Part shown: positions 1 through 64,000 of the stretch, in pieces
Numbering within the stretch: the stretch's first letter is position 1
How the letters are laid out: the number at the start of each line of letters is the position of its first letter
From: Flavisolibacter longurius
Lineage (GTDB): Bacteria > Bacteroidota > Bacteroidia > Chitinophagales > Chitinophagaceae
Length of the DNA stretch: 64,000 nucleotides
Direction: 5' to 3'
Assembly: GCA_013327885.1 (NCBI GenBank)
Contig: JABUMY010000001.1
Span: 62,001 to 126,000 of the forward strand
Made by a program: the position numbers and the translations under genes
The notes under the pieces: model-generated
Databases searched by the model: none
Told to the model about the DNA's origin: nothing
What the model saw: the letters and a program-made list of their open reading frames with translations, nothing else

Positions 1-927
1 GGCACCACCCAGCAACACGCCAACAATGGAGATCAGCGCATTCACCTGCACCTTGCTTGATACGATCCGCGGCATAAGGATGTTGTTGTCGAAAAACTGG
101 ATCACAAGGTAAGCACCAACAACAGCCAGTTGTCCTGTAAAGCCGTCACGGGTAATGGTTACCATCAGGATGGGCAGGGCAATGGCAATCAATCCGCCGA
201 TATAAGGAATAAGATTCAAAATGCCACCAATCACCCCGATCACAATCGCCGAAGGCACACCAATCAGGAGCAGGGCAACGCTGTTCAGCACACAAACGAT
301 CACGGTTTCCAGCATCAGTCCCTGCATAAAACTTTGCACGGCCGTTTTTGTCTGGCTCAGGATCTCTGCTACCCGTAGCGAATGTTTTTCGGAAAACACC
401 TGGAAAAGAAAATCAAGGATCAGGGGTTTGTAATACAGCAGCAGGAAAATGTAAGTTGGGATCAGCAGCACCACGGAAATAAACGTGAGCACAGGACCCA
501 CGGTGCTTTGCAGCATACTGCCGCCACCATCGGCAAGACTGCTATTGATAGCTGCCACCTGTTTTTCGATGTTGAAACCAAATTTGGCCTTGGTCCATTG
601 CTGCAGCTCTACCAGCAGTACGGCAAATTTTTGCTTGATAAGCGGAAGGCTTTCAAGAAAAACGCTCACCTGCGTGGAAAGAAAATAAAAAAGGCCAGCA
701 ATCAGCAGCGTGGCTGCGAGCAGCGTAAGCAGGATGGCCGGTATCTTGGGCATGACCGCTTCAAACCGTGTGTACAAGGGATTGAGTAAAATAGCGGTGA
801 GGATGGCAAAGACCACTGGGATCAGGATGCCTCCCAGCACAAACAGGATATAAACGGCAGCGATCAGCCCAACAAGAATAGCGGGGATCTTGATGTAAAT
901 GGGATAATCTTTTTCTGTTTCCGGCAT
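1..927 (-). CDS. AI-2E family transporter (C-terminus cut by window edge)
   Basis: Polytopic inner-membrane permease of the AI-2E/PerM family; members export autoinducer-2 or act as ion/solute antiporters, so the substrate here is unknown. The frame is open from an ATG at 925-927 to the left edge, giving 309 residues. Two N-terminal helices (about residues 12-55) and a third at 63-85 are followed by a soluble stretch with a predicted amphipathic region, then a second set of helices from about 150. The family signature NLIPYIGG is present, as is the later FFDNNILMPRI segment. No partner gene is next to it; the 292 bp upstream separate it from a divergent lipoprotein gene. The family call is firm and the transported molecule is not. 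Confidence 0.93.
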   Translation of the reverse strand, partial: MPETEKDYPIYIKIPAILVGLIAAVYILFVLGGILIPVVFAILTAILLNPLYTRFEAVMPKIPAILLTLLAATLLIAGLFYFLSTQVSVFLESLPLIKQKFAVLLVELQQWTKAKFGFNIEKQVAAINSSLADGGGSMLQSTVGPVLTFISVVLLIPTYIFLLLYYKPLILDFLFQVFSEKHSLRVAEILSQTKTAVQSFMQGLMLETVIVCVLNSVALLLIGVPSAIVIGVIGGILNLIPYIGGLIAIALPILMVTITRDGFTGQLAVVGAYLVIQFFDNNILMPRIVSSKVQVNALISIVGVLLGGA

Positions 928-1146
928 GAGGGATGGTTGGAGTGTAGTTATTACAAAACCGATACCACTGTTGCTTTTCCCCGTTCGCGGCCTGCTAACA
1001 CCAACTCTTGCCATTTTGTTTCAAGGGGAGAATGCCTTTTCATTTTTTGAAATGTTATTTAACAATGCCGCAAAACTTGATGGCCCCATTTTTTGTATCC
1101 TGTGGGTAGGAAGGCGGAAGAAAACGGAAATGCAGGCAATTCTTTT

Positions 1147-1176
1147 TTTGTCGCATTTTGATTCGCTTTGCCTTTG
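1147..1176 (+). promoter_or_regulatory. Candidate Bacteroidota promoter for the DUF4197 gene
   Basis: TTTG at 1147-1150, an 18-bp spacer, and TGCCTTTG at 1169-1176. This resembles the -33 TTTG / -7 TAnnTTTG consensus with one mismatch, and lies 43 bp before the start codon at 1220. Confidence 0.45.
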
Positions 1177-1219
1177 ATTTTTCACCGTAACTATTTTTTA
1201 AACACGTAACACAAACGCT

Positions 1220-1894
1220 ATGAAAAAACTTTTTTTACCCCTGCTGTTCGCCTTTCTGCTGCCGGTTTCTTACTCCTGCAGCACGCTTCGTAACTACACC
1301 TTAACCGAGCAGGATGCCGTAGCGGCACTCCGGCAAATGCTGCAGCTTGGCGCCAACAGCGACCTGAAAGGCGCTTTTAGCAAGGATGCGGTAATGGCAA
1401 CACTTTTCCCCGAGTCCGTTCGCAAAACCCTCAACACTTTGCAACAGTTGGGACTTACCAACGAGATCGACCGGTTTACCACCACCATGAGCACGGCGGC
1501 TGAGCAAACCGCAACCCGTTCGGTGCCTGTACTGGTGCAGGGCATTACCAGCATGTCCTTTACCGATGGTATTCGCATTGTGAAAGGTGGCGGCACTTCG
1601 GCCACCGATTACCTGCGCACCGCCATTGGCGCCAACCTGCGCTCCGAAGTGCGGCCCGTGATGGAGCAGGCCCTGAAAGAGTACAACCTGGTAGAGCAGT
1701 GGAACAACATCATCAAACCGGCAAGGGCTCTGGTGGGTGACCGCCTGAACCTGGACCTTCCCACGCTGATGGCTGGACTGGTAACCGAAAAAATGTTCCA
1801 GAAGCTGGCCGAAAAAGAGCAGGAGATCCGCACTTCGGCTACCGCCAGGACAACCCCGCTGTTGCAGAAAGTGTTTTCGCAGAATTGGCAGTAG
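1220..1894 (+). CDS. DUF4197 family lipoprotein
   Basis: A 224-residue secreted protein matching the DUF4197 family, which has no established biochemical role. The N-terminus is a lipoprotein signal with the lipobox cysteine in SYSCST at about residue 20, so the mature protein is probably lipid-anchored in the envelope. The remainder is mostly helical: an early AVAALRQMLQLG helix, then an FTDGIRIVKGGGTSATDYL segment and a DYLRTAIGANLRSEVRPVME stretch, all typical of the family. It stands alone, with its own candidate promoter and a repeat-rich region downstream. Family assignment is confident; function is unknown. Confidence 0.88.
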   Translation: MKKLFLPLLFAFLLPVSYSCSTLRNYTLTEQDAVAALRQMLQLGANSDLKGAFSKDAVMATLFPESVRKTLNTLQQLGLTNEIDRFTTTMSTAAEQTATRSVPVLVQGITSMSFTDGIRIVKGGGTSATDYLRTAIGANLRSEVRPVMEQALKEYNLVEQWNNIIKPARALVGDRLNLDLPTLMAGLVTEKMFQKLAEKEQEIRTSATARTTPLLQKVFSQNWQ

Positions 1895-1902
1895 GGGTGA
1901 TT

Positions 1903-1930
1903 GGTCAGTGGTGAATGGTGAGTGGTGAGT
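1903..1930. repeat. Degenerate 7-bp tract, unit near GGTGAGT
   Basis: Four consecutive 7-bp units: GGTCAGT, GGTGAAT, GGTGAGT, GGTGAGT. It begins 8 bp after the DUF4197 stop codon. An inverted counterpart lies at 2333. Confidence 0.85.
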
Positions 1931-2332
1931 TGGGGTCGTTTATCGTTTGGCCATTTGTATTGTAATGATATTGGCGTAATAACAGCGCCATTGCTATAGA
2001 GTAGTGACAACGGCATTTCCCTATCGCAACAACATCCACATGAACCATTTGTCGTAACAGCCGCGTTGCGAAAATTCAATCACGGTTTTGGCGCTGAAGA
2101 CACCCCGTGTTTATAGAAAGCTGTGACCTATTGTAACCCGGCTCCGAAGATGCCCTGTGTTTCTGTAACAGGTAACACGTGGCTCCTCCGGAGCCTATTT
2201 CTTTTTCATGTTGCAGCCCTGCAAGGGCGACATAACAAAAGGCACTGCGTAAACTATGTCGCCTATAGGTTCCCTAAACCTGTATAATACTTTCCAATTC
2301 CATCTATTCTTGATTTCTTCACCTACTACGGT

Positions 2333-2349
2333 CCACTCACCACTCACCA
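2333..2349. repeat. Degenerate 7-bp tract, unit CCACTCA (inverted partner of 1903)
   Basis: Two exact CCACTCA units plus a partial third. This is the reverse complement of the TGAGTGG word in the tract at 1903. Confidence 0.75.
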
Positions 2350-2410
2350 AAAAACCGCCGCCACAATTTTTGCCAACCGCGAAGTATATTTATGCTTTAG
2401 AAACGGTACC

Positions 2411-2905
2411 ATGAGCGATAATGCAATTTTTGATGCCTGCAGAAACGGCGACCTCGAAACAGTAAAAAGCCTGGTTGCTGAAAACCCGGCGCTGGTAAAC
2501 AACCTCGATCCCAAAGGATTTACACCGTTGATACTGGCGGCCTACAATGAACAAACTGCGATCGTTGAATTTTTGCTGCAAGCCGGTGCCGACCCCAACC
2601 TGCAGGATGCTGCCGGCAATACGGCCCTAATGGGCATTGCGTTCAAAGGTTACAAGGAGATCGCGAAGAAACTAATTGATGCGGGTGCCGATGTCAATGT
2701 ATGCAACAGCAACGGCGCACCGGCGCTCACCTTTGCTGCCACGTTTGGTCACCTGCAAATTGCCGAATGGCTGCTACAGGTTGGCGCTGATATGACCCTT
2801 CGCGACAGCCGCGGAAAATCGCCCATCGACCATGCCGTGGCGCAAGACAACGAAGCGATGATCGAGCTGTTTCAACGCTATGCGCCACCTCAGGCCAACG
2901 CCTGA
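2411..2905 (+). CDS. Ankyrin repeat protein
   Basis: A 164-residue protein made almost entirely of about four ankyrin repeats. Recognisable units carry the G-TPLILAA, G-TALMGIA, GAPALTFAA and GKSPIDHA turn motifs, each followed by the outer helix and an AGADxN-type loop (AGADPNLQD, AGADVNVCN, VGADMTLRD). There is no signal peptide, so it should be cytoplasmic. Ankyrin proteins bind other proteins; no enzymatic residues are visible and the partner is unknown. It is a single gene between two intergenic gaps. The ATG is followed directly by a typical N-cap helix (IFDACRNGDLETVKSL), which supports the start. Confidence 0.93.
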   Translation: MSDNAIFDACRNGDLETVKSLVAENPALVNNLDPKGFTPLILAAYNEQTAIVEFLLQAGADPNLQDAAGNTALMGIAFKGYKEIAKKLIDAGADVNVCNSNGAPALTFAATFGHLQIAEWLLQVGADMTLRDSRGKSPIDHAVAQDNEAMIELFQRYAPPQANA

Positions 2906-3273
2906 TTTAAAAAGTAGTAAAGTATACGTTATGCTCTTTTGCTTTCTTAACATTCTGCCGGGGAGGCAAATCCGGCTTTTTCATTAGGGTACAAAATGCT
3001 TGTTTACTAAAACATGTTCCCAATACCCCGTTGTAATCCGTAAGCGGATGAGCAACAATTTTCACCCGCTGCCTGCATTTACGTTTAGCGATAACAGGTA
3101 GAGGAGCGCTTCACACAACCCTATTTTCCCCGCTTTAAGAAATCATTCTGATACTTCTCTTTTCCTTTTCAGTTCTTTAACAGCCTTTGGCGCCCCGCTT
3201 TGCAAAGTGGCACAATTTTGTCATTGGTATGGGTGCAGAAGAAAACCCGTTTACTCATCGAAAATTTTGACGT
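2906..3273. other. Intergenic region, nothing recognised
   Basis: A 368-bp gap between the ankyrin gene and the glycine-zipper lipoprotein gene. No convincing reading frame, terminator hairpin or intact -33/-7 promoter pair is seen, although TTTG-rich stretches near 3186-3220 could hold a weak promoter for the downstream gene. Confidence 0.5.
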
Positions 3274-3798
3274 ATGAAAAAGATATTATTTGCTGTCGGA
3301 ACTGTTGTCATCATGGCTTCGTGCAGCCAGAACAATCCCCGCCCCGAAACTGATACGGTAACGCTGAGGCCGACTGATACGGCCGGACTGGCCCAATTCC
3401 AGGCTTGGAAAGCCCAAAATGAGCTGGCCACTGCCCAGGCATTGCAGGCTCAGCAACTGGAAGCACAGCAACCGGTACGGGAAGTGGTTCGCGAACGTGT
3501 GGTGTATGTAAATGAGCCGCGCAGCACAACCCGTCGCTCCAGCAGCACAGCCCGCCGTTCCTCATCCGGTAGCGGAGGCAGTACAGCCGGTACAAGCAGT
3601 GGAACAACCCAACAGGAAAAGAAAGGATGGAGTAAAGCCGCCAAAGGTGCTGTTATTGGTGGTGCCGGCGGTGCCGTGGTAGGTGCCGTGGTGAACAAAA
3701 GAAACCGTGCGGTAGGTGCCGTTATTGGTGGTGTGCTGGGTGGTGCCGCAGGTTATGGTATTGGCCGTTCGAAGGATAAAAAAGATGGACGATACTAA
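3274..3798 (+). CDS. Glycine-zipper lipoprotein (YMGG-like)
   Basis: A 174-residue predicted lipoprotein with lipobox cysteine in MASCSQ at about residue 17. The middle is low-complexity and Gln/Ala-rich, then Ser/Thr/Arg-rich. The C-terminus is a glycine-zipper segment with repeated GAVIGGAGGAVVGAVV and GAVIGGVLGGAAGYGIG patterns, followed by a Lys/Asp-rich tail. Glycine zippers of this kind are found in outer-membrane lipoproteins of the YMGG/SlyB type and are thought to pack helices in the membrane. The mature protein is probably anchored to the outer membrane; its role cannot be read from sequence. A 7-bp repeat tract starts two bases after the stop codon, then a strong terminator. Confidence 0.85.
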   Translation: MKKILFAVGTVVIMASCSQNNPRPETDTVTLRPTDTAGLAQFQAWKAQNELATAQALQAQQLEAQQPVREVVRERVVYVNEPRSTTRRSSSTARRSSSGSGGSTAGTSSGTTQQEKKGWSKAAKGAVIGGAGGAVVGAVVNKRNRAVGAVIGGVLGGAAGYGIGRSKDKKDGRY

Positions 3799-3800
3799 GT

Positions 3801-3842
3801 CAATAAGCAATTGACAATTAGCAATTAGCAATTAGCAATAAG
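3801..3842. repeat. Degenerate 7-bp tract, unit near CAATTAG
   Basis: Six consecutive units: CAATAAG, CAATTGA, CAATTAG three times, CAATAAG. It sits immediately after the stop codon of the glycine-zipper gene and upstream of the terminator hairpin. Confidence 0.85.
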
Positions 3843-3866
3843 CTAGGTTAATTTACCTCTCTATAT

Positions 3867-3898
3867 AAAAGCGGAATGATTTTCATTCCGCTTTTTTT
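3867..3898. terminator. Bidirectional rho-independent terminator
   Basis: GCGGAATGA at 3871-3879 pairs perfectly with TCATTCCGC at 3883-3891, with A-runs and T-runs on the two flanks. It serves the convergent genes at 3274 and 4620; the stop codon of the EcsC gene lies inside the right arm. Confidence 0.9.
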
Positions 3899-4620
3899 AT
3901 TTGGGCTGGAAAGAGGCGCATCCGGTAGGCGTTCATCGCGGTTTGGCCCAGTTGGTTGATCAGTTTGTAATTGACAACTACCCCCACCACGGCGCCAATG
4001 CCGGGCACCAGTTGTGCCATCTTTGCCAAGTCAATATAATCGCGGTATTCCTGCTGAAACGGCCGCCAGTCAAACTGGTTGATGTCATCGGGCAGGGCCA
4101 TTTTTTGTACGGCCCAATTGTTCATTTGCCTGTATACATTCTGCCGGTGTTGCTGGCTGCTGAACGCCAGTTGAAAAATGTGGAGGATGTACACTCTCTC
4201 TTTGTAATCCTTCACGTCAAAGCCATAAAGGGCTGCAATGTCAAACAGCATTTTTAATTTGATACTTAGTAAAATCGGAAAATCGGCCAACCCTAACAAA
4301 ATGCCCCCGGCGCCGGTAATACCACCTTCTGCTGCCGCCGTATGCCGGTAGTTTTTGATCAGTCTTTCCACCGCTTCTTCGGTTTGCTGTAACGATTGAA
4401 CCGGTACCGGTTTTTTGGTGGTGAACTTGGCGCCAAACAGCACGCCGCGGATCATTTGCTTTAGCGTTACCGTAATAGCATTGTGTACTTTTTCGGGAAT
4501 GTAGCTGTTGATCTTTGTCTGAACGTTTTTCGAAAGTTTATTTAGCAGCGAGGGCCTCCGCTGCATCTTTTTCTGCCAGGTGGTCAATTCCTCAAATGCG
4601 GTTTGCTCGTATTGCTGCAT
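3883..4620 (-). CDS. EcsC family protein
   Basis: A 245-residue protein of the EcsC family, named after a protein encoded with the Bacillus EcsAB ABC transporter; the molecular role is unclear. The diagnostic centre is present: AAAEGGITGAGGILLGLADFPILLSIKLKMLFDIAALYGFDV (about residues 95-140), a hydrophobic glycine-rich hairpin, and near the C-terminus VPGIGAVVGVVVNYKLINQLGQTAMNAYR. No Ecs transporter genes are adjacent. I use the ATG at 4618-4620; a TTG two codons upstream is possible but less likely. The last codons overlap the terminator hairpin. Confidence 0.88.
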   Translation of the reverse strand: MQQYEQTAFEELTTWQKKMQRRPSLLNKLSKNVQTKINSYIPEKVHNAITVTLKQMIRGVLFGAKFTTKKPVPVQSLQQTEEAVERLIKNYRHTAAAEGGITGAGGILLGLADFPILLSIKLKMLFDIAALYGFDVKDYKERVYILHIFQLAFSSQQHRQNVYRQMNNWAVQKMALPDDINQFDWRPFQQEYRDYIDLAKMAQLVPGIGAVVGVVVNYKLINQLGQTAMNAYRMRLFPAQIKKAE

Positions 4621-4766
4621 GGTCAATCATTAAAGATGATAAGGGCAGATGTTTCAAAAAACCATTCCACTGTACAAGTTACAGCAGTTCCTTCATCACC
4701 AACTTTGTTTGTGCCTGGCATGGGCAATCCTTATTTTTCTTACATTCAGAAACCAATCAACACTTT

Positions 4767-6197
4767 ATGCGCTACTTACTATTACTGACGGTTTGCCTGG
4801 CCGTTTCTGCATCGTCTTTTGCACAGGCAGATTCATCTTACCGCTACAAAGAGGCGCTGCGCCTGGTAGATGCATGGCTGGAAGGCCAGCGTGATTTTGA
4901 CCAGCTGCCGGGAATATCCGTAGCCATTTTAAAAGACCAGGAGATGATCTACAAAAAAGGATTTGGTGTAACGGACCTGCAGAAAAAATCACCGGCCAGT
5001 TCGCAAACCATTTACAGCATTTGCTCTATTTCCAAGCTGTTTACCGCCATTGCTATTATGAAATTGTGGGAAGAAGGAAAGTTGCGGCTGGATGATTCCA
5101 TATCGGCACTGCTGCCATCGTACAACCTAAAACAGCAGTACGCAGAAAGTACGCCGATCACCATCCGCTCTTTGCTTACGCATTCCTCGGGCCTGCCCCG
5201 CGAAGCGGAGTACCCTTACTGGAGCGATAGCTTCACCTTTCCCACGGCAAAGCAGGTAGCCGAAAAACTGGGTACGCAGCAAACGCTTTACCCGGCTTCT
5301 ACCTACTGGCAGTACAGCAATCTTGGTATTACCTTGTTGGGCGAAGTGGTGGCAAAAGTTTCAGGACAGCCGTATGAAAAATACCTGGAAGAAAACATTT
5401 TAAAACCGCTGCGACTAGCCGATACCCGTACTACCATGCCCAAAGAATTGTGGGGCACAAAACTGGCCACCGGTTATAGCGCTGTGCACCGCGATGGCAG
5501 CCGGCAGGCACAGCCCCTTTTTAATGCGGCCGGCATTACCGCGGCGGCAGGGTTTTCGTCCACCGTAGAAGACCTGGCCCGGTTTGCCGCCTGGCAGTTT
5601 CGCCTGTTGCAAAACGGCGGCAAGGAAATCATCAAAGCATCTACGCTCCGCGAAATGCACCGCGTTAACTGGCTTGATCCCGATTGGAAACTGGGCTGGG
5701 GTCTTGGATTTTCCGTAGGACAGGAAGGCGGAACTACGTATGTGGGTCACGGTGGGTCCTGTCCCGGTTATGTGTCGTTGCTGCAGATGGACCCAAAGGA
5801 AAAGCTGGCCGTAGCCGTGATGATCAACGGGCAGGGAGTGCCTACCGATAAATATGCTAACGGTATTTTTTCAGTCCTGCAAAAAGCAAAAGGGGGAAAA
5901 GAAAAAACCGATTCGCTGGACCTGGAACCCTATGCCGGCTATTACGATGCTTATGCCTGGCGGGGCGAGACCGTGGTGGTTCCCTGGCAGGGTGGATTGG
6001 CCATGTTTACGTTGCCTGCCACCAATCCTGCCACAGGCCTCACCCTTTTTAAGCCGGCGGGAAAAGACCTTTTCAGGCGGGTGCGCAGCGATGGTTCCCT
6101 GGGTGAAGAACTCCGGTTTGAAAGAGACAGTGCTGGAAAAGTTTTACGGCTGTGGCGCCACAGCAATCCATCGCACCGCATGGTGAAACAACTGTAA
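4767..6197 (+). CDS. Secreted serine hydrolase, beta-lactamase fold
   Basis: A 476-residue class C beta-lactamase/D-aminopeptidase-type serine hydrolase. A signal peptide (about residues 1-19, ending in SFAQA) directs it to the periplasm. The three active-site motifs are visible: SISK (nucleophile Ser and Lys), YSNLG as the Tyr-x-Asn motif, and HGGSCPGY as the third, HxG-type motif. The C-terminal 100 residues form an extra beta-rich domain common in Bacteroidota homologues. Substrates range from D-amino peptides to esters, so antibiotic resistance should not be assumed. The chosen ATG gives a clean signal peptide; the frame remains open about 84 codons upstream, but that part overlaps the opposite-strand EcsC gene. 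A second family member is at 61537. Confidence 0.93.
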   Translation: MRYLLLLTVCLAVSASSFAQADSSYRYKEALRLVDAWLEGQRDFDQLPGISVAILKDQEMIYKKGFGVTDLQKKSPASSQTIYSICSISKLFTAIAIMKLWEEGKLRLDDSISALLPSYNLKQQYAESTPITIRSLLTHSSGLPREAEYPYWSDSFTFPTAKQVAEKLGTQQTLYPASTYWQYSNLGITLLGEVVAKVSGQPYEKYLEENILKPLRLADTRTTMPKELWGTKLATGYSAVHRDGSRQAQPLFNAAGITAAAGFSSTVEDLARFAAWQFRLLQNGGKEIIKASTLREMHRVNWLDPDWKLGWGLGFSVGQEGGTTYVGHGGSCPGYVSLLQMDPKEKLAVAVMINGQGVPTDKYANGIFSVLQKAKGGKEKTDSLDLEPYAGYYDAYAWRGETVVVPWQGGLAMFTLPATNPATGLTLFKPAGKDLFRRVRSDGSLGEELRFERDSAGKVLRLWRHSNPSHRMVKQL

Positions 6198-6247
6198 GAA
6201 AATAAGACAGGTACGTATTCTTTTCAGAAAACAAAACGCCAACTTTT

Positions 6248-6433
6248 ATGTCACCCTTTCTTTTGATGCTATTACCCTTGTGGGTAGTTGTTGTGAACAA
6301 AAGTGTACGGCAGATGAAAGAATCAATAGCAGCGGGAAACAGGAGCAAGCTAAAAGCAGATGTCTTCTTTCTTTTCCTGATTCTGTTGGTAACGGCCACA
6401 ATGATTCTTCTTCTTCGTATTAGAAAAGAATAG
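6248..6433 (+). CDS. Small two-helix membrane protein, unknown
   Basis: A 61-residue hypothetical protein. Two strongly hydrophobic segments (about residues 3-18 and 38-56) flank a charged middle containing KSVRQMKESIAAGNRSKLKAD, which suggests a membrane hairpin with a short polar loop. I do not recognise a family. It starts 50 bp after the serine hydrolase and is followed by a good terminator, which supports it being expressed, perhaps on the same transcript. It is short enough that chance cannot be excluded. Confidence 0.45.
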   Translation: MSPFLLMLLPLWVVVVNKSVRQMKESIAAGNRSKLKADVFFLFLILLVTATMILLLRIRKE

Positions 6434-6460
6434 GTGCCAAAGTCTGTGTATTTCAAAACA

Positions 6461-6491
6461 AAATCCCTTCTGCGAAACAGAAGGGATTTTT
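6461..6491. terminator. Rho-independent terminator
   Basis: AAATCCCTTCTG (6461-6472), 5-nt loop CGAAA, and CAGAAGGGATTT (6478-6489), perfect 12-bp stem followed by T residues. It lies between convergent genes ending at 6433 (+) and 6592 (-). Confidence 0.9.
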
Positions 6492-6591
6492 GTATGCTGG
6501 CGACTTGGATAATTGATCAGTATTGAAATTTCCGAATAATTATTCTTCTGGCGCAATGAAGAAATAATGATGGTAGCAGTCCTAATTTCTG

Positions 6592-7221
6592 TTAGTCATA
6601 AATGTAGTATTTCCAATGTTTTCGCCCTGTGTCATAGCGTTCTTTTAATTCACCTTCAACTTGTTGGTCGTTGCTTGGATTATATTCTACAACTTCAAAG
6701 TTGAAACCAATAAGTACATTTTGAGAGAACCCTAAACGATAATTATTCGCCTTCCTTTCATAATTATATCCGGGTATTCCCATTACCCAGGGTTCAGGGA
6801 ATGTATTCAGGTAATTAGGAATCAGATCGTGAAGGCTGTTTGGATATTTGTTGTTGTCTTGTTTGTACTGCTCAACTGCTGTTATGATTTTATCTGCCCT
6901 GGCAATAGCAAAATTTCTACTGAAATCTCTTGCGATATTCGCTCCCCAAAATGAAATAACGAATGTTATTGCCGGAAATGTCCAAAATAGGATTGGAAGA
7001 ACTTTTTTATTCGGTTGCTTTTTCTTTTTCTCCTGCCTGATTGTCCAAATTATCCCTATCGGGATGAGGAACAGCCCCAAAAAGCTCAGTAACTGTATCC
7101 AGCTAAATAAGCCATTTGTTACGTTGCTTAGGAAACTCGGTCCTGGCAGAAAAGGCGAAAGAACAATGACTATTGTCAGCAAATGAATAGCAGCAATTAA
7201 TTTCCATTGGGCTTTAGTCAT
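6592..7221 (-). CDS. Membrane protein with pseudopilin-like C-terminal domain
   Basis: A 209-residue protein with three predicted transmembrane helices in the first 100 residues (about 8-24, 36-60, 75-95). A soluble domain follows that reads AITAVEQYKQDNNKYPNSLHDLIPNYL, closely matching the alpha/beta core seen after the N-terminal helix in type II secretion pseudopilin G and related domains. Here that core is attached to a multi-helix membrane region in place of a prepilin leader; no prepilin cleavage site is seen. Codon usage and base composition are more AT-rich than the neighbours, which may indicate recent transfer. There are no secretion genes nearby. The fold similarity is a reading by eye and the function is unknown. 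Confidence 0.65.
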   Translation of the reverse strand: MTKAQWKLIAAIHLLTIVIVLSPFLPGPSFLSNVTNGLFSWIQLLSFLGLFLIPIGIIWTIRQEKKKKQPNKKVLPILFWTFPAITFVISFWGANIARDFSRNFAIARADKIITAVEQYKQDNNKYPNSLHDLIPNYLNTFPEPWVMGIPGYNYERKANNYRLGFSQNVLIGFNFEVVEYNPSNDQQVEGELKERYDTGRKHWKYYIYD

Positions 7222-7254
7222 TGAGTCTAATTTCTATTGTAACTACTATCGAAA

Positions 7255-7289
7255 TCAATTGCCGATTGTACGTTGCCAATTGCTCCTTG
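7255..7289. repeat. Degenerate 7-bp tract, units ending TTG
   Basis: Five 7-bp units in a row, TCAATTG, CCGATTG, TACGTTG, CCAATTG, CTCCTTG. It ends 3 bp before the stop codon of the AIM24 gene (minus strand). Confidence 0.6.
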
Positions 7290-7292
7290 ACC

Positions 7293-8099
7293 CTACCTTC
7301 CATCACCATCCAGCAAATTGCCCAAAGGTCCCAGCAAACTGCCTTCTTCTTTGCGGTTGGTGGTGCCGTACGAAAGAATGCGGCTGGCCAGCCGGCTTAC
7401 CGGTAATGACTGAATCCACACTTTGCCCGGGCCCCGCAGCACGGCAAAGAACAAGCCTTCGCCACCAAAAATGGTGTTCTTGATACCGCCGACAAACTGG
7501 ATGTCATAATCAACCGTTGACTGAAAGGCAACAATACAACCCGTGTCAATTTTCAGGATCTCTCCCGGCCGCAGTTCCCGCTCCAGCACAAAGCCACCGG
7601 CATGGCAGAACGCTAAACCATCGCCTTCAAGTTTTTGCATGATAAAGCCTTCGCCGCCAAACAGGCCCGTGCCCAGCCGGCGCTGGAATTCGATGCCGAT
7701 GCTCACACCTTTGGCCGCGCAGAGAAAGGCATCTTTCTGGCAGATGATCTTGTGGCCCAGCGTAGCCAGGTTCAACGGAATGATCTTGCCGGCATAAGGC
7801 GCCGCGAAATACACTTTCTTTTTGCCATGGGCCACGTTGGAAAACGCCGTCATAAAAAGGCTTTCACCAGTGAGAATACGTTTGCCTGCCGACATTAGTT
7901 TACCCAAAAAGCCACCTGCGTTCTGGCGGCTTCCATCGCCAAAAATGGTTTGCATCTGTATGCCTTCGTCCATCATCATAAAAGCGCCGCTTTCGGCAAT
8001 GGCGGTTTCTTCGGGGTCCAGTTCTATCTCCACGCATTGCATCTCTTCGCCATAAACGCGGTAGTCAATTTCGTGGGCGGTTCTATTGTAAAAACTCAT
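7293..8099 (-). CDS. AIM24 / TIGR00266 family protein
   Basis: A 268-residue cytoplasmic protein of the AIM24 (TIGR00266) family. It is an all-beta protein built of repeated strands with conserved glycine turns: ELDPEETAIAESGAFMMMDEGI, LTGESLFMTAFSN, GEGFIMQKLEGDGLAFCHAGG and FVGGIKNTIFGGEGLFFAVLRGPGKVWIQSLP. The last is the best-conserved signature. The yeast homologue is mitochondrial; bacterial members are widespread and without a defined role. The ATG at 8097-8099 begins the family-typical MSFYNRTAHEIDY; the frame is open a further 42 codons upstream, but that part is unrelated sequence overlapping the divergent promoter region. Confidence 0.92.
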   Translation of the reverse strand: MSFYNRTAHEIDYRVYGEEMQCVEIELDPEETAIAESGAFMMMDEGIQMQTIFGDGSRQNAGGFLGKLMSAGKRILTGESLFMTAFSNVAHGKKKVYFAAPYAGKIIPLNLATLGHKIICQKDAFLCAAKGVSIGIEFQRRLGTGLFGGEGFIMQKLEGDGLAFCHAGGFVLERELRPGEILKIDTGCIVAFQSTVDYDIQFVGGIKNTIFGGEGLFFAVLRGPGKVWIQSLPVSRLASRILSYGTTNRKEEGSLLGPLGNLLDGDGR

Positions 8100-8225
8100 T
8101 GTAAAAATTTTTGCGAAAGGTAATAAAACAGCAGAAGCAAGCAGGAGGCCGGTTAAAATTTTAGGAAAGGTGAAAGGCAGTACCCCGTTTTGTGCTAATT
8201 TGATGCATCCTAAAACAAAACACAC

Positions 8226-11111
8226 ATGAAGAAGTTAGTTACCGGACTGCTTTCCGTCACCTTGCTGGCCTCTGTCGCCATGGGCCAGGCAAAGCTGGTG
8301 GAAAAAGTTACCAAGAATGGCACCGGACTGGTGATCCCGTATGAAAAATATGTGCTGCCCAACGGCCTGACCGTGATCGTGCACGAGGACCGCAGCGATC
8401 CCGTTGTGCATGTGGATGTGACCTACCACGTGGGTTCGGCACGCGAGGAGATCGGCAAATCGGGCTTTGCCCACTTTTTCGAGCACATGATGTTCCAGGG
8501 CAGCGATAACGTGGGCGATGAACAACACTTTAAAATTGTGACTGATGCCGGCGGTACGCTCAACGGAACCACCAACCGCGACCGCACCAATTATTTTGAA
8601 ACCGTGCCGGCCAACCAACTGGAGAAAGCTCTTTGGCTGGAAGCCGACCGCATGGGCTTTTTGTTGGACGCTGTAACACAGAAAAAATTTGAAGTGCAGC
8701 GGGCCACGGTGAAGAACGAACGCGGACAGAACTACGACAACCGTCCTTACGGTTTGCAAAGCGAATACCTGGCGAAGAACCTTTATCCTTACGGTCATCC
8801 TTACTCGTGGTTAACCATCGGTTACCTCGAAGACCTGAACCGCAGCGATGTGAACGACCTGAAGAATTTTTTCCTGCGCTGGTATGGTCCCAACAACGCC
8901 ACGCTGACCATTGGTGGCGATGTGAAAGCCGCCGATGTTTTGAAGCTCGTGCAGCAATATTTTGGATCGATCCCCAGCGGCCCGAAAGTGGCGCCCATGA
9001 AGCCGATGCCGGCCGTGCTGGACAAAGACCGTTACGTAAGCTATGTTGACAACTATGCCCGTGCTTCGCAACTGCGTATTACCTATCCCACGGTGCAGGA
9101 TTATCACCCCGATGGTCCGGCGCTTTCGCTGCTGGCCCAGGTGCTGGGTGGCGGTTTTGGTGGGGGCCGCGGCGGTGGCGGTGCAGCCAACCGTAACTCT
9201 GTTTTTTACCAAACCATGATCAAGCCGCAAAAGGCTTTGCAGGCCAGCGCCAGCAGCCAGGCTTCGGAGTTGGCAGGTGAGTTTTCCATCGCGGTAACGC
9301 CATACCCTGAGAGCAGTCTTGCCGACATGGAAAAGCTGGTGGCCGAAGCCTTTGCCGAATTTGAAAAGCGTGGCGTAACAGCCGAAGACGTGGAGAAATT
9401 CAAAACAAGCTTTGAAGCCCGTACCATCAATAGCCTTGCTTCGGTATCCGGAAAAGTATCGGCCCTGGCCGCTTTTGAAACCTTTACCGGCAACCCCAAC
9501 ATGCTGAAAAAGCTGCTGGACCAGTACAGCAAGCTCACAAAGGAAGACGTGATGCGGGTTTACAACCAATACATCAAAAACAAACCCCGCGTCGTGCTGA
9601 GCACACTGGCCAAAGGCCAGGAGGCAATGGTAGCGGCACCCGATAATTATACCATTGATACGACGGGTTACAAAGCGCCGGATTACGGTTATGCGGGACT
9701 GAAATACAACAAGGCAAAAGACAATTTCGACCGCAGCAAGATCCCGGGCAATGGTCCCAACCCCACGGTAAAAGTGCCCGCATTCTGGCGCAAAGACCAG
9801 CCTAGCGGCATTAAAATGATCGGCACGCAAAACAGCGAAATTCCGGTCGTAACGGTTTCCATTTCCATTCCCGGCGGACACCTGCTGCAGGCCGGTGATC
9901 TTTCCAAAGCGGGACTGGCTTCCTTCTTTGCCCGCATGATGAATGAAGACACAAAGAACTACACCGCCGAACAATTCTCCGAAGAATTGCAAAAGCTGGG
10001 TTCTTCAATCAGCGTGGGCAGCGGCATAGATGCCATTACCATCAACGTGCAATCGTTGAAGAAAAACCTCGACAAAACCCTGGCCCTCGTGGAAGAGCGG
10101 TTGCTGCAGCCGAAGTTCACCGAGGAAAGCTTTAAGCGCCTGCACCGCCAGTCGATGGAAAGCTTCAAGCAAGCCAAGTCGCAACCGGCTTCGGTGGCCA
10201 GCGCTGTTTTTGCCAAACTTAATTACGGCTCCAACCACATCCTGGGTATTGGCGAAGGCGGCACCGAAAAAACCGTTGCCAACATTACCTTGCAGGACAT
10301 TCAGAACTATTACAACAACTACATGACCACGATGGGAACCAAAGTGGTGGTAGTAGGCGATGTAACGCAGGCGGAGATTCTTCCCAAGCTTGCCTTCCTG
10401 GACAAGTTGCCAAAGAAAAAGGTTGTGGTACCGAAAATAGAACCGACACCGGCTGTAGGCAAAACAACGGTGTACATGGTGGATATTCCCAAAGCGGCGC
10501 AATCGGAGTTTCGGGTTGGTTATGCCACCGGGTTAAAGTACGATGCCACCGGCGATTATCACAAAGCCTACCTTACCAACTTCCCGATGGGTGGCAGCTT
10601 TAACAGCCGCATCAACCTTAACCTGCGTGAAGACAAAGGCTGGACCTATGGTGCCCGTTCGGGCTTTAGTGGCGACGACCACTCCGGTGAGTTTAGCTTT
10701 AGCTCCGGCATCAAGGCCAATGCTACCGACAGTGCACTGGTAGAGGTGATGAACGAGTTGAAAAATTATACGACTAATGGCCCTACCGACGAAGAAGTGG
10801 ACTTTATGAAAAATGCCATTGGTCAGCGGGATGCACTGGCCTACGAAACCGGTGTACAAAAGGCAGCGTTTATCCGCCGCATTCTTGACTATAACCTGCC
10901 GGCCAATTATGTAGAGCAGCAGGCGAAGATTTTGCGGAGCATGACGGCTGCGCAAATGAAGGCTGTGGCGCAGAAATACATTCACCCCGATAAAATGAAC
11001 ATCCTGCTGGTGGGTGATAAAGGAAAGATCATCGACGGCGTGAAAAAGCTGGGTTATGATATTGTAGAGCTGGATGCCGATGGCAACCTGGCCAACAAGC
11101 AGGTGTTCTAA
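8226..11111 (+). CDS. Secreted M16 family zinc peptidase (two-unit, pitrilysin-like)
   Basis: A 961-residue periplasmic peptidase with a signal peptide (residues 1-20). The first half is an active M16 unit: inverted zinc motif HFFEH at residues 83-87 and a distal Glu in NERGQ near 165. The M16_C domain follows, containing a Gly-rich insert (GGGFGGGRGGGG) around residue 310. The second half (from about 530) repeats the M16 plus M16_C arrangement without the zinc motif and retains the RxxY-like substrate-binding region in NLREDKGWTYGARS. This is the usual clam-shell architecture in one chain. It probably degrades peptides released in the periplasm. It is transcribed away from the AIM24 gene and ends at a terminator. 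Confidence 0.96.
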   Translation: MKKLVTGLLSVTLLASVAMGQAKLVEKVTKNGTGLVIPYEKYVLPNGLTVIVHEDRSDPVVHVDVTYHVGSAREEIGKSGFAHFFEHMMFQGSDNVGDEQHFKIVTDAGGTLNGTTNRDRTNYFETVPANQLEKALWLEADRMGFLLDAVTQKKFEVQRATVKNERGQNYDNRPYGLQSEYLAKNLYPYGHPYSWLTIGYLEDLNRSDVNDLKNFFLRWYGPNNATLTIGGDVKAADVLKLVQQYFGSIPSGPKVAPMKPMPAVLDKDRYVSYVDNYARASQLRITYPTVQDYHPDGPALSLLAQVLGGGFGGGRGGGGAANRNSVFYQTMIKPQKALQASASSQASELAGEFSIAVTPYPESSLADMEKLVAEAFAEFEKRGVTAEDVEKFKTSFEARTINSLASVSGKVSALAAFETFTGNPNMLKKLLDQYSKLTKEDVMRVYNQYIKNKPRVVLSTLAKGQEAMVAAPDNYTIDTTGYKAPDYGYAGLKYNKAKDNFDRSKIPGNGPNPTVKVPAFWRKDQPSGIKMIGTQNSEIPVVTVSISIPGGHLLQAGDLSKAGLASFFARMMNEDTKNYTAEQFSEELQKLGSSISVGSGIDAITINVQSLKKNLDKTLALVEERLLQPKFTEESFKRLHRQSMESFKQAKSQPASVASAVFAKLNYGSNHILGIGEGGTEKTVANITLQDIQNYYNNYMTTMGTKVVVVGDVTQAEILPKLAFLDKLPKKKVVVPKIEPTPAVGKTTVYMVDIPKAAQSEFRVGYATGLKYDATGDYHKAYLTNFPMGGSFNSRINLNLREDKGWTYGARSGFSGDDHSGEFSFSSGIKANATDSALVEVMNELKNYTTNGPTDEEVDFMKNAIGQRDALAYETGVQKAAFIRRILDYNLPANYVEQQAKILRSMTAAQMKAVAQKYIHPDKMNILLVGDKGKIIDGVKKLGYDIVELDADGNLANKQVF

Positions 11112-11137
11112 ACAAACCTTTCTTCAATGAATAAAAA

Positions 11138-11165
11138 AGGTCCCGCCGAAAAGCGGGACTTTCTT
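11138..11165 (+). terminator. Rho-independent terminator
   Basis: AGGTCCCGC (11138-11146) pairs with GCGGGACTT (11153-11161), one G-T pair, followed by T-rich sequence. It is placed 26 bp after the M16 peptidase stop codon. Confidence 0.85.
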
Positions 11166-11199
11166 TATGTGGTTTGGCAGCAAATGTGCAGGGGTGTAT

Positions 11200-11234
11200 C
11201 AATGAGCAATGAGCAATTGGCAATGGGCAAAATG
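11200..11234. repeat. Degenerate 7-bp tract, unit near CAATGAG
   Basis: Units CAATGAG, CAATGAG, CAATTGG, CAATGGG, CAAAATG in register. It lies between the M16 terminator and the next start codon at 11257. Confidence 0.8.
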
Positions 11235-11256
11235 TAAACTGTTTAAAAAGTAGCAT

Positions 11257-11508
11257 ATGAGTTTAGGTGATGAGCTGTTGAAAAAGATCAATAAGAAGTT
11301 TGAGCCTTCGGCAACGGTGTCGATGCGGTACCGGAGCTACGACCTGGTGCTGGTTACCGATAAAGAAGGCAATGCCGTTCAGTTGTTCATGGGAAAGGCC
11401 AACGACGCCGGTGTGATCAAGGGCGACCGTTATGCCCGGACCCTGAAATACGACCGCGAGGGCCGCCTCATCAAAGACCATTGGGAGCGGAAAGGCAAAG
11501 CGAACTAA
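11257..11508 (+). CDS. Conserved-looking small protein, unknown
   Basis: An 83-residue soluble protein with an amphipathic N-terminal helix (LGDELLKKINKKF) followed by alternating hydrophobic strands (SMRYRSYDLVLVTDKEGNAVQLFMG) and a charged C-terminus rich in Lys/Arg. Composition and codon use match the surrounding genes, so it is very probably real. I do not recognise a family, and no catalytic motif stands out. It sits 22 bp after a 7-bp repeat tract and shares direction with the tiny membrane protein at 11565, with which it may be co-transcribed. Confidence 0.7.
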   Translation: MSLGDELLKKINKKFEPSATVSMRYRSYDLVLVTDKEGNAVQLFMGKANDAGVIKGDRYARTLKYDREGRLIKDHWERKGKAN

Positions 11509-11564
11509 TATCACTCCGGTAGGAATGGCACTATTTTACGTAGTAGTATATAAAACAATGTCTT

Positions 11565-11684
11565 ATGGTAGTTCCCTTTATAGCCTTATTGATCGTGTTG
11601 ATCCTCGTGATCCGTTTTCTTGTGCTTGCCAACAAAAAGAAAAGCCAGGGCACTGATTTAGGCGACAGCCGGGCCGGGGCGTAG
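11565..11684 (+). CDS. Tiny single-pass membrane protein
   Basis: A 39-residue frame beginning MVVPFIALLIVLILVIRFLVLANKK-like: one strong hydrophobic helix at the N-terminus, a positively charged KKKS stop-transfer patch and a short polar tail. This is the pattern of a real small membrane protein and not of random sequence. It lies 56 bp downstream of the 83-residue protein gene. No family is recognised and there is no experimental support. Confidence 0.45.
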   Translation: MVVPFIALLIVLILVIRFLVLANKKKSQGTDLGDSRAGA

Positions 11685-11687
11685 ATA

Positions 11688-11722
11688 CGTGAAACGAGAA
11701 ACGGCAAACGAGAGACGGGAGT
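11688..11722. repeat. Degenerate 7-bp tract, unit near CGAGAAA
   Basis: Units CGTGAAA, CGAGAAA, CGGCAAA, CGAGAGA, CGGGAGT. It starts 4 bp after the tiny membrane protein stop; an inverted counterpart lies at 11801-11863. Confidence 0.85.
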
Positions 11723-11763
11723 GTTATTTATTTACACACTGTTTTGCGTTAGCGTGTCGGCTG

Positions 11764-11798
11764 TTCAACTCGTGAACCTGTAAACTTGTGAACTGACC
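11764..11798. repeat. Degenerate 7-bp tract, units like CGTGAAC
   Basis: Units TTCAACT, CGTGAAC, CTGTAAA, CTTGTGA, ACTGACC. Weaker register than its neighbours; it lies directly before the longer tract at 11801. Confidence 0.5.
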
Positions 11799-11800
11799 CC

Positions 11801-11863
11801 GTCTCTCGTCTGACGTCTAACTTTTTTCGTTTATCGTCTCACGTTTTTCGTTTGCCGTCCTCA
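11801..11863. repeat. Long degenerate 7-bp tract, units GTYTNNC
   Basis: Nine units in perfect 7-bp register, from GTCTCTC and GTCTGAC through GTTTATC, GTCTCAC and GTTTGCC to GTCCTCA. It runs up to the stop codon of the minus-strand DUF2330 gene and is inverted relative to the tract at 11688. Confidence 0.88.
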
Positions 11864-14155
11864 TTTTCTGAGCCGTGCATGCAGGCCAAGCGTTAGCAGA
11901 AGGCTAATGCCCAGGATAGGCAGCCAGGAAGGCGTTTCGCTGCCTGCTCTCTGGCTGGCCGCGGCGTACAAAGCTTCTCTGGGAAGGCCTTCTTCTTTTG
12001 CGGCGGTAAGGTCCCAGTCGGTTTGCGATTTGCCCGTTAAGTAACCCAGCATTTCCATCTCGTTCTGTCGTCTCTCTTTCAGGCTTTTGATGTATTGTTT
12101 TCCCTCTTTGCAATCCAGGTCGCCCGTTGCCGGGTGTGTTACAATATAGCGTGCCTGGAAGTTGTCGCTATTGGGTGTGACCTGGAAAATGAGGTCCTGC
12201 GGAAAAGCGGTGCGGTTATAACGGACATGCAAACGCGTAAAAAATACATCTTCCCTTTCTGCTGCGTTTTCGTTTTTCCGGGAGGGATTCATCCACCACA
12301 CGCCGGCCTGCAACAGGTCCTGTTGCGAAGGCGCTTCGGCCACACAGGGGTCGCATTTTAAAAAGTTCTTTGGGCTTACATCCCAGGCGTATTCCAGTAG
12401 GGCCACCGACCTGCCTTCCCGCTGCCACTGGTGCTGGAAAAGGTTGCTGTAAAAACTGCTGAAATTGTTTTTTACAAACAGCGGAATGTTCTTTCCGGTA
12501 GGCACTTCTACCGTACGGTAATTGATGCATTCGATCCGGCCCCTTTTTGAAAAGCCATACACGACCATGTCCTGGTCGCCATCTGCATTGGCCATGCCCA
12601 GGCGGATGGGCAGCATGAATTTTGGCGAGCTAAAACGGATCTGGATAGGTCGTAGAAAATCATTTCCCAGCCTTTTCATGGCAGCCTCGTTTACTTTCAC
12701 CACAAAAAATTTCAGGTTGCTCCTGATATAAGGCTCCAGTACACCGACGGCGCCTTTCGGAATTTTATAGCCGTTTTCATCCAGCCACTGTTGCAGCCCT
12801 TCCGATTCTTTGGCGCTCAGGATCAGGATATCGTATTCACCCACCAGGTACCTGGCTTCAATGGTTACCTTTCGCCGGGCTGCTTCCATCTGCACGGAAG
12901 GTGCTGTAGTGGTGGCCCGCATCTCCACGGCACTGTCCATGACCAGGTATTCCCGGGTCTCGCAGGGATTCTCATCGTAATACTCCACCAACCTTGGCTG
13001 GCTGTAATTGTCCAGTGTTTTAAAAATAGCTTGATCAACCACCTTGATGTCGTTTTGCTGCAACACTACGGGCACAGGCACCACCATGGCAAAATCTTTC
13101 AGGGATCCTTTAAAATCATTGTACATCGTAATGACGTTCTCGTTGCCATCCCGAACAAGGATCACCTGAGAGGTTTTGTTCTTCAGCGTACCATCGGCCT
13201 TGCTCACATAAAAACCACAAAAGGCAAGGGCTTCGTAGGTCAGAAAACCAAGCAGCAGGACCGTTGCCGCAAGTTTTTTTGAAAGGGAATGAGAAAAGAG
13301 GGTTAAAAAAGGGGAGCGGCGAATTGAATTTTTCTCCCACTGAAAACGCTCGGCTTTAAAAATGCGGTCGAGAAGGGGTACCAACGGCGCAGCCGCCACC
13401 AGCACCCAAATAACGGTATTGTACTGCCATTTGAAAACCGACAAATAAAACGCGACAGCGGCAATGAGCAGGGCCCATACCATCCTGGCAAACGGGTGAT
13501 CAGGCGAGGTTTTGGGATCGGAGATCATAAAGAAAGAAAACAGGAGCAGGCTGCCTGTGCTGATGGCATGGACAAAATGATCAAGCGGCCAGCCAAGGTA
13601 GACCACCTGCCGCCAGTACAGCAAGCCCACAAACGTGAGGAGAAAAGCGAGGCTTACATCCAGCTTTTGCACCCGGGTAACAACGATGGTTCCCAGTGTG
13701 GCCACAAAGAAAAAGATCACTGTATTGCTGCCCCATTGCGCCGGCGACAGCCAGGCGTTGCTCGTCAGCAGCAGCGTAGCCACAATGCCAAAGGCCGATG
13801 GGTTGAAGAGGTGCTTTTGCCGGTATCGAAAAGCGTATTTCGAACCAACCGTGGCAAAGGCGGCCAGCAGGCTAACCGTCCATGCATTGGTTTTTAAGAG
13901 CAGGCAAAGGCCCATGGCGCTGATCAGCACACTAAAGCCCCAACGGTTAAAGCCCTCCTTTCCCAGGAAGGGAATTAGTTTTCGCTGGCGAAGGCTTTCA
14001 AAGCCATAACTAAAAAACAGGCAACCGAAAATGGAAAGCGCATAGTGAGCCCAGTCGGCTTGCCAGTGAAGAAACACGAGACCGTAAAGAAGAAAAATTG
14101 CCTGGAAGATAACCTGGAAGTACCGGGGGTCGGGGGAGGTTTTTTGTTGTTGCAT
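11861..14155 (-). CDS. RnfD/NqrB-like membrane region fused to DUF2330
   Basis: A 764-residue protein with two parts. Residues about 15-310 form roughly nine transmembrane helices and contain HLFNPSAFGIVATLLL, which resembles the NPS motif of RnfD/NqrB-type subunits of Na+-translocating electron-transport complexes, and a later MISDPKTSPD segment also typical of that family. A further helix near 305-325 leads into a large extracytoplasmic domain matching DUF2330: CGFYVSKADGTLKNKTSQVILVRDG, FAMVVPVPVVL, and a conserved DENPCE. A final hydrophobic helix and an RLRK tail anchor the C-terminus. No Rnf or Nqr partner genes are nearby, so electron transport is only a possibility. The stop codon abuts a long 7-bp repeat tract. 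Confidence 0.75.
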   Translation of the reverse strand: MQQQKTSPDPRYFQVIFQAIFLLYGLVFLHWQADWAHYALSIFGCLFFSYGFESLRQRKLIPFLGKEGFNRWGFSVLISAMGLCLLLKTNAWTVSLLAAFATVGSKYAFRYRQKHLFNPSAFGIVATLLLTSNAWLSPAQWGSNTVIFFFVATLGTIVVTRVQKLDVSLAFLLTFVGLLYWRQVVYLGWPLDHFVHAISTGSLLLFSFFMISDPKTSPDHPFARMVWALLIAAVAFYLSVFKWQYNTVIWVLVAAAPLVPLLDRIFKAERFQWEKNSIRRSPFLTLFSHSLSKKLAATVLLLGFLTYEALAFCGFYVSKADGTLKNKTSQVILVRDGNENVITMYNDFKGSLKDFAMVVPVPVVLQQNDIKVVDQAIFKTLDNYSQPRLVEYYDENPCETREYLVMDSAVEMRATTTAPSVQMEAARRKVTIEARYLVGEYDILILSAKESEGLQQWLDENGYKIPKGAVGVLEPYIRSNLKFFVVKVNEAAMKRLGNDFLRPIQIRFSSPKFMLPIRLGMANADGDQDMVVYGFSKRGRIECINYRTVEVPTGKNIPLFVKNNFSSFYSNLFQHQWQREGRSVALLEYAWDVSPKNFLKCDPCVAEAPSQQDLLQAGVWWMNPSRKNENAAEREDVFFTRLHVRYNRTAFPQDLIFQVTPNSDNFQARYIVTHPATGDLDCKEGKQYIKSLKERRQNEMEMLGYLTGKSQTDWDLTAAKEEGLPREALYAAASQRAGSETPSWLPILGISLLLTLGLHARLRK

Positions 14156-14317
14156 CGCAGCTCTTTTTCGCTAGGATGAATGGCCTGCAACAATTACACA
14201 GGAAACACAAAAATAATTTGATAGGATTCGACAAACGATACTTGCTTTCTTCAACTCCTTTCCTCCCAAGCTCCGTGCGAAAATTCCTTTGCGCAACAAA
14301 CAACTGAAATGAAAAAA

Positions 14318-14335
14318 GACACGCCATGGCGTGTC
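14318..14335. repeat. Perfect 18-bp palindrome
   Basis: GACACGCCATGGCGTGTC, perfectly self-complementary and preceded by an A-run, in the gap between the minus-strand genes at 14155 and 14360. It may be a terminator for the upstream DUF1801 gene or a member of a dispersed palindromic repeat. Confidence 0.7.
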
Positions 14336-14359
14336 CCTACAAATGCCATTTAAAAACGG

Positions 14360-14815
14360 TCAACGTTTTAATACGCTTTCGTATACCTGTATCCATTCGT
14401 CAGGCGTCACCTTTTGCATCAGTTCCCCAATCAATTGGTAAGGGATCTGTTCGGGCTTTTTGAAGCGGATACAGCTTTTGCCCATATCCAGCTTTGTTTT
14501 GCTATGCTTCGGGTATTCATCCTGGAACCACTGTAAAAGGGTAGGCATGGCCGTTAGTCCCATGTGGTAAAGGGCAATAAAATTTTTTTGCGAAGCAAGG
14601 CTTACAAAAGGAAGGGGCTGTTTGGGATCGCAATGATAACCTGCCGGGTAATAACTGTGCGGCACCACGTAACCCAACATACCATAGGCCATGCCTTCGC
14701 TAAACCCTTCGGGAAGATTGTTGAGGATGGTTTCACGCAACTGGCTTACCGCCACTTTGCGATCGGCCGGTAGGGAGTCGAGGTATTCCGTTGCCGATGC
14801 GGCTGTTGACGTCAT
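14360..14815 (-). CDS. DUF1801 domain protein
   Basis: A 151-residue cytoplasmic protein of the DUF1801 (YdhG-like) family. Its features are the N-terminal segment ATEYLDSLPADRKVAVSQLRETI, the central GFSEGMAYGMLGYVVPHSYYP with the conserved glycine-aromatic pattern, FVSLASQKNFIALYHMG, and GKSCIRFKKPEQIPYQLIGELM. The fold is a small alpha/beta sandwich; the biochemical role is not established. It reads in the same direction as the RRM gene upstream, but a long hairpin separates the two. Confidence 0.9.
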   Translation of the reverse strand: MTSTAASATEYLDSLPADRKVAVSQLRETILNNLPEGFSEGMAYGMLGYVVPHSYYPAGYHCDPKQPLPFVSLASQKNFIALYHMGLTAMPTLLQWFQDEYPKHSKTKLDMGKSCIRFKKPEQIPYQLIGELMQKVTPDEWIQVYESVLKR

Positions 14816-14838
14816 AAGCAGGGATTAGGAGGTAAAAT

Positions 14839-14907
14839 AAAAGTCAAAAGTAAAAACAGGGCTGCCTTCCGGCAGAACCCTTAAATGCATTTTTACTTTT
14901 GACTTTT
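14839..14907 (-). terminator. Long inverted repeat with terminator-like core
   Basis: AAAAGTCAAAAGTAAAAA at 14839-14856 is repeated inverted at 14890-14907, enclosing a GGGCTGCC-TTCC-GGCAGAACCC hairpin (14859-14880). The outer arms show the same 7-bp periodicity (AAAAGTC, AAAAGTA) as other tracts in this window. It is placed just downstream of the RRM gene on the minus strand. Confidence 0.7.
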
Positions 14908-14914
14908 CTATGTA

Positions 14915-15415
14915 TTAATAGCGTCTGTCTTTGTCGCCGCTGTTGTAGCCACCGCCACCACTGTAGCCACCGCCGCCGCGGTTACCACCGTAGCCGCCGC
15001 CACCACCTTTGTTGTAGCCGCCACCGCCGCCGCTTCCACCCCCATAACCACCACGGTTGCCGCCGCCACCGCCGTAGCCGCCGCTACCGCCACCGTAACC
15101 ACCGCCACCGCGATTGCCACCACCATAGCCGCCGCTTCCGCCGCCACCACGATAGCCACCGCCACCACCGCCGCGGTTTTCTTCGGCTTTTTTCACTACC
15201 AGTTGTTTTTTGCCAAAGGCAATGTCTTTCAGGTGCTCAATGGCATCCAGGCCATCCTGTTCGTTCTGCATTTCTACAAATCCGAACCCGCGGCTTTTGC
15301 CGGTTTCTTTATCCAGCGTCACTTTAGCGGAAATAAGGGGACCAAATTTTTCAAAAATCTCCACCAATTCATCGTCATACAAATCATAGGGAAGACCAGC
15401 AACAAAAAGTTTCAT
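14915..15415 (-). CDS. Glycine-rich RNA-binding protein with one RRM
   Basis: A 166-residue RNA-binding protein. Residues about 1-80 form an RNA recognition motif with RNP2 (LFVAGLP, about residues 3-9) and RNP1 (SRGFGFVEM, about 43-51). Both carry the expected aromatic residues for stacking on RNA bases. The C-terminal half is a Gly/Tyr/Arg low-complexity tail of GGGGYGG and GGNRGG repeats ending in DKDRRY, resembling the disordered tails of cyanobacterial and Bacteroidota cold-inducible RRM proteins. It probably binds single-stranded RNA as a chaperone and could phase-separate. I use ATG at 15413-15415; a TTG two codons upstream is less likely. Confidence 0.93.
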   Translation of the reverse strand: MKLFVAGLPYDLYDDELVEIFEKFGPLISAKVTLDKETGKSRGFGFVEMQNEQDGLDAIEHLKDIAFGKKQLVVKKAEENRGGGGGGYRGGGGSGGYGGGNRGGGGYGGGSGGYGGGGGNRGGYGGGSGGGGGYNKGGGGGYGGNRGGGGYSGGGGYNSGDKDRRY

Positions 15416-15421
15416 AATCAA

Positions 15422-15784
15422 AATTGAACTTTAAAAGTACAAAACTTCTCCAACGGTAAAAGCGTCAAAAGGGCTTTTAACGGAAATAGCAAGAAAATTA
15501 AGGGCCTGTTTGTTTTCGATCAAAGAAAAAAAGGATGCCTGGAGCTGCTTGCCAGCCTGGTAAGACTGAAAACCAGCAGTGATATATGTCGGAAGCATTT
15601 TGTATAGGTCCGGTGGTGACGGGTAGAGCATTCCTGCTGTTATCCGAAAGGGAAGTTCGCCGGTTGACTAGCCTGGCGTTTTCTTTTCTGCGAACCGGCT
15701 TCCCCAATTGCTGTTGAAGTTTGGAGCGCTATTCTATCCCGTTTTTAAATCGTTTTGTCCCTTTTTCCCCGGCTTGTGAATTGC
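15422..15784. other. Intergenic region between divergent genes
   Basis: About 360 bp between the RRM gene (minus) and the beta-barrel operon (plus). A short minus-strand frame near 15431-15631 has no protein-like features and most likely represents the 5' untranslated region of the RRM mRNA. No hairpin of note and no clear promoter pair were found. Confidence 0.45.
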
Positions 15785-16537
15785 ATGGGTCTGGTAAAAT
15801 CATTTTTTCTGAAAACAAAAGCATCGCTAAAAAAGATCACGCTGTTCTTCTTTTGGGCTTTTCTGGCTGCGCAGGCAACCGCGCAGGATTTTCCCATCGA
15901 AGGGCAGAAGCGCATTTATTTTCCCTATCCCATGGACCGTGGCTGGCAAACCTCCATCGGCTTTACGGCCACTACCATGAACCGAGACATCACCGAAGAA
16001 GCACACTTTCGCCTTCCTGCCATTGACCTGCACGTGTTGCGCAACCTTGGCGGAAAGTTTTACCTCGATGGCCGCATCAATGCCCAGGTACTGCAAAACC
16101 TGGTGAGCATCGGGCCACGCTGGGCCACGCCGCTGAGCGACCGCCTTTCGCTTTCGCTGGGCAATGACATTGCTTACTGGTTTGGCCGCATCAACATAGC
16201 CGGTATCCGCACCCGTGGACATGGCTTGCAGAACTACCCCAATGTTTCGTTTGGCTACCGGTTCAACAAAAAGATCCTCCTTACCCTGCGGGCCGAATCG
16301 ATCATGAACCTGGATGTACGCACCTATGCCGGTGAAACCGAAGTGGAATCGAACTACAAGCTTTTCAGCGGGTCGGCCTACAGCGTTTTCCTGGAGCAGC
16401 CGTTTGCCGGCAGCAAAAGCATGACGCTTGGCTTCCGGGCCATGTACACCAACTACCTCTGGCAAACCTGGACGCTGTTTGAAAACTACGACCGTAACCT
16501 CTTTTTCCCACAAGTAATCGTTGGCCTTATCTTATGA
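15785..16537 (+). CDS. Outer-membrane beta-barrel-like protein, unknown
   Basis: A 250-residue secreted protein. A long signal peptide (about residues 1-34, ending in AQATAQ) is followed by alternating hydrophobic/polar strands with aromatic girdles, for example LRNLGGKFYLDGRINAQVL, DRLSLSLGNDIAYWFGRINIAG and YPNVSFGYRFNKKILLTLRAES, and a C-terminal strand ending VIVGLIL. This pattern fits a small outer-membrane barrel. I do not recognise a specific family. It is the first gene of an operon: its stop overlaps the start of the phosphodiesterase gene by four bases (ATGA). The start is the ATG at 15785, which leaves a conventional signal peptide. Confidence 0.75.
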   Translation: MGLVKSFFLKTKASLKKITLFFFWAFLAAQATAQDFPIEGQKRIYFPYPMDRGWQTSIGFTATTMNRDITEEAHFRLPAIDLHVLRNLGGKFYLDGRINAQVLQNLVSIGPRWATPLSDRLSLSLGNDIAYWFGRINIAGIRTRGHGLQNYPNVSFGYRFNKKILLTLRAESIMNLDVRTYAGETEVESNYKLFSGSAYSVFLEQPFAGSKSMTLGFRAMYTNYLWQTWTLFENYDRNLFFPQVIVGLIL

Positions 16538-17802
16538 AACAAGTTGCCGCACTGTTGCTGTTTTGCGTAATGATTGTTTCCTGCCGGAGAGATTTCAGCG
16601 CACCCGTTCCCGATACCGACTGGGACCTGTTTTTTTCGGCGCAAACAAGACCGCTGCCTTCGCCTGTTTTGCAAAAGCTGGATGGTGTATATGCCGTGGA
16701 AGAAGGGGCGAGTGCTTTTGGCGAACTGGCGCCGGCCAAATGGAGTTACACGGTGTCGGGGCAGGACACCACTTTTCACCTATCTTTTTTCTTTGGGGCC
16801 GATGCTGCTTATATGATCTGCGAAGGGCGGCGCCTCGATAGCGCTATCCTCCTGAATGGTTACTGGCGCCGTTTGGTGGGTACTGAAATCGGCAAGGTGC
16901 AACTGACCATTCCAAAAGACAGTGGCGCGGCAGCCCTGCTTCGCCTGGAAGCCATTCCCACCAATGGACTTTATATTACCGGTGCTTATGGCAATGGCAA
17001 TGATGCGCCGGGCCAGCCCCTGCGCTTCCGGTTTACCCGGCCGATTGTGCGGGCCTCGCAGTTTGAGATACTGGCGCACCGGGGCGGTGGCCGTACGGCG
17101 GACCTGCTGCCGGCATCCGAAAATTCAGTGGAGATGCTCCGGCTGGCGGCCCAGCTTGGCGCTACCGGTGTAGAGATCGATGTGCAACTATCCAAAGATG
17201 GCGTGCCCCTGCTTTTTCACGATGCCACGCTTAACGAAAGAGTGGTACAGAAAAGCGGCCTGCTGGGACCTGTTGAAAATTACACGTTCGACCAGTTATC
17301 AACCCTTGTTCGGCTGACCAACGGTGAACGCATTCCCACCCTGCGACAAGCACTGGAAACTATCGTGTACCAAACGCCGCTGGACTTTGTGTGGCTTGAT
17401 ACCAAGTATAACGGTAACATGCAGGTAGTACGCGACCTGCAGGCCGAGTACCTGCAAAAAGCAGCGGCTATCAACCGGCGCATCGAGATCGTGATCGGTA
17501 TCCCCGACAAGGACGTGATGGCCAACTTTAAAAAGCTTCCGGGTCATCGCGGCACTCCTTCGCTGGTAGAATATTCCGAAGCTGAAGTGGAAGCCGTGAA
17601 TTCCCGCATTTGGGCACCGCAATGGACGCTGGGCCTGCAGGATACCGAAGTGCAGCGCCAGCAGGCCGCGGGTCGCCGTGTGTTTACCTGGACCATGGAC
17701 AATCAAAAAAACATTTCGCAATACATCAGGGAAGGAAAGTTCAACGGCATCCTGTCCAACTATCCTTCCCTGGTTGCTTATACCTATTATGCAAGACAGT
17801 AA
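16534..17802 (+). CDS. Glycerophosphodiester phosphodiesterase lipoprotein (copy 1)
   Basis: A 422-residue lipoprotein (lipobox cysteine at residue 17 in IVSCRR). Residues 20-170 form a beta-rich N-terminal domain shared only with copy 2 at 19468. From about residue 178 comes a GDPD TIM-barrel: LAHRGGGRTADLLPASENS with the catalytic His-Arg, GATGVEIDVQLSKDG with the metal-binding Glu/Asp, and LLFHDATL with the second catalytic His. Family members hydrolyse glycerophosphodiesters to glycerol-3-phosphate and an alcohol. Its location would be the periplasmic or outer-membrane surface. It overlaps genes on both sides (4 and 14 bases), so translation is probably coupled. The metallophosphoesterase downstream could act on the released phosphomonoester. 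Confidence 0.93.
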   Translation: MKQVAALLLFCVMIVSCRRDFSAPVPDTDWDLFFSAQTRPLPSPVLQKLDGVYAVEEGASAFGELAPAKWSYTVSGQDTTFHLSFFFGADAAYMICEGRRLDSAILLNGYWRRLVGTEIGKVQLTIPKDSGAAALLRLEAIPTNGLYITGAYGNGNDAPGQPLRFRFTRPIVRASQFEILAHRGGGRTADLLPASENSVEMLRLAAQLGATGVEIDVQLSKDGVPLLFHDATLNERVVQKSGLLGPVENYTFDQLSTLVRLTNGERIPTLRQALETIVYQTPLDFVWLDTKYNGNMQVVRDLQAEYLQKAAAINRRIEIVIGIPDKDVMANFKKLPGHRGTPSLVEYSEAEVEAVNSRIWAPQWTLGLQDTEVQRQQAAGRRVFTWTMDNQKNISQYIREGKFNGILSNYPSLVAYTYYARQ

Positions 17803-18403
17803 ATTTTTTCTCGTTTTGATGCTTTGCCTGCTGCTGGGAAGCAAGGCCATTGCGCAGGAACCGGAGTTCAGTTCGCAGCCCACCAGGCGGGCCCAATATG
17901 CCTGGGTGCTGTACGGCGGTGCCGGACCCGGCTATTATGTTTCCAATAACGGAGCACCGGAATATCTTTCACGGAAGATCTCCAATTTGAGCCACGTGGC
18001 CACTTTCCGCTTGATGTGGCACCCCGATCATTTGTTAAAAGTTGGCGTGGAAACAGGTCACCTTACTTTTTACACTTACCGCTTTCGCGACTCTGTTGAC
18101 AGGGAAGGCGTGGTAAAATTGAAGGCAATACCCGTGCTGGCGGTGTGGAATATGGCCGTTACCAAGAGGTTAAATTTATTTGCAGGTTCCGGTGTTTATT
18201 TTTTACGTACTAATTTAGATTACCGGGGCAAAACAACATCGAAGAAAGTTAGCATCGGTTGGATGGCAGCGGCCTCTTACATATACCCGCTGTCGGCAAC
18301 CACAGGATTAGGATCAGAGGTCAAATGGATGAACGCTTCCGAAACATCGAATGGCATTCTTTCCGTGCAGCTACAGCTTGTATGGAAATTTTTAAACTGG
18401 TAA
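17789..18403 (+). CDS. Outer-membrane beta-barrel-like protein, unknown
   Basis: A 204-residue secreted protein with signal peptide (residues 1-21, SKAIAQ). It has Tyr/Trp-rich beta strands such as YAWVLYGGAGPGYYVS, ATFRLMWHPDHLLKVGVETGH and a C-terminal LSVQLQLVWKFLNW, typical of an 8-10 strand outer-membrane barrel; the terminal aromatic residue fits the barrel-assembly signal. The start overlaps the end of the phosphodiesterase gene by 14 bases, and the next gene starts 17 bp after its stop, so it is third in a four-gene operon. Its role could be a surface receptor or assembly factor for the two enzymes, but this is only inferred from position. Confidence 0.75.
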   Translation: MQDSKFFLVLMLCLLLGSKAIAQEPEFSSQPTRRAQYAWVLYGGAGPGYYVSNNGAPEYLSRKISNLSHVATFRLMWHPDHLLKVGVETGHLTFYTYRFRDSVDREGVVKLKAIPVLAVWNMAVTKRLNLFAGSGVYFLRTNLDYRGKTTSKKVSIGWMAAASYIYPLSATTGLGSEVKWMNASETSNGILSVQLQLVWKFLNW

Positions 18404-18420
18404 ACTGACCTCTATCCTCT

Positions 18421-19374
18421 ATGTGTAAATTCATCCTTCTCCTCGGCTTTGCCTGCCTGCATTTTGTTGCCAAAAGCCAAACGCCTTTTAGTGGCGACAC
18501 CACCTTGCTCGCCTTTGCTTCCGACACGCAAAAACCCATGTGGGTGGAAACGCTTTTCCTGAAAAGCAACAACAACCGGCAGGCCACCAAAAAGATCTTC
18601 AACGAGTTTGAACAGCTAAAGCCAAGAGCTATTTTCCTGCTGGGAGATGTAGTGAATCTTGGTTACAGCACCAGGCAATGGAAAGATGTAGGTGGTTATA
18701 TCAAAACCCTGCGCAGCCACGGCATTGCTGTACATGCCGCCTTGGGCAACCATGAGGTAATGGGGCAGGCCCGGAAAGGTGAAAACAAGTTCCAGACCTA
18801 TTTCCCCGAACACGTACGTACCGGGTATGTAAAGGCGGTGGACTCGGTAGCTGTAGTGCTGCTCAACTCCAACTTTGGCAAACTTACCGAAGCCGATAAC
18901 AAGGCGCAGTTGGCCTGGTATCAAAAAACGCTGGATAGTTTGGACAACGATCCTTCAATAGTATATGTGATTTCCGGCTGTCACCATTCGCCGTTTACCA
19001 ACAGCAAGATCGTTGGCTGCTCAAAAGATGTGGAAGAAAAATTTGTAGAGCCCTTCCTGGCGTCCAGCAAAAGCCGGCTGTTTCTTTCCGGGCACTCGCA
19101 CAATTTTGAGCACTACCAGGTAAAAGGAAAAGATTTTATGGTGATCGGTGGCGGTGGCGGATTGCACCAGCCCTTGAAAACAGGCGCCGGTTGTCTGCCC
19201 GATGTGGCGGCCGATTACAAGCCCGAGTTTCATTATTTAACCGTAAAGCGTTGTACACAGGGCCTGCAGATAAAGTCGTACGAATTACGCAAAGATTTTA
19301 CCGTGTTTGAAGAAGGGCGGCACATGATCCTTCTCGATGAAAAAAAGCCGGTTGCGGCTTACGCTGTTAACTGA
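18421..19374 (+). CDS. Secreted calcineurin-like metallophosphoesterase (copy 1)
   Basis: A 317-residue enzyme with a signal peptide (residues 1-19, FVAKSQ). Metallophosphoesterase motifs appear in order: FASDTQ in place of the usual DxH, LLGDVVN (GDxxN), GNHE, GCHHSPF, and GHSHNFEHY (GHxH). The first motif therefore has Gln where His is usual; copy 2 has the same change, so it is a lineage feature and not damage. It likely hydrolyses phosphomonoesters or diesters in the periplasm using two metal ions. Last gene of the operon that starts at 15785; a strong terminator follows. Confidence 0.92.
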   Translation: MCKFILLLGFACLHFVAKSQTPFSGDTTLLAFASDTQKPMWVETLFLKSNNNRQATKKIFNEFEQLKPRAIFLLGDVVNLGYSTRQWKDVGGYIKTLRSHGIAVHAALGNHEVMGQARKGENKFQTYFPEHVRTGYVKAVDSVAVVLLNSNFGKLTEADNKAQLAWYQKTLDSLDNDPSIVYVISGCHHSPFTNSKIVGCSKDVEEKFVEPFLASSKSRLFLSGHSHNFEHYQVKGKDFMVIGGGGGLHQPLKTGAGCLPDVAADYKPEFHYLTVKRCTQGLQIKSYELRKDFTVFEEGRHMILLDEKKPVAAYAVN

Positions 19375-19396
19375 TCTTACCTAAAATAGAATTCTT

Positions 19397-19425
19397 AAAA
19401 AGAGCAACGGCCGTTGCTCTTTTTT
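19397..19425 (+). terminator. Rho-independent terminator (perfect palindrome)
   Basis: A 28-nt perfect inverted repeat with halves AAAAAGAGCAACGG and CCGTTGCTCTTTTT (19397-19424), ending in a T-run, 22 bp after the metallophosphoesterase stop codon. Confidence 0.9.
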
Positions 19426-19467
19426 GTTGCTGGGGCTGCGGTCTGTTTATTGCTTTGTTTTCTTATC

Positions 19468-20745
19468 ATGGTTTTGACAACATTCCGTCTGCGCCTTTTT
19501 TTTGCGCTTGCTCCCCTTTGTGCTTTTTTATCCTGCCAGGAGCTGATCGATGCACCGGTTCCCAATATGCATTGGGACAAATTTGAAATGGCATCGGCAA
19601 TGCCGCTACCACCGGCCGATTGCCAGAAGCTGGAAGGCATTTACCGCATTGAAGTGGCCGATGATGATTTTGGCGATTCGGCCGTATTGAAATGGAGCTG
19701 GGACATCAATGGAAGTGATACCAGTCATTACCTTTCCATCTTTTGCCAGGAGGCTGTGCGGTATTTTATTCTGCAGGGCAAAGCCTCTGGCGATTCGGTT
19801 TTGCTCAATGGTTACTGGCGCAATGTAGAGAACACCAAAACAGGCAAGGCCCGGTTTGTGATTGCCAACCGGCGCACGGCCTTTGGACCTGATTCTGCAG
19901 CGCAGGGTTCTGTTTTTTTGCGCGGGCATTACGGCATGTTTGACAGCGACCCGGAAAAAGAGGTCAACTTCCGGTTTCTGCAGCCGCTGAAAAAGGACAG
20001 TTCTTTCCTGGTCATCGCTCATCGCGGCGGCGGCCGCAACAACGACCTGTTGCCTGCATCGGAAAACTCGCTGGAGATGATCCACCTGGCCTCACGGTTA
20101 GGGGCAACCGGGATTGAGATCGACGTGCAACTAACCAAAGACAGCGTACCGGTTTTGTACCACGATACAAGGCTGAACGACCGGCTGACCAAAGACGCCG
20201 GCATTCGGGGCGAGCTGGCAGAATATACCTACGATGAACTGACCCGCGAAGTAACACTCAAACGGGGCGGTCGCATTCCGACCCTGCAGGATGCCTTGCA
20301 TACCGCGGTGTACAATACGCCCATTCGTTTTATCTGGCTCGATTGCAAAGGCGAGTCCACCCTGCGCCGTATTCGTGCCCTGCAGGAAAGCTTTTTGCAA
20401 AAGGCAAAAGCAGCCGGCAGAAACGTAGAGATCGTGATCGGTATTCCCACCGAGGACCAGTATGGGCATTTTCGCCGCCTTCCCGATTATGCATCCATTC
20501 CTTCGCTTTGTGAGCTGGACCAGGAAAAAGCAAAAAGCATGGGAGCGGAGATCTGGGCAACCACCTGGGTAAAAGGCCTGCAAACGGAAGAAGTGGCCGA
20601 AGCGCACAGCAAAGGACTTCGGGCCTTTGCCTTTACCATGGATGTGCCGCTTGCCATTACTGAGTTTATGGAAGATGGCTCCTTTGATGGTATTGTTACC
20701 AACCGCCCATCGGGGGTGGCGTACCACCATTTTATCCGCCGGTAA
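19468..20745 (+). CDS. Glycerophosphodiester phosphodiesterase lipoprotein (copy 2)
   Basis: A 425-residue paralogue of the enzyme at 16534, with the same two-domain layout. The lipobox cysteine is at residue 23 (CAFLSCQE). The N-terminal beta domain keeps DSVLLNGYWRNVE (DSAILLNGYWRRLV in copy 1). The GDPD barrel shows IAHRGGGRNNDLLPASENS (about residues 184-202), GATGIEIDVQLTKDS and VLYHDTRL, so all catalytic positions are intact. The pairing of this gene with a metallophosphoesterase repeats the arrangement upstream, which indicates duplication of a two-gene unit. I choose the ATG at 19468 because the upstream alternative at 19414 lies in the terminator hairpin. Confidence 0.92.
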   Translation: MVLTTFRLRLFFALAPLCAFLSCQELIDAPVPNMHWDKFEMASAMPLPPADCQKLEGIYRIEVADDDFGDSAVLKWSWDINGSDTSHYLSIFCQEAVRYFILQGKASGDSVLLNGYWRNVENTKTGKARFVIANRRTAFGPDSAAQGSVFLRGHYGMFDSDPEKEVNFRFLQPLKKDSSFLVIAHRGGGRNNDLLPASENSLEMIHLASRLGATGIEIDVQLTKDSVPVLYHDTRLNDRLTKDAGIRGELAEYTYDELTREVTLKRGGRIPTLQDALHTAVYNTPIRFIWLDCKGESTLRRIRALQESFLQKAKAAGRNVEIVIGIPTEDQYGHFRRLPDYASIPSLCELDQEKAKSMGAEIWATTWVKGLQTEEVAEAHSKGLRAFAFTMDVPLAITEFMEDGSFDGIVTNRPSGVAYHHFIRR

Positions 20746-20789
20746 ATGGGAGTTGGTACAGTATTTACCGTAGTGCCAAAAAAACTTGC

Positions 20790-21680
20790 GTGACTGAAGA
20801 ACATTCCCTTGCCGAAGAGGTGCACTCCACAGCCGAGAACATTTTGGCCTTTGCGTCTGATACGCAGGCGCCCATGCTGGTGGAAACCATCTTGCTGAAG
20901 CCGTTTCGCAACCGCAAGGCAACCGAGTTGCTGTTTGCCGATGTATTGGTACGAAAGCCAGCTGCTTTTTTTCTCCTGGGCGATGTGGTGAACCTTGGCT
21001 ACAGCAACCGGCAGTGGCGGCCCATTGACCGTTACCTTGGCGCCCTGCGTGAGGGTTCTGTGCCGGTGCACGCCATTCTTGGGAATCACGAGGTGATGGG
21101 CCGGCCGCGGGAAGGCATCCGCAAATTCCAGGAACGGTTCCAGGACCACCAGCACACCGGCTACCTGGTGCAGTACGATACCATAGCTGTAGTGCTGGTC
21201 AATTCAAACTTCAGTTCCTTAACGCCGGAGGAAAACAAAAAGCAGGTGGCCTGGTTTGAAAAAACGCTGGAAGATCTGGACGCCGATGCAGCGGTGCATG
21301 CTGTGATCATTGGTTGTCATCATTCGCCTTTTACCAACAGCCGTATTGTAAAACCGTCAAAAGAAGTGGAGCTGAAGTTTGTGCCCCCTTTTCTGGCTTC
21401 CCGCAAAGCCTTGCTTTTTCTTTCGGGACATTGCCATGCCTTTGAGCATTACAAAGTGAAAGGAAAAGATTTTCTGGTGATCGGCGGCGGCGGCGGTTTA
21501 CGGCAACCCCTGCGACAGGGACTGGGTACGCTGGCCGATCTTTCGCCGGATTATAAACCCATGTTTCACTACATAACAGTAACGGGTTTGGGTGATAGTT
21601 TAGGGGTAACGTCTTATCATATCAACAAAGCGTTTACAGGCTTTGAAGAAGGGATTAGGCTGGATGTGAAAAAGGGGTAG
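20790..21680 (+). CDS. Calcineurin-like metallophosphoesterase (copy 2), GTG start, no clear signal peptide
   Basis: A 296-residue paralogue of the enzyme at 18421. Motifs are FASDTQ, LLGDVVN, GNHEVMG, GCHHSPF and GHCHAFEHY, so the metal site appears complete apart from the shared DTQ variation. Unlike copy 1, the region before FASDTQ is acidic and polar (TEEHSLAEEVHSTAEN), with no hydrophobic signal. The frame is open upstream without an ATG, so either translation starts at the GTG used here and the protein stays in the cytoplasm, or the original 5' end has been lost by mutation. A 15-codon ATG-started frame (20746) directly after the preceding stop codon ends at 20793. Confidence 0.85.
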   Translation: MTEEHSLAEEVHSTAENILAFASDTQAPMLVETILLKPFRNRKATELLFADVLVRKPAAFFLLGDVVNLGYSNRQWRPIDRYLGALREGSVPVHAILGNHEVMGRPREGIRKFQERFQDHQHTGYLVQYDTIAVVLVNSNFSSLTPEENKKQVAWFEKTLEDLDADAAVHAVIIGCHHSPFTNSRIVKPSKEVELKFVPPFLASRKALLFLSGHCHAFEHYKVKGKDFLVIGGGGGLRQPLRQGLGTLADLSPDYKPMFHYITVTGLGDSLGVTSYHINKAFTGFEEGIRLDVKKG

Positions 21681-21740
21681 CATAATCGCCCTTTGCGGGA
21701 CATGTTGCCGGGCCTTACCTTTCCGTTTAAAATAAGGCGA

Positions 21741-22256
21741 ATGAACAAGGAAACTGTTCTTGCCGAATGGCAGGAAATAACGGACCGGTTATCGGAAATG
21801 ATACTTTCCTTTAACCCTGCCGTATTCAATCAAAAAAGGTCCGAAAATAACTGGTCGGCGGCACAGATAGCAGAACACTTGTTACGGGTTGACCTTTCCA
21901 CTTTTCGGGCATTAAAAGCTGAAACCGTTCCCACCAACCGCCCACCCGACCAAAAAATTGCCCTGATCAAAGACGCCATGCAAAGTGACACAAAAAGGGT
22001 TGCACCGGACATGGTAATGCCATCCGGTAAACACCATGAGCCAAAAGCAATAGCACAACGTATCAAAGACCAGCGAGAGGGAATAAAAAATATGATCAGT
22101 GACCTGGATCTGACGGAAGCATGTAAAGCGTACAAACATCCTGCATTGGGAACCCTGACAAGACTGGAGTGGGTTTATTTCAATATTTATCATGCAGACC
22201 GGCACATGCGGCAAATGCAGCAATTGCAAACAAAAGCCAGTAAAGAGCAACAATAG
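21741..22256 (+). CDS. DinB family protein
   Basis: A 171-residue four-helix-bundle protein of the DinB/YfiT-like superfamily. Family features: NNWSAAQIAEHLLRVD with the first metal-binding His, a long central helix region, and YHADRHMRQMQQL at the C-terminus with the paired His residues (HADRHxxQ). Members bind a divalent metal; some are thiol transferases (bacillithiol or mycothiol dependent) and some are of unknown use. The ATG at 21741 gives the family-typical N-terminus. It reads in the direction of the upstream phosphoesterase with a 60-bp gap, and ends before a strong terminator. Confidence 0.88.
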   Translation: MNKETVLAEWQEITDRLSEMILSFNPAVFNQKRSENNWSAAQIAEHLLRVDLSTFRALKAETVPTNRPPDQKIALIKDAMQSDTKRVAPDMVMPSGKHHEPKAIAQRIKDQREGIKNMISDLDLTEACKAYKHPALGTLTRLEWVYFNIYHADRHMRQMQQLQTKASKEQQ

Positions 22257-22285
22257 GAGGGCAGGTTGGAGCACCCTGTACATAG

Positions 22286-22322
22286 AAAACAAATCCCGCT
22301 GCAAAGAGCGGGATTTGTTTTT
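22286..22322. terminator. Bidirectional rho-independent terminator
   Basis: AAAACAAATCCCGCT (22286-22300) pairs perfectly with AGCGGGATTTGTTTT (22307-22321) across a 6-nt loop. It separates the convergent DinB and S9 peptidase genes. Confidence 0.93.
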
Positions 22323-22339
22323 ATTGCATTGTTTGCTAC

Positions 22340-24703
22340 CTATTGTTTCAGCGTTGTCTCAAACAATTTCAAAATGCGCTTGTATTCGTCCGTCCAGCTA
22401 CTGGGCTCAACAAAGCCATGATCTTCTAAAGGATAAACGGCCAACTCCCAGTTTTCTTTGCCCAGTTCGATCAGACGCTGCGTCAGCCGCACGATGTCCT
22501 GGAAATGCACATTCACATCGATCATGCCATGGCACATCAGCAGGTGGCCTTTCAGACCTTCAGCATAATAAATGGGTGAGCTTCGCCGGTAGGCAAGGCT
22601 ATCGGTAAACGGTTCGTTCAAAATATTAGCCGTATACCCATGGTTGTAATGTGCCCAGTCCGTTACCGACCGAAGGGCCGCCCCGGATTTGAACACATCC
22701 GGTTGCGTGAACAATCCCATCAGCGTAATAAAACCACCGTACGAGCCGCCGTAGATGCCAATGTTCTTTGGATTCACGCCGTGTTTTTCCACCAGGTATT
22801 TTACACCATCCACCTGGTCGGTGAGGTCTTTGCCACCCATGTGACGATAGATGCCCGTGCGCCAGTCGCGGCCATAACCAGCACTGCCTCGGTAGTCAAT
22901 ATCCAGCACCGTGTAGCCCCTATCGGCCAGCAAGTTGTGAAACATGTATTCACGCTGGTAAGAACTCCACCATTTGTGTACGTTTTGCAGGTAGCCGGCA
23001 CCGTGAACAAATACCACGGCCGGTTTTGATGCGTGTGCCGTTGTTGGTTTGTACAGCCTTGCATAGACCGTAGCGCCATCACCTGCCGTAAACGTAACGA
23101 TCTCGGGGTCACGCCAGGCATAGGACTTAAACTCTGCCGACTGTGCAAGGTCGGTTACCTGCTGCGCCCTGGCGCCGGGTTTTGCTTCCTGTAGGAAAAG
23201 TTCCCAGGGTTTGTTGGAATACGAATAACGCACCGCCAGCCATTTTTCATCCGGCGAAAGCGTAAAGTCGTTGTTGCCGGTTTGCGTTGTCAGCCTTTCC
23301 ATTTTACCGCCAGCCACCGGCATGCGGGAGGCCTGCACATCGCCGGGATGCTGGTCGTTGGCATTGAAAAAAAGCGTTTTCCTGTCCTTGGACAATTGCA
23401 GGCCCGATACTTCAAACTTGCCGGTTGTCAGTTGTATGATTTCGCCGGTAGAAACATTGCCTTTATAGATATGCGAATACCCTGTTTTTTCGCTTTGGAA
23501 AATGATGGTATTGTTATCGAGCCAGTAAATGCGGGCCGGGAAATCACCCACACCCGGACCGGCGATCCAGGCTTCATCACGCTGCCGGTCGATGGTTTTG
23601 TAACTGCCTGTTGTTGGATCCAATAAAACAAGCCAGCGGTCTTTGTTGTCGGTAGACCGAATGTCCACCACAGCCGCCGTACCGGCATCATTCCAGTCCA
23701 CACTGCGGAAACTGACCGTTCTGTTGGCTGGCTTTTTTGCAGCCGTATCTTTTTTTGGATAATCCTTTACATAATCAGGAGCATCGGTAATGCCGGGCAA
23801 CGCCGTTGTTTTTACAGAAAGCACCGTGTCTTTTTCGCGGTCAAAAATGTATAACTCGGTAGAGGAAGCCGGTGCGCCTACCTTGGTTCTGCCGTTGATA
23901 TCCGTTGTGAATCCCGTTTCGGTAACATAGTTAGGAATGATGGTGTTTTTAGCACCGGCAGCTGGTTTGCTGAGGCGGTATACAACAAAGCGTCCATCGG
24001 TGGAAATGCTGGGGGCAAATAGGTTTTTGTCTTCGAGGTAAATGGTGCGCAGTTCTTTTGGCCGCAGGCGCTTGTTGATAGCATCAGTGGTATCGCGTTT
24101 TTGCTTGCGTTCCCTTACCACGTCAGAAAGGGCAATGGCATCCTGTTGCAGCCATTTTTCCTGCGTGTTCTGCAACGCTTCCCGTTGTGCATTGCCGCGC
24201 TGGAAGTTGGTGAGCTGCGTGGTAAGACCGGTGGCTATCTCCCAGCCATAAAGGTTTTGCGAACGGTTGTAAACGATCTTTGTGTCGTTCTCAATAAACT
24301 GCGGTGAGGCCTCGCTTTCGGTGGTTTGGGTGATGCGGCGCTCACGGCCTGTTTTTGCCTCCACATAAAACAGGTCGCCGTCTTTCGTATAGGCATAACC
24401 GCTTTTTGCCTTGTTGTAAACAACGCTGTTTTGCGAAACGGCGTTACGCCGCATTTCAACACTTGCTTTTTTCGGCGTCCTGTCGGTTAGCGTAATGTAA
24501 TAAAGCGAATCGGCGTCGGCACCTGTCGGGTTCCAGTTAAAAAATAGCGTGCGGCCATCGGCTGCCCAGTAAATGTTGGAGGGTGAGCTGCCGATCCATT
24601 TGGGGTCACGCATGATCTTTTCAACCGTCAGCGGCGCCAGGTTCTGGGCAAAGCCCGCCTGTGTAAAAAGGAGCACAAGGGAAAGAAAAACAGTCTTCTT
24701 CAT
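22340..24703 (-). CDS. Secreted S9 family peptidase (prolyl oligopeptidase / DPP type)
   Basis: A 787-residue serine peptidase with signal peptide (MKKTVFLSLVLLFTQAGFAQ). A long N-terminal beta-propeller (about residues 25-520) contains TolB/WD-like repeats, for example SPSNIYWAADGRTLFFNW, DEKWLAVRYSYSNKPW and DRKTLFFNAND. The alpha/beta-hydrolase domain has the nucleophile elbow GIYGGSYGG (GxSxGG), the downstream Asp in CHGMIDVNVH and the His in LEDHGFVEP. It removes dipeptides or cleaves small peptides in the periplasm, probably as part of peptide nutrient use together with the M16 and M28 enzymes nearby. I use the ATG at 24703, five codons inside an earlier in-frame ATG, because it gives the standard MKK signal start. 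Confidence 0.95.
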   Translation of the reverse strand: MKKTVFLSLVLLFTQAGFAQNLAPLTVEKIMRDPKWIGSSPSNIYWAADGRTLFFNWNPTGADADSLYYITLTDRTPKKASVEMRRNAVSQNSVVYNKAKSGYAYTKDGDLFYVEAKTGRERRITQTTESEASPQFIENDTKIVYNRSQNLYGWEIATGLTTQLTNFQRGNAQREALQNTQEKWLQQDAIALSDVVRERKQKRDTTDAINKRLRPKELRTIYLEDKNLFAPSISTDGRFVVYRLSKPAAGAKNTIIPNYVTETGFTTDINGRTKVGAPASSTELYIFDREKDTVLSVKTTALPGITDAPDYVKDYPKKDTAAKKPANRTVSFRSVDWNDAGTAAVVDIRSTDNKDRWLVLLDPTTGSYKTIDRQRDEAWIAGPGVGDFPARIYWLDNNTIIFQSEKTGYSHIYKGNVSTGEIIQLTTGKFEVSGLQLSKDRKTLFFNANDQHPGDVQASRMPVAGGKMERLTTQTGNNDFTLSPDEKWLAVRYSYSNKPWELFLQEAKPGARAQQVTDLAQSAEFKSYAWRDPEIVTFTAGDGATVYARLYKPTTAHASKPAVVFVHGAGYLQNVHKWWSSYQREYMFHNLLADRGYTVLDIDYRGSAGYGRDWRTGIYRHMGGKDLTDQVDGVKYLVEKHGVNPKNIGIYGGSYGGFITLMGLFTQPDVFKSGAALRSVTDWAHYNHGYTANILNEPFTDSLAYRRSSPIYYAEGLKGHLLMCHGMIDVNVHFQDIVRLTQRLIELGKENWELAVYPLEDHGFVEPSSWTDEYKRILKLFETTLKQ

Positions 24704-24772
24704 TCGTCGTGGATTCATGAAAATTTGTTGTGGTTTGAAGCCACTAAAAATAGGGAAATGTGGTTATAGTCA

Positions 24773-24800
24773 GTGGGCAATGCGCAAGGGGCAAGAGGCA
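24773..24800. repeat. Degenerate 7-bp tract, units ending GCA
   Basis: Units GTGGGCA, ATGCGCA, AGGGGCA, AGAGGCA in register. It lies in the divergent intergenic region between the S9 and M28 peptidase genes. Confidence 0.8.
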
Positions 24801-24907
24801 ACAGAAAATATCGCAATATCCTACTATCCTGCTCCCCGGCATTCTCTCTTCTGCGCTTTCAAACTTCTTTCAACGTACATTCGGCACTCAAAAAATCTTT
24901 TTACCGC

Positions 24908-26458
24908 ATGAGAAGAACAATTTTCCTATTCCTCCTTTTTGTTACTGCGCAGACACTCACCGCACAGAACAAGGATGCAGTGATGGTGCAGCAGATCGTT
25001 CGCGAAGCCACCGAAAACTCGCAGCTAAAAACACTGGGTCACCAATTGATGGACGGCATTGGTCCACGCCTGGTGGGCACGCCCAAAATGAAGCAGGCCC
25101 ACGACTGGGCTGTTGCCACCTACAAAAGCTGGGGTATTGAAGCCCGCAACGAGCAATGGGGCGAGTGGCGTGGCTGGGAGCGTGGCATCAGCCATATTGA
25201 TATGGTGGCGCCCTGGGTGAAAACACTCGAAGGAACCCAACTGGCTTGGAGCCCTTCTACCAAAGGCAAAAGCGTGGTGGGTGAAACTATCCTGCTGCCT
25301 GATGTTGCCGACTCCGTAGCATTTGCCGCCTGGCTGCCGGCTGTAAAAGGAAAATTTGTACTTGTTTCCATGGAGCAGCTTACCGGCCGTCCCGATTATA
25401 ACTGGGAAGAATTTGCTACCAAGGAATCGCTGGAGCGTATGAAAAAAGAAAGAACAGCGCAAACCGAAGCCTGGCGTAAAAAAATGCAGGGCATTGGCCT
25501 TACCGGCCGCGCTTTGCACCTGGCGTTGGAGAACGCTGGTGCTGTGGGCATTGTACAAAGCTATTGGAGCAATGGCTTTGGCGTGAACAAGATCTTTGGT
25601 GCCAATACCAAAAAGATCCCTACCGTTGATCTTTCCCTGGAAGATTATGGCCTGCTTTCCCGCCTCACCGCATCCGGACAAAAACCAAAGATCAGCGTTC
25701 GTGCCGATTCAAAAGAATTAGGCGTGGTACCAACCTTCAATACCGTTGCCGAGATCAGGGGAACGGAAAAGCCGGAAGAATACGTTATGCTTTCGGCGCA
25801 TTTTGATTCGTGGGATGGCGGCACCGGTGCTACCGACAACGCCACCGGCACGCTGGTGATGATGGAAGCCATGCGTCTTTTAAAGAAGTTTTATCCCAAT
25901 CCAAAGCGTACCATTCTTGTTGGCCACTGGGGCAGCGAAGAGCAGGGGCTGAATGGCTCCAGAGCCTTTGTAGAAGACCAACCGAAAATTGTAGAAGGCC
26001 TGCAGGCTCTCTTCAACCAAGACAACGGCACAGGCAGAGTGGTGAATATTTCCGGGCAGGGTTTCCTGCATGCGTATGAATTTATCAATCGCTGGCTCGC
26101 CAAAGTGCCCGACTCTATTCGTACCCATATTCAAACCTCTTTCCCCGGTTCACCCGGCGGTGGCGGCTCTGATTTTGCATCGTTTGTAGCAGCCGGTGCT
26201 CCCGGATTTTCGCTGAGCTCACTGGGATGGTCATACGGAAATTATACCTGGCATACCAACCGCGATACGTACGACAAGATCGTTTGGGACGATGTACGCA
26301 ACAACGCCATCTTAACGGCCATCCTGGCTTACATGGCCAGCGAAGACCCGCAGAAAACGCCAAGAGACAAAAGCATTCTTCCTGTCAATCCCCGCACGGG
26401 TGAAAAAGGCAGCTGGCCTGTTCAGCGCAAAGCCACACGCAAAGGCGGACTGGATTAA
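24908..26458 (+). CDS. Secreted M28 family aminopeptidase with PA-like insert
   Basis: A 516-residue zinc aminopeptidase. Signal peptide at residues 1-19 (QTLTAQ). After a first alpha/beta segment (LGHQLMDGIGPRLVGTPKMKQAHDWA, typical of M28), a protease-associated-like insert spans about 110-270. The catalytic core follows: SAHFDSWDGGTGATDNATGT supplies the first His and the bridging Asp, GHWGSEEQGLNGS supplies the catalytic and metal-binding Glu, a later Asp appears in FNQDNGTG, and the last His in YTWHTNRDTYDK. The site is complete. It is transcribed away from the S9 peptidase, so the two may share a regulatory region. Confidence 0.95.
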   Translation: MRRTIFLFLLFVTAQTLTAQNKDAVMVQQIVREATENSQLKTLGHQLMDGIGPRLVGTPKMKQAHDWAVATYKSWGIEARNEQWGEWRGWERGISHIDMVAPWVKTLEGTQLAWSPSTKGKSVVGETILLPDVADSVAFAAWLPAVKGKFVLVSMEQLTGRPDYNWEEFATKESLERMKKERTAQTEAWRKKMQGIGLTGRALHLALENAGAVGIVQSYWSNGFGVNKIFGANTKKIPTVDLSLEDYGLLSRLTASGQKPKISVRADSKELGVVPTFNTVAEIRGTEKPEEYVMLSAHFDSWDGGTGATDNATGTLVMMEAMRLLKKFYPNPKRTILVGHWGSEEQGLNGSRAFVEDQPKIVEGLQALFNQDNGTGRVVNISGQGFLHAYEFINRWLAKVPDSIRTHIQTSFPGSPGGGGSDFASFVAAGAPGFSLSSLGWSYGNYTWHTNRDTYDKIVWDDVRNNAILTAILAYMASEDPQKTPRDKSILPVNPRTGEKGSWPVQRKATRKGGLD

Positions 26459-26477
26459 GTGATTCTTGAATAAATGG

Positions 26478-26518
26478 AACTGGAGAAGCAGGAACCGTTC
26501 TGCTTCTCCAGTTTTTTT
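26478..26518 (+). terminator. Rho-independent terminator
   Basis: AACTGGAGAAGCAG (26478-26491) and CTGCTTCTCCAGTT (26500-26513) form a perfect 14-bp stem followed by a T-run, 19 bp after the M28 stop codon. Confidence 0.93.
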
Positions 26519-26555
26519 ATCGGGATCTTTGTCCTCGCAACGATAAACAGCTTGT

Positions 26556-26948
26556 ATGAAAATTGCCCGCATCAAAGAAACCTGCCTTTATATAACGGAC
26601 CTGCAACGGACAAAGGAATTTTATACAGAAACCATCGGCCTACCCTTGCTTTCCTTCGTCAACGGCCGCCATGTGTTTTTTCGTGCCGGTGAGTCGGTGC
26701 TGCTTTGTTTTGTTGCCGCTGTTACCGAAAAAGAAAAAGAGCTGCCGCCACACGGCGCAAGGGGATTTATTCATTTTGCGTTTGAAGTGGAGAAAGAAGA
26801 ATACGACAACGCACTGCAGAATATAAAAACGATTGGTGTCTCCATTCTGCACGAACACACCTGGAAAGCCGGCTTACGCTCATTTTATTTTCACGATCCC
26901 GATGGCAACCTGCTGGAGGTGATAGAGGAAGGGTTGTGGGAAGCGTGA
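26556..26948 (+). CDS. VOC family (glyoxalase/dioxygenase-fold) protein
   Basis: A 130-residue single-unit vicinal-oxygen-chelate protein. It has the two beta-alpha-beta-beta-beta modules: KETCLYITDLQRTKEFYTETIGLPLL, then HIAFEV-like FIHFAFEVEKEEYDNALQNIK and a C-terminal RSFYFHDPDGNLLEVIEEG. The His in FIHFAF and the Glu in NLLEV are in metal-ligand positions; the first-strand ligand position is not His, so metal use is uncertain. Members include glyoxalase I, fosfomycin resistance proteins and ring-cleaving dioxygenases; substrate here is unknown. It stands alone, between two intergenic repeats. Confidence 0.9.
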   Translation: MKIARIKETCLYITDLQRTKEFYTETIGLPLLSFVNGRHVFFRAGESVLLCFVAAVTEKEKELPPHGARGFIHFAFEVEKEEYDNALQNIKTIGVSILHEHTWKAGLRSFYFHDPDGNLLEVIEEGLWEA

Positions 26949-27023
26949 GGGAGTTTACAAGTTCGCAAGTTGAAAGGCTCATACAAGCTATTGTAAAATG
27001 GATTGAAGTACAGTGACACTATT

Positions 27024-27065
27024 GTCTCACGTCTGGCGTTTCTCGTCTCTCGTCTGTCGTCTCCC
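27024..27065. repeat. Degenerate 7-bp tract, units GTCTNNC, overlapping a coding end
   Basis: Units GTCTCAC, GTCTGGC, GTTTCTC, GTCTCTC, GTCTGTC, GTCTCCC. The stop codon and last 12 or so codons of the TMEM220 gene lie within the tract, which encodes its polar tail. Confidence 0.88.
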
Positions 27066-27428
27066 GTTCCGCAGCCAGATGGTGTTTGCCGTTAAGGCAA
27101 TGAGGAGCAGCGCCAGCCCGAAAAATTCCCTTGTTTCTTCGATCCAGGGTTTGGTGGCTTTCATGCTTTGCACAATGTTTTCGGCATCGTGGTCCTGCAT
27201 CCAGCTCAACACGCCGTCCTTGTCAACAAAAAGAAAAACAGCGTAAGCAACATACACAACAAACCCAAGCGTGTATAACGGTTTGCTATAGACTTTTTGC
27301 GCCGCCTTGTAGCAAAGAAAAGCGCCATACAAATAAAGCGGTATCCAGATGTAAGGATCAGGATCGTTGTACTGCAGGGCGGCCGACAATACAAACAGCA
27401 CCACAAAAAAGATATTCAAGGCTTTCAT
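27027..27428 (-). CDS. TMEM220-like four-helix membrane protein
   Basis: A 133-residue membrane protein with four predicted helices (about residues 4-18, 26-45, 50-66, 97-115). The short motif ALQYNDPDPYIWIPLYLYGAF between helices 1 and 2, and KPWIEETREFFGLALLL near the end, match the TMEM220 family, which is shared with eukaryotes and has no known function. The last residues (GRRQTRDEKRQT) are encoded by a 7-bp repeat tract and are probably not part of the conserved domain; an ancestral stop codon may have been replaced by the repeat. Confidence 0.88.
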   Translation of the reverse strand: MKALNIFFVVLFVLSAALQYNDPDPYIWIPLYLYGAFLCYKAAQKVYSKPLYTLGFVVYVAYAVFLFVDKDGVLSWMQDHDAENIVQSMKATKPWIEETREFFGLALLLIALTANTIWLRNGRRQTRDEKRQT

Positions 27429-27617
27429 TGCTGCATTTTGTTTTGGCGAGAATGGCGTTGAAGGTAGTTCTTGGCGGCTGCAAAATAACCATCTTGCCCG
27501 TTTGGTTTTAGGTGAACAGACCGGCCGTTGCCGCCTGGCCTTATATTTTATGCAATGGTTGGCGGAAACGGACTATTTTGCAAGAATATCACAAAGCAAC
27601 AACATACCCCACTGAAC

Positions 27618-28199
27618 ATGGCATTACTGGAAAAACACCTGTTTGTTGACGACTCAACAATTCCCGGCGCAGGCAAAGGACTTTTTACAAAGAAAGACAT
27701 TGAAAAAGGAACCCGCATTGTAGAATACAAAGGACGCCGCACCACCTGGAAAGAAGTAAAGAACGACAGCGACAACTACTACATCTACACCATCAACCGC
27801 AACAATGTTATTGATGCGCAGAAAACGCTTTCGGCGCTCGCCCGTTATGCCAACGATGCCCGTGGTTTTGTAAAGGTGAAAGGCCTTAACAACAATTGTG
27901 TGTATGTCAATGATGGCAACCGTGCTTTTATTGAGTCGGTAAAAGACATCCCGGCTGGCGCCGAGATCTTTGTGGATTATACCCAGGATTACTGGAAGGT
28001 GCTAAAGGAAAACCTGCGGGCTGAAAAGCAGCGGGAAAAAGAAGAAGCCAAAAAGCAATTGCTGGCGCAGAAGAAAAATTCGCCTGCGAAAAGGGGGCTT
28101 GCTAAAAAAGCAACGGGTAAAAAAGAGTCTGCTAAAAAACCAGCGAAAAGTGCTGTGTCAAAAAAGACCGGTGCGAAAAAGAAGGCAACTTCAAAATAA
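27618..28199 (+). CDS. SET domain protein with lysine-rich tail
   Basis: A 193-residue predicted lysine methyltransferase. The SET domain covers about residues 5-125: STIPGAGKGLFTKKDIEKGTRIVEYKG at the start (SAM-binding Gly-x-Gly type), ARYANDARG followed by NNNCVYVNDGNRAFIESVKDIPAGAEIFVDYTQDYW, where the asparagines, DIPAGAEIFVDY and the final Tyr are in expected catalytic positions. Residues 130-193 form a tail of AKK/PAK/SAKK repeats resembling histone H1-like bacterial proteins, which suggests DNA association. Bacterial SET proteins methylate histone-like or ribosomal proteins; the target here is unknown and might be its own tail. The ATG at 27618 begins just before the domain. Confidence 0.92.
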   Translation: MALLEKHLFVDDSTIPGAGKGLFTKKDIEKGTRIVEYKGRRTTWKEVKNDSDNYYIYTINRNNVIDAQKTLSALARYANDARGFVKVKGLNNNCVYVNDGNRAFIESVKDIPAGAEIFVDYTQDYWKVLKENLRAEKQREKEEAKKQLLAQKKNSPAKRGLAKKATGKKESAKKPAKSAVSKKTGAKKKATSK

Positions 28200-28359
28200 A
28201 AAGCAAAGAGAAACAGCTTGGTGAGATATTGGTTTCCTGTCCGTGAACTTCTGTTGTTGCGCACAGGGGCTGTTCATTGCACCACCGAATGAAAATAACA
28301 AGTGCTGCAAGCCGGTGTGCGGTTTAGCTTTTAACAGAAGCCAGCTATCGGTTCATGCC

Positions 28360-28396
28360 AAAACAAAAGGTCCTTACTGTAAGGACCTTTTGTTTT
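28360..28396. terminator. Bidirectional rho-independent terminator
   Basis: AAAACAAAAGGTCCTTA (28360-28376), a 3-nt loop, and the perfect complement TAAGGACCTTTTGTTTT (28380-28396). It lies between the convergent SET-domain gene and mutL. Confidence 0.93.
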
Positions 28397-28446
28397 CGGG
28401 CAATTTATTATTCGATGAGAGATGCTTCTTTTCTGCGTCATCTTAG

Positions 28447-30276
28447 TTACAAAAACATTTTTTCCAACTGGTTTTTCTGGAATTCAACATAGGTCGGTCG
28501 GCCCGATGCGGTTGCATTCGGCTGCCGGCAATTGAACAGGTCTTCCACCAGTTGCGTCATTTCTTTTTCTGCCAGTGCGGTTCCGGCCTTTACCGCTTGC
28601 TGCCAGGCCACGGTGCGCAGCAGGAGTTCCCGGCGGGGCAGTTTCAATTCGCTGCTGAAATGTTTGTAGTGCTCCAGGATGTTTTCCAGCGCCGCTTTTT
28701 CGTTGCCGGTCACCACATCAGCCGGTGTGCCCTGAATCACGAATGTGTTGCGGCCAAAGGGCTCAATGGTATAACCCATCTTTTGCAGGTCGGGAAGCAA
28801 CTCGGTGAGCAGCACGGCGTCTTGCGGCGTCAGTTCAATGGACACGGGGAAAAGACTTTGCTGCGTGGCAACAGGCCGTCCCAGTGTAGCAGCTTCCAGC
28901 CGTTCATAGATGATCCGCTCATGGGCCGCCTGCTGATGAATAAGGTAAAACTTGTCGGAGGCCGGCAAAAGAATATAGGTGTTGAAAACCTGGGTAGGCG
29001 TAGCCGTGAGTGGTGAGTGGTGCGTGGTGAGTTGAACCGGCTCTTCCAGGGAAACATCCTGCATCTGCATCAACTGTTTGGTGAGCGACACAAAACCAGA
29101 AGGGTTCTCTTTATTCACCGGTGACCACTCACCACTCACCACTTTGTGGGCCTGGTTAGCCTCTGTAAAGGCACGAAAGATCGTGGACGATTGCGTGGCC
29201 AGTTGTTCTCTTTCTGTAAAGGGTTTTTGCACCGCGTCCAAGCCCTGGATGGAAGCATCAAGGTTAAAGTCGAGTGTAGGTGTAATGCTGAACTGCGCCA
29301 GCGCATGCTTTACCGCCGCCTGTACAAACGCATACACGATCTTTTCGTCTTCAAACTTGATTTCCTGCTTGGTGGGGTGAACATTTACATCGATCTGCGT
29401 AGGATCAAGGTCAATGAACAGGACATAAGCAGGGAATGAATCCTGCGGAATCAGATCTTGATAAGCATGCATGATGGCATGGTGCAGGTAGCCGCTTTTG
29501 ATAAAGCGGTTGTTGACAAAAAAGTATTGGTCGCCCCGCGTTTTTTTGGCCGTTTCGGGCTTACCGATAAAGCCGTATACATTCAGGTAATCGGTGTTTT
29601 CTTTTACCGACACCAGCTTTGCGCTGTAATTGGTGCCAAGCAGTTGCACAATGCGCTGCTTCAGGCTTCCGCCTTCGAGGTAAAACAATTGCTGGCCATT
29701 GCTGGTCAGCGAAAAAAACACGGCCGGAAACGCCAGCGCCACCCGGATGAACTCATCGATGACATGACGCATTTCAGCGGCATTGCTTTTTAAAAAGTTT
29801 CGCCGCGCCGGCACGTTAAAGAAAAGATTTTTCATGCTGATGCTCGTGCCCACCGGCGCCGCCACGGGAGTTTGCGCTTTCACCAGGCTGTTCTCTATTT
29901 CAATGCAGGTGCCCACTTCGTCCTGCTGGCGGCGGGTTCGCAGCTCAACCTGCGCCACGGCCGCAATAGAGGCCAGTGCCTCGCCACGGAAACCCATGGT
30001 GCGGATGTGAAACAGGTCGTCGATATTTTTGATCTTGGAAGTGGCGTGCCGCTCAAAGCACATGCGGGCATCGGTTTCGCTCATGCCGGCACCGTTGTCG
30101 ATGACCTGGATGAGCGCCTTGCCGGCATCGTTCAGAAATAATTTGATCTCGGTAGCGCCGGCGTCCACCGCGTTTTCCAGCAACTCTTTTACGGCGCTGG
30201 CCGGACGCTGGATCACCTCGCCGGCAGCGATCTGGTTGGCAATGTTATCCGGAAGCAATACAATTCTATCAGCCAC
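28447..30276 (-). CDS. mutL: DNA mismatch repair protein MutL
   Basis: A 609-residue MutL that couples mismatch recognition by MutS to strand removal. The GHKL ATPase domain (residues 1-330) is complete: LPDNIANQIAAGEV, ELLENAVDAGA (motif I), DNGAGM (motif II), FRGEALASI and TRGDQYFFVNNRFI. The linker (about 376-424) contains two 7-bp repeat tracts in opposite orientation that remain in frame. In the C-terminal domain the endonuclease motif DQHAxxE is altered to HQQAAHERIIYE, the ACR motif reads VAWQQAVKAG, and the CPHGRP motif is reduced to SGRPT. Nicking activity is therefore doubtful. Translation starts at GTG (30274-30276), as no nearby ATG fits the conserved N-terminus. Confidence 0.96.
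   Translation of the reverse strand: MADRIVLLPDNIANQIAAGEVIQRPASAVKELLENAVDAGATEIKLFLNDAGKALIQVIDNGAGMSETDARMCFERHATSKIKNIDDLFHIRTMGFRGEALASIAAVAQVELRTRRQQDEVGTCIEIENSLVKAQTPVAAPVGTSISMKNLFFNVPARRNFLKSNAAEMRHVIDEFIRVALAFPAVFFSLTSNGQQLFYLEGGSLKQRIVQLLGTNYSAKLVSVKENTDYLNVYGFIGKPETAKKTRGDQYFFVNNRFIKSGYLHHAIMHAYQDLIPQDSFPAYVLFIDLDPTQIDVNVHPTKQEIKFEDEKIVYAFVQAAVKHALAQFSITPTLDFNLDASIQGLDAVQKPFTEREQLATQSSTIFRAFTEANQAHKVVSGEWSPVNKENPSGFVSLTKQLMQMQDVSLEEPVQLTTHHSPLTATPTQVFNTYILLPASDKFYLIHQQAAHERIIYERLEAATLGRPVATQQSLFPVSIELTPQDAVLLTELLPDLQKMGYTIEPFGRNTFVIQGTPADVVTGNEKAALENILEHYKHFSSELKLPRRELLLRTVAWQQAVKAGTALAEKEMTQLVEDLFNCRQPNATASGRPTYVEFQKNQLEKMFL
29005..29032. repeat. 7-bp tract inside mutL, unit near GGTGAGT
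   Basis: Units CGTGAGT, GGTGAGT, GGTGCGT, GGTGAGT. Same word family as the intergenic tract at 1903. It encodes part of the disordered MutL linker. Confidence 0.88.
29121..29148. repeat. 7-bp tract inside mutL, unit CTCACCA (inverted partner of 29005)
   Basis: Units GTGACCA, CTCACCA, CTCACCA, CTTTGTG. It is the reverse complement of the TGGTGAG word at 29005, about 90 bp away within the same linker. Confidence 0.85.
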
Positions 30277-30389
30277 AAGTAATCTCCTTAGGTCTCAAAA
30301 ATAGGGGATGGGCGCCGATTGGGGAAGAATAAGGGATAATCCGTAGCGCTGCAAACTTTTTCCACAATTGCTTTTAGATTCCTGGGGTG

Positions 30390-30401
30390 CGAATTATTTT
30401 G
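30390..30401 (+). promoter_or_regulatory. Possible -7 promoter element
   Basis: TTATTTTG at 30394-30401 matches TAnnTTTG at seven of eight positions, 20 bp before the lipoprotein start at 30422. The -33 element is poor (TTTT at 30372-30375). Confidence 0.35.
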
Positions 30402-30421
30402 CAGCCTAATCCTATCAAACT

Positions 30422-31036
30422 ATGAAAAACCTGGTGCCAAAAGCTGCACTGCTGTTGATGCTGTGGAGTACGGGCTGTAAAAAAGATGTCGCTTCTGAAA
30501 ATTTATCAACACCTTCTCTTTCTACTTCACCTTCCGGATTTGTACAATATGTGATTCCCAAAGGGGCGCATTATGCCAACGGCAACGACCTAAAGACCGT
30601 GGAAACGGATGCGCTGAAGTTTACGGTGCGTTTTGATTCATCGGCTGTTTACAAAACCACAGACCCGCACAACCAGTGGGACATTAACAAGCTTTACGGT
30701 TTTTCCGATAACGGGGCCGGGCATCACCAGTTCAGTGCCCGCATTGGCTGGCGGTGGAGCGAGGGAGCACTGCGACTGTTTGCCTATACCTATAACAATG
30801 CAGTTCGCGAGGAAAAAGAGATCGCTGCTGTTCCCATTGGTAAAGAGCTGCGCTGTGCCATTGCTGTTAGCAAGGGTGCTTATCTTTTTTCGGTAGAGGA
30901 CAAAAGCGTTTCCCTCCAGCGGTTGAGCACAACACCACTGGCCACCGGCTACCGGCTTTACCCGTATTTTGGTGGGGATGAAACGGCGCCGCATGAAGTG
31001 CGTATCTGGATCCGGGAGGAGAAGCAGGGGAGTTGA
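30422..31036 (+). CDS. Predicted lipoprotein, beta-rich, unknown
   Basis: A 204-residue lipoprotein with lipobox cysteine at about residue 19 (STGCKK). After a Ser/Thr-rich linker, a beta-sandwich-like domain follows: ALKFTVRFDSSAVYKT, DINKLYGFSDNGAGHHQFSARIGWRW, ALRLFAYTYNNAVREEKEIAAVPIGKELRCAI and a closing YRLYPYFGGDETAPHEVRIWIRE. The YPYFGGDExAPH segment and alternating aromatics resemble concanavalin/laminin-G-like sugar-binding domains in Bacteroidota lipoproteins, but I cannot name a family. It is a single gene, divergent from mutL. Confidence 0.75.
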   Translation: MKNLVPKAALLLMLWSTGCKKDVASENLSTPSLSTSPSGFVQYVIPKGAHYANGNDLKTVETDALKFTVRFDSSAVYKTTDPHNQWDINKLYGFSDNGAGHHQFSARIGWRWSEGALRLFAYTYNNAVREEKEIAAVPIGKELRCAIAVSKGAYLFSVEDKSVSLQRLSTTPLATGYRLYPYFGGDETAPHEVRIWIREEKQGS

Positions 31037-31049
31037 GCTGCGGGAGAGA

Positions 31050-31085
31050 GGTTAATAAGTTGATTGGTTGATAAGTTAATAGGTA
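31050..31085. repeat. Degenerate 8-bp tract, units like GGTTAATA
   Basis: Units GGTTAATA, AGTTGATT, GGTTGATA, AGTTAATA and a partial GGTAGG. This is the one tract in the window whose best period is 8 instead of 7. Confidence 0.7.
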
Positions 31086-31243
31086 GGAAAGTTTATGGGT
31101 TGCGGGATAAGTGGTGGTGATATTCTAACTGGTGGGTTTTTCTTTCTTACTTCATTTGTAGGATTTAATTTTTCTTTAGAGGGCAGTTGTGTTGCCGTCT
31201 ATTGCGATAGCGGGTAGCGGGGTTGCTGCTTTGGTAAAACCGC

Positions 31244-31278
31244 TTGCCTGTTGCAGATTGCTTGTTGCCCATTACATT
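31244..31278. repeat. Degenerate 7-bp tract, units beginning TTGC
   Basis: Units TTGCCTG, TTGCAGA, TTGCTTG, TTGCCCA, TTACATT, located 62 bp before the rpiB start. Confidence 0.7.
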
Positions 31279-31315
31279 TTGACGTTCTCTTTTCCCTTCG
31301 CCACCCTTCCTTCCC

Positions 31316-31323
31316 TACATTTG
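31316..31323 (+). promoter_or_regulatory. -7 promoter element for rpiB
   Basis: TACATTTG, an exact match to TAnnTTTG, 17 bp before the ATG. No TTTG lies at the usual -33 distance. Confidence 0.5.
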
Positions 31324-31339
31324 TACAAATTCGTTCGCA

Positions 31340-31795
31340 ATGGATGCTTTATTTGACCTGTCTAAGCCAATTGCTGTTGGCGCCGATCATGCAGGGTTTG
31401 GGTACAAATCAGAGATCATTTCTTTTCTCCAGGAAAAAGGCTTGCCGGTAAAAGACCTGGGTACCTATTCTGCTGATTCCACCGACTACCCCGATTTTGC
31501 CCACCCCGTGGCATCCTCCGTGGAAAGCGGCGAGGCTTCTTTCGGCATCCTGGTTTGCGGCAGCGCCAATGGTGTGGCCATTACCGCCAACAAACACCAG
31601 GGCATCCGTGCTGCTATCTGCTGGCTTCCCGAAATTGCCCAACTGGCCCGTCAGCACAATAACGCCAATGTGCTTTGCCTGCCCGCCCGTTTTGTGTCGG
31701 TAACAGAAGCCACCACTATGGTTGATACCTTTCTGACAACCGCCTTTGAAGGTGGCCGCCACGCTACCCGCGTCGGCAAGATCGCCTGCCTGTAA
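31340..31795 (+). CDS. rpiB: Ribose 5-phosphate isomerase B
   Basis: A 151-residue RpiB/LacAB-family sugar isomerase that interconverts ribose 5-phosphate and ribulose 5-phosphate in the non-oxidative pentose phosphate pathway. Diagnostic segments: GADHAGFGYKSEI, DSTDYPDFAHPVA, the active-site loop LVCGSANGVAITANKHQGIRAA with the catalytic Cys, and HNNANVLCLPARFV. The C-terminal FEGGRHATRVGKI contributes the phosphate-binding Arg/His. The loop has Ala where many homologues have Gly (CGSANG). The N-terminus carries about eight extra residues before the first strand. It lies 54 bp upstream of an M28 peptidase gene, with no functional link evident. Confidence 0.95.
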   Translation: MDALFDLSKPIAVGADHAGFGYKSEIISFLQEKGLPVKDLGTYSADSTDYPDFAHPVASSVESGEASFGILVCGSANGVAITANKHQGIRAAICWLPEIAQLARQHNNANVLCLPARFVSVTEATTMVDTFLTTAFEGGRHATRVGKIACL

Positions 31796-31849
31796 ACATT
31801 CTAACAGTAATTAACACGCTATCTCAACAACAAACCTCAAATTCGCCGC

Positions 31850-33310
31850 ATGAAAAAAATGTTCGTTCTGCTGCTGATTGGCAGCACCTTACAGGGCTTT
31901 GCGCAAAAAGTTGCCAAGCCCGATCCGTATGCAAAGACCATTACGGTGGCCGATGCAAAAAAGCATTTGTACATACTGGCGGCGCCTGAAATGGAAGGCC
32001 GCGAAACCGGTACCGAAGGCCAGCGCAAAGCGGCCGCTTACATTGAAAACTTTTTCAAAGAGATCGGCCTCGAACCCGGAACAGCGGAAGGCTACCAGCA
32101 GTATTACAAGCTTTTCCAGGACAGCCTGCTGAGCACAGCCCTGGAAGTGAACGGAAAAACATTTGAGCTGGACAAAGACTTTTCTGCCGGTGCCAATAAC
32201 ATTACGGCCACACACAGGCTGAGCGAAGTGGTGGTACTGGGTGCCAAGTCGGCCGATTCGATTGCAACCGCAGATCTGACCGGTAAAATGGTGATGGTGG
32301 TTGGACAAGCCAACATGGCTTTTTACAACAACCTGTCTAAAAAAGGACCTGCCGTTGTACTGATCGTGAGTCCCAATTTCCCGGCCAGCCGCCCTACCAA
32401 CCGCAGGGGGCGCCAGGGTATTTATTCTTTCCGCAGTTCGGTATTGCCACAGCAGTTCTCTATTTCTGAAAACGTAGCGAAGGCCATTGCAGGCACTGCA
32501 TACGACGCGGTGAAAGCATCTGGCAGCGGTATGCAAAAGGCAAAGGCCGAGGTAATGCTGGATGTAAAAAAACAAGCCAACAGCCTGCCTGCCAGCAACG
32601 TGGTGGGTGTGATTCCCGGTACGGATTTGAAAGACGAATACGTGGTGATCAGTGCACACTACGACCACGTGGGTATCATTGACGGAAAAATCCACTACGG
32701 CGCCGATGACGATGGTTCGGGTACTGTAGGCGTTATGGAAATTGCCGAAGCGTTTATGAAAGCCAAAAAAGAAGGCAAGGGTCCCCGCCGTTCGATCGTG
32801 ATCCTGGCCGTGAGTGGTGAAGAAAAAGGGCTGCTGGGTTCTGAATATTACAGCAACCACCCGCTTTTCCCCATGGAAAAAACAACCGTTAACCTGAACA
32901 TCGACATGATCGGCCGCAGCGATCCCGATCGCAAAGCCGGTGATTCTACCAACTATGTATATGTGGTAGGTGACGATAAAGTGAGCTCTGACCTGAAGCC
33001 GATCAGCGAAGGCCAGAACAAAAAATACACAAAAATGGAGCTGGATTATAAATACAACGATCCGGCCGATCCGAACCGTATTTACTACCGCAGCGACCAT
33101 TACAATTTTGCCAAGAATGGCGTTCCCATTATTTTCTATTATGATGGCATGCTGCGTCCGGATTATCACAAGCCAACCGATACGCCGGATAAGATCAACT
33201 ACGAGTTGCTGCGCAAAAGAACCCAACTGGTGTTTTACACCGCCTGGGATATGGCCAACCGGGCCGAGATGCTGAAGCGTGACCTGGCGTTGCCAAGCCC
33301 CGGCAGGTAA
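31850..33310 (+). CDS. Secreted M28 family metallopeptidase
   Basis: A 486-residue zinc aminopeptidase with signal peptide (residues 1-18, LQGFAQ). The N-terminal part has AAPEMEGRETGTEGQRKAAAYIENFF, then a PA-like insert from about residue 95 to 240. Catalytic residues are clear: SAHYDHVGI (first His), YGADDDGSGT (bridging Asp), SGEEKGLLGSEYY (Glu pair), NIDMIGRSD (Asp), and the last His in YHKPTDTPDKINYE; an RSDHYNF segment lies between these. The family removes N-terminal residues from peptides. Unlike the M28 protein at 24908, it belongs to the shorter YfbL/Aap-like group. A terminator and a 7-bp tract follow the stop codon. Confidence 0.95.
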   Translation: MKKMFVLLLIGSTLQGFAQKVAKPDPYAKTITVADAKKHLYILAAPEMEGRETGTEGQRKAAAYIENFFKEIGLEPGTAEGYQQYYKLFQDSLLSTALEVNGKTFELDKDFSAGANNITATHRLSEVVVLGAKSADSIATADLTGKMVMVVGQANMAFYNNLSKKGPAVVLIVSPNFPASRPTNRRGRQGIYSFRSSVLPQQFSISENVAKAIAGTAYDAVKASGSGMQKAKAEVMLDVKKQANSLPASNVVGVIPGTDLKDEYVVISAHYDHVGIIDGKIHYGADDDGSGTVGVMEIAEAFMKAKKEGKGPRRSIVILAVSGEEKGLLGSEYYSNHPLFPMEKTTVNLNIDMIGRSDPDRKAGDSTNYVYVVGDDKVSSDLKPISEGQNKKYTKMELDYKYNDPADPNRIYYRSDHYNFAKNGVPIIFYYDGMLRPDYHKPTDTPDKINYELLRKRTQLVFYTAWDMANRAEMLKRDLALPSPGR

Positions 33311-33317
33311 GGTTGAT

Positions 33318-33338
33318 GAGCAATTGGCGATAGGCAAA
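33318..33338. repeat. Short degenerate 7-bp tract
   Basis: Units GAGCAAT, TGGCGAT, AGGCAAA, 8 bp after the M28 stop codon. Short and imperfect, but the words match those at 11200 and 48505. Confidence 0.5.
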
Positions 33339-33379
33339 TGTTGTCTTGGTCAAGGAACTCTCTTCATAAAGTATAAACA

Positions 33380-33409
33380 AAAAAGCGATCCGCATGGATC
33401 GCTTTTTTT
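33380..33409 (+). terminator. Rho-independent terminator
   Basis: AAAAAGCGATCC (33380-33391), loop GCAT, and GGATCGCTTTTT (33396-33407) with trailing T residues. Confidence 0.92.
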
Positions 33410-33489
33410 ATGGAGACAGGCAGCAGAAAGTGGAATGGGCTTGTCTATTGATTATCTGGTTGTATGTTTTGGTTAATCCTTATCCGGAT

Positions 33490-33528
33490 AAAGCCCCGTT
33501 CAATGGCAAGCATGAAGCGGGGTTTTTT
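33490..33528 (+). terminator. Terminator-like hairpin
   Basis: AAAGCCCCG at 33490-33498 pairs with CGGGGTTTT from 33518 around a long loop and ends in a T-run. There is no obvious gene between this and the terminator at 33380, so it may end a short untranslated RNA or be a relic. Confidence 0.55.
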
Positions 33529-33538
33529 ATTGAAGTCT

Positions 33539-33546
33539 TATCTTTG
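33539..33546 (+). promoter_or_regulatory. -7 promoter element for the Uma2 gene
   Basis: TATCTTTG, an exact TAnnTTTG match, ending 8 bp before the ATG at 33555; this would give a nearly leaderless mRNA. Confidence 0.45.
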
Positions 33547-33554
33547 AAAGAATC

Positions 33555-34094
33555 ATGTCAGGCGCTGTTAAAATATTACCCCATTATACTTACGAGGATT
33601 ACCTCCAATGGGAAGGACGTTGGGAACTGATCGACGGAATTCCCTTTGCCATGAGCCCGGCGCCTACGCCTAAGCACCAGATTATTGCCAATTCTTTAGG
33701 TGCCCTGTTTTTCTTTGCTTTGAAAAACTGTAAGCAATGCAAAGTAGCGCAGGCTATCGACTTCAAAATTTCTGAGGACACCATTCTGCAACCTGATGTT
33801 TCAATACTTTGTGAAAAAACAACGAAAAAATTTATTGATTTTCCACCCGCCCTGGTGGTTGAAATTTTATCCCCTTCCACGGCCTTAAAAGACCGCCATA
33901 CCAAATCGGCTTTGTATGCCGGGCAAAAGATCCCTTACTACATTATCATTTCACCCGATGCAGAAGAGGCGGAGATCTACGAATGGGAGGAGGAAGGTTA
34001 TCAACTTAAACAAAAAGCCAAAGAATTTTCCTACGCGTTTACATTCCCGGAAGGCTGTACGGCTACCATAAACTTTGCTGAGATCTGGCAATAG
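33555..34094 (+). CDS. Uma2 family (DUF820) putative endonuclease
   Basis: A 179-residue protein of the Uma2/DUF820 family, which has a PD-(D/E)XK restriction-endonuclease-like fold. Visible features: YTYEDYLQWEGRWELIDGIPFAMSPAPTPKHQIIANSL at the N-terminus, with the conserved Glu in WELIDG; LQPDVSILCE with the catalytic Asp; and ALVVEILSPSTALKDRHTKSALYAG with the VVEILSPST motif that carries the Glu of the catalytic E-x-K-like triad. These proteins are abundant in cyanobacteria and Bacteroidota, often in multiple copies, and their biological role is unsettled. It is a single gene here. Confidence 0.92.
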   Translation: MSGAVKILPHYTYEDYLQWEGRWELIDGIPFAMSPAPTPKHQIIANSLGALFFFALKNCKQCKVAQAIDFKISEDTILQPDVSILCEKTTKKFIDFPPALVVEILSPSTALKDRHTKSALYAGQKIPYYIIISPDAEEAEIYEWEEEGYQLKQKAKEFSYAFTFPEGCTATINFAEIWQ

Positions 34095-34098
34095 TGCA

Positions 34099-34133
34099 CG
34101 TGAGACGTGAGACGACAGACGTGAGACGTGAAA
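34099..34133. repeat. Degenerate 7-bp tract, unit CGTGAGA
   Basis: Units CGTGAGA, CGTGAGA, CGACAGA, CGTGAGA, CGTGAAA, beginning 5 bp after the Uma2 stop codon. The inverted counterpart is at 34224. Confidence 0.9.
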
Positions 34134-34168
34134 AGGAAGAATAGAAAGAGATCATTTCCAAAATAAAA

Positions 34169-34197
34169 AAACAGCCACTGTTCAAGTGGCTGTTTTC
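34169..34197. terminator. Bidirectional rho-independent terminator
   Basis: AACAGCCACT pairs with AGTGGCTGTT around a 5-nt loop, with A and T runs on the flanks. It lies between convergent Uma2 and DHS-like genes, and is enclosed by the inverted 7-bp tracts. Confidence 0.9.
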
Positions 34198-34223
34198 TTA
34201 TTATTATCTGTTTGATAGCTAAC

Positions 34224-34272
34224 GTTTGTCGTTTTGCGTTTCTCGTTTCTCGTTTCTCGTTTCTCGTCTCAC
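34224..34272. repeat. Degenerate 7-bp tract, unit GTTTCTC (inverted partner of 34099)
   Basis: Seven units: GTTTGTC, GTTTTGC, GTTTCTC four times, GTCTCAC. It ends 8 bp before the stop codon of the DHS-like gene. Confidence 0.92.
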
Positions 34273-34280
34273 ATCAACAT

Positions 34281-35255
34281 CTACCAACCTAAAATATAGG
34301 CAAACACCAGCGGCGCTACAATGGTAGCATCGCTTTCAATGATGTATTTCGGGGTATTGATATCCAGTTTACCCCAGGTAATTTTTTCGTTAGGGTGTGC
34401 ACCGGAGTACGAACCATAAGAAGTGGTAGAATCAGAGATCTGGCAGAAATAACTCCAGAAGGGTATTTCGTGCATTTCCAGGTCCTGGTACATCATGGGT
34501 ACTACGCAGATGGGGAAGTCACCGGCAATACCACCGCCGACCTGGAAGAAGCCAATGCCTTTCCCGGCGCTGTTATCCTTATAATAATTAGCCAGCCACA
34601 CCATGTACTCGATCCCGCTTTTCATTGTGCTGGCTTTGATCTCGCCTTTGTATACATACGACGCAAAGATATTACCCATGGTGCTGTCTTCCCAGCCACC
34701 CACTACAATCGGCAGGTTCTTTTCGGCAGCAGCAATCATCCAGCTATTTTTTGGATCGATCTGGTAGTCGTCTTTCATCACGCCGCTATTTAGCAATTGG
34801 TACATGAATTCGTGCGGGAAATAACGTTCGCCCTTTTCGTCGGCTTCTTTCCAGAGCTTATGAATGTGCTTTTGAATTTTACGGAACGCTTCTTCTTCGG
34901 GAATGCAGGTATCGGTTACGCGGTTGAGTCCCCGCTCCAGCAGGTCCCACTCCTGTTGTGGTGTCAGGTCACGCCAGTTGGGTATGCGCTCATAGTGGTT
35001 GTGGGCCACCAGGTTCATGATGTCTTCTTCGAGGTTGGCGCCTGTGCAGGAAATGGCCTGGATCTTATCCTGCCGGATCATTTCGGCCAGCGAAATACCC
35101 AGTTCTGCCGTGCTCATGGCACCTGCCAGTGTCACCATCATTTTGCCGCCTTCTGCCAGGTGCTGCTCATATCCCTTGGCAGCATCCACCAGGGCCGCTG
35201 CGTTAAAGTGGCGGTAGTGATGCTGAATAAATTGCGATACAGGTCCTTTGTTCAT
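34281..35255 (-). CDS. Deoxyhypusine synthase-like protein
   Basis: A 324-residue homologue of eukaryotic/archaeal deoxyhypusine synthase, which uses NAD and spermidine to transfer an aminobutyl group. Seen here: MVTLAGAMSTAELGISLAEMI (NAD-binding region), SCTGANLEEDIMNLV, a central NSWMIAAAEKNLPIVVGGWEDSTMGN, GIGFFQVGGGIAGDFPI, DSTTSYGSYSGAHPNEKITWGKL with the catalytic Lys in WGK at about residue 296, and SDATIVAPLVFAY. Bacteria normally lack the eIF5A target, so a homospermidine synthase-like polyamine reaction is more likely. The ATG at 35253-35255 is preferred over a TTG two codons upstream. Confidence 0.93.
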   Translation of the reverse strand: MNKGPVSQFIQHHYRHFNAAALVDAAKGYEQHLAEGGKMMVTLAGAMSTAELGISLAEMIRQDKIQAISCTGANLEEDIMNLVAHNHYERIPNWRDLTPQQEWDLLERGLNRVTDTCIPEEEAFRKIQKHIHKLWKEADEKGERYFPHEFMYQLLNSGVMKDDYQIDPKNSWMIAAAEKNLPIVVGGWEDSTMGNIFASYVYKGEIKASTMKSGIEYMVWLANYYKDNSAGKGIGFFQVGGGIAGDFPICVVPMMYQDLEMHEIPFWSYFCQISDSTTSYGSYSGAHPNEKITWGKLDINTPKYIIESDATIVAPLVFAYILGW

Positions 35256-35287
35256 TGCCAATAGATTTTAGGCGGCAAAGGTAGGCC

Positions 35288-35326
35288 AAAAAAAATCCCG
35301 CTTTGTGTAGAAACACGCTGCGGGAA
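35288..35326 (-). terminator. Terminator on the minus strand
   Basis: TCCCGC (35296-35301) pairs with GCGGGA (35320-35325), with an inner GTGT/ACAC stem, next to an A-run that reads as a U-run on the minus strand. It would end the PepSY-like transcript before the DHS-like gene. Confidence 0.65.
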
Positions 35327-35508
35327 AGTTTACACACCAAAACTAACATCGTGAAAAGAGAATGGCGGGTTGCGTAGGGCAGTGATTTGTTGGATAACAG
35401 AAGTTACGGCTTCGGTTATGCAGTGCTGGCTGGTTTCGGTTTGGTTAAAGGTGCTGGTTATGGTTAAAGAAGGTTTCGTAAGGGTTTGTACAACCCGCCA
35501 TGCCCGTT

Positions 35509-35949
35509 CTATGACTTGCGGCTCTTTTTGAACGTTGACCAATTGTTGCCAAACGATTTCAGTGTGATCCGTGATTCGCCGTCTTCTACGGTAACATAAT
35601 AAGAGGTACCGCTTTCGTCGGACAATTCAAAGAGTTCGGATACCCAGTATTCGTCATAAGCTGTTTTCAGGTTGTTCTGCAGGGTGATGGGCAATTGCAC
35701 CGGCGAAATGTTTTTGGTGACAGCCATCAGCTTTGCATCGGTATTAAAAAAGGCGGTTACATATTGTCCGTTGAGAACAAAGTCGGCCTTGTAAAAGTTG
35801 CCGCCATCTTTCCATTCTACCTGGGATGCATTTTTAAAGGCGTGATGAAAGGCGTTACTAACGGCAGTGGATACCTGTATTTCCTGCGCATCCGATTGTA
35901 GCGAACCGAGCGAAAGCAGTGCGGTTAAGATGAAGAAGAGAGGTTTCAT
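35509..35949 (-). CDS. Secreted PepSY-like protein
   Basis: A 146-residue periplasmic protein with signal peptide (MKPLFFILTALLSLGSLQSDA). The mature part has two similar halves of the PepSY-like (DUF2874-type) fold: VSNAFHHAFKNASQVEWKDGGNFYKADFVLNGQYVTAFFNTDAKLMAVTK, then LPITLQNNLKTAYDEYWVSELFELSDESGTSYYVTVEDG. The pattern of helix, Trp-x-x-x-Gly-x-Tyr-x-Ala strand and an FFNTDG-like turn is diagnostic. Such proteins may bind or inhibit peptidases or act as chaperones; no direct evidence here. I use the ATG at 35949; upstream residues are Asn-rich and unlikely to be translated. Confidence 0.85.
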   Translation of the reverse strand: MKPLFFILTALLSLGSLQSDAQEIQVSTAVSNAFHHAFKNASQVEWKDGGNFYKADFVLNGQYVTAFFNTDAKLMAVTKNISPVQLPITLQNNLKTAYDEYWVSELFELSDESGTSYYVTVEDGESRITLKSFGNNWSTFKKSRKS

Positions 35950-36071
35950 AACAAAAGGTTTTTGGTTTATAAATGTTTTGTTGTTGTTGTTGCTATTCAT
36001 TCACTGTGACGAAACAAATGTAGAATTGGTTACAGCCCTTGACAAGTGATTTGTGACGACTGGAAAGCACT

Positions 36072-36110
36072 GTTAAGCGCCTTAACAATGGTTGCAAAAT
36101 TGTTAAGGCG
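36072..36110. promoter_or_regulatory. Triple GTTAAG-CG operator-like repeat
   Basis: GTTAAGCG at 36072-36079, its near-complement CGCCTTAAC at 36078-36086, and GTTAAGGCG at 36102-36110. The last two form a perfect 12-bp inverted repeat (36078-36089 with 36099-36110) around a 9-nt spacer. A TATATTTA -7-like box follows at about 36120. It is positioned between the divergent PepSY-like and AcpH-like genes, as expected for a repressor site. Confidence 0.55.
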
Positions 36111-36132
36111 TATGAATTGTATATTTAAGGGG

Positions 36133-36729
36133 ATGAACTATCTCGCCCATGCGTATCTGTCGTTTAACGAGCCTCACCTGCTGGTGGGAAACATGATCTC
36201 TGATTTTGTAAAAGGTGGTCAGAAATCGGGATATACGGCAAGTGTGCAAAAAGGAATCATGCTGCACAGGGCCATCGATAACTTTACCGACACGCATCCC
36301 GCCACGGCCGAAGCAAAAGAAATCTTTCGTCCCCACTTTCGCTTGTACAGTGGCCCGATAACCGATGTGCTGTATGATCATTTTCTTGCCACCGATGAAA
36401 GCATTTTTCCGGGTACATCGCTGCACCCGTTTACACAACAGGTGTATCAAACGCTGGAAGAGGAAACGGTTCACCTGCCGCCGCATTTTCTGCCTGTGCT
36501 GACGTATATGAAGGCGGAGAACTGGCTGTACCATTACCGCACCACGCAGGGCATGCGGAATAGCCTTGCCGGGTTGGCAAGGCGTGCCCGTTACCTTACC
36601 GACAGCACAAAAGCCTTCGACCTGTTTCTGACGCATTACGATGACCTCAAAGCCTGCTACGCTGCCTTTTTCCCTGACGTTAAAAAAATGGCAAAACAGG
36701 CGGTGGAACAGGGTCTTGAAGAATTTTAA
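36133..36729 (+). CDS. Acyl carrier protein phosphodiesterase (AcpH) family protein
   Basis: A 198-residue protein of the AcpH family, which removes the 4'-phosphopantetheine group from holo-acyl-carrier protein. The family-typical start MNYLAHAYLSF is followed by LVGNMISDFVKGG and QKGIMLHRAIDNFTDTHPATAEAKEIF, containing the His/Asp residues of the metal-dependent (HD-like) site, then DVLYDHFLA. Length matches E. coli AcpH. The start at 36133 is chosen on this N-terminal signature; an in-frame start at 36046 would add 29 unrelated residues and place the operator-like repeat inside the gene. Confidence 0.92.
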   Translation: MNYLAHAYLSFNEPHLLVGNMISDFVKGGQKSGYTASVQKGIMLHRAIDNFTDTHPATAEAKEIFRPHFRLYSGPITDVLYDHFLATDESIFPGTSLHPFTQQVYQTLEEETVHLPPHFLPVLTYMKAENWLYHYRTTQGMRNSLAGLARRARYLTDSTKAFDLFLTHYDDLKACYAAFFPDVKKMAKQAVEQGLEEF

Positions 36730-36753
36730 AGACGAGAAAAGACCACAGATGAT

Positions 36754-36761
36754 TAGATTTG
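36754..36761 (+). promoter_or_regulatory. -7 promoter element for the DUF2911 gene
   Basis: TAGATTTG, an exact TAnnTTTG match, 19 bp before the ATG at 36781. No -33 TTTG is seen. Confidence 0.45.
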
Positions 36762-36780
36762 TCCCATAAAATCCATTCGC

Positions 36781-37380
36781 ATGAACAAACTTTTTCTTTG
36801 TTGCTTCCTGTTTGCTTCACCGGCCCTTTTCGCCCAGTCTGCAACCAGTACATCCACATCTATACAGGCAACGCCTGCACTGAAAATGCCGCAGCCGGAT
36901 AAATCGCCCATGGACATGGCTTATTACCCTGTCAACTACCCGGTGCTGCGCATCCAGGACAAAGCCGATGAGCCGCTGGTGGCGAGAGTGATCTACAGCC
37001 GGCCGCAAAAAGAAGGCAGGGCCATTTTTGGAGGCCTGGTGCAATACGGCGAAGTGTGGCGATTTGGCGCCAACGAAGCAACGGAGATGGACTTGTACCG
37101 CGATGTAAAGATCAACAACAAAAAACTTCCCAAGGGTCGCTATACGATCTACGCTATCCCTACCGAAAAAGAATGGACGGTGATCTTTAACAAGGACACC
37201 GATGTATGGGGCGCCTTTAAATACGACGTCAAAAAAGATGTGTTGCGGGTAAGCGTGCCGGTGCAGAAAACGACAGAGCCGATGGATATGTTCAGCATTG
37301 GTTTTGTAAAAGCGGCTTCCGGCGCCGATATGATGATCGCCTGGGATGAAGCTTATGTTTCGCTGCCGTTGCGTTTCTGA
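36781..37380 (+). CDS. Secreted DUF2911 protein
   Basis: A 199-residue periplasmic protein with signal peptide (residues 1-19, PALFAQ). The DUF2911 core is plain: ARVIYSRPQKEGRAIFGGLVQYGEVWRFGANEATEMDLYRDVKINNKKLPKGRYTIYAIPTEKEWTVIFNKDTDVWGAF. It has the conserved SRP, GxVWRxGANEAT and PAGxYxLxxxP patterns of the family. The family is abundant in Bacteroidota and has an all-beta fold of unknown role. It is followed within 25 bp by a terminator. Confidence 0.93.
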   Translation: MNKLFLCCFLFASPALFAQSATSTSTSIQATPALKMPQPDKSPMDMAYYPVNYPVLRIQDKADEPLVARVIYSRPQKEGRAIFGGLVQYGEVWRFGANEATEMDLYRDVKINNKKLPKGRYTIYAIPTEKEWTVIFNKDTDVWGAFKYDVKKDVLRVSVPVQKTTEPMDMFSIGFVKAASGADMMIAWDEAYVSLPLRF

Positions 37381-37403
37381 AAAAAAATTGTAGCAATGAA
37401 GAG

Positions 37404-37428
37404 GTCCTGCTGCTGGCAGGACTTTTTT
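37404..37428 (+). terminator. Rho-independent terminator
   Basis: GTCCTGC (37404-37410), loop TGCTG, GCAGGAC (37416-37422), then six T residues. Confidence 0.9.
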
Positions 37429-37502
37429 GTTGCAACCAATCAATGGCGGTATCGGTTAGAAAGCTGGACCCGTGGGTAATTTTAAACCTCCAATTTTAGC
37501 AC

Positions 37503-38096
37503 ATGGCAATGACACTACAACAAAGGCTGATGAAGCTAGCCTACCCGCTGATCCTTTGGGTCCGGCAGGTGAGCACCAAAGAAAAACTCGTCGTAAATGA
37601 AAAGAAAACCACACCCCCGGTTTCCTTCTATTCACTTTCGGCTACCATCAACAATGGCCAGGATTTCCTTTTTGAAGAGCTGAGAGGAAAAAAGGTTTTG
37701 CTGGTGAACACTGCCAGCAATTGCGGTTACACGGCGCAATATGCCGAGCTGCAAAAGCTTTACGACAATGCCAAAGAAGACCTGGCGATCATTGCTTTTC
37801 CTTCGAATGATTTTAAAGAGCAGGAACAGGGCAGCGACGAGGCTATTGCACAGTTTTGCACGGTCAACTTTGGCGTCAGCTTTCCCCTGGCAAAAAAAGC
37901 AGTGGTGTTAAAAGAAGCCGGACAGCACCCGGTTTACCAATGGCTCACAGACCCGGCGCTGAACGGCTGGAACAGCAAGCCGCCGGCCTGGAACTTTGCG
38001 AAATACCTGGTAAATGAAGAAGGCGTGTTGACACATTATTTCGATCCCGGTGTGTCGCCGGTAAGCACGGAAGTGTTAAAGGCCATCCAGGAGTAA
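37503..38096 (+). CDS. Glutathione peroxidase family protein
   Basis: A 197-residue thiol peroxidase of the glutathione peroxidase family; non-mammalian members usually use thioredoxin as reductant. The catalytic tetrad region is visible: LLVNTASNCGYTAQYAELQKLY with the peroxidatic Cys, IAFPSNDFKEQEQG (the Gln normally found in FPCNQF is Asp-Phe shifted here, and the resolving Cys in that loop is replaced by Ser), and PPAWNFAKYLV with the Trp-Asn pair. The N-terminus is longer than usual by about 40 residues, with a short hydrophobic stretch (LMKLAYPLILWVRQV) that could anchor the protein at the membrane. Confidence 0.92.
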   Translation: MAMTLQQRLMKLAYPLILWVRQVSTKEKLVVNEKKTTPPVSFYSLSATINNGQDFLFEELRGKKVLLVNTASNCGYTAQYAELQKLYDNAKEDLAIIAFPSNDFKEQEQGSDEAIAQFCTVNFGVSFPLAKKAVVLKEAGQHPVYQWLTDPALNGWNSKPPAWNFAKYLVNEEGVLTHYFDPGVSPVSTEVLKAIQE

Positions 38097-38132
38097 CGGG
38101 AAGCAGTAACCGAAAAAGAAAGATCAGTTTGC

Positions 38133-38786
38133 ATGCATGTTTATTTTATCAGTGGGTTGGGTGCCGACCGGCAGGCGTTTGAAAAAATAAAGCTGCCGCC
38201 CGACTATACCATTCATTACCTCGACTGGATCAAAAATAGGGAAGGAGAAAGCCTGGATGCTTACGCCAAGCGCATGGCGGCTCTCATCGATACCTCGCAA
38301 CCCTTTGCGGTTGTTGGCTTGTCTATGGGTGGCATGATCGCCACTTCCATGGTGCGCTGGCTGCCGCCACATCCCACTATTCTCATTTCAAGCGTGGCCT
38401 GTGCAAACGAGTTTCCCCGCCTGCTGAAACTGGCTCGCTTCACCCGGGTGTACAGCCTGGTGCCGGCGGCCGTTTTTCACAAACCCAATGCACTCACCTA
38501 CCTGCTGTTTGGCGCCAAAACAAAAAACGAAAAGCGCATTCTCGACCATATCATCACCCTCTCTGATGCCTCTTTTGTCAAATGGAGCATTGCTGCCATT
38601 TTGCAATGGCAAAACAAGGAGCGGCCCAAAGGTCTTCTTCATATTCATGGCGACAACGACAAGATACTTCCCATGCGGTATACAAAGCCCGATGTGGTGA
38701 TCAAAAACGGTTCGCATTTTATGGTGTGGACTAAGGCTGGCGAAGTGTCGCGGGAATTGGTGAAAGCGCTTTCAGCGTGGAAGTGA
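38133..38786 (+). CDS. Alpha/beta hydrolase
   Basis: A 217-residue cytoplasmic alpha/beta-hydrolase. The oxyanion loop FISGLGADRQAF, nucleophile elbow VVGLSMGGMIA (Ser in GLSMGG), acid residue in HIHGDNDKILPM and catalytic His in KNGSHFMVWTKAGEV form a complete triad. The enzyme is small, with only a short cap. Substrate cannot be predicted. It follows the peroxidase gene by 36 bp in the same direction and may be co-transcribed. Confidence 0.9.
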   Translation: MHVYFISGLGADRQAFEKIKLPPDYTIHYLDWIKNREGESLDAYAKRMAALIDTSQPFAVVGLSMGGMIATSMVRWLPPHPTILISSVACANEFPRLLKLARFTRVYSLVPAAVFHKPNALTYLLFGAKTKNEKRILDHIITLSDASFVKWSIAAILQWQNKERPKGLLHIHGDNDKILPMRYTKPDVVIKNGSHFMVWTKAGEVSRELVKALSAWK

Positions 38787-38955
38787 AAAGCGAGCAGATG
38801 AACAAGACATTTTTAAAGATCCCCGCTACCTGATTTGTTCTCATGCCTGTGAGCTCTGAAGGGGAGAAGGAATGATTGCGCTGCACTGTTTTGCTTTCGC
38901 AAATCCTTGTTCGATAATCTTCAATCCAATTCCTTCGCAAACCCCTTTTCTTTCC

Positions 38956-38963
38956 TACTTTTG
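38956..38963 (+). promoter_or_regulatory. -7 promoter element for psd
   Basis: TACTTTTG, an exact TAnnTTTG match, ending 12 bp before the ATG at 38976. The -33 region is weak. Confidence 0.5.
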
Positions 38964-38975
38964 ACCCTTCAGATT

Positions 38976-39632
38976 ATGAAAATTCACAAAGAAGGATATC
39001 AAACGATTGGCCTTATTGCCATTGTTGCCGCGGCTATTGTAGTTGCTTCACTGGTTTTTATCGTGCCGGCATCGCCCATCATTGGCTGGCTTATTAACCT
39101 TGCGGCCTTTGTTCTTTTTATTTTTATCGTTTCGTTTTTCCGCATACCCAAGCGTACGCATGCTGCGGGTGAAGACCTGATCGTGGCGCCTTGCGACGGA
39201 ACGGTAGTGGTGATGGAAGAGGTAGAAGCCGATGAGTATTTTAAAGACCGCCGCCTGCAGCTTTCCATTTTTATGAGCCCGCTGAACGTGCATGTGAACC
39301 GCAACCCGGTTAGCGGCGAGGTAATGTACAGCCAATACCACAAAGGAAAGTACCTGGTGGCCTGGCATCCCAAATCCTCTACCGAAAACGAGCGGCATTC
39401 GGTTGTGTACAGGCAGGGCGAAAAAGAAATGCTGGTAAAGCAAATTGCCGGAGCGTTGGCCAAGCGAATCGTCAATTACCTCAAGCCCGGCGATAAAGTG
39501 GTCATGGGCGAAGAGATGGGTTTTATCAAATTCGGTTCCCGTGTTGACCTCCTGCTGCCGATTGGTACAAAGCTCGATGTGAAGATGAACCAAAAGGTAA
39601 AAGGTGGTGTTACGGTTTTAGGAAAATGGTAG
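38976..39632 (+). CDS. psd: Phosphatidylserine decarboxylase proenzyme
   Basis: A 218-residue short-form (archaeal-type) phosphatidylserine decarboxylase, which makes phosphatidylethanolamine. Two N-terminal membrane helices (about residues 12-32 and 36-54) precede the catalytic region: SFFRIPKRTHAAGEDLIVAPCDGTVV, LQLSIFMSPLNVHVNRNPVSGEV, ERHSVVYRQGEKEMLVKQIAG, and the self-cleavage site FIKFGSRVDLLLP, where the Ser of the GS pair (about residue 188) becomes the pyruvoyl cofactor. The chain should cleave into beta and alpha subunits. The ATG at 38976 follows a good -7 promoter element, and the phosphatidylserine synthase gene is not in this window. Confidence 0.95.
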   Translation: MKIHKEGYQTIGLIAIVAAAIVVASLVFIVPASPIIGWLINLAAFVLFIFIVSFFRIPKRTHAAGEDLIVAPCDGTVVVMEEVEADEYFKDRRLQLSIFMSPLNVHVNRNPVSGEVMYSQYHKGKYLVAWHPKSSTENERHSVVYRQGEKEMLVKQIAGALAKRIVNYLKPGDKVVMGEEMGFIKFGSRVDLLLPIGTKLDVKMNQKVKGGVTVLGKW

Positions 39633-39970
39633 GTGAATTGGATAAATTTCTCTACCTTGAACGTCCAAATTTTGGGTTCGTTAGAAGAAGAGCCCGTTGT
39701 TACTAAAAAGAGATTAAACGTATTGTAATAACTCGCTTGCCTTTCGGATGTCTACTTTTGCTTGCTATTGAACGTGTCCCGCCTCGGCGGGACTTTTTTT
39801 GGGCCTCCCCCGTCCCCTCCGGTGGAGGGGCTCAGGTGCAGCATCCTACTTTTTTCTGCGGTCAGTTTTTACTATTAGTGTTGGATACGAATCATAAATA
39901 AATATTGCTAACAATACAAGGGTCTTCGATCTGGGCCCTCCCACAGGGAGGGGTGGGGTGGGCCGGGCTT
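39633..39970. other. Intergenic region with GC-rich inverted elements
   Basis: This 338-bp gap contains a perfect terminator hairpin (39776-39793 plus T-run), preceded by a TACTTTTG box at 39753-39760, and two related GC-rich words in opposite orientation at about 39803-39839 and 39929-39966, each with a CCCTCC...GGAGGG-type hairpin. No gene is seen. Confidence 0.65.
39776..39800 (+). terminator. Rho-independent terminator
   Basis: GTCCCGCC (39776-39783), loop TC, GGCGGGAC (39786-39793), then seven T residues. It is 144 bp after psd, so it may end the psd transcript or a very short RNA from the TACTTTTG box. Confidence 0.85.
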
Positions 39971-40666
39971 TTACAAAAACTCTTTTAACTCTTTTAAGTG
40001 ATAGATCGTATACGTCGGCTGAATGTCCTGCTCCTTGCGGTTGTAGTTTACATGCACGGCATCCATACCAATGTTCAGGGCGCCGGCAACATCCACGTCC
40101 AGGGTATCGCCAATCATTAAGCTTTCTTCTACGGTAGCGCCAGTCTTTTCCAGCGCATAATGAAAGATCTCTTTTTGCGGTTTCAGGCTGTTGCTGCACT
40201 CCGATGTGACCACCACTTCAAAAAAAGGCGAGAGGCCTGAGTTCTTTAGCTTGTTGTGTTGCACTTCTTCAAAGCCATTGGTAATAAGGTGCAACCCGTA
40301 GCCCTTTTGTGCCAGGTATTGCAGTACTTCAATGGTATCGGGAAAAAGAAGGTTGCGGGCAGGAAGCAGTTGCAGGAACAGTTCGTTCATCTGCATGGCC
40401 AGCTCTTCATCATCGATATTAAAATCACGCAGGCAAAGCCACATGCGTTTCAGCCGCAGCTCATCCTGCCGGATGGTGCCGTTGCGGTATTCGGCCCAAA
40501 GCCTTTCGTTGTGCGCCAGGTAATTCTGGTGAAACCGGTCAAAGTCGGTTATGCCCCTTTCGGGCAAATTAAAGTTGATGTGTAACTGCTCCATCGTCAG
40601 GCGGGCATTGGCATCAAAATCCCAAAGTGTATGATCAAGGTCGAAAAACAAGTGTTTGTATTGCAT
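39971..40666 (-). CDS. yjjG: YjjG family HAD phosphatase (noncanonical pyrimidine nucleotidase)
   Basis: A 231-residue haloacid-dehalogenase-superfamily phosphatase close to YjjG, which dephosphorylates noncanonical pyrimidine nucleotides. HAD motifs: LFFDLDHTLWDFDAN (motif I, nucleophile and acid Asp), LHLITNGFEEVQ (motif II, Thr), LKPQKEIFHYALEKTG (motif III, Lys) and ESLMIGDTLDVDVAGALNIGM (motif IV, paired Asp). The helical cap with the LPxRxxxxDF region and the TNGxxxxQxxKLxxSGLxxFF pattern are specific to the YjjG group. It is a single minus-strand gene. Confidence 0.93.
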   Translation of the reverse strand: MQYKHLFFDLDHTLWDFDANARLTMEQLHINFNLPERGITDFDRFHQNYLAHNERLWAEYRNGTIRQDELRLKRMWLCLRDFNIDDEELAMQMNELFLQLLPARNLLFPDTIEVLQYLAQKGYGLHLITNGFEEVQHNKLKNSGLSPFFEVVVTSECSNSLKPQKEIFHYALEKTGATVEESLMIGDTLDVDVAGALNIGMDAVHVNYNRKEQDIQPTYTIYHLKELKEFL

Positions 40667-40770
40667 GTGTCTGTTTCAATTGTCAAAAACGTAAAGTAAA
40701 CAAGCGTTGGATAGATAAAGTTTCCTTTTTTGAATTTTTCCGTTCGAATTTTGCCCCAAACACTTACCAA

Positions 40771-41472
40771 ATGAATGCCGTAATTACCGGAGCTTCCCGT
40801 GGAATTGGAAAAACCCTTGCCAAAACCTTTGCCCTGCATGGCTACAATCTTTTGCTTTGTTCGCAGTCAGAAGAAAACCTGCTGGCCGCAATTGCCGAAT
40901 TAAAAGAGGCCTACCCCGCTGTAAGCATCGATGGCAAAGCAATGGATCTTGGCGAAAAGACCAACGCAAAACTGTTTGGCGAATGGGTACTGAATAACGC
41001 TGATTCGGTTGATGTGCTGATCAACAATACAGGCACTTTCGTGCAGGGCAATGTTTCCGATGAACCCGACGGGGCACTGGAAACCATGCTCGGCGTGAAT
41101 CTTTTTAGTGCTTATCACACCACCCGAACCCTATTGCCTAAAATCAAAGCGCAGGGCAGCGGGCATATCTTCACCATATGCTCCATTGCCAGCCTGGGTG
41201 CCTATTCCGGTGGCGGCGCCTATAGCATCAGCAAATATGCCCTGCTGGGTTTTACACGAAACCTTCGGGCCGAATTAAAAGAGCACGGCATTAAAGTGAC
41301 CGCAGTGATTCCCGGTGCTGTGTACACTGATAGTTGGAAAGGCAGCGGCGTGGCCGAAAGCCGCATTATGGAAACCGACGACCTGGCGAAGATGATCTTT
41401 GCGGCTACGCAACTTTCGCCTCAGGCAGTTGTGGAAGATATTGTACTGCGTCCACAGTTGGGAGACTTGTGA
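40771..41472 (+). CDS. SDR family oxidoreductase
   Basis: A 233-residue classical short-chain dehydrogenase/reductase using NAD(P)H. TGASRGIGK (residues 5-13) is the nucleotide-binding loop, NNTGTF the NNAG-like motif, and the catalytic set is Ser in TICSIASLGAYSGGGAYSISKYALLGFT together with YSISK (Tyr/Lys). The Arg in ASRG and absence of an acidic residue at the end of strand 2 (LLLCSQSEEN) suggest NADPH preference. Substrate is unknown. The ATG at 40771 begins directly at the Rossmann strand; upstream codons are AT-rich and atypical. Confidence 0.93.
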   Translation: MNAVITGASRGIGKTLAKTFALHGYNLLLCSQSEENLLAAIAELKEAYPAVSIDGKAMDLGEKTNAKLFGEWVLNNADSVDVLINNTGTFVQGNVSDEPDGALETMLGVNLFSAYHTTRTLLPKIKAQGSGHIFTICSIASLGAYSGGGAYSISKYALLGFTRNLRAELKEHGIKVTAVIPGAVYTDSWKGSGVAESRIMETDDLAKMIFAATQLSPQAVVEDIVLRPQLGDL

Positions 41473-41476
41473 GGAA

Positions 41477-41525
41477 AGTAGGCAGTAAGCAGTTGGCAGT
41501 ACGCAGTCGAAAGTCAATAGTCCGC
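41477..41525. repeat. Degenerate 7-bp tract, units beginning AGT
   Basis: Seven units: AGTAGGC, AGTAAGC, AGTTGGC, AGTACGC, AGTCGAA, AGTCAAT, AGTCCGC. It starts 4 bp after the SDR stop codon; inverted counterpart at 41539. Confidence 0.9.
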
Positions 41526-41538
41526 AACAATCCAAGTA

Positions 41539-41566
41539 GATTACTGCCTACTGCTTACTGCTTGCT
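41539..41566. repeat. Degenerate 7-bp tract, unit near GCTTACT (inverted partner of 41477)
   Basis: Units GATTACT, GCCTACT, GCTTACT, GCTTGCT. Its reverse complement gives AGTAAGC and AGTAGGC, the first two units of the partner, only 13 bp away. Confidence 0.88.
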
Positions 41567-41613
41567 CTAAACCCTGGGCCTTTTTTTGTAGGTCTATAAA
41601 AAAATCAAAAGCT

Positions 41614-41838
41614 ATGGGTAGTAACAATAATCCGGGTGCAAACCAGCAAAATCATCCGCATCGCGAAGGACAAATGAACAACACCACACCGCAGGAACAA
41701 GGTACGGGTCAGCGGGTGAGTGAAAACAAATCAAGAGGTTTGGGCGATATGCTGAACGAAAGCGAAGAGCAGCAAGCGGGCCGTGCACATGGGCAGAAAG
41801 ATGAAAGCGATGTGCAGCAGGAGCAAAGACAACCATAA
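41614..41838 (+). CDS. Small disordered hydrophilic protein
   Basis: A 74-residue protein rich in Asn, Gln, Glu and Gly, with almost no hydrophobic residues. It starts MGSNNNPGANQQNHPHREGQ and contains the slightly more ordered SRGLGDMLNESEEQQAGRAHGQKDESD. This composition resembles small stress-related hydrophilic proteins (KGG/LEA-like) but I cannot assign a family. Good spacing from the preceding repeats and a terminator 25 bp after the stop codon support its being a gene. Confidence 0.6.
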   Translation: MGSNNNPGANQQNHPHREGQMNNTTPQEQGTGQRVSENKSRGLGDMLNESEEQQAGRAHGQKDESDVQQEQRQP

Positions 41839-41860
41839 GTAAACAAAATTGTTCTTTTCA

Positions 41861-41887
41861 AGAGGCCTCTTTGGAGGCCTTCTTTAT
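41861..41887 (+). terminator. Rho-independent terminator
   Basis: AGGCCTC (41863-41869) and GAGGCCT (41874-41880) with a TTTG loop and T-rich tail. The next start codon is only 3 bp beyond. Confidence 0.8.
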
Positions 41888-41889
41888 TT

Positions 41890-42732
41890 ATGATTCCAAC
41901 ACTAAAAGAAAAAACAGTTTTAATTACCGGTGCTACTGATGGTTTGGGAAAGGAAACTGCCAAACGGGTGGCGGCCGCAGGCGCTACTGTATTGCTGCAT
42001 GGCCGAAACAAGACTAAAGGTGCCAGCGTAAAAGAGGAAATTGTAGTGGCTACCGGCAATGAGGCCATTTATTATTACAATGCGGATTTTTCTTCGTTGC
42101 AGGAGGTAAAACAATTAAGCGAAGAGGTGCTGTCCAACCATTCATCACTGCATGTTCTCATCAACAATGCGGCCATCGGTGGCGGACCAAAAGGAGAAGC
42201 GACCCGTGAGCTCAGCAAGGATGGGTATGAATTGCGCTTTGCCGTCAATCACCTTTCGCATTTCCTGCTGACGCAAAACCTTCTTTCGCATTTGAAAGCA
42301 TCCGCGCCGGCACGTATCGTAAACGTTTCCTCCATCGGGCAATCACCGCTGAATTTTGATGATCTTCAACTGGAAAAGCGCTACCAAAGTTTTGATGCGT
42401 ATTGCAAAAGCAAGCTGGCACAGGTCCTTTACGGGTTTAGCCTGGCAGAAACGTTGAAAGATGCAGGCATTGCCGTAAACAGTCTGCACCCGGCAACGCT
42501 GATGGATACCAACATGGTGCACCGTTATTTTGGGAAGGTTTCTGCTACGGTTGCAGAAGGTGCTGACGCCGTGATGCAGCTTGTGTTTGCAGAAGACACA
42601 GCCGGTGTTACCGGGGCCTTTTTCAACCAGTTCACCGAGGCAAGAGCCAATACACAAGCGTATGACGAAGCGGCAAGAAAAAAGCTTTGGCAGGCGAGTG
42701 AGGCCATGACCAAAGCTTATCTGATAACATAA
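41890..42732 (+). CDS. SDR family oxidoreductase (retinol-dehydrogenase-like)
   Basis: A 280-residue short-chain dehydrogenase of the extended retinol dehydrogenase/WW-oxidoreductase-like group. Motifs: LITGATDGLGKETAKRVA (cofactor loop), LLHGRNKTKG with Arg at the end of strand 2 (NADPH type), VLINNAAIGGG, FAVNHLSHFLLTQNLL, IVNVSSIGQ (Ser), and FDAYCKSKLAQVL (Tyr-x3-Lys). The NHLxHFLLTxxLL segment is characteristic of the RDH-like subgroup. Substrate in bacteria is unknown. It starts just after a terminator, so its promoter is expected to lie within or upstream of the preceding hairpin. Confidence 0.93.
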   Translation: MIPTLKEKTVLITGATDGLGKETAKRVAAAGATVLLHGRNKTKGASVKEEIVVATGNEAIYYYNADFSSLQEVKQLSEEVLSNHSSLHVLINNAAIGGGPKGEATRELSKDGYELRFAVNHLSHFLLTQNLLSHLKASAPARIVNVSSIGQSPLNFDDLQLEKRYQSFDAYCKSKLAQVLYGFSLAETLKDAGIAVNSLHPATLMDTNMVHRYFGKVSATVAEGADAVMQLVFAEDTAGVTGAFFNQFTEARANTQAYDEAARKKLWQASEAMTKAYLIT

Positions 42733-42743
42733 AGTTGGTTCCG

Positions 42744-43409
42744 TTATTGCGTTTTTACGCCACGCATTTCATCGAGCTTGCGGCGTTCCGATTCAATAGT
42801 GCTTTGCTGGCTGACTTGCGCTTCTTTGTTCTTGCGCAGGTCTTCCTGCAGCTTGGCAATCTTTTCACTCATGTCCCTTTCGTCTTTCTGCAGGTCGGCC
42901 AGCTTTTTCTCTGCTTTTTTCACGGTTTCTTCCTGCGCTTTTACATCCAGCGTGTGTTTGTAAGTAGCCGTTTCCGAAGTAAAGCCGTTTAGGAATTTCT
43001 GTGCTGCCGCAAACGTTGTGGCATCGGTCATATCGGTGATGAAGTTTTCGCCACCCTTGCTGGTGAGCAGGTACATGACGGATTGATTGTCTTTTTTACT
43101 GCCGCGGCGGTCCACTTTAAAATAAAGGTCAACCAACTGTGGGCTTTCGCCTTGCAGCGCAACGCCTTTAAACGCATAAAAACCGTTCACTTTGTTCTGT
43201 TTCCAAAACAAGGAGCCCGAAGATTGGGGTTCAAAGCCGATCTCTTTCAGCTTGGTAAGAATAGTGCCTTCGGCCACTTCCTGGCTGTAGGGAAGGTAAA
43301 GCATAAGGCCTTGTTTGTTGGCTTTGTCGAACTTAATGGAGGTGCTCACCGATTGCGCAGAGGCTGTGGCAAAAACAAAGAGCAGCAGTACTGGGAAGAG
43401 GGCTTTCAT
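42744..43409 (-). CDS. Secreted coiled-coil protein, unknown
   Basis: A 221-residue protein with signal peptide (residues 1-18, TASAQ). The first 120 mature residues form an alpha/beta domain (GLMLYLPYSQEVAEGTILTKLKEIGFEPQ; VNGFYAFKGVALQGESPQLVDLYFKVDRRGSKKDNQSVMYLL), and residues about 150-215 form a continuous Lys/Glu-rich coiled coil (QEETVKKAEKKLADLQKDERDMSEKIAKL). I do not recognise a family. It converges with the SDR gene with an 11-bp gap. Confidence 0.75.
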   Translation of the reverse strand: MKALFPVLLLFVFATASAQSVSTSIKFDKANKQGLMLYLPYSQEVAEGTILTKLKEIGFEPQSSGSLFWKQNKVNGFYAFKGVALQGESPQLVDLYFKVDRRGSKKDNQSVMYLLTSKGGENFITDMTDATTFAAAQKFLNGFTSETATYKHTLDVKAQEETVKKAEKKLADLQKDERDMSEKIAKLQEDLRKNKEAQVSQQSTIESERRKLDEMRGVKTQ

Positions 43410-43720
43410 ATCCTGATGTTTAGGTGGTAAATATAGCGGCGGTTCCGCCCTTTTTTCTTAACAAGGTACTAAACTCCCGCAGCCGGCAAAAATGAAACTT
43501 GAACGGAAAATAAAAAGGGATGTTGGCGGCCGAAGATAGAATGGCCTTTGTGGAAACCGTAAGAAAGATAACCCCTGCAGCCCTTTCACGGCTATGGCAG
43601 TATTGCTGTCTTGTGCCTTACTATACATAATGAAGTCAACGCGGTTACCTTAATCGTACGAGATTATTTTTCTTACCGTTGATGGCTGATTGACTACAGG
43701 CGTTTCGACGAGGCCTGCCC
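43410..43720. other. Intergenic region, nothing recognised
   Basis: A 311-bp stretch between two minus-strand genes. No reading frame longer than noise, no repeat tract and no strong hairpin were found. Confidence 0.5.
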
Positions 43721-45640
43721 TCATTTTTTTAATTGCTGCACCACGTCACGCCAAACTTTTTCATCAACGGAAACCGGATATTTTGTTTTCAGCTTTTCCA
43801 CCCATTCTTTTTCCAACTGCGTTTGGTAATCGTTGATCAGGAGCCCTTTTGCCTGCACAAAGCTGCGCGGCTCACCGGCTGGGTAAAGTTTACGTATATA
43901 GGCAAACGTTACCGACTGATCGGCGCTGTTGACCACCGGTGCGGTAACGGTGCCAATGGTAGGCCTTGTTGCTGCTACTCCCGGAAGCTGCTCCAGCTCA
44001 AAGCGGTTGGAGTCGGCCGTTACCTGCTCTGAAAAACCCTGCAGGATAGATGACCAGTCACCAGGGTTTTTGCGAAGTGTATCGTAAAATGCTTTTGCCG
44101 CTGCTTCGGTGCCGGCATAAAAAAGCACGGCATCGGCGCTTTCTTTCCAACGGTATTCATTTTGGTGTTGCTGAAAATAAAGGAGCAAGGCAGCGCTGTC
44201 GGTTTGAGCCGGCGTCCAAACCTGGCGTTGCATGATTTCAAAGAATAGATTGCCTTCGGCAAATTCAAGCATCTGCCGGCGAAACTCTTCGTTGAATTCA
44301 TCAAGGTGATCTTGGTAATACTGCAGGGCAATGGTAGCCACAAACTCTTCCCACAACTGCGGGTAAGGCCTGGCGTTAGTGCCGTCACGCTGAAAGCGGT
44401 TGGGCTGCACAAAAGCTATCCAGTCGCTTACAGTGGCTGTGCGGTTGCCTAACTGCAGCAAAGTGGTGGAAGGCTGCAGCGTTAGGTTTATCCTGGGCGG
44501 TGTATAAGCAAATACGCTGTCGGTATAAGCCCAGAGTTCAGCATCGTTGGCAAGCACCTTTTTGTACCCTGCCTGCTTTGCCACTTTTTGCGCCAGTTCC
44601 CGCTGCGCAAAGGCATTGCGGTCGCTTTCCCTGATGCGGTTTTGCAACCAGGCCTCCACTTCTTTGGTCTTGTTGGCAGGTGCCGGTTCAAGGCTTAGCC
44701 GTTTTACAATGTGGTAACCATGTGCCGTTAGAAAGGGCTTGCTGAAGGCGCCGTTTTTCAGCGACAATACAGCCTGCTCAAAAGCTGGTTCGTATTCACC
44801 CACGCCAAATTCAGCCATCAACCCGTTGGATGCAGCGGATACCATGTCGTTGCTGAAGGCGGCTGCAAGTTTGCCAAAATCATCACCGGCCAGCAGGCGC
44901 TGGTAAAGCGAGTCGGCTTTGCGTTTCAGCCCGGCTTTTGTGGTTTCTGTACTATTGGGCGGAACGGCCAGCAGGATCTGTGCAGCCTTTACACGGCCCA
45001 TGGCCTTGCGACTGCCCGTGACCTTAAAGAAATGGTAACCGGCAGCCGACCGGTACGGCGGCGAAACCTGTCCTACCGGTGTGCTGTAGGCAAGATTCTC
45101 CAGTTCGTAAGGCAGCAAAAACGCGGTGATCCATCCAAGATCGCCGCCATTTGTTTTGGCGTTGGGATCGTCGGAATGGGTTTTGGCAACAAGGGCAAAA
45201 TCACTTTTACGAAGCGCTTGTGCCACCGCTTCTTTTTTGGCTTCTGCCGCTTTACGATCTTCGCCAATGCGAATAAAAATATGTGATACCCGTAGGTCTT
45301 TTTGCTGGCGGGTAAATGCTTCCGTAACCATGCGGTCCATGCTTTCCTTGTCGGACAGGTAAGCCGGAATGATCTGCTGCCGCAGGCTGGCTAGGTCTGC
45401 CAGCAATTGGGGCAGCGTATCGAGCCGGCGCTCTTTGGCTTCTTTTATTTTTAAGCGGGAAGCGATATAGAGATCGCGGTATTCGAGCAGGGCTTTATCG
45501 GTAACAGCACCCTGGGCTGTTTTTTGAAACGCGGCGATAAAATCAGGGGCCGCAACCGTTTCTTTTCCGTAGGTAAAAAGCGTTTGTGCCGGCGCCGAAA
45601 AGGCGGCCGCAACCGAAAGTGCAGTCAGCAGTTTTTTCAT
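43721..45640 (-). CDS. SurA/PpiC-like periplasmic peptidyl-prolyl isomerase
   Basis: A 639-residue parvulin-type chaperone for envelope proteins. Signal peptide at residues 1-18 (FSAPAQ). A SurA-like helical N-domain (20-115) is followed by two parvulin domains. The first, about 117-212, has VSHIFIRIG, KTNGGDLGWITAFLLPYELENLAY and AGYHFFKV. The second, about 217-325, has AAQILLAVP, MAEFGVGEYEPAFEQAVLSLKNG and AHGYHIVKRL. The remaining 300 residues are mostly helical with a third, decayed isomerase-like region. It probably assists outer-membrane protein folding. It is transcribed after the TlpA-like gene with a 36-bp gap, so the two may form an operon for envelope redox and folding. Confidence 0.93.
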   Translation of the reverse strand: MKKLLTALSVAAAFSAPAQTLFTYGKETVAAPDFIAAFQKTAQGAVTDKALLEYRDLYIASRLKIKEAKERRLDTLPQLLADLASLRQQIIPAYLSDKESMDRMVTEAFTRQQKDLRVSHIFIRIGEDRKAAEAKKEAVAQALRKSDFALVAKTHSDDPNAKTNGGDLGWITAFLLPYELENLAYSTPVGQVSPPYRSAAGYHFFKVTGSRKAMGRVKAAQILLAVPPNSTETTKAGLKRKADSLYQRLLAGDDFGKLAAAFSNDMVSAASNGLMAEFGVGEYEPAFEQAVLSLKNGAFSKPFLTAHGYHIVKRLSLEPAPANKTKEVEAWLQNRIRESDRNAFAQRELAQKVAKQAGYKKVLANDAELWAYTDSVFAYTPPRINLTLQPSTTLLQLGNRTATVSDWIAFVQPNRFQRDGTNARPYPQLWEEFVATIALQYYQDHLDEFNEEFRRQMLEFAEGNLFFEIMQRQVWTPAQTDSAALLLYFQQHQNEYRWKESADAVLFYAGTEAAAKAFYDTLRKNPGDWSSILQGFSEQVTADSNRFELEQLPGVAATRPTIGTVTAPVVNSADQSVTFAYIRKLYPAGEPRSFVQAKGLLINDYQTQLEKEWVEKLKTKYPVSVDEKVWRDVVQQLKK

Positions 45641-45676
45641 GTGATACTATTTCTTCTGGCGATAAAGCCGGCCAGC

Positions 45677-47122
45677 TTAGTTTGCCGTTTGCCGTTTGTC
45701 GTTACCCGTTTTTACCCGGTGACCCAGGATTTCATCGAGTTGCTTTTCGTTGATCTTTTTGGCAATGATGCGTTTTTCACTATCCAGCAGGTACAAAGTA
45801 GGAAAACTTTGCACATCGTACAATTGCGAATAAGAAGGAATGTTGGCCGCTACCCTTGCTTTTTCGGCTTCACGGGAGTAGTACACGTTCACCCAATCCT
45901 TCATGCCGGCCTTTTGCATAAACTCGTACCAGTCGGTTTTTTTACCTTCGGTTTCCTTGGCCAGCGCATACACTTTTACGCCCATGCGTTTCCATTTGGC
46001 GTGGTACAGGCTGTCCATCTTGGGAACGGTTTCCTTGCAGTGGCCGCAGGTAGGATCGTAAATCAGCACTACGGTATAAGGTGATTTGAGGTTAAACAGC
46101 TTTTGTGCTTTGCCGGCCGAATCGGGCAATTCAATATCCGAGGCCACGGTGCCGGTAATGTTGGCCATGAGGCTGTAGGCCCTGTCGGTGATCATTTTGC
46201 GTCCCTGCGGCGTCAGCCAATCGTAATTTTTTTGTGCGAAATATTTTTCAAACAGGTGTACGAACACCGCGTCTTCCCACATATACTTCTGGTTAAGATA
46301 GCGGTTGACAAACTTCAAGAGAAAAAGCTTTTGCATTTCGGCATTGGCCGAAGCAAAACCCATGATGCGATCGATCTCCCGGATCACCGAATCGGGGGAG
46401 GGATAAACAAGTTGTTCAAAATAACGATCCACGCGGCTTTCGAAGAAAGGCGTGCGGCTCAGGCGGTCGTCCCAGAAATTGATATCGTCCCAAAAATGAT
46501 TTTTGACATAACGGTAAGCATAAAGCGAATCCCGCTTTTGTGCTTCAGGGTTGTGCGGCACCTCGGGTTCTTTGAGGGCCTTGAGCAGGGTGGCCAGGAG
46601 GCCGTTGGGATCTTTGTTGATGATACCAGCCTGGAAGGTTTTTATTTTTTGCGTGATCTCATCGATTTGCGCTGTGAAGCGCACGGAATCGGCGGGACTG
46701 CTGCCGACACGTTGGCGGAGCAGGGCTTCCTGGGCCATGCGGTTGGTTTGCATAAATACCTGGTAGTCCTTGAACAGGCTGTTCTCGGCCGAACCGGTAA
46801 AGCTGATGTTTTCGATGTTTGCGGTATCGGCCACCACGGCAAATTTTTGCTCGCTGCCCACCAGCATTTCAAATTTGTTGGAGCGGTCGGGGTAGCCCAC
46901 CAGGTAAATGCCGCCACCCAGTTTCTTGGGGCCTTTGAACACACCGGTGCTGGTGGCATCCAATTTAACCGAGTCAATGATGGGCATTGTTTTGCCATTG
47001 TAATGACCCAGGTAGATATACTGGTTTTTAAAAGGCTTAAGGGTCACTTTTATTTCGTATCCGGCTTGTGCAAAAACGGCGGTGCTAAAGAAGAGTCCCA
47101 GAACGGCGGCTGTATATTTCAT
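45677..47122 (-). CDS. TlpA-like thiol:disulfide oxidoreductase with DUF4369/DUF5106-type N-terminus
   Basis: A 481-residue periplasmic thioredoxin-fold protein. Signal peptide (residues 1-19, TAVFAQ); a DUF4369-like beta domain (about 22-120, YEIKVTLKPFKNQYIYLGHYNGKT); a helical DUF5106-like domain (130-320); then the thioredoxin domain with YDPTCGHCKETVPKM (CxxC) near 350 and the cis-proline in VQSFPTLYLLD. It likely reduces periplasmic disulfides or helps cytochrome maturation. The last residues (TGNDKRQTAN) come from a 7-bp repeat tract and are probably a recent extension. The start is the ATG at 47122, which yields the signal peptide. Confidence 0.92.
   Translation of the reverse strand: MKYTAAVLGLFFSTAVFAQAGYEIKVTLKPFKNQYIYLGHYNGKTMPIIDSVKLDATSTGVFKGPKKLGGGIYLVGYPDRSNKFEMLVGSEQKFAVVADTANIENISFTGSAENSLFKDYQVFMQTNRMAQEALLRQRVGSSPADSVRFTAQIDEITQKIKTFQAGIINKDPNGLLATLLKALKEPEVPHNPEAQKRDSLYAYRYVKNHFWDDINFWDDRLSRTPFFESRVDRYFEQLVYPSPDSVIREIDRIMGFASANAEMQKLFLLKFVNRYLNQKYMWEDAVFVHLFEKYFAQKNYDWLTPQGRKMITDRAYSLMANITGTVASDIELPDSAGKAQKLFNLKSPYTVVLIYDPTCGHCKETVPKMDSLYHAKWKRMGVKVYALAKETEGKKTDWYEFMQKAGMKDWVNVYYSREAEKARVAANIPSYSQLYDVQSFPTLYLLDSEKRIIAKKINEKQLDEILGHRVKTGNDKRQTAN
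45680..45714. repeat. Degenerate 7-bp tract within a coding end, units GTTTGCC
   Basis: Units GTTTGCC, GTTTGCC, GTTTGTC, GTTACCC, GTTTTTA. It encodes the last dozen residues of the TlpA-like protein. Confidence 0.85.
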
Positions 47123-47197
47123 AGAAAAAACTGAATAGCCGTAAAAGTAATTTTTAATGAACAAGGAGTGGTTAAAAAGATGCAAAAGCGGAAGAAT

Positions 47198-47232
47198 GGG
47201 TTTGGGGTTTGGAGTGTGGGGTTTGGAGTTAT
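47198..47232. repeat. Inverted repeat arm A (7-bp units GGGTTTG) by the four-helix-bundle gene
   Basis: Units GGGTTTG, GGGTTTG, GAGTGTG, GGGTTTG, GAGTTAT. Its reverse complement matches 47664-47698 at 33 of 35 positions. The stop codon of the enclosed gene lies at the inner end of this arm. Confidence 0.92.
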
Positions 47233-47636
47233 TTTGGCTCGTTTCGCTTCTTGAACTTTTGACCCCTGATTTCCGATTGGTTAAGATAGCTTATGAAAGA
47301 GCCAAGTTTCTTCACCAGCAGATCGGCATTGGCGTATAGCTCCTTAAAACGTTCTTCTGAGAAATAGCCTACATCCATGCCTCTGTAAAGTTGTGATTTG
47401 AGTTCTTCGGCTTCACCTTTTGCTGTCGTGAGGGCATGAATAAATTCGTGCTTGCTTCCTCTTCCAAAACCTTCGGCGATGTTATCCATGATAGAACCAC
47501 AGGTGCCACGCAGTTGATCTTTAAACCTGAAATCATCAGCAATAGGCTTTGAAAACGTTAGCGGATAAATGTGCAGACAAAGCTGTCGTGCTAGCTGCCA
47601 CACTTCCAATTCTTCGAAAGAATGAACGGTTGCCAT
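47229..47636 (-). CDS. Four helix bundle protein (S23/IVS-type, TIGR02436-like)
   Basis: A 135-residue protein with the family-typical FEELEVWQLARQLCLHIYPLTF at the start, then DDFRFKDQLRGTCGSIMDNIAEGFGRGSKHEFIHALTTAKGEAEELKSQLYRGMDVGYFSEERFKELYANADLLVKKLGSFISYL. These proteins form pentameric helical bundles related to the bAvd accessory protein of diversity-generating retroelements. They are well known as the product of intervening sequences inserted in 23S rRNA genes, and also occur alone. Here the gene is enclosed by a 35-bp inverted repeat (33/35 match). I use the ATG at 47636; upstream codons read into the repeat. Confidence 0.93.
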   Translation of the reverse strand: MATVHSFEELEVWQLARQLCLHIYPLTFSKPIADDFRFKDQLRGTCGSIMDNIAEGFGRGSKHEFIHALTTAKGEAEELKSQLYRGMDVGYFSEERFKELYANADLLVKKLGSFISYLNQSEIRGQKFKKRNEPK

Positions 47637-47663
47637 AAACAGTAGTTTCTTCCACCTAAGATA

Positions 47664-47698
47664 ATAACCCCAAACCCCACACTCCAAACCCCAAACTC
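47664..47698. repeat. Inverted repeat arm B by the four-helix-bundle gene
   Basis: Built of 7-bp units such as CCAAACC and CCACACT; reverse complement of arm A at 47198 with two mismatches. The outer span of the pair is 501 bp. Confidence 0.92.
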
Positions 47699-47725
47699 TC
47701 TCCTATCTTTGCCCCGCGTTTAACC

Positions 47726-47755
47726 TTTCATTAACCTGAGAGAAAAATACATTTG
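47726..47755 (+). promoter_or_regulatory. Promoter for the PorT-like barrel gene
   Basis: TTTC at 47726-47729, 18-bp spacer, and TACATTTG at 47748-47755 (exact -7 match), with the ATG 18 bp further at 47774. Confidence 0.6.
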
Positions 47756-47773
47756 TTTCTTTTAACCATATTT

Positions 47774-48499
47774 ATGAGAAGGATTTTATTCAGTGCGTTG
47801 CTCCTTAGTTTTGGCGTTGTTGCATTTGCCCAAACCGATACGTCCAGAAACTCCCGGCTTTTGAGCCCGATGTCCGTTCCTTCCAGCGATCATTTTTTGA
47901 TCCAGTTTGGCGGTGCCACCTGGCAGAACAAACCCGATTCGGTTAGCACCGGCGGCTTTTCCCGCACGTTCAACATGTACGTGATGCTGGATTTTCCCTT
48001 CAAAACCAACCCGCATTTCAGCGTAGCCTTGGGCCCGGGTCTTGGCACTGATCATATTTTCCTTGACAAGCAAATTGCCGATATCAAAGGCACGACCACC
48101 AGCATTCGCTTTACCCGCCTGGCCGATTCAGCTTATTTTGACAAATTCAAAGTGAGCACGGCTTTTTTGGAGATCCCTGTGGAACTGCGCTTTACCGCCA
48201 ACCCCGAGGCCAGCGGCAAAAGCTTTAAGATTGCCCTGGGCGCCAAAGTGGGTACCATGCTGGCCGCGTGGACCAAAGGAAAAGAGCTGATGAACAAAAG
48301 CGGCAACACGGTTAACGATTATCTCTCCAAAGAAAAAAGCAAGCGTTATTTCAATACCACCCGTATTGCGGCTACTGCAAGGGTAGGCTATGGTCACTTT
48401 ACCCTTTTTGGCACCTATGCACTCACACCGGTGTTTAAAGAAGGCGTAGGACCGAAAATGAATACGCTTAGTCTTGGTTTAACCCTGAGCGGACTGTAG
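47774..48499 (+). CDS. Outer-membrane beta-barrel protein (PorT-like)
   Basis: A 241-residue secreted barrel. Signal peptide at residues 1-20 (VVAFAQ). Strand pattern and loops resemble the PorT/OmpW-like group of Bacteroidota: FLIQFGGATWQNKPDSV, FNMYVMLDFPFKTNPHFSVALGPGLGTDHIFLD, STAFLEIPVELRFTANPEASGKSFKIALGAKVGTMLAAWTKGKEL, RIAATARVGYGHFTLFGTYALTPVFKEGVGPKMNTLSLGLTLSGL. The FLEIPVELRF and final LSLGLTLS strand are typical. Its role in transport is unknown. It has its own promoter and is followed by two 7-bp tracts and a terminator. Confidence 0.88.
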   Translation: MRRILFSALLLSFGVVAFAQTDTSRNSRLLSPMSVPSSDHFLIQFGGATWQNKPDSVSTGGFSRTFNMYVMLDFPFKTNPHFSVALGPGLGTDHIFLDKQIADIKGTTTSIRFTRLADSAYFDKFKVSTAFLEIPVELRFTANPEASGKSFKIALGAKVGTMLAAWTKGKELMNKSGNTVNDYLSKEKSKRYFNTTRIAATARVGYGHFTLFGTYALTPVFKEGVGPKMNTLSLGLTLSGL

Positions 48500-48504
48500 T
48501 CCAC

Positions 48505-48539
48505 CAGGCAATTGGCAACAGGCAATTGGCAATAACAAC
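48505..48539. repeat. Degenerate 7-bp tract, units CAGGCAA/TTGGCAA
   Basis: Units CAGGCAA, TTGGCAA, CAGGCAA, TTGGCAA, TAACAAC, 5 bp after the barrel gene stop codon. Alternation of two 7-mers also gives a 14-bp period. Confidence 0.88.
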
Positions 48540-48575
48540 TATATTTTTTGAAAGGTGAATACGGTGACAATGCTA

Positions 48576-48603
48576 CTCACCACTGACCATTCACCACTCA
48601 CCA
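48576..48603. repeat. Degenerate 7-bp tract, unit CTCACCA
   Basis: Units CTCACCA, CTGACCA, TTCACCA, CTCACCA, running into the terminator hairpin. Same words as at 2333 and 29121. Confidence 0.88.
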
Positions 48604-48640
48604 AAAAAAGCGATGCGCTGAAAAGTGGCATCGCTTTTTT
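48604..48640 (+). terminator. Rho-independent terminator
   Basis: AAAAAAGCGATGC (48604-48616) and GCATCGCTTTTTT (48628-48640), perfect 13-bp stem. Confidence 0.92.
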
Positions 48641-48664
48641 ACTTTCACCCTTAAATGATGATGC

Positions 48665-49855
48665 ATGCTGGATAAAAGCAAAAAAATAAAAGCAGAAGAA
48701 AGGGCCGTGCTGGTTGGCGTCGTGCAAAAAGAGCAGCGGGAAGAAGAAGTGCAGGAATACCTTGACGAGCTGGCCTTTTTGGCCGAAACCGCCGGGGCCG
48801 TAACGGTAAAAAAGTTTATTCAGAAACTGTCGCACCCCGACAGCCGCACCTATGTGGGCAAAGGAAAGCTGCAGGAGATCGCCGCTTATATCCAGGCAAA
48901 GGAGATCGACCTGCTTATTTTTGACGACGAGCTTACCGGCGCACAGATTGGCAATATTGAAAAAGAGGTCAAGGTAAAAACCATCGACCGCTCCGATCTT
49001 ATCCTAGACATTTTTGCCCGCCGGGCCAAAACCGCCCAGGCCAAGGCCCAGGTAGAACTGGCCCAATACCAGTACATTCTTCCCCGCCTGCGCGGCATGT
49101 GGAAGCACCTGGAACGCCTGGGTGGCGGTATTGGTACGCGGGGCCCGGGTGAAACGGAAATTGAAACGGACCGGCGGATCGTACGGGATAAAATTTCGCT
49201 CTTGCGCAAACGGCTGCAGGAGATCGACAAGCAGGCGTTTACCCAGCGAAAGGAGCGGGGTGAGTTTATCCGCGTTGCTTTGGTAGGTTATACCAACGTG
49301 GGTAAAAGCACCATCATGAACCTGCTGAGCAAAAGCGAGGTGCTGGCCGAGAACAAGCTGTTTGCCACGCTGGACACCACCACGCGGAAGATCGTTTACG
49401 AGACCACACCATTCCTGCTGAGTGATACGGTAGGTTTTATTCGTAAGCTTCCGCACCACCTGGTGGAAAGCTTTAAAAGTACGCTGGATGAAGTGCGGGA
49501 AGCCGATATTTTGTTGCACGTGGTAGATATTTCGCACCCGGCGTATGAAGACCAGTTGGGTGTCGTGAACAAAACCCTGCAGGAGATGGGCGCCCACGAC
49601 AAACCGATACTGACCGTTTTCAACAAAATGGACCTCTACATCAAGCAGACCTTTGACGAGTGGCTGGGCGAAGAAACCAAGGAGCAGATCCTGAACGATA
49701 TGAAGGCCCGCTGGCAGGACGAAACGGGCGGTAATGCCATTTTTGTGTCGGCCCTGGAACGGATGCATATTGATGAATTGCGCAAGGCCATTCTTGACAA
49801 AGTGCGGGAACTGTACAGGGTGCGCTACCCGTATAAAACGGAGTTTTTCTATTAA
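48665..49855 (+). CDS. hflX: GTPase HflX
   Basis: A 396-residue ribosome-associated GTPase that splits stalled 70S ribosomes. The N-terminal HflX domain shows FIQKLSHPDSRTYVGKGKLQEIAAYIQ (glycine-rich nucleotide-binding loop) and LILDIFARRAKTAQAKAQVELAQYQYILPRLRGMWKHLERLGGGIGTRGPGETEIETDRR, the most diagnostic segment. The G domain has GYTNVGKST (G1, about residues 208-216), DTVGFI (G3), FNKMD (G4) and VSAL (G5). The start gives a normal length. It lies upstream of a Rieske protein gene, separated by a terminator. Confidence 0.97.
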   Translation: MLDKSKKIKAEERAVLVGVVQKEQREEEVQEYLDELAFLAETAGAVTVKKFIQKLSHPDSRTYVGKGKLQEIAAYIQAKEIDLLIFDDELTGAQIGNIEKEVKVKTIDRSDLILDIFARRAKTAQAKAQVELAQYQYILPRLRGMWKHLERLGGGIGTRGPGETEIETDRRIVRDKISLLRKRLQEIDKQAFTQRKERGEFIRVALVGYTNVGKSTIMNLLSKSEVLAENKLFATLDTTTRKIVYETTPFLLSDTVGFIRKLPHHLVESFKSTLDEVREADILLHVVDISHPAYEDQLGVVNKTLQEMGAHDKPILTVFNKMDLYIKQTFDEWLGEETKEQILNDMKARWQDETGGNAIFVSALERMHIDELRKAILDKVRELYRVRYPYKTEFFY

Positions 49856-49895
49856 TTATATTGGCCCCAGTTATTGGGCAAAGACATTCCATAAA

Positions 49896-49924
49896 AAAGG
49901 CTGCGCTTGTTGCAGCCTTTCTGC
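49896..49924 (+). terminator. Rho-independent terminator
   Basis: AAAGGCTGC (49896-49904) and GCAGCCTTT (49912-49920) with 7-nt loop and a T-containing tail, 40 bp after hflX. Confidence 0.85.
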
Positions 49925-49954
49925 TGGTTATTTGTTGTGTGTAAAATCATTCCC

Positions 49955-50308
49955 GTGGCAAAAGAGATCAATTGGGTTAAAGTAGCAGAAAGCCTGGCAG
50001 ACGTTTCGTTTGGATCAAACAACCTGGCCGAGGTAATGGCGGGTGACAAAGCGGTTTGCATTGGAAAGTACAAGGAGGGCTATTTTGCCTTTGCCGCGAA
50101 ATGCCCGCACGCCAGCGGTTATTTTGTCGACGGCTTTATAGATGCCCTGGGCAACGTGGTATGCCCGCTGCACCGTTATAAGTTTTGTATGAAGAATGGT
50201 CGCAATGTCAGCGGCGAAGGTTATTACCTGAAGCACTGGCCGGTGGAAGTAAGGGAAGATGGCGTGTTTGTGGGCTTGGAAGCCAAATCCTTCCTGGGCC
50301 TGTTGTAG
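49955..50308 (+). CDS. Rieske [2Fe-2S] ferredoxin-like protein
   Basis: A 117-residue single-domain Rieske protein. The two cluster-binding motifs are CPHASGYFVDG (Cys-x-His) and CPLHRYKF (Cys-x2-His), spaced as in NirD-like and dioxygenase-ferredoxin Rieske proteins. There is no transmembrane helix. Proteins of this kind pass electrons to an oxygenase or reductase; none is adjacent. The start is uncertain: there is no ATG, and I chose the GTG at 49955. A GTG at 49937 is the alternative. Both lie downstream of the hflX terminator. Confidence 0.9.
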   Translation: MAKEINWVKVAESLADVSFGSNNLAEVMAGDKAVCIGKYKEGYFAFAAKCPHASGYFVDGFIDALGNVVCPLHRYKFCMKNGRNVSGEGYYLKHWPVEVREDGVFVGLEAKSFLGLL

Positions 50309-50407
50309 GCGGAAACCGGGTTTTAAAAGATTTTTATTGATAAATAGGGCGTTGTCCCTTTGTTGGGAACTGAAAAACCCTATTTTTGCCCTCCCAAAAC
50401 GGGAAAT

Positions 50408-50481
50408 TCCTCCTTAGCTCAGTTGGTTAGAGCATCTGACTGTTAATCAGAGGGTCTCAGGTTCAAGTCCTGAAGGGGGAG
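50408..50481 (+). tRNA. tRNA-Asn (anticodon GTT)
   Basis: A 74-nt cloverleaf. Acceptor TCCTCCT pairs with AGGGGGA (one G-U), anticodon stem TCTGA/TCAGA with loop CTGTTAA, T-arm TCAGG-TTCAAGT-CCTGA, discriminator G. The CCA end is not encoded. Confidence 0.97.
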
Positions 50482-50511
50482 CTGAAAAGCTCTTGGTTCG
50501 TAAACATATTT

Positions 50512-50585
50512 TCCTCCTTAGCTCAGTTGGTTAGAGCATCTGACTGTTAATCAGAGGGTCGTTGGTTCAAGTCCAACAGGGGGAG
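50512..50585 (+). tRNA. tRNA-Asn (anticodon GTT), second copy
   Basis: A 74-nt gene 30 bp after the first copy. It is identical to it except in the T-arm, where the stem is GTTGG/CCAAC in place of TCAGG/CCTGA; all changed bases are paired. CCA is not encoded. Confidence 0.97.
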
Positions 50586-51100
50586 CTGAAAATCAAAGGG
50601 TTATAAGCTGAAAAGTTTGTAACCCTTTTTATTTGCAATCAACACGGCGTCAGGGCTAAACTGCTACGGGGTTTTTCTTTCAGTATCCGAGATGATCGTC
50701 TCGATTATCCTTTTGATTCTTTGCGCTAGGAATGTATCATGAGCAGGCGTGAGATGAGCTTACAAACCTTCTTTAAAATCAGGATGAATAAAAAGGTTTT
50801 AAAAGTAATTTTCAGGTATTCTTTTAGAGAGCCTGTCGTTCCAGAGAATTTCTCCTCCACAGCGAGGGCATTTTCCATTATAGAAATAAGGTCTTCAAAT
50901 CACAGTTAAATGGAAAGTCCATTTTGCCCTATGAAGGAAAGGCTTCCAAGGATGTTGTTATGAGGTATTCCAAAGGAAAAATGGCAATGCTTTCTCCCTT
51001 ACTGATGGGACGAAGAAGTGCTTTTTAAATCCTTGGTATACTACCGGTTGCAAAAACCGATGGCAGTGGGATCGGTTGGCATGATGTCAACATGGTAGCC
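50586..51100. other. AT-rich region after the tRNA genes, decayed zinc-ribbon frame
   Basis: A 515-bp stretch. After the tRNA terminator there is no intact gene. On the minus strand around 50800-50890 a frame without a start codon reads YFYNGKCPRCGGEILWND before a stop, a CPxCG zinc-ribbon fragment, with a frame-shifted possible N-terminal piece (MDFPFNCDLKTLF) immediately upstream. This looks like a decayed small gene. Confidence 0.4.
50595..50632 (+). terminator. Terminator of the tRNA-Asn pair
   Basis: AAAGGGTTA (50595-50603) pairs with TAACCCTTT (50620-50628), followed by T residues, 10 bp after the second tRNA. Confidence 0.85.
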
Positions 51101-52561
51101 TTACTGTACGCTGCCCGACTCAGTTGCATGATAAACAATTCCATTCTTGTCAACAACAAAAGGTGATAAGATCTGAAAATCATCCTTTTCATGGTCAGTG
51201 GTTGTCTTCCAGAGTTGAGACCCTGTTAACGCATCATAGGCAATAACCGATTGTATAAGACCCCAATAAACCATATTATTATAAACCAATGGTGAAGAAC
51301 TGCCTTCTGGCTTAGTAACGTTCCATTTCAAAGAACCGGTTTTTGCATCAACAGCATACAATGAGGATCCAGATCCAATGGTTGTAAAATATACCAAACT
51401 GCCGGTAGCGATGGGACTAGCAATAATTTTATTGTCCCCAGCAAATCTCCATTTTAATTCACCTGTTGCAGCATTTAATGCATATAGGTTTTTATCGTCA
51501 GAACCAAAATAAACAATGCCGTCTACAACAGTAGGACTACTTTGTATGGCTTTTGTAGCTTTGAAATGCCATTTCTCTGAGCCATCACTGCTATTTAATG
51601 CCACCAAGTTGCCAGCTCCATCGCCATGGTAAAGAACACCTTCCACAATACTGGGATTGGTGAAAGGAAATGAACCTGTGCCATACAAGTCAAGTGACTT
51701 TTTCCACTTTAGTGCTCCTGTAACTGCATTTAAGGCGTAAATAAATTTGTCTGCGCTTCCACAATAGAATACTCCATCAATGACTGTTGGGCTGGATACG
51801 TTTCCTAAGGGCTTGGTAAGATCTTGCGCGAATTTCCATAGCAAAGAACCAGTATTGGGGTCTAAGCAATAAAAATACATGTCATCGCTATTAAAATATA
51901 ATCGTCCGTCAGCAATAACTGGTGTGGTATAAAAAGTTTTGCTCGTTTCGTATTTCCATTTGACCGTTCTGGAAACAGCATCAATAGCCACTATACTGTT
52001 TCCAAATGTGCAGTAAAGAACACCGTTCAGAAAGGCATGATTATAGGCAAATGATTCCGTGGTATTGTATTTCCAAATGATCTCGCCTGTATGGGCATCA
52101 AGTGCCCAAAGTTTGGTGGGATTAACAGAGGGTTGCGTTGAAAATGATCTTGACGTTATATAAAGGGTAGCCGGTAATACATCTACTTTGGCTACGACAA
52201 TGTATTGTTTGGTGCTGCCATCCTGTGCGGTGACTGTGTAGGTAACAGTATTGGCAAAGTTCTGTGTCGCCCCACTTTCCGGTCTAATACTTTTCCCTGT
52301 AAATACAATGGTTGGTATCAAATTGCCAAGCGTACTGCCAATTGGGAGGGTGAGCTTTATTGAATCAGCGGTGATCACTCCTATAACATCGGCAACAAGA
52401 GAAGGATTACTGGTTTTTGGTATTTTGAAAGAAGTGATTTCCTTTTGGTTGAAAACAGGCGATGGTGGCTCCGGCTCTCTGTCATTTGGCTTTTGGCAGC
52501 CAAAACACAAAACAAAAGCTAAGAAGAGTAACGCAGTTAGTTTTATACGTATTGTTTTCAT
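51101..52561 (-). CDS. Lipoprotein with PQQ-type beta-propeller
   Basis: A 486-residue lipoprotein (lipobox cysteine at about residue 22, CFGCQK). Residues 35-130 form an Ig-like, DUF5018-type domain (TVTYTVTAQDGSTKQYIVVAKV). The rest is a beta-propeller of seven or eight PQQ/BamB-like repeats, each with an LYALNAxTGxLKWxF pattern, for example LWALDAHTGEIIWKYN, YCLDPNTGSLLWKFA, IYALNAVTGALKWKKS, LYALNAATGELKWRFAG and LYAVDAKTGSLKWNV. No quinoprotein active-site residues are evident, so it is more likely a binding scaffold than a dehydrogenase. The gene is more AT-rich than its neighbours and sits in the region downstream of the tRNA genes. Confidence 0.92.
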   Translation of the reverse strand: MKTIRIKLTALLFLAFVLCFGCQKPNDREPEPPSPVFNQKEITSFKIPKTSNPSLVADVIGVITADSIKLTLPIGSTLGNLIPTIVFTGKSIRPESGATQNFANTVTYTVTAQDGSTKQYIVVAKVDVLPATLYITSRSFSTQPSVNPTKLWALDAHTGEIIWKYNTTESFAYNHAFLNGVLYCTFGNSIVAIDAVSRTVKWKYETSKTFYTTPVIADGRLYFNSDDMYFYCLDPNTGSLLWKFAQDLTKPLGNVSSPTVIDGVFYCGSADKFIYALNAVTGALKWKKSLDLYGTGSFPFTNPSIVEGVLYHGDGAGNLVALNSSDGSEKWHFKATKAIQSSPTVVDGIVYFGSDDKNLYALNAATGELKWRFAGDNKIIASPIATGSLVYFTTIGSGSSLYAVDAKTGSLKWNVTKPEGSSSPLVYNNMVYWGLIQSVIAYDALTGSQLWKTTTDHEKDDFQILSPFVVDKNGIVYHATESGSVQ

Positions 52562-52704
52562 AAAATCAGTTGCATAAAAGTAATAGCAAGGTTAACTATT
52601 TCAAAATGAAGGAGAAGCTGCAGAGTCTCGACTAAAACTTTAGGCTTTAACTGGCAACCACATATACTATGCAAATACTACGGAAATCTGGATACAAGTC
52701 TTGT

Positions 52705-53208
52705 CTACAGTTCTTTTCTATCAAATTCCCTCGTATAAATTGAATCTGCCGTTTCCTTCAACACAATTACTCTTCCTTCAAAAAGTGTAGCAAAGGAGTC
52801 GGCCAGGTAGGTTTCCCGGCTTTGCCGGGTGGGACTATATTGGCCAGTAGTTTTGCTCCTGAACTTGTCATCGTAGGTCCAGGTGCAAAAGCTGTTGCAA
52901 TCTGTTTTGCTGGCTTCAATTGCCCATTGCTGTTTTAGCTTTTCCATCATGGATTCCGGGATTTGTCTTGCATACCCGGTGTGTCCCTGCGCCGAAACTG
53001 TACGCCAGCAAAATTTTACTTCCCCTGCCTCATAAAACCAAAACTGGGGATACTGCGCCTGTGCTTCTGCCAGTGTTTTGTCGCAGAAAAGGATTCCCTG
53101 GGCATCATAACCAGTAGGATCAAATGCCTGCCAGCAATTGTTTTTATCGTCCTCTTTTGTGCAGGAGTTCAGCGCCAGTAGTAAAAAAATAGAAAGCAGT
53201 TTTTTCAT
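52705..53208 (-). CDS. Small lipoprotein, unknown
   Basis: A 167-residue lipoprotein with the cysteine in ALNSCTKED (about residue 16). The mature part has several cysteines (NNCWQAFD, ILFCDKTL, VKFCWRTV, DCNSFCTW), enough for two or three disulfides. Trp/Tyr-rich stretches such as YPQFWFYEAGEVKFCWR are notable. I do not recognise a family. The start at 53208 gives a standard MKK lipoprotein signal; the frame continues upstream with unrelated sequence. Divergent from the gene at 53380. Confidence 0.75.
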   Translation of the reverse strand: MKKLLSIFLLLALNSCTKEDDKNNCWQAFDPTGYDAQGILFCDKTLAEAQAQYPQFWFYEAGEVKFCWRTVSAQGHTGYARQIPESMMEKLKQQWAIEASKTDCNSFCTWTYDDKFRSKTTGQYSPTRQSRETYLADSFATLFEGRVIVLKETADSIYTREFDRKEL

Positions 53209-53379
53209 TGTGGTGAGATGGTGATTTCGGTGGTTCAAGGTAATCCCCGGCTGCCGATTCGCAAAATCTGGCGTCAGCAAAAAAACGTTGCACCGATCAT
53301 TGTACAGGGCTTTGTAGCAATATTCTTATTCCAATTGAGATTTCCCCAAATCCCAACCCTCCCTTATTTTACGCCTTGC

Positions 53380-54219
53380 ATGCGGGGTAAAAAAATCATA
53401 GCGCAAACCTTTTCGGTTCCGTTCCGGCACCTGCATTTTCATTACGGCGGCGTAAGCTGCAACAGGCTGGTCAAAGAATTGGGCAAAACAATTTCTATCA
53501 CCATCATCAATTACGATGTCCGCGAAGAGTTTGACGCGGTGAAAGATTATTTTGCCAATGCGCTTAGTATAGCGGCAGTGGATATCAACCTTCGCATCGA
53601 AGCCGAAGATGGTGTACCCAAAAAGATAGAAGCCACCTCGCCCCAAATTGCCGCCATCGACGGCGGCTTAATCCAAACCGTCCGCTTTGCTTATGTAAAA
53701 GAAGCGGTAAAGAAAAAGCTGACCATTGAAGTGGAAAAGAACATGCTGACCATGGAAGAACTCTTTGATGCGTTCTCGGAAAATCGGGTCAAAGCCGATA
53801 CCTTTTACGAAGATGAAAAGGCCCTGGCCGATGACATGCTGGCTGTTGCCGAAACCAAACATTATCACCACCTGCGCACCCTGTCGGCCAGGCATGCCCA
53901 CCACATTATGCGGCTGCGTTTTGTGCTGAAGCCTTTTTCCTTTCTCTTTCTGCTCGAAGGAGAGCAGCATTACCACATTGTGTGGGAAACCCTCGACACC
54001 GAAGAAGCCACCTATGTTTGGCCGGTGCCCAAAGACCCGGCGCAGGTAAAGCTGGCGCTGAAAAAAGTGGAAGAGGTAATCCAGTTGGTGAAGGTGCAGG
54101 GCAAAGCGGCCTATCTTTCTTCTGCCACCGAAACCTACCGGCGGATTTTTCACCACTATAAAGACGGCATCAAAGGGTTTGTGAAATGGAAGGGCGAACT
54201 GGAAAGCATTCTTACCTAG
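53380..54219 (+). CDS. Hypothetical protein, unknown
   Basis: A 279-residue cytoplasmic-looking protein. There is no signal peptide with the start used here (ATG at 53380); the frame is open to 53218, but upstream residues look non-coding. It contains an acidic central region, a His-rich stretch (ETKHYHHLRTLSARHAHHIMRLRF), an aromatic strand pair (FSFLFLLEGEQHYHIVWETLDTEEATYVWPVP) and Lys-rich helices at the end. No family is recognised. Codon use matches typical genes of the window, so it is likely real. The His cluster could bind metal. Confidence 0.65.
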   Translation: MRGKKIIAQTFSVPFRHLHFHYGGVSCNRLVKELGKTISITIINYDVREEFDAVKDYFANALSIAAVDINLRIEAEDGVPKKIEATSPQIAAIDGGLIQTVRFAYVKEAVKKKLTIEVEKNMLTMEELFDAFSENRVKADTFYEDEKALADDMLAVAETKHYHHLRTLSARHAHHIMRLRFVLKPFSFLFLLEGEQHYHIVWETLDTEEATYVWPVPKDPAQVKLALKKVEEVIQLVKVQGKAAYLSSATETYRRIFHHYKDGIKGFVKWKGELESILT

Positions 54220-54257
54220 AGCTTGTTCGTATGTTTCCCTGAAAGAGATGAACGGGC

Positions 54258-54446
54258 TCAGGCGGTTTTCTGCTGGCTGTTTAAAAGAGAAATGTGGTTG
54301 TAAATCTCCTGTATCTCCGAATGGATGGCCTTTAATTCAGTTTGCGGTTTTCGTTCCTTCAGGGCGTTGGTAAAAGCCTTGTTTTTTTCCAGCAATTGTG
54401 CCGATAGGTGCAGCACGGATTCTATGCGTTCTTGCTTTTGTGACAT
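54258..54446 (-). CDS. Small coiled-coil protein
   Basis: A 62-residue helical protein: MSQKQERIESVLHLSAQLLEK, then a second helix ELKAIHSEIQEIYNHISLLN, with heptad-like spacing of Leu/Ile. This is probably a helical hairpin or dimer. The ATG at 54446 is used; the frame is open upstream but the sequence there is low-quality coding. Convergent with the gene ending at 54219, with 38 bp between. Family unknown. Confidence 0.55.
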   Translation of the reverse strand: MSQKQERIESVLHLSAQLLEKNKAFTNALKERKPQTELKAIHSEIQEIYNHISLLNSQQKTA

Positions 54447-54793
54447 GTTCTTGTACTCTGAAAAAAAATATATCAAATATGAGGCCGTAACGGGAAGAAG
54501 CGCAGGCCGCAGCAGGGAAGGCCTTTTCGTACGACAGAACTGACTACAGTTGCGGAAACTTTTTCGCATCATAACAGAACGAGATCATAACTGCAGTTTC
54601 TCGCAGGGAAAAATTCAGTTGGCAATCTACCCGGTTCCATGAGGATGAACTGGTTGCTGTGCGATGCCGGTACGCGGAAACTATTCTCGAAGACTGTTGC
54701 ATCTTTTTTTTATATTGCGTATGACATTGCCTGTAGCATGTTGTCTCTGAGGTTGGTTCTGCAATGCCAGGTTTCTTTTTAAAACCAGCTGAC
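54447..54793. other. Intergenic region, nothing recognised
   Basis: About 350 bp between divergent genes. AT-rich tracts near 54700-54720 could hold the promoter of the downstream cluster, but no -33/-7 match is convincing. Confidence 0.45.
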
Positions 54794-55684
54794 ATGAGAG
54801 TATTCCTTCCTTTTTTTCTATTGCTTTTAGGTACGTTAACTGGAAGTACACAAACCATCACCGTATCGGGTGCCTGTATAACGGGTACCAGTACCCTAAC
54901 GAAGGTTGCCGACGAAAATGGCAAAGTGGCCTATGCCGGTACCGGCACAGTAGCAGGATTCCCAGACATTGATATCAGTATCTACTGGATGGGTGAACCC
55001 GATAATCTTTGGGTGCTTGCGTATGACGGACAGCCTTATTACAGCAGCGATTGCGATCGCTCCACACCACCCAGTACCACCAATCCCAATTGCACCTGGA
55101 CGGCAGTTGAAGCCGCTTGCAGCAACCCGGCTGCCCTGGTCATTGCCGGTGCGGGAACCCTGCCCGTGCGGCTTGGCAGCTTTACGGCAACAAAGGTTGG
55201 CAACAAGGTACAATTGGCCTGGAGCACATCGGCTGAAACCAACAACAAGGGCTTTGATGTGCAGCGCAGTGCAGACGGCAACACCTGGACAAGCCTTGGC
55301 TTTGTGAACGGCGCCGGGCAATCGGCCCAAGCCCGGTCTTACCGTTTTGATGATGCCGCACCACGCAATGGCAAAAATTACTACCGCCTGCAGCAGGTCG
55401 ATTTTGATGGCCGTTCTTCCACATCCAGCATCGTTACGGTGGACATAGCTGCAAACGGATTTTACACCTTGCAGCCGGCTGGTAACGGGCAGTATCGCCT
55501 GCAGATCCATTCCTCACAAACCGTGGCGTTGCAGGTGGTTGACATGAGCGGCAAAAAGCTTCTTTCCAAAACCGTAGCACAGGGAATTCACCCCATTGAC
55601 ATGAGCGCCTATGCGCAAGGTATTTACCTGCTGCAACTGACCAAAGACAACGTGGTGACCACCGAAAAACTCATCAAACAATAA
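54794..55684 (+). CDS. Secreted protein with T9SS type A sorting domain
   Basis: A 296-residue protein. Signal peptide at residues 1-18 (TLTGSTQ). The central part has LGSFTATKVGNKVQLAWSTSAETNNKGFDVQRSADGNTWTSLGFV and KNYYRLQQVDFDGRSSTS, a fibronectin-III-like module typical of T9SS cargo. The last 80 residues are the type A C-terminal sorting domain (VVDMSGKKLLSKTV, GIHPIDMSAYAQGIYLLQLTKDNVVTTEKLIK), so the protein should cross the outer membrane through the type IX system and be attached at the surface. It is the first gene of a same-strand run leading to the tail-collar and sulfotransferase genes, with only 3 bp before the next start. Confidence 0.92.
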   Translation: MRVFLPFFLLLLGTLTGSTQTITVSGACITGTSTLTKVADENGKVAYAGTGTVAGFPDIDISIYWMGEPDNLWVLAYDGQPYYSSDCDRSTPPSTTNPNCTWTAVEAACSNPAALVIAGAGTLPVRLGSFTATKVGNKVQLAWSTSAETNNKGFDVQRSADGNTWTSLGFVNGAGQSAQARSYRFDDAAPRNGKNYYRLQQVDFDGRSSTSSIVTVDIAANGFYTLQPAGNGQYRLQIHSSQTVALQVVDMSGKKLLSKTVAQGIHPIDMSAYAQGIYLLQLTKDNVVTTEKLIKQ

Positions 55685-55687
55685 CAC

Positions 55688-56275
55688 ATGCACAACAGCC
55701 AATCGAGCCGCCGAAGCTTCCTGGGCAGCCTGGCCATCCTTTCTGCAGGCTCTGTTTTTGGTTCTTTTTCACGCCTTGTACCCGAAGCCCCGACGACAGA
55801 TCTTTACCGTGAGTGGAAACAATTCTGCCGGCAAAACTGTGGGCAATTGAGTCTTCTTGCGCTCCCGGGTACGGCCCTTGCTCCCTGCAAAGGCCATTGG
55901 TACGAGGTTGGTGAGGCCATTGCTTTTCCCCTGCACAACCTCCTTGTACAACCAACCTGGGTGTTTTGGTCAGAAGCAAAAGGCAAGCCTGCAGACCTGG
56001 TGATTACCCTGTATGAAAATAATGCGGCCAAAACAAAACTCGGCCGCCTGAACCGTTTCGAATGGGAAGGCTTGTTGTCATTGCCGGATGGTACGGAACC
56101 GCAGGATGTGATTGCCCTGCTGAAAGAAGCCTGTAAGTCCGATGCTACAGCAAGTAAAAGTAGGGCAACAGCCGCCATGCGAGTGGCTGTTCGTAAGGGG
56201 AGAGCCATTCGCATCACAACACACCTCAATCAAAAAGAGATTGCTATCAACAAACAATTCTTGTATTCTATCTAA
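55688..56275 (+). CDS. Putative Tat-exported protein, unknown
   Basis: A 195-residue protein with a twin-arginine signal: SRRSFLGSLAILSAGSVFG at residues 7-25, matching the S-R-R-x-F-L consensus. The mature part has two cysteines in KQFCRQNCGQLS and another in LAPCKGHWYE, and a Lys/Arg-rich C-terminus (KSRATAAMRVAVRKGRAIR). Tat export suggests folding, and possibly cofactor loading, in the cytoplasm before export. The family is not recognised. It starts 3 bp after the T9SS gene and precedes the tail-collar gene by 18 bp. Confidence 0.75.
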   Translation: MHNSQSSRRSFLGSLAILSAGSVFGSFSRLVPEAPTTDLYREWKQFCRQNCGQLSLLALPGTALAPCKGHWYEVGEAIAFPLHNLLVQPTWVFWSEAKGKPADLVITLYENNAAKTKLGRLNRFEWEGLLSLPDGTEPQDVIALLKEACKSDATASKSRATAAMRVAVRKGRAIRITTHLNQKEIAINKQFLYSI

Positions 56276-56293
56276 TCATTAAAACTTCAACTT

Positions 56294-56830
56294 ATGGAAC
56301 CTCTTATGGCAACAATTATATTATTTGCTGGCAACTTTGCGCCTCGTGGTTGGGCCTTTTGCAACGGGCAGATTTTATCGATCGCACAAAATACCGCTCT
56401 ATTTGCTTTGCTGGGTACCACCTATGGTGGTAATGGCCAAACCACATTTGCCCTTCCTGACCTTCGCGGAAGAACGCCTGTTGGTACAGGACAAGGCCCG
56501 GGACTGTCTGGCATTGATCTGGGTGAGGTGGCAGGTACAGAAACGGTCACGCTGATCATTAGCAATATGCCGGCGCATAATCATGTGATAACCGTTAATC
56601 CCAAGGCTATAAACGCAGCAGGTGATACTTCCAATCCAACAGGCGCTTACCTTGCCAACTCCGGTGCACTGGACAAGGAGTTCAAAGCAACAGGCACGCT
56701 TGTAAACATGGGTGCCGCAACCGCTACGTCAAATATTGCCGGTGGTAGCCAGCCTTTCAGCATCCGGAATCCTTACCTTGGTATGAATTACATCATTGCC
56801 ATGGAGGGGATCTTTCCTTCACGCAACTAA
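56294..56830 (+). CDS. Phage tail collar (Mdp/microcystin-dependent-type) protein
   Basis: A 178-residue protein of the bacterial tail-collar family, best known from MdpB-type microcystin-dependent proteins. Signature at the N-terminus: ATIILFAGNFAPRGWAFCNGQILSIAQNTALFALLGTTYGGNGQTTFALPDLRGRTPVG (about residues 6-64), followed by a repetitive, Gly/Thr/Ala-rich trimer-like region and ending RNPYLGMNYIIAMEGIFPSRN. The collar domain forms trimeric fibre tips in phages. Here there are no other phage genes, so it is probably a bacterial surface or intracellular protein that has adopted the fold. It sits in one operon-like run with T9SS-sorted, LRR and sulfotransferase genes. Confidence 0.92.
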   Translation: MEPLMATIILFAGNFAPRGWAFCNGQILSIAQNTALFALLGTTYGGNGQTTFALPDLRGRTPVGTGQGPGLSGIDLGEVAGTETVTLIISNMPAHNHVITVNPKAINAAGDTSNPTGAYLANSGALDKEFKATGTLVNMGAATATSNIAGGSQPFSIRNPYLGMNYIIAMEGIFPSRN

Positions 56831-56842
56831 TTGTCAGAGCCT

Positions 56843-57421
56843 ATGATAATTGATGCCGGTTGGTGGCGACAGTTGTCGCAACCCTGGAAAAATGCCTTTG
56901 CCGAAGTCTTTTTTACACATAGCAACGAGCCAACTTCCGAAGAGTTGGCTCACTTGTTTGCCTCACCGGCACTTCGGTTTGCCGGTCCGGAAGCCCCCCA
57001 TCCAAACATGTCGTTTCCACTCGCCGATCTTTCTGGCGTAAGGGACCTGGTCAACCTGCAAGTGCTGGTGGTCATTTATCATGAATTGGAAAGCATCGAT
57101 GCCCTGGCGCCGTTGACAAACCTGAAAGCCGTTTTCCTGCACAACAACCGGATCAAAAGCCTTCGGGGTATCGAATCCCACTTTGGCCTGGAGCAGCTTT
57201 ATCTTCAGTTCAATGAGATCGAAAGCATTCGCGAAGTAGAAAAGCTGACCAACCTACGGGAATTGTACATTCATGACAACCGGCTCAACTCACTGGAAGG
57301 CTTAACCGAAGCCCACAGCGATCATTTAAAAAGACTGGTGTGTCTCCCCAATGAAAGTCTGAAGCAAAAAGAGCTGATACGGGTAGAGCGGGAACTTTAT
57401 ATCCGTTGTCATGGTCTTTAG
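56843..57421 (+). CDS. Leucine-rich repeat protein
   Basis: A 192-residue protein with about four to five leucine-rich repeats of the 22-residue bacterial/SDS22 type: LVNLQVLVVIYHELESIDALAPL, LTNLKAVFLHNNRIKSLRGI, FGLEQLYLQFNEIESIREVEKL, LTNLRELYIHDNRLNSLEGL. The first 60 residues are helical, with a possible cap. There is no signal peptide. It probably binds a protein partner, perhaps the tail-collar protein or a modifying enzyme encoded beside it. I use the ATG at 56843; a TTG at 56831 directly after the preceding stop codon is also possible. It starts 12 bp after the tail-collar gene. Confidence 0.88.
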   Translation: MIIDAGWWRQLSQPWKNAFAEVFFTHSNEPTSEELAHLFASPALRFAGPEAPHPNMSFPLADLSGVRDLVNLQVLVVIYHELESIDALAPLTNLKAVFLHNNRIKSLRGIESHFGLEQLYLQFNEIESIREVEKLTNLRELYIHDNRLNSLEGLTEAHSDHLKRLVCLPNESLKQKELIRVERELYIRCHGL

Positions 57422-57451
57422 GTTTTCCCTGATTTTTCAAAATAGTTTGTT

Positions 57452-58426
57452 TTGAATTCTTCATCCCTGGCCAATTGGGTGCCGCTGCAGCTACACAAGT
57501 CTAGTACGGAACTTCTGTTCGAATGGCTGTACCTGGGTGAAAAAAAATTTACCGAACCTTTTTTCGACGATACGATCCTGGCCTGCCGCCGCACTTATCC
57601 CGACCAGCGTCGCTACAAAGTGGTTTCGGATTTGGACATGCTGCTGCAGTGGGGCGAAGGTCTTTCTTCTCTGCTCGTTACGGGCATCGTTTTTCATGTA
57701 TCACGTTGTGGTTCTACCTTGCTCTCGCAGTTGCTGGCGGCTGATGAAAAAAACAGTGTGCTTTCCGAAGTGCCATTTTTGGATGCGGCTTTGCGACTGC
57801 CCTTCCAGCGAAAAGAAATAACGACCGAAAAAGCGGAAGCTTGTTTCCGGGCAGCACTCTCCTTTTACGGCCAGCAACGGGCAGCTGTGCAAGAGCGGCT
57901 TTTTATCAAAGCCGATAGCTGGCACCTGCATTTTTACCAGCAGCTTCGCAGGCTTTTTCCGACCGTTCCCTTTTTTCTCCTGTTTCGGGAACCGGTGGGT
58001 GTCATCCGTTCGCAACAGCGGCAGCGGGGTATTCATTCGGTACCGGGAATGATCGAACCCGACGTACTGCAGTTGACAGCTGCACAAAGCGGGGACTACA
58101 ATCTCGATCGGTACATGACTGCTGTGTTGGAAGGATTTTACCGCCAGATGATTCACATCCTGCAAACTGACCTATTGGCCTTTCCGCTGCATTATGGAGA
58201 TGGAATGGAAAACAACATTCTCCAGCTTTACCAACAACTTCATCTTCCTGTCAACAGTCAACTCGCTACTGTTTTTAACGAACGTTGTCGCTTTGATGCC
58301 AAACGTCCGAAACAGGTATTTGCCGAAGAAGTGAGGAAAGAAGCCATTCCTGAATTCCTTACACTTGCTTCAGAACGTTACCAACAATTGGTTGCGCTCA
58401 GTGCAAACGATCGTTCAGTTTTGTAA
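57452..58426 (+). CDS. Sulfotransferase family protein (TTG start)
   Basis: A 324-residue PAPS-dependent sulfotransferase-like protein. The 5'-phosphosulfate-binding loop is FHVSRCGSTLLSQLL (residues 81-95). The 3'-phosphate-binding region is seen in FFLLFREPVGVIRSQQRQRG, with the RxPxxxxxS pattern. FIKADSWHLHFYQQLRRLFP and later Arg-rich segments fit the fold. It transfers sulfate from PAPS to a hydroxyl or amino group; the acceptor is unknown. No ATG is found before residue 63, and TTG at 57452 gives a full domain, so a TTG start is proposed. Its 3' end overlaps the oppositely oriented APS kinase gene by 29 bp; that enzyme makes PAPS, the sulfate donor. Confidence 0.85.
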   Translation: MNSSSLANWVPLQLHKSSTELLFEWLYLGEKKFTEPFFDDTILACRRTYPDQRRYKVVSDLDMLLQWGEGLSSLLVTGIVFHVSRCGSTLLSQLLAADEKNSVLSEVPFLDAALRLPFQRKEITTEKAEACFRAALSFYGQQRAAVQERLFIKADSWHLHFYQQLRRLFPTVPFFLLFREPVGVIRSQQRQRGIHSVPGMIEPDVLQLTAAQSGDYNLDRYMTAVLEGFYRQMIHILQTDLLAFPLHYGDGMENNILQLYQQLHLPVNSQLATVFNERCRFDAKRPKQVFAEEVRKEAIPEFLTLASERYQQLVALSANDRSVL

Positions 58427-58934
58427 GCACAAACGACAACAATTGCCGGCTGGCTTCGTTCACACCGGTCGTGCTGGTGTCGATGACAAGATCAGCCTCT
58501 CTTGGCTCTTCGTAAGGATCATTGATGCCCGTGAGGTTGTGGATCTTTTCCGGATCGTTATCGGGCAAAAGCGCTTTGCGATAAAGGCTTTTGGGATCTC
58601 TCTCCAATAGAACCGGTAGCGGGCAATGTACCCAGATGGTGAAAGCATGATAACGATTTTTTATTTCCCGGCGGCTTTCTTCAAAAGGGTTTATGGCTGC
58701 TATAATAGCGATGGTGCCTTGCAGGCAATAATCGTTTGCGATCCTTGCCAGCCGGCCCATATTTTCTTTGCGGTCAGCGGCCGAAAAACCAAGGTCTTTG
58801 CAAAGTGTTTTCCGGTACACATCACCATCGATAACAGCCGCGGCAAGGCCCCTGTTCACAAGGTCTTCTTGCAGCTTTTCGGCCAGCGTAGATTTGCCGG
58901 CACCGGGTAAGCCTGTGAATTGAAGCAGAAGCAT
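58398..58934 (-). CDS. cysC: Adenylylsulfate (APS) kinase
   Basis: A 178-residue APS kinase that phosphorylates adenosine 5'-phosphosulfate to PAPS. P-loop GLPGAGKST at residues 8-16; IDGDVYRKTLCKDLGFSAADRKENMGRLA contains the APS-binding DGD and the RxENxxR motif; ESRREIKNRYHAFTIWVHCPLPVLLERDPKSLYRKAL and the PYEEPREADLVIDT segment complete the family signature. No ATP sulfurylase gene is in this window. Converging with the sulfotransferase gene (29-bp overlap), it is well placed to supply its co-substrate, although it could also serve general sulfate assimilation. Confidence 0.96.
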   Translation of the reverse strand: MLLLQFTGLPGAGKSTLAEKLQEDLVNRGLAAAVIDGDVYRKTLCKDLGFSAADRKENMGRLARIANDYCLQGTIAIIAAINPFEESRREIKNRYHAFTIWVHCPLPVLLERDPKSLYRKALLPDNDPEKIHNLTGINDPYEEPREADLVIDTSTTGVNEASRQLLSFVLTKLNDRLH

Positions 58935-58940
58935 AGCGTT

Positions 58941-58968
58941 GAATGGTGAGTGGTCAGTGGTGAGTGAT
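58941..58968. repeat. Degenerate 7-bp tract, units like GAGTGGT
   Basis: Units GAATGGT, GAGTGGT, CAGTGGT, GAGTGAT, starting 7 bp upstream of the cysC start codon. Confidence 0.85.
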
Positions 58969-58983
58969 AGCCTGTTTTTATTT

Positions 58984-59025
58984 CACGTTTCACGTTTGAC
59001 GTTTCGCGTCTCACGTCTCACGTTC
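58984..59025. repeat. Degenerate 7-bp tract, units CACGTTT/CACGTCT
   Basis: Units CACGTTT, CACGTTT, GACGTTT, CGCGTCT, CACGTCT, CACGTTC, ending 3 bp before the stop codon of the HEAAH gene. Confidence 0.9.
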
Positions 59026-59027
59026 CT

Positions 59028-59516
59028 TCAATCCCGCAGCCATTTGGTCATGGTTGGATAAAACGGGCCGTCGCCCCTTGTTGTGGTCATCTGCAGCCAC
59101 TCCAGTACAGGCACGCCAAAGTATCTTCCTTCCTTAAAGTTTTCTACAATCGAATCACTGCCCTGGTGGTAGCCATCTTTATGAAATACAAAACAAGGGT
59201 CAATGTGGAGGTGAATGCAGGCGGCATAACTCCAGGCGATGGCCATCATTTCTTCAGCTGGTGCATCCGGTCGTTTGCCAATGGCCGGTCCGTCAAGATG
59301 CTTTCGTTCGGCCGCAGGCACAACAGCAAGGTGCGCCGCTTCGTGCAATATATCGCCGGGGTGAAGCAGTTGTTGCCGGTCAAACAGGATCCGTCCGTCA
59401 CGTATCAACAGTCCCGGTAAAAAACATTCGTCCGGCGCTAGCGCCTCTTCTGCGGTTTCTATACCAATGGTGCGGAGAAAGTTAATCGCCGTTTGAAAAT
59501 AGAGGTCGTTGTTCAT
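59028..59516 (-). CDS. Zincin-like protein with HEAAH motif
   Basis: A 162-residue soluble protein whose most notable feature is GDILHEAAHLAVVP, an HExxH zinc-peptidase motif with His58, Glu59 and His62. A downstream EEMMAIAWSYAACIHL (Glu88/Glu89) could supply the third ligand, as in gluzincins. The rest of the fold (DECFLPGLLIRDGRILFDRQQLLHPG before; GPFYPTMTKWLRD at the end) is not recognised. Whether it is an active peptidase is unproven. Its start codon overlaps the stop codon of the hydroxylase-like gene by four bases (ATGA), which implies coupled translation and a shared task. Confidence 0.8.
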   Translation of the reverse strand: MNNDLYFQTAINFLRTIGIETAEEALAPDECFLPGLLIRDGRILFDRQQLLHPGDILHEAAHLAVVPAAERKHLDGPAIGKRPDAPAEEMMAIAWSYAACIHLHIDPCFVFHKDGYHQGSDSIVENFKEGRYFGVPVLEWLQMTTTRGDGPFYPTMTKWLRD

Positions 59517-60220
59517 GAGATTTCGTCTTCCAGTTGTGCTGCCAATGCCAGTGAAACAGGCGTGTTCATCCGGCGAAGCTCGTTGACCATTTTTTGTTTG
59601 GATGCCGCGTCATACGCATTGGTACTTTCTTCTTCTGCGTTTTTTTGCAGCACGGCCCCTGTTGTTAGCACCTCCCGCAGCCAGTCGTTCACCAGGCAAT
59701 CCACTACCAGGTGAACCCGGTCGGTAGTCCCCTTGTTCTGCACACGGTGCCGCAGGCAAAGATTCATGTACCAGCATTCTCCTTCCTTTAGCTGTAACTT
59801 CTCATCATCGAGGTAGAACGAAACAGCCGGGTTAGTGACTACGGGTATATGCAACCGGGCTTCGCCATCTTCAAAACGCAGGGCCGTATCGCGGTGTTCT
59901 TTGATCACGGCACCGGCCTGCAGTTTCATCAGGCGAACAGCCGTTTTTTCGCAGGGGAAAGCTTGCAGCACCGATTGAATGTAAGGACAGGCCTGGAGCA
60001 AAACAGTATCCTGGTATTGGCCTGCGCTGGCCACTTCGGCATGCACTGCAAAAATGTTTTCTGTTTCTCCGTTGATGGAGCGGAGGGGCAGCACCGTCCA
60101 CCCGCCTTCGTAATGCGCCTTGTTGTAATGCTGCTTCCAGTGTGCGGCTTCCAGTGACGCTACCTCGGCCTTCATTTTCTCTGCATCGAATTGCTGTGGC
60201 AGTTGTGCGTATTTAAGCAT
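59513..60220 (-). CDS. Aspartyl/asparaginyl beta-hydroxylase-like dioxygenase
   Basis: A 235-residue cupin-fold protein of the Asp/Asn beta-hydroxylase family, which uses 2-oxoglutarate and Fe(II) to hydroxylate Asp, Asn or other residues. Diagnostic stretches: VRLMKLQAGAVIKEHRDTALRFEDGEARLHIPVVTNP (iron-binding His109 and the RLHxPxxTN motif), then EGECWYMNLCLRHRVQNKGTTDRVHLVVD (second His about 158 or 170, and the NxxxxRxHLVVD 2-oxoglutarate-binding segment). About 60 extra residues at the C-terminus are helical. It reads into the HEAAH gene with a 4-bp overlap. Proposed substrate: a protein or peptide from the same cluster, but this is inference. Confidence 0.88.
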   Translation of the reverse strand: MLKYAQLPQQFDAEKMKAEVASLEAAHWKQHYNKAHYEGGWTVLPLRSINGETENIFAVHAEVASAGQYQDTVLLQACPYIQSVLQAFPCEKTAVRLMKLQAGAVIKEHRDTALRFEDGEARLHIPVVTNPAVSFYLDDEKLQLKEGECWYMNLCLRHRVQNKGTTDRVHLVVDCLVNDWLREVLTTGAVLQKNAEEESTNAYDAASKQKMVNELRRMNTPVSLALAAQLEDEIS

Positions 60221-60372
60221 AGCCTTGATTCGTACCCGAAATGTACTCTATTTGCTGCGTTAGGAAAAATGGGAAACGGCAACACAAACATTTCTTCGGT
60301 TTAAAAACAGTAATGCTGTTGTTCTATGCAAAACAGGAGATTAATTCTCTCCGAAACCGTAATTTGGACCAA

Positions 60373-61512
60373 ATGATTTTCATGGGTCGATATGTACTTT
60401 TTTTTGTCTTTTTGTTTTCAGTTGCCGTTGCCAGTGCCCAACCCAAACGGGCAAAGGACATGGGGCTTTCCATTGGCGTGCTGCCTGCCGGCAAGAATAA
60501 CGCCATCACCGATGTGGCAGGCGTGCAGGTAGGGCAAGTGACCATTATGCGTGCCGACTCAATACGGACAGGCGTGACCGTTATCCTCCCGCACACCGGC
60601 AATCTTTTCCAGCAAAAACTACCGGCGGCTGTTTATGTAGGCAATGGTTTTGGCAAGCTGGCCGGCACCACGCAGGTAAAAGAACTGGGTAACCTCGAAT
60701 CACCGGTTGTTCTTACCAATACCTTAAATGTTGCTACGGCCATGGAGGCCGTCATTGATTATACGCTGGTACAAAAAGGAAACGAAGGCGTGCAATCGGT
60801 AAATGCGGTGGTGGGTGAAACCAACGATGGTTATCTCAACGACATCCGCGGACGCCATGTGCGGAAAGAAGACGTGTTGCTGGCCATACGGCAGGCACGA
60901 AGCGGCCCGGTGGAAGAAGGTTCCGTGGGTGCCGGAACAGGCACGGTTTGTTTTGGCTTTAAAGGCGGCATTGGTACGGCTTCGCGAAAGCTGCCACAGT
61001 CGCTGGGCGGCTATACCGTGGGGGTGCTGGTGCAAAGCAATTTTGGCGGCGTGCTGCAGGTAGATGGTGTACCGGTGGGAGAGGAACTCAAAAAATATTA
61101 CCTGCGGGATCAACTCAATAACACGGTGGACGGCTCCTGCATGATCGTCGTCGCTACCGATGCGCCGCTTGATAGCCGCAACCTCGAACGCTTGGCACAA
61201 CGGGCTTTTATGGGACTGGCTAGAACCGGCGGCATTGCCTCCAACGGCAGCGGCGATTATGTGATCGCTTTTTCCACGGATTCTACCCTTCGTATTCCGC
61301 ATCAAACCAGTGAGCCCCGGCAAACCGTTAGCCTGTTGCACAACGATGCCGTTTCGCCGCTTTTTATGGCGGCCATTGAAGCTACCGAAGAAGCCATCAT
61401 CAATTCGCTGCTGACGGCACGAACCATAAAAGGCAAGGGTGGCCGGCAGGTAGAGGCGCTGCCGCACGATAAGCTGATTCCCATTTTATTGAAGTATAAC
61501 CGTCTCCGTTAG
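60373..61512 (+). CDS. Secreted P1 family peptidase (DmpA/BapA-like)
   Basis: A 379-residue member of the DmpA/L-aminopeptidase D-esterase family, made as a proenzyme that cleaves itself to expose a nucleophile. A signal peptide is present (VAVASAQ). Seen: LSIGVLPAGKNNAITDVAGVQVGQVTI at the start, VYVGNGFGKLAGTTQVKELGNLESPVVLTNTLNV, VVGETNDGYLNDIRG, GSVGAGTGTVCFGFKGGIGTASR, and NTVDGSCMIVVATDAPLDSRNLERLAQRA, where the Ser after Gly is the predicted nucleophile. It releases N-terminal residues, including beta- or D-amino acids in some members. The ATG at 60373 is chosen to give the signal peptide. Confidence 0.94.
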   Translation: MIFMGRYVLFFVFLFSVAVASAQPKRAKDMGLSIGVLPAGKNNAITDVAGVQVGQVTIMRADSIRTGVTVILPHTGNLFQQKLPAAVYVGNGFGKLAGTTQVKELGNLESPVVLTNTLNVATAMEAVIDYTLVQKGNEGVQSVNAVVGETNDGYLNDIRGRHVRKEDVLLAIRQARSGPVEEGSVGAGTGTVCFGFKGGIGTASRKLPQSLGGYTVGVLVQSNFGGVLQVDGVPVGEELKKYYLRDQLNNTVDGSCMIVVATDAPLDSRNLERLAQRAFMGLARTGGIASNGSGDYVIAFSTDSTLRIPHQTSEPRQTVSLLHNDAVSPLFMAAIEATEEAIINSLLTARTIKGKGGRQVEALPHDKLIPILLKYNRLR

Positions 61513-61536
61513 TTTTTATCCCTTTTAAAATAGCGT

Positions 61537-63072
61537 ATGCGAACCCTTTTTTTTGCTGTTATAATTTTCTTTTCTACACAAGTGGCGGCACAAACCACCA
61601 TCGACTATTCTTTGCCGGTGTTTACCGACAAGCAACGGGTTGAAAAAATAAAAGTCGCCCTCCCGTTGATCGATAAATTGTATAAAGACTTTGCAGCACG
61701 GGTGCATTCACCGGGCTTTGTGTATGGTATTGTGGTGGATGGGCAACTGATCAGCACAGGAGAAACCGGCTTTACCCAGGTGGATAAAAAGCTACCGGCA
61801 ACCAAGCAGTCTGCCTTTCGCATTGCTTCCATGACCAAAAGCTTTACGGCAATGGCTATCCTGCAGTTGCGGGATGCAGGCAAACTACAGTTGGATGATC
61901 CCGTATCGAAATACATCCCCGCTTTTGCGAAGCAGGCCTTTCCGGCAAGCGATGCACCACCGGTAACGGTTCGTCACCTGCTGTCGCATGCGGCCGGTTT
62001 TCCGGAAGACAATCCCTGGGGCGACCGCCAACTGGACCAGCCGGAGGCGGAACTAAAGCGCCTGATCGAAAAGGGCATCCGTTATTCCAATGTGCCCGGT
62101 GTGGCCTACGAGTACAGCAATCTTGGGTTTACGCTACTGGGACAGATCATCAAAGCCGTTACAGGAAAATCTTACCAGGCTTATATCAATGAATCCATTT
62201 TGCGTCCTCTCGGTATGGCACATACGTATTGGGAAGTGGACGCTGTGCCTGCCGCCATCCTGGCGAAAGGTTATCGCTGGCTTAACGGGGAATGGGCAGA
62301 ACAGCCCATGCTTCACGACGGCACCTGGGGTGCCATGGGCGGCATGATCACCACCCTGGAAGATTTCAGTAAATACATGGCCCTGCACCTTTCGGCATGG
62401 CCCGCCCGAAGTGATAAGGAAAGTGGCGTGCTGAAACGCAGCTCCCTGCGGGAAATGCACCATCCCTGGAACCTCTCTTCCCTCAACTGGAACTATGCCC
62501 TTCCTTCCGGTCGCAAATGTCCTACCGCTACGGCTTATACGTATGGCCTGCGCTGGAGCAAAGACTGTGAAGACCGGATTGGTATTGGACACAGCGGCGG
62601 CTTGCCGGGCTTTGGCTCCAACTGGCAGGTGTTGCCAGAGTATGGTATTGGCGTGGTGTGCTTCAGCAATGTGACCTATGCACCCACAACCGGCATCAAC
62701 ACGCAGGTGCTGGATACGCTGGTGCGACTGGCGAAACTTGCAGCGCGGCAGGTACAGCCTTCTTCCATTTTGCAAAAGAGAAAAGACCAATTGGCAAAGC
62801 TGTTACCCAATTGGCAGGGCGCCGAAGCATCAGGCATTTTTGCGGAGAATTTTTTCCTGGATTATTTCGCTGATTCTTTGCGCAAAGACGCGAAAGCCAT
62901 TTTTGAAAGGGCCGGCACCATCACCAGGGTGGGTGAACTAAAAGCACAGAATGGTCTGCGGGGAACTTTCTTGCTGGAAGGAGAAAAGAGCAATGTGGAG
63001 GTGTTCTTTACCCTAACCCCGGAAGCGGCACCCCTGATCCAGGAATACCGGATTCGGTTGCGGGAGAAATAA
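61537..63072 (+). CDS. Secreted serine hydrolase, beta-lactamase fold
   Basis: A 511-residue penicillin-binding-protein-like serine hydrolase. Signal peptide at residues 1-18 (TQVAAQ). Motifs: ASMTKSFTAMAIL (Ser-x-x-Lys), YEYSNLGFTLLGQII (Tyr-x-Asn), and GIGHSGGLPGFGSNW (third motif, His-Ser-Gly). The C-terminal 120 residues form an extra domain of helices and strands. It shares the fold with the protein at 4767 but little beyond the motifs. It lies 24 bp after the P1 peptidase gene, so the pair is probably one transcript that processes peptides, possibly with unusual amino acids. Confidence 0.94.
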   Translation: MRTLFFAVIIFFSTQVAAQTTIDYSLPVFTDKQRVEKIKVALPLIDKLYKDFAARVHSPGFVYGIVVDGQLISTGETGFTQVDKKLPATKQSAFRIASMTKSFTAMAILQLRDAGKLQLDDPVSKYIPAFAKQAFPASDAPPVTVRHLLSHAAGFPEDNPWGDRQLDQPEAELKRLIEKGIRYSNVPGVAYEYSNLGFTLLGQIIKAVTGKSYQAYINESILRPLGMAHTYWEVDAVPAAILAKGYRWLNGEWAEQPMLHDGTWGAMGGMITTLEDFSKYMALHLSAWPARSDKESGVLKRSSLREMHHPWNLSSLNWNYALPSGRKCPTATAYTYGLRWSKDCEDRIGIGHSGGLPGFGSNWQVLPEYGIGVVCFSNVTYAPTTGINTQVLDTLVRLAKLAARQVQPSSILQKRKDQLAKLLPNWQGAEASGIFAENFFLDYFADSLRKDAKAIFERAGTITRVGELKAQNGLRGTFLLEGEKSNVEVFFTLTPEAAPLIQEYRIRLREK

Positions 63073-63160
63073 ATTTTGGTGTAAATTCAGGAAGCGCAAC
63101 GACAATCCGTTTTTCGTATGCGTCCTCCAGTTGTACTTCTTTACACCCAAAAAAAATTTT

Positions 63161-64000
63161 ATGCTCAACAGACGATTGTTTGTAAAAAAAGGCAGCCTGG
63201 CTGTTGCCGGCAGTCTCTTGTTCTCTAAACTACCCGCTACGCTGTTTACACCACCGGCCATGCCGGAGCCGGGACTACAACTTTATACCTTTTCCAGCGT
63301 CATCGACAACGATGTGAAAGGGACGTTACAAAAGATTGCCGATACGGGTTACAAGCAAATGGAATCGGCCTCTAGTCGGTTGGGTGGTTATTATGGTATG
63401 AAGCCAAAAGAATTCCGTTCGCTGCTGAACAGCATGGGACTGCAATGGAAGGCCCACCACGTAACCGGTGCCCCTTTCCGGCGGCCAGCCAATGCAGCAC
63501 CGCCTACAGGTCCCGACGGAAAGCCTATTGTTATGCCACCCCGGCTAAACCTGCGTGACAACTACCAGCAACTGGTTGATGAGATGGCGGAAGGCGGTGC
63601 CGCCTACCTTGTTTGCGCCAGCACGCCTATTGCTTCCGGCGACGAGGTAAAAGCGTCTATCGACGTAATGAATAAAGCAGCAGAAGCCGCGAAAAAAGCA
63701 GGGATCGGGTTTGCTTTTCACAACCACGACAGGGAGTTTAAAACAGTGGACGGAATTGTTCCGTATGAGCTTTTTCTTTCGCAAACCGATCCTTCTCTTG
63801 TAAAAATGGAGCTGGATGTTGCCTGGGCCATTAAAGGCGGCGCTGACCCCGTGGCCTTGTTTCAAAAACATCCTGGACGGTTTCCGCTTTGGCATGTAAA
63901 AGACCTGGATGCTGAACGCAAAAAGGTACTGCCGTTGGGACAAGGGACCATTGATTACAAACCGGTTTTTGCCGCGGCCAGCAAGGCAGGATTGCAGCAG
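63161..64000 (+). CDS. Tat-exported sugar phosphate isomerase/epimerase-like protein (cut by window edge)
   Basis: The visible 280 residues begin MLNRRLFVKKGSLAVAGSLLF, a twin-arginine-type signal. A TIM barrel of the AP-endonuclease-2/xylose-isomerase-like family follows: GLQLYTFSSVIDNDVKGTLQKIADTGYKQMESAS, GLQWKAHHVTGAPF, GAAYLVCASTPI, AEAAKKAGIGFAFHNHDREF, and LVKMELDVAWAIKGGADPVALFQKHPGRFPLWHVKDLD, with the metal-binding Glu/Asp/His residues (FHNHDREF, ELDVAW, HVKD) in place. Bacteroidota carry many such secreted proteins in carbohydrate-degradation loci. The C-terminus is missing beyond the window edge. Confidence 0.92.
   Translation, partial: MLNRRLFVKKGSLAVAGSLLFSKLPATLFTPPAMPEPGLQLYTFSSVIDNDVKGTLQKIADTGYKQMESASSRLGGYYGMKPKEFRSLLNSMGLQWKAHHVTGAPFRRPANAAPPTGPDGKPIVMPPRLNLRDNYQQLVDEMAEGGAAYLVCASTPIASGDEVKASIDVMNKAAEAAKKAGIGFAFHNHDREFKTVDGIVPYELFLSQTDPSLVKMELDVAWAIKGGADPVALFQKHPGRFPLWHVKDLDAERKKVLPLGQGTIDYKPVFAAASKAGLQQ

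What the first reader, a model, noticed from the sequence alone, without database searches (positions are those of the whole stretch)
54794..60220. Candidate secreted-fibre modification cluster: T9SS cargo, tail-collar and LRR proteins with sulfotransferase, APS kinase, HEAAH zincin and Asp/Asn beta-hydroxylase
Seen: five genes on the plus strand in tight succession (gaps of 3, 18, 12 and 30 bp): T9SS-sorted protein, Tat-signal protein, Mdp-type tail-collar protein, LRR protein, sulfotransferase. They converge on a minus-strand set of APS kinase, HEAAH protein and beta-hydroxylase-like dioxygenase; the last two overlap by ATGA and the sulfotransferase/kinase ends overlap by 29 bp. Known: APS kinase makes PAPS, the sulfotransferase donor; the hydroxylase family modifies Asp/Asn side chains; tail-collar domains form trimeric fibres. 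Inference: the group makes a surface or secreted protein that is hydroxylated, sulfated and perhaps trimmed by the zincin. I know of no described system with this composition, but I could not search for one.
Basis: partly seen in the sequence, partly recalled or inferred. Interest (0 to 1): 0.75.

Follow-up and report, generated by a model that had tools for sequence, protein, structure and literature searches.

The report
Hydroxylase–sulfotransferase cassette for tail-collar proteins
A block of eight neighbouring bacterial genes, found again in several related genera, looks like a kit that makes a small phage-tail-like protein and chemically decorates its very last amino acid, an asparagine; comparing genomes predicts the exact spot to look at in the laboratory.

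Summary
The hydroxylase (HYDR) tracks tail-collar genes across genomes: 19 of 20 HYDR genomes in a 147-genome family sample (collars in 46 of 147) and 23 of 23 in a 395-genome phylum sample (collars in 92). HYDR is fused to the sulfotransferase in three loci and to the zincin in three. The decisive observation: collar proteins of HYDR genomes end in Asn (genome-weighted 0.91) far more than others (0.22), the most discriminating column; 57 genome-disjoint nearest pairs split 35 to 1, 21 ties. The zincin without HYDR does not predict it (3 of 10 collars). Best reading: HYDR hydroxylates the C-terminal Asn/Asp of collar proteins in the cytoplasm and partner enzymes (here sulfotransferase plus APS kinase; elsewhere a carbamoyltransferase or methyltransferase-like protein) cap the hydroxyl. 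The zincin's reaction is unknown; it found no PDB fold match. No chemistry was tested.

The parts
54794..55684 (+). T9SS-sorted secreted protein (Sec-like N-terminus, Por_Secre_tail C-terminus)
   Evidence: Pfam PF18962 30.3 bits, TIGR04183 42.1 bits; orthologues beside the collar gene in L096-L103
55688..56275 (+). Tat-signal protein of unknown function (SRRSFLGSLA)
   Evidence: RRxFL kept in 9 of 9 aligned; TIGR01409 only 13.6 bits, under its cut-off of 16.7; tatC is in the genome
56294..56830 (+). Mdp-type tail-collar protein, 178 aa, ends ..IFPSRN
   Evidence: PF07484 104.7 bits; profile of 18 collars matches T4 short tail fibre gp12 and a long tail fibre in the PDB
56825..56827 (+). codon of the C-terminal Asn, predicted target of the hydroxylase
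   Evidence: C-terminal Asn tracks presence of HYDR across genomes
56576..56584 (+). HNH (HxH) motif of the collar protein, residues 95-97
   Evidence: HxH in all 165 collars aligned; a metal-binding role by analogy with T4 gp12 is recalled, not tested
56843..57421 (+). Leucine-rich-repeat protein (TTG 56831 possible start)
   Evidence: PF12799 54.4 bits; orthologues in L096-L103 and L106
57452..58426 (+). Sulfotransferase (SULF), TPST-like predicted fold, PAPS loop HVSRCGST and RxPxxVxxS
   Evidence: motif roles recalled
58398..58934 (-). APS kinase (PAPS supply)
   Evidence: PF01583 142 bits; TIGR00455 152.6 bits over its cut-off of 138.7
59028..59516 (-). Zincin-like protein (ZINC), no match in Pfam, NCBIfam or PHROGs, no PDB fold match
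59331..59345 (-). HEAAH motif of ZINC; H58, E59, H62, E89 and H112 invariant in the 86 aligned
   Evidence: 86 of 94 ORFs kept after an identity filter
59513..60220 (-). Fe(II)/2-oxoglutarate-type hydroxylase (HYDR), PF05118
   Evidence: 73.5 bits; closest solved relative L-proline cis-4-hydroxylase E 7.9e-9
59888..59896 (-). HRD of the HxD...H motif of HYDR (H109, D111; H158 at 59747-59749)
   Evidence: H109, D111, H158, R168 invariant in the 16 aligned; iron-binding role from family knowledge

Best explanation
The cluster makes and modifies a small tail-collar protein. Shown by comparison: HYDR is almost confined to genomes with collar genes, and its presence predicts that collar proteins end in Asn (sometimes Asp). 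Inferred: HYDR, a cytoplasmic Fe(II)/2OG enzyme, hydroxylates that C-terminal Asn/Asp; the TPST-like sulfotransferase, fed with PAPS by the neighbouring APS kinase, sulfates the new hydroxyl; in other lineages a NodU-like carbamoyltransferase or a methyltransferase-like protein takes the second step. The zincin acts on the same product or intermediate (it is fused to HYDR in three loci); its reaction is unknown. The collar protein has no obvious signal peptide and the donors are cytoplasmic, so modification probably comes first; the folded protein may then leave by the Tat route together with the cluster's Tat-signal protein, with the T9SS protein as an outside partner. The export step is the least supported.
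For: Co-occurrence: HYDR with collars 19 of 20 (expected 6.3, p 1.8e-10) in 147 family genomes and 23 of 23 (expected 5.4, p 2.7e-16) in 395 phylum genomes; by genus 9 of 9, p 2.7e-6; not corrected for ancestry beyond the genus count. Linkage: of 40 HYDR-centred loci (window, all 19 other family genomes with HYDR, 20 of 22 other phylum genomes with HYDR) SULF lies within 5 kb in 19, ZINC in 16, collar in 15, APS kinase in 11, carbamoyltransferase in 5; 35 have at least one of SULF, ZINC, carbamoyltransferase. Fusions: HYDR-SULF in L034, L039, L171; HYDR-ZINC in L125, L158, L183. C-terminal Asn: discovery set 70 of 77 collars end N/D in HYDR genomes vs 22 of 88 without; leaving out loci with a GNAT gene 64 of 64 vs 19 of 73; second set, fetched after the idea, 16 of 23 vs 17 of 52 (p 0.005), without GNAT loci 14 of 18 vs 17 of 52 (p 0.0019). 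The three genera that hold both states agree, save one of three collars in G460. Third set of 20 named genomes chosen for ZINC, incl. Pseudomonadota and an acidobacterial MAG: each of the 17 with HYDR has a collar ending in N among those read, 25 of 26 collars read end N/D. Genome-disjoint nearest pairs: 57, of which 35 for, 1 against, 21 ties. Genome-weighted scan: last column Asn 0.91 vs 0.22; largest difference of any column in 1000 label shuffles 0.32. Specificity in the family sample: HYDR with ZINC but no SULF 14 of 14 collars N/D, with SULF but no ZINC 16 of 16, with neither 3 of 3; ZINC without HYDR 3 of 10. SULF model closest to protein tyrosine sulfotransferases. Carbamoyltransferase beside HYDR in nine loci, two of them (L023, L166) the same contig by length; a methyltransferase-like protein, under Pfam's cut-offs, follows HYDR in Pseudoalteromonas and Oceanospirillum.
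Against: No mass or enzyme data. Other collar columns also differ between the groups more than in shuffles (up to 0.37), so part of the signal is ancestry. In the second set the genus-level test is weak (2 of 3 vs 4 of 22, p 0.13). 40 of 143 collars in HYDR-free genomes also end in N/D, so the residue has a use without HYDR or arises easily. Within HYDR genomes some collars end otherwise: mostly GNAT-type trios (L095, L199, L207, L221), a divergent trio (L268), one collar of L229 and one of Niastella; other GNAT-flanked collars do end in RN (L222, L288, L294). HYDR-free Hymenobacter has one collar ending N and one P. Only 15 of 40 HYDR loci have the collar within 5 kb and 5 have none of SULF, ZINC, carbamoyltransferase. 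One HYDR genome (G097) gave no collar match. SULF and ZINC are mostly alternatives near HYDR (17 SULF only, 11 ZINC only, 3 ZINC with carbamoyltransferase, 2 carbamoyltransferase only, 2 SULF and ZINC), so the window's double set is unusual. The closest solved HYDR relatives act on free proline.
Confidence: 0.6

Rival explanations
1. Lineage effect: HYDR and one subtype of collar gene were inherited together, and that subtype happens to end in Asn; HYDR acts on something else in the collar system (another residue, or a T9SS, Tat or LRR protein).
For: Other collar columns also differ between the groups (up to 0.37); some GNAT-type collars in HYDR genomes do not end in Asn.
Against: The C-terminal column stands far apart (0.69); nearest pairs matched on the rest of the sequence (last four residues removed) split 35 to 1; three within-genus contrasts agree; GNAT-flanked collars beside HYDR in Pseudoalteromonas end in RN; no relative of the window's Tat or LRR protein was labelled in the 19 HYDR loci or the 20.
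Confidence: 0.22
2. Small-molecule pathway: HYDR hydroxylates a free amino acid (proline-hydroxylase-like) and SULF modifies a metabolite or polysaccharide; collar proteins are only companions.
For: Closest solved relatives are L-proline cis-4-hydroxylase and a proline oxidase/hydroxylase entry; distant homologues lie with other genes in Streptomyces and Asticcacaulis.
Against: Genome-wide dependence on collar genes and the C-terminal Asn signal are not expected; SULF is closest in predicted fold to protein sulfotransferases.
Confidence: 0.1
3. The group is a remnant of a phage, tailocin or contractile injection system.
For: The collar protein matches 15 PHROGs families of the tail category.
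Against: Of ten proteins scanned (cluster and two flanking genes) only the collar protein matches tail families; flanking genes are a Peptidase_S58 protein, a beta-lactamase-family protein and a PQQ propeller. The rest of the window and the neighbours of other loci were not scanned for tail genes.
Confidence: 0.03
4. Amidation-like route: HYDR hydroxylates the C-terminal Asn at the alpha carbon and ZINC, as a zinc lyase, splits the product, leaving a C-terminal amide, in analogy to animal PHM/PAL (recalled).
For: HYDR-ZINC fusions and adjacency; the predicted target is the C-terminal residue.
Against: Would leave no hydroxyl for SULF in clusters that have both, such as this one; HExxH is typical of peptidases and the animal lyase has another zinc site (recalled).
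Confidence: 0.05

Closest known systems
Phage T4 short tail fibre gp12 / collar domain (PF07484), Mdp-type proteins
   Same: Collar domain; profile match to gp12 and to a long tail fibre in the PDB; HxH motif
   Different: Stand-alone chromosomal proteins of about 180 aa; I recall no hydroxylation or sulfation of gp12
L-proline cis-4-hydroxylase (4p7w) and other PF05118 hydroxylases (LpxO; animal ASPH, recalled)
   Same: Family and conserved HxD...H residues
   Different: Predicted substrate is the C-terminal Asn/Asp of a protein rather than free proline, a lipid or EGF-domain residues
Tyrosylprotein sulfotransferases (animal TPST; bacterial RaxST, recalled)
   Same: Predicted fold and conserved PAPS-type motifs
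   Different: Predicted acceptor is a new hydroxyl at a C-terminal Asn; the Tyr of the collar's GALDxEY stretch is Phe in the window
NodU-type O-carbamoyltransferases
   Same: Family match; beside HYDR in nine loci
   Different: Here predicted to carbamoylate a hydroxylated protein residue; not in the window
PHM/PAL peptide amidation and RiPP tailoring (recalled)
   Same: Oxygenase plus metal enzyme acting at a peptide C-terminus, sometimes fused
   Different: No leader peptide or precursor cleavage shown; substrate is a tail-fibre-like protein

Membership tests
PF05118 Asp/Asn beta-hydroxylase family | Profile match over cut-off | tested here: met
   73.5 bits vs 22.6
PF05118 Asp/Asn beta-hydroxylase family | Conserved iron ligands and 2OG arginine | tested here: met
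   H109, D111, H158, R168 invariant in 16 of 16 aligned; roles by family knowledge
PF05118 Asp/Asn beta-hydroxylase family | Hydroxylation of Asp/Asn | not testable with these tools
   only the C-terminal Asn association
PAPS-dependent sulfotransferases | Profile match over cut-off | tested here: inconclusive
   26 bits vs 27 for the window protein; 9 of 9 aligned relatives match at E<=0.01
PAPS-dependent sulfotransferases | Sulfotransferase fold and PAPS-binding motifs | tested here: met
   pLDDT 90.4, TPST best match E 3e-6; SRCGST in 30 of 30 aligned, 30 of 34 found being used
APS kinase | Profile match over equivalog cut-off | tested here: met
   TIGR00455 152.6 vs 138.7 bits
Phage tail collar proteins | Collar domain | tested here: met
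   104.7 bits vs 24
Zinc metallopeptidases (zincins) | HExxH plus a third ligand | tested here: met
   H58, E59, H62 and E89 invariant in 86 of 86; the motif and E89 lie on two predicted helices; zinc geometry was not measured
Zinc metallopeptidases (zincins) | Fold match to a known clan | tested here: inconclusive
   no PDB match below E 2.9; weak viral hits, best E 0.029, among them IrrE (0.13) and SprT-like (0.41) proteins
T9SS cargo | Type A C-terminal sorting domain | tested here: met
   TIGR04183 42.1 vs 23 bits, for the 54794-55684 protein only
Prophage / tailocin / eCIS | Other tail, sheath or baseplate genes nearby | tested here: not met
   ten proteins (cluster and two flanking genes); the whole window was not scanned
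RiPP cluster | Short precursor with leader and processing protease or transporter | not tested
   no dedicated search made

The most novel reading that the evidence does not exclude
Bacteria of several phyla carry a C-terminal modification system for chromosomal tail-collar proteins: a dedicated hydroxylase marks the last residue (Asn/Asp) and interchangeable partners (sulfotransferase with APS kinase, carbamoyltransferase, methyltransferase-like protein, zincin) give it a lineage-specific cap, before a folded collar assembly is exported, perhaps through Tat. The zincin would be a metalloenzyme family, possibly a new fold, dedicated to this system.
Probability: 0.4. Interest if true: 0.88.

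Novelty: categorically new. Interest (0 to 1): 0.78.

Why it matters
Stand-alone collar genes are common (92 of 395 phylum genomes sampled) and I know of no established role for them; this gives them a system context and an exact, testable site.

Tried and rejected
Tyrosine sulfation of the conserved GALDxEY stretch: rejected for the window, which has Phe there. Zincin as the determinant of the C-terminal Asn: rejected, ZINC without HYDR gives 3 of 10 collars in 4 genomes. Fusion in L188: rejected, judged an over-extended ORF in GC-rich DNA from its sequence. Homology of the window's Tat protein and the Tat protein family F6 of other clusters: the one alignment shown covers the signal region. 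A collar-type formyltransferase in this genome: not found with one query, only matches at 30 and 32 percent. Phage-borne HYDR: only 26-31 percent matches in four records; no collar gene is named in the two regions read, though one (L316) lies among virion genes beside a putative acetyltransferase. Solved relatives of ZINC by sequence: none. Papers: ten searches, seen as listings with abstract starts only, none read; no listed title concerns collar proteins with a hydroxylase or sulfotransferase; one search matched 1,012 papers of which 25 were listed; preprints and most subscription journals are not held, so absence from print is not established.

Limits and rows dropped before counts: collars whose profile match stopped before position 180 and identical sequences; loci with a GNAT gene where so marked (in the second set this removed three collars against the idea in L221 and two for it in L222); ORFs under 60-100 aa, and ORFs overlapped by longer ones. 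Loci L254, L258 and L271 gave no collar ORF. The second set of 54 loci includes other loci of three genomes already seen (G412, G420, G424). In the third set only stretches around best matches were read; in Xanthobacteraceae and Hymenobacter the best-match collar itself was not recovered as an ORF, in Niastella it ends in P and in Pedobacter suwonensis the middle collar ends in D. HYDR status was set by a single-protein search in the family sample and by a profile in the others. G086 and G136, with only partial sulfotransferase matches, were left out of the SULF group.

Full report
What is there. Pfam and NCBIfam support the T9SS sorting domain, collar, LRR, APS kinase and PF05118 hydroxylase; the sulfotransferase scores just below its cut-off, the Tat protein matches only the Tat-signal model below cut-off, and the zincin matches no family. 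The best named zincin relatives are Chitinophagaceae.

The cluster is conserved. Four of the 80 (L097 Flavisolibacter nicotianae, L099 Ferruginibacter paludis, L101 Ferruginibacter MAG, L102 Chitinophagaceae MAG) carry all eight genes in the window's layout, though in L101 the APS kinase ORF has only 103 aa; L096 lacks APS kinase, L098 Lacibacter luteus and L100 lack sulfotransferase and kinase, L103 shows no hydroxylase, kinase or sulfotransferase ORF, and L106, cut by the contig end, has zincin, hydroxylase, kinase, sulfotransferase and LRR with the first two in the other order. The T9SS, Tat, collar and LRR proteins align over their length. Over all 80 loci the labels were collar 32, HYDR 27, T9SS tail 24, SULF 14, APS kinase 9. 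In Niabella pedocola the Tat, collar, LRR and T9SS genes lie together while HYDR is on another contig.

A wider system. Around HYDR, ZINC and collar genes of other genomes another core appears: collar genes with a Peripla_BP_6-like protein and a formyltransferase-like protein (27 and 22 of 60 loci, window included; families), joined in various loci by HYDR, ZINC, SULF, APS kinase, a PKHD-type dioxygenase, a Tat protein, or GNAT with DUF6916. The window genome has no close formyltransferase of this kind but has a second collar trio with a Tat protein and a GNAT gene (L095).

HYDR depends on collars. In 147 family genomes HYDR is in 20, ZINC in 16, SULF in 15, collars in 46; HYDR with collar 19, ZINC with collar 15, SULF with HYDR 13. 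In 395 phylum genomes HYDR is in 23 and collars in 92, and all 23 HYDR genomes have collars. In 20 genomes chosen because they carry ZINC, including records labelled Oceanospirillum, Undibacterium, Xanthobacteraceae, Sphingomonadales, Acidobacteria and Chloroflexota, collars are in 19 and HYDR in 17. Collar and HYDR are often far apart (within 5 kb in 15 of 40 HYDR loci), so the link is not only positional.

HYDR partners. Of 40 HYDR loci, 19 have SULF, 16 ZINC and 5 a NodU-like carbamoyltransferase within 5 kb; five have none of these (L022, L024, L026, L035, L188). Single ORFs join HYDR and SULF in L034, L039, L171 and HYDR and ZINC in L125, L158, L183. In Pseudoalteromonas and Oceanospirillum a methyltransferase-like protein, below Pfam's cut-offs, follows HYDR. 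Enzymes that transfer sulfate, carbamoyl or methyl groups can use the kind of hydroxyl that HYDR would make; this is inference.

The target residue. Comparing 77 collars of HYDR genomes with 88 of HYDR-free genomes, the last residue stood out (Asn 0.87 vs 0.16; next column difference 0.32). Per locus, collars beside HYDR, and collars with the Peripla_BP_6-like/formyltransferase pair in HYDR genomes, end ..N (G010 ..RD) in the discovery set, while the same kind of trio in HYDR-free genomes mostly ends in S, G, P, Q or T with some N. I then fetched 54 further collar loci of the phylum sample: 16 of 23 collars end N/D in HYDR genomes against 17 of 52 (p 0.005); with GNAT loci left out 14 of 18 against 17 of 52 (p 0.0019); by genus 2 of 3 against 4 of 22 (p 0.13). 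Both sets by genus, GNAT loci left out: 22 of 23 against 8 of 37, p 1.5e-8. Three genera hold both states (g50, g108, g117) and agree, save one collar of G460. In the third set 25 of 26 collars read in 17 HYDR genomes end N/D, each genome having at least one N; HYDR-free Undibacterium reads SRA, Hymenobacter N and P (my count of the rows, duplicate locus L293 left out). Pooled and deduplicated: 108 of 123 against 40 of 143; 57 genome-disjoint nearest pairs give 35 for, 1 against, 21 ties. With genomes weighted equally the last column differs by 0.69; 1000 label shuffles reach at most 0.32, the next real column 0.37. ZINC does not explain it (3 of 10 collars in ZINC genomes without HYDR); SULF without HYDR was too rare to test.

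Proteins. HYDR keeps an HxD...H motif; its best solved relatives are proline hydroxylases, which accept a free carboxylate, as a C-terminal residue would present (inference). SULF is predicted to fold like tyrosylprotein sulfotransferases. ZINC is predicted with pLDDT 95.7 from 86 sequences, with invariant H58, E59, H62, E89 and H112, and finds no PDB match below E 2.9; Foldseek can miss distant zincins and the second aligner was not available. Collar proteins show no clear signal peptide (longest hydrophobic run in the first 35 residues: median 6, maximum 12; a crude measure). Tat-like ORFs lie near collars more often than elsewhere (30 of 1088 vs 2 of 1543 ORFs; many are orthologues or duplicate loci, and only 30 of 171 collar loci show one). 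Of 32 collar loci in the zincin set 18 carry a Tat label and 17 a T9SS-tail label. The genome has tatC.

Verdict. My certainty: conserved cluster, near certain; HYDR acts on the collar system, likely; on its C-terminal Asn, about 0.65; sulfation of the product, about 0.5; Tat export and the role of ZINC, open.

Noticed in passing
L093 (G136:C4:484000-503500): Eighteen collar genes in tandem beside a formyltransferase-like gene in a HYDR-free genome; none of the eighteen ends in N or D.
   Followed up: partly
L023, L031, L038, L085 and others: A Peripla_BP_6-like protein without an evident signal peptide and a formyltransferase-like protein travel as a pair with collar genes (families F1, F2); function unknown.
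   Followed up: partly
L095 (G000:C10:101500-117500): Second collar trio of the window's own genome, with a Tat protein and a GNAT acetyltransferase; C-termini SPN, SQT, PRW.
   Followed up: partly
L199 8601-8909, L294 10536-10904: DUF6916 (PF21880) proteins sit next to a GNAT acetyltransferase and a collar trio in a Bacteroidota genome and a Pseudoalteromonas plasmid.
   Followed up: partly
L023, L027, L029: A second, YbiX/PKHD-type dioxygenase lies near HYDR and ZINC.
   Followed up: no
L025 13752-15590: Collagen-like repeat protein next to a collar/HYDR/SULF cluster; ORFs of the same similarity group in L031, L033, L036.
   Followed up: no
L316 (Pseudomonas phage PfAn1): A distant HYDR-like gene (26 percent) lies beside a putative acetyltransferase among virion genes.
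   Followed up: no
window 60361-61509: Peptidase_S58 protein directly beyond the hydroxylase; not part of the conserved cluster.
   Followed up: no
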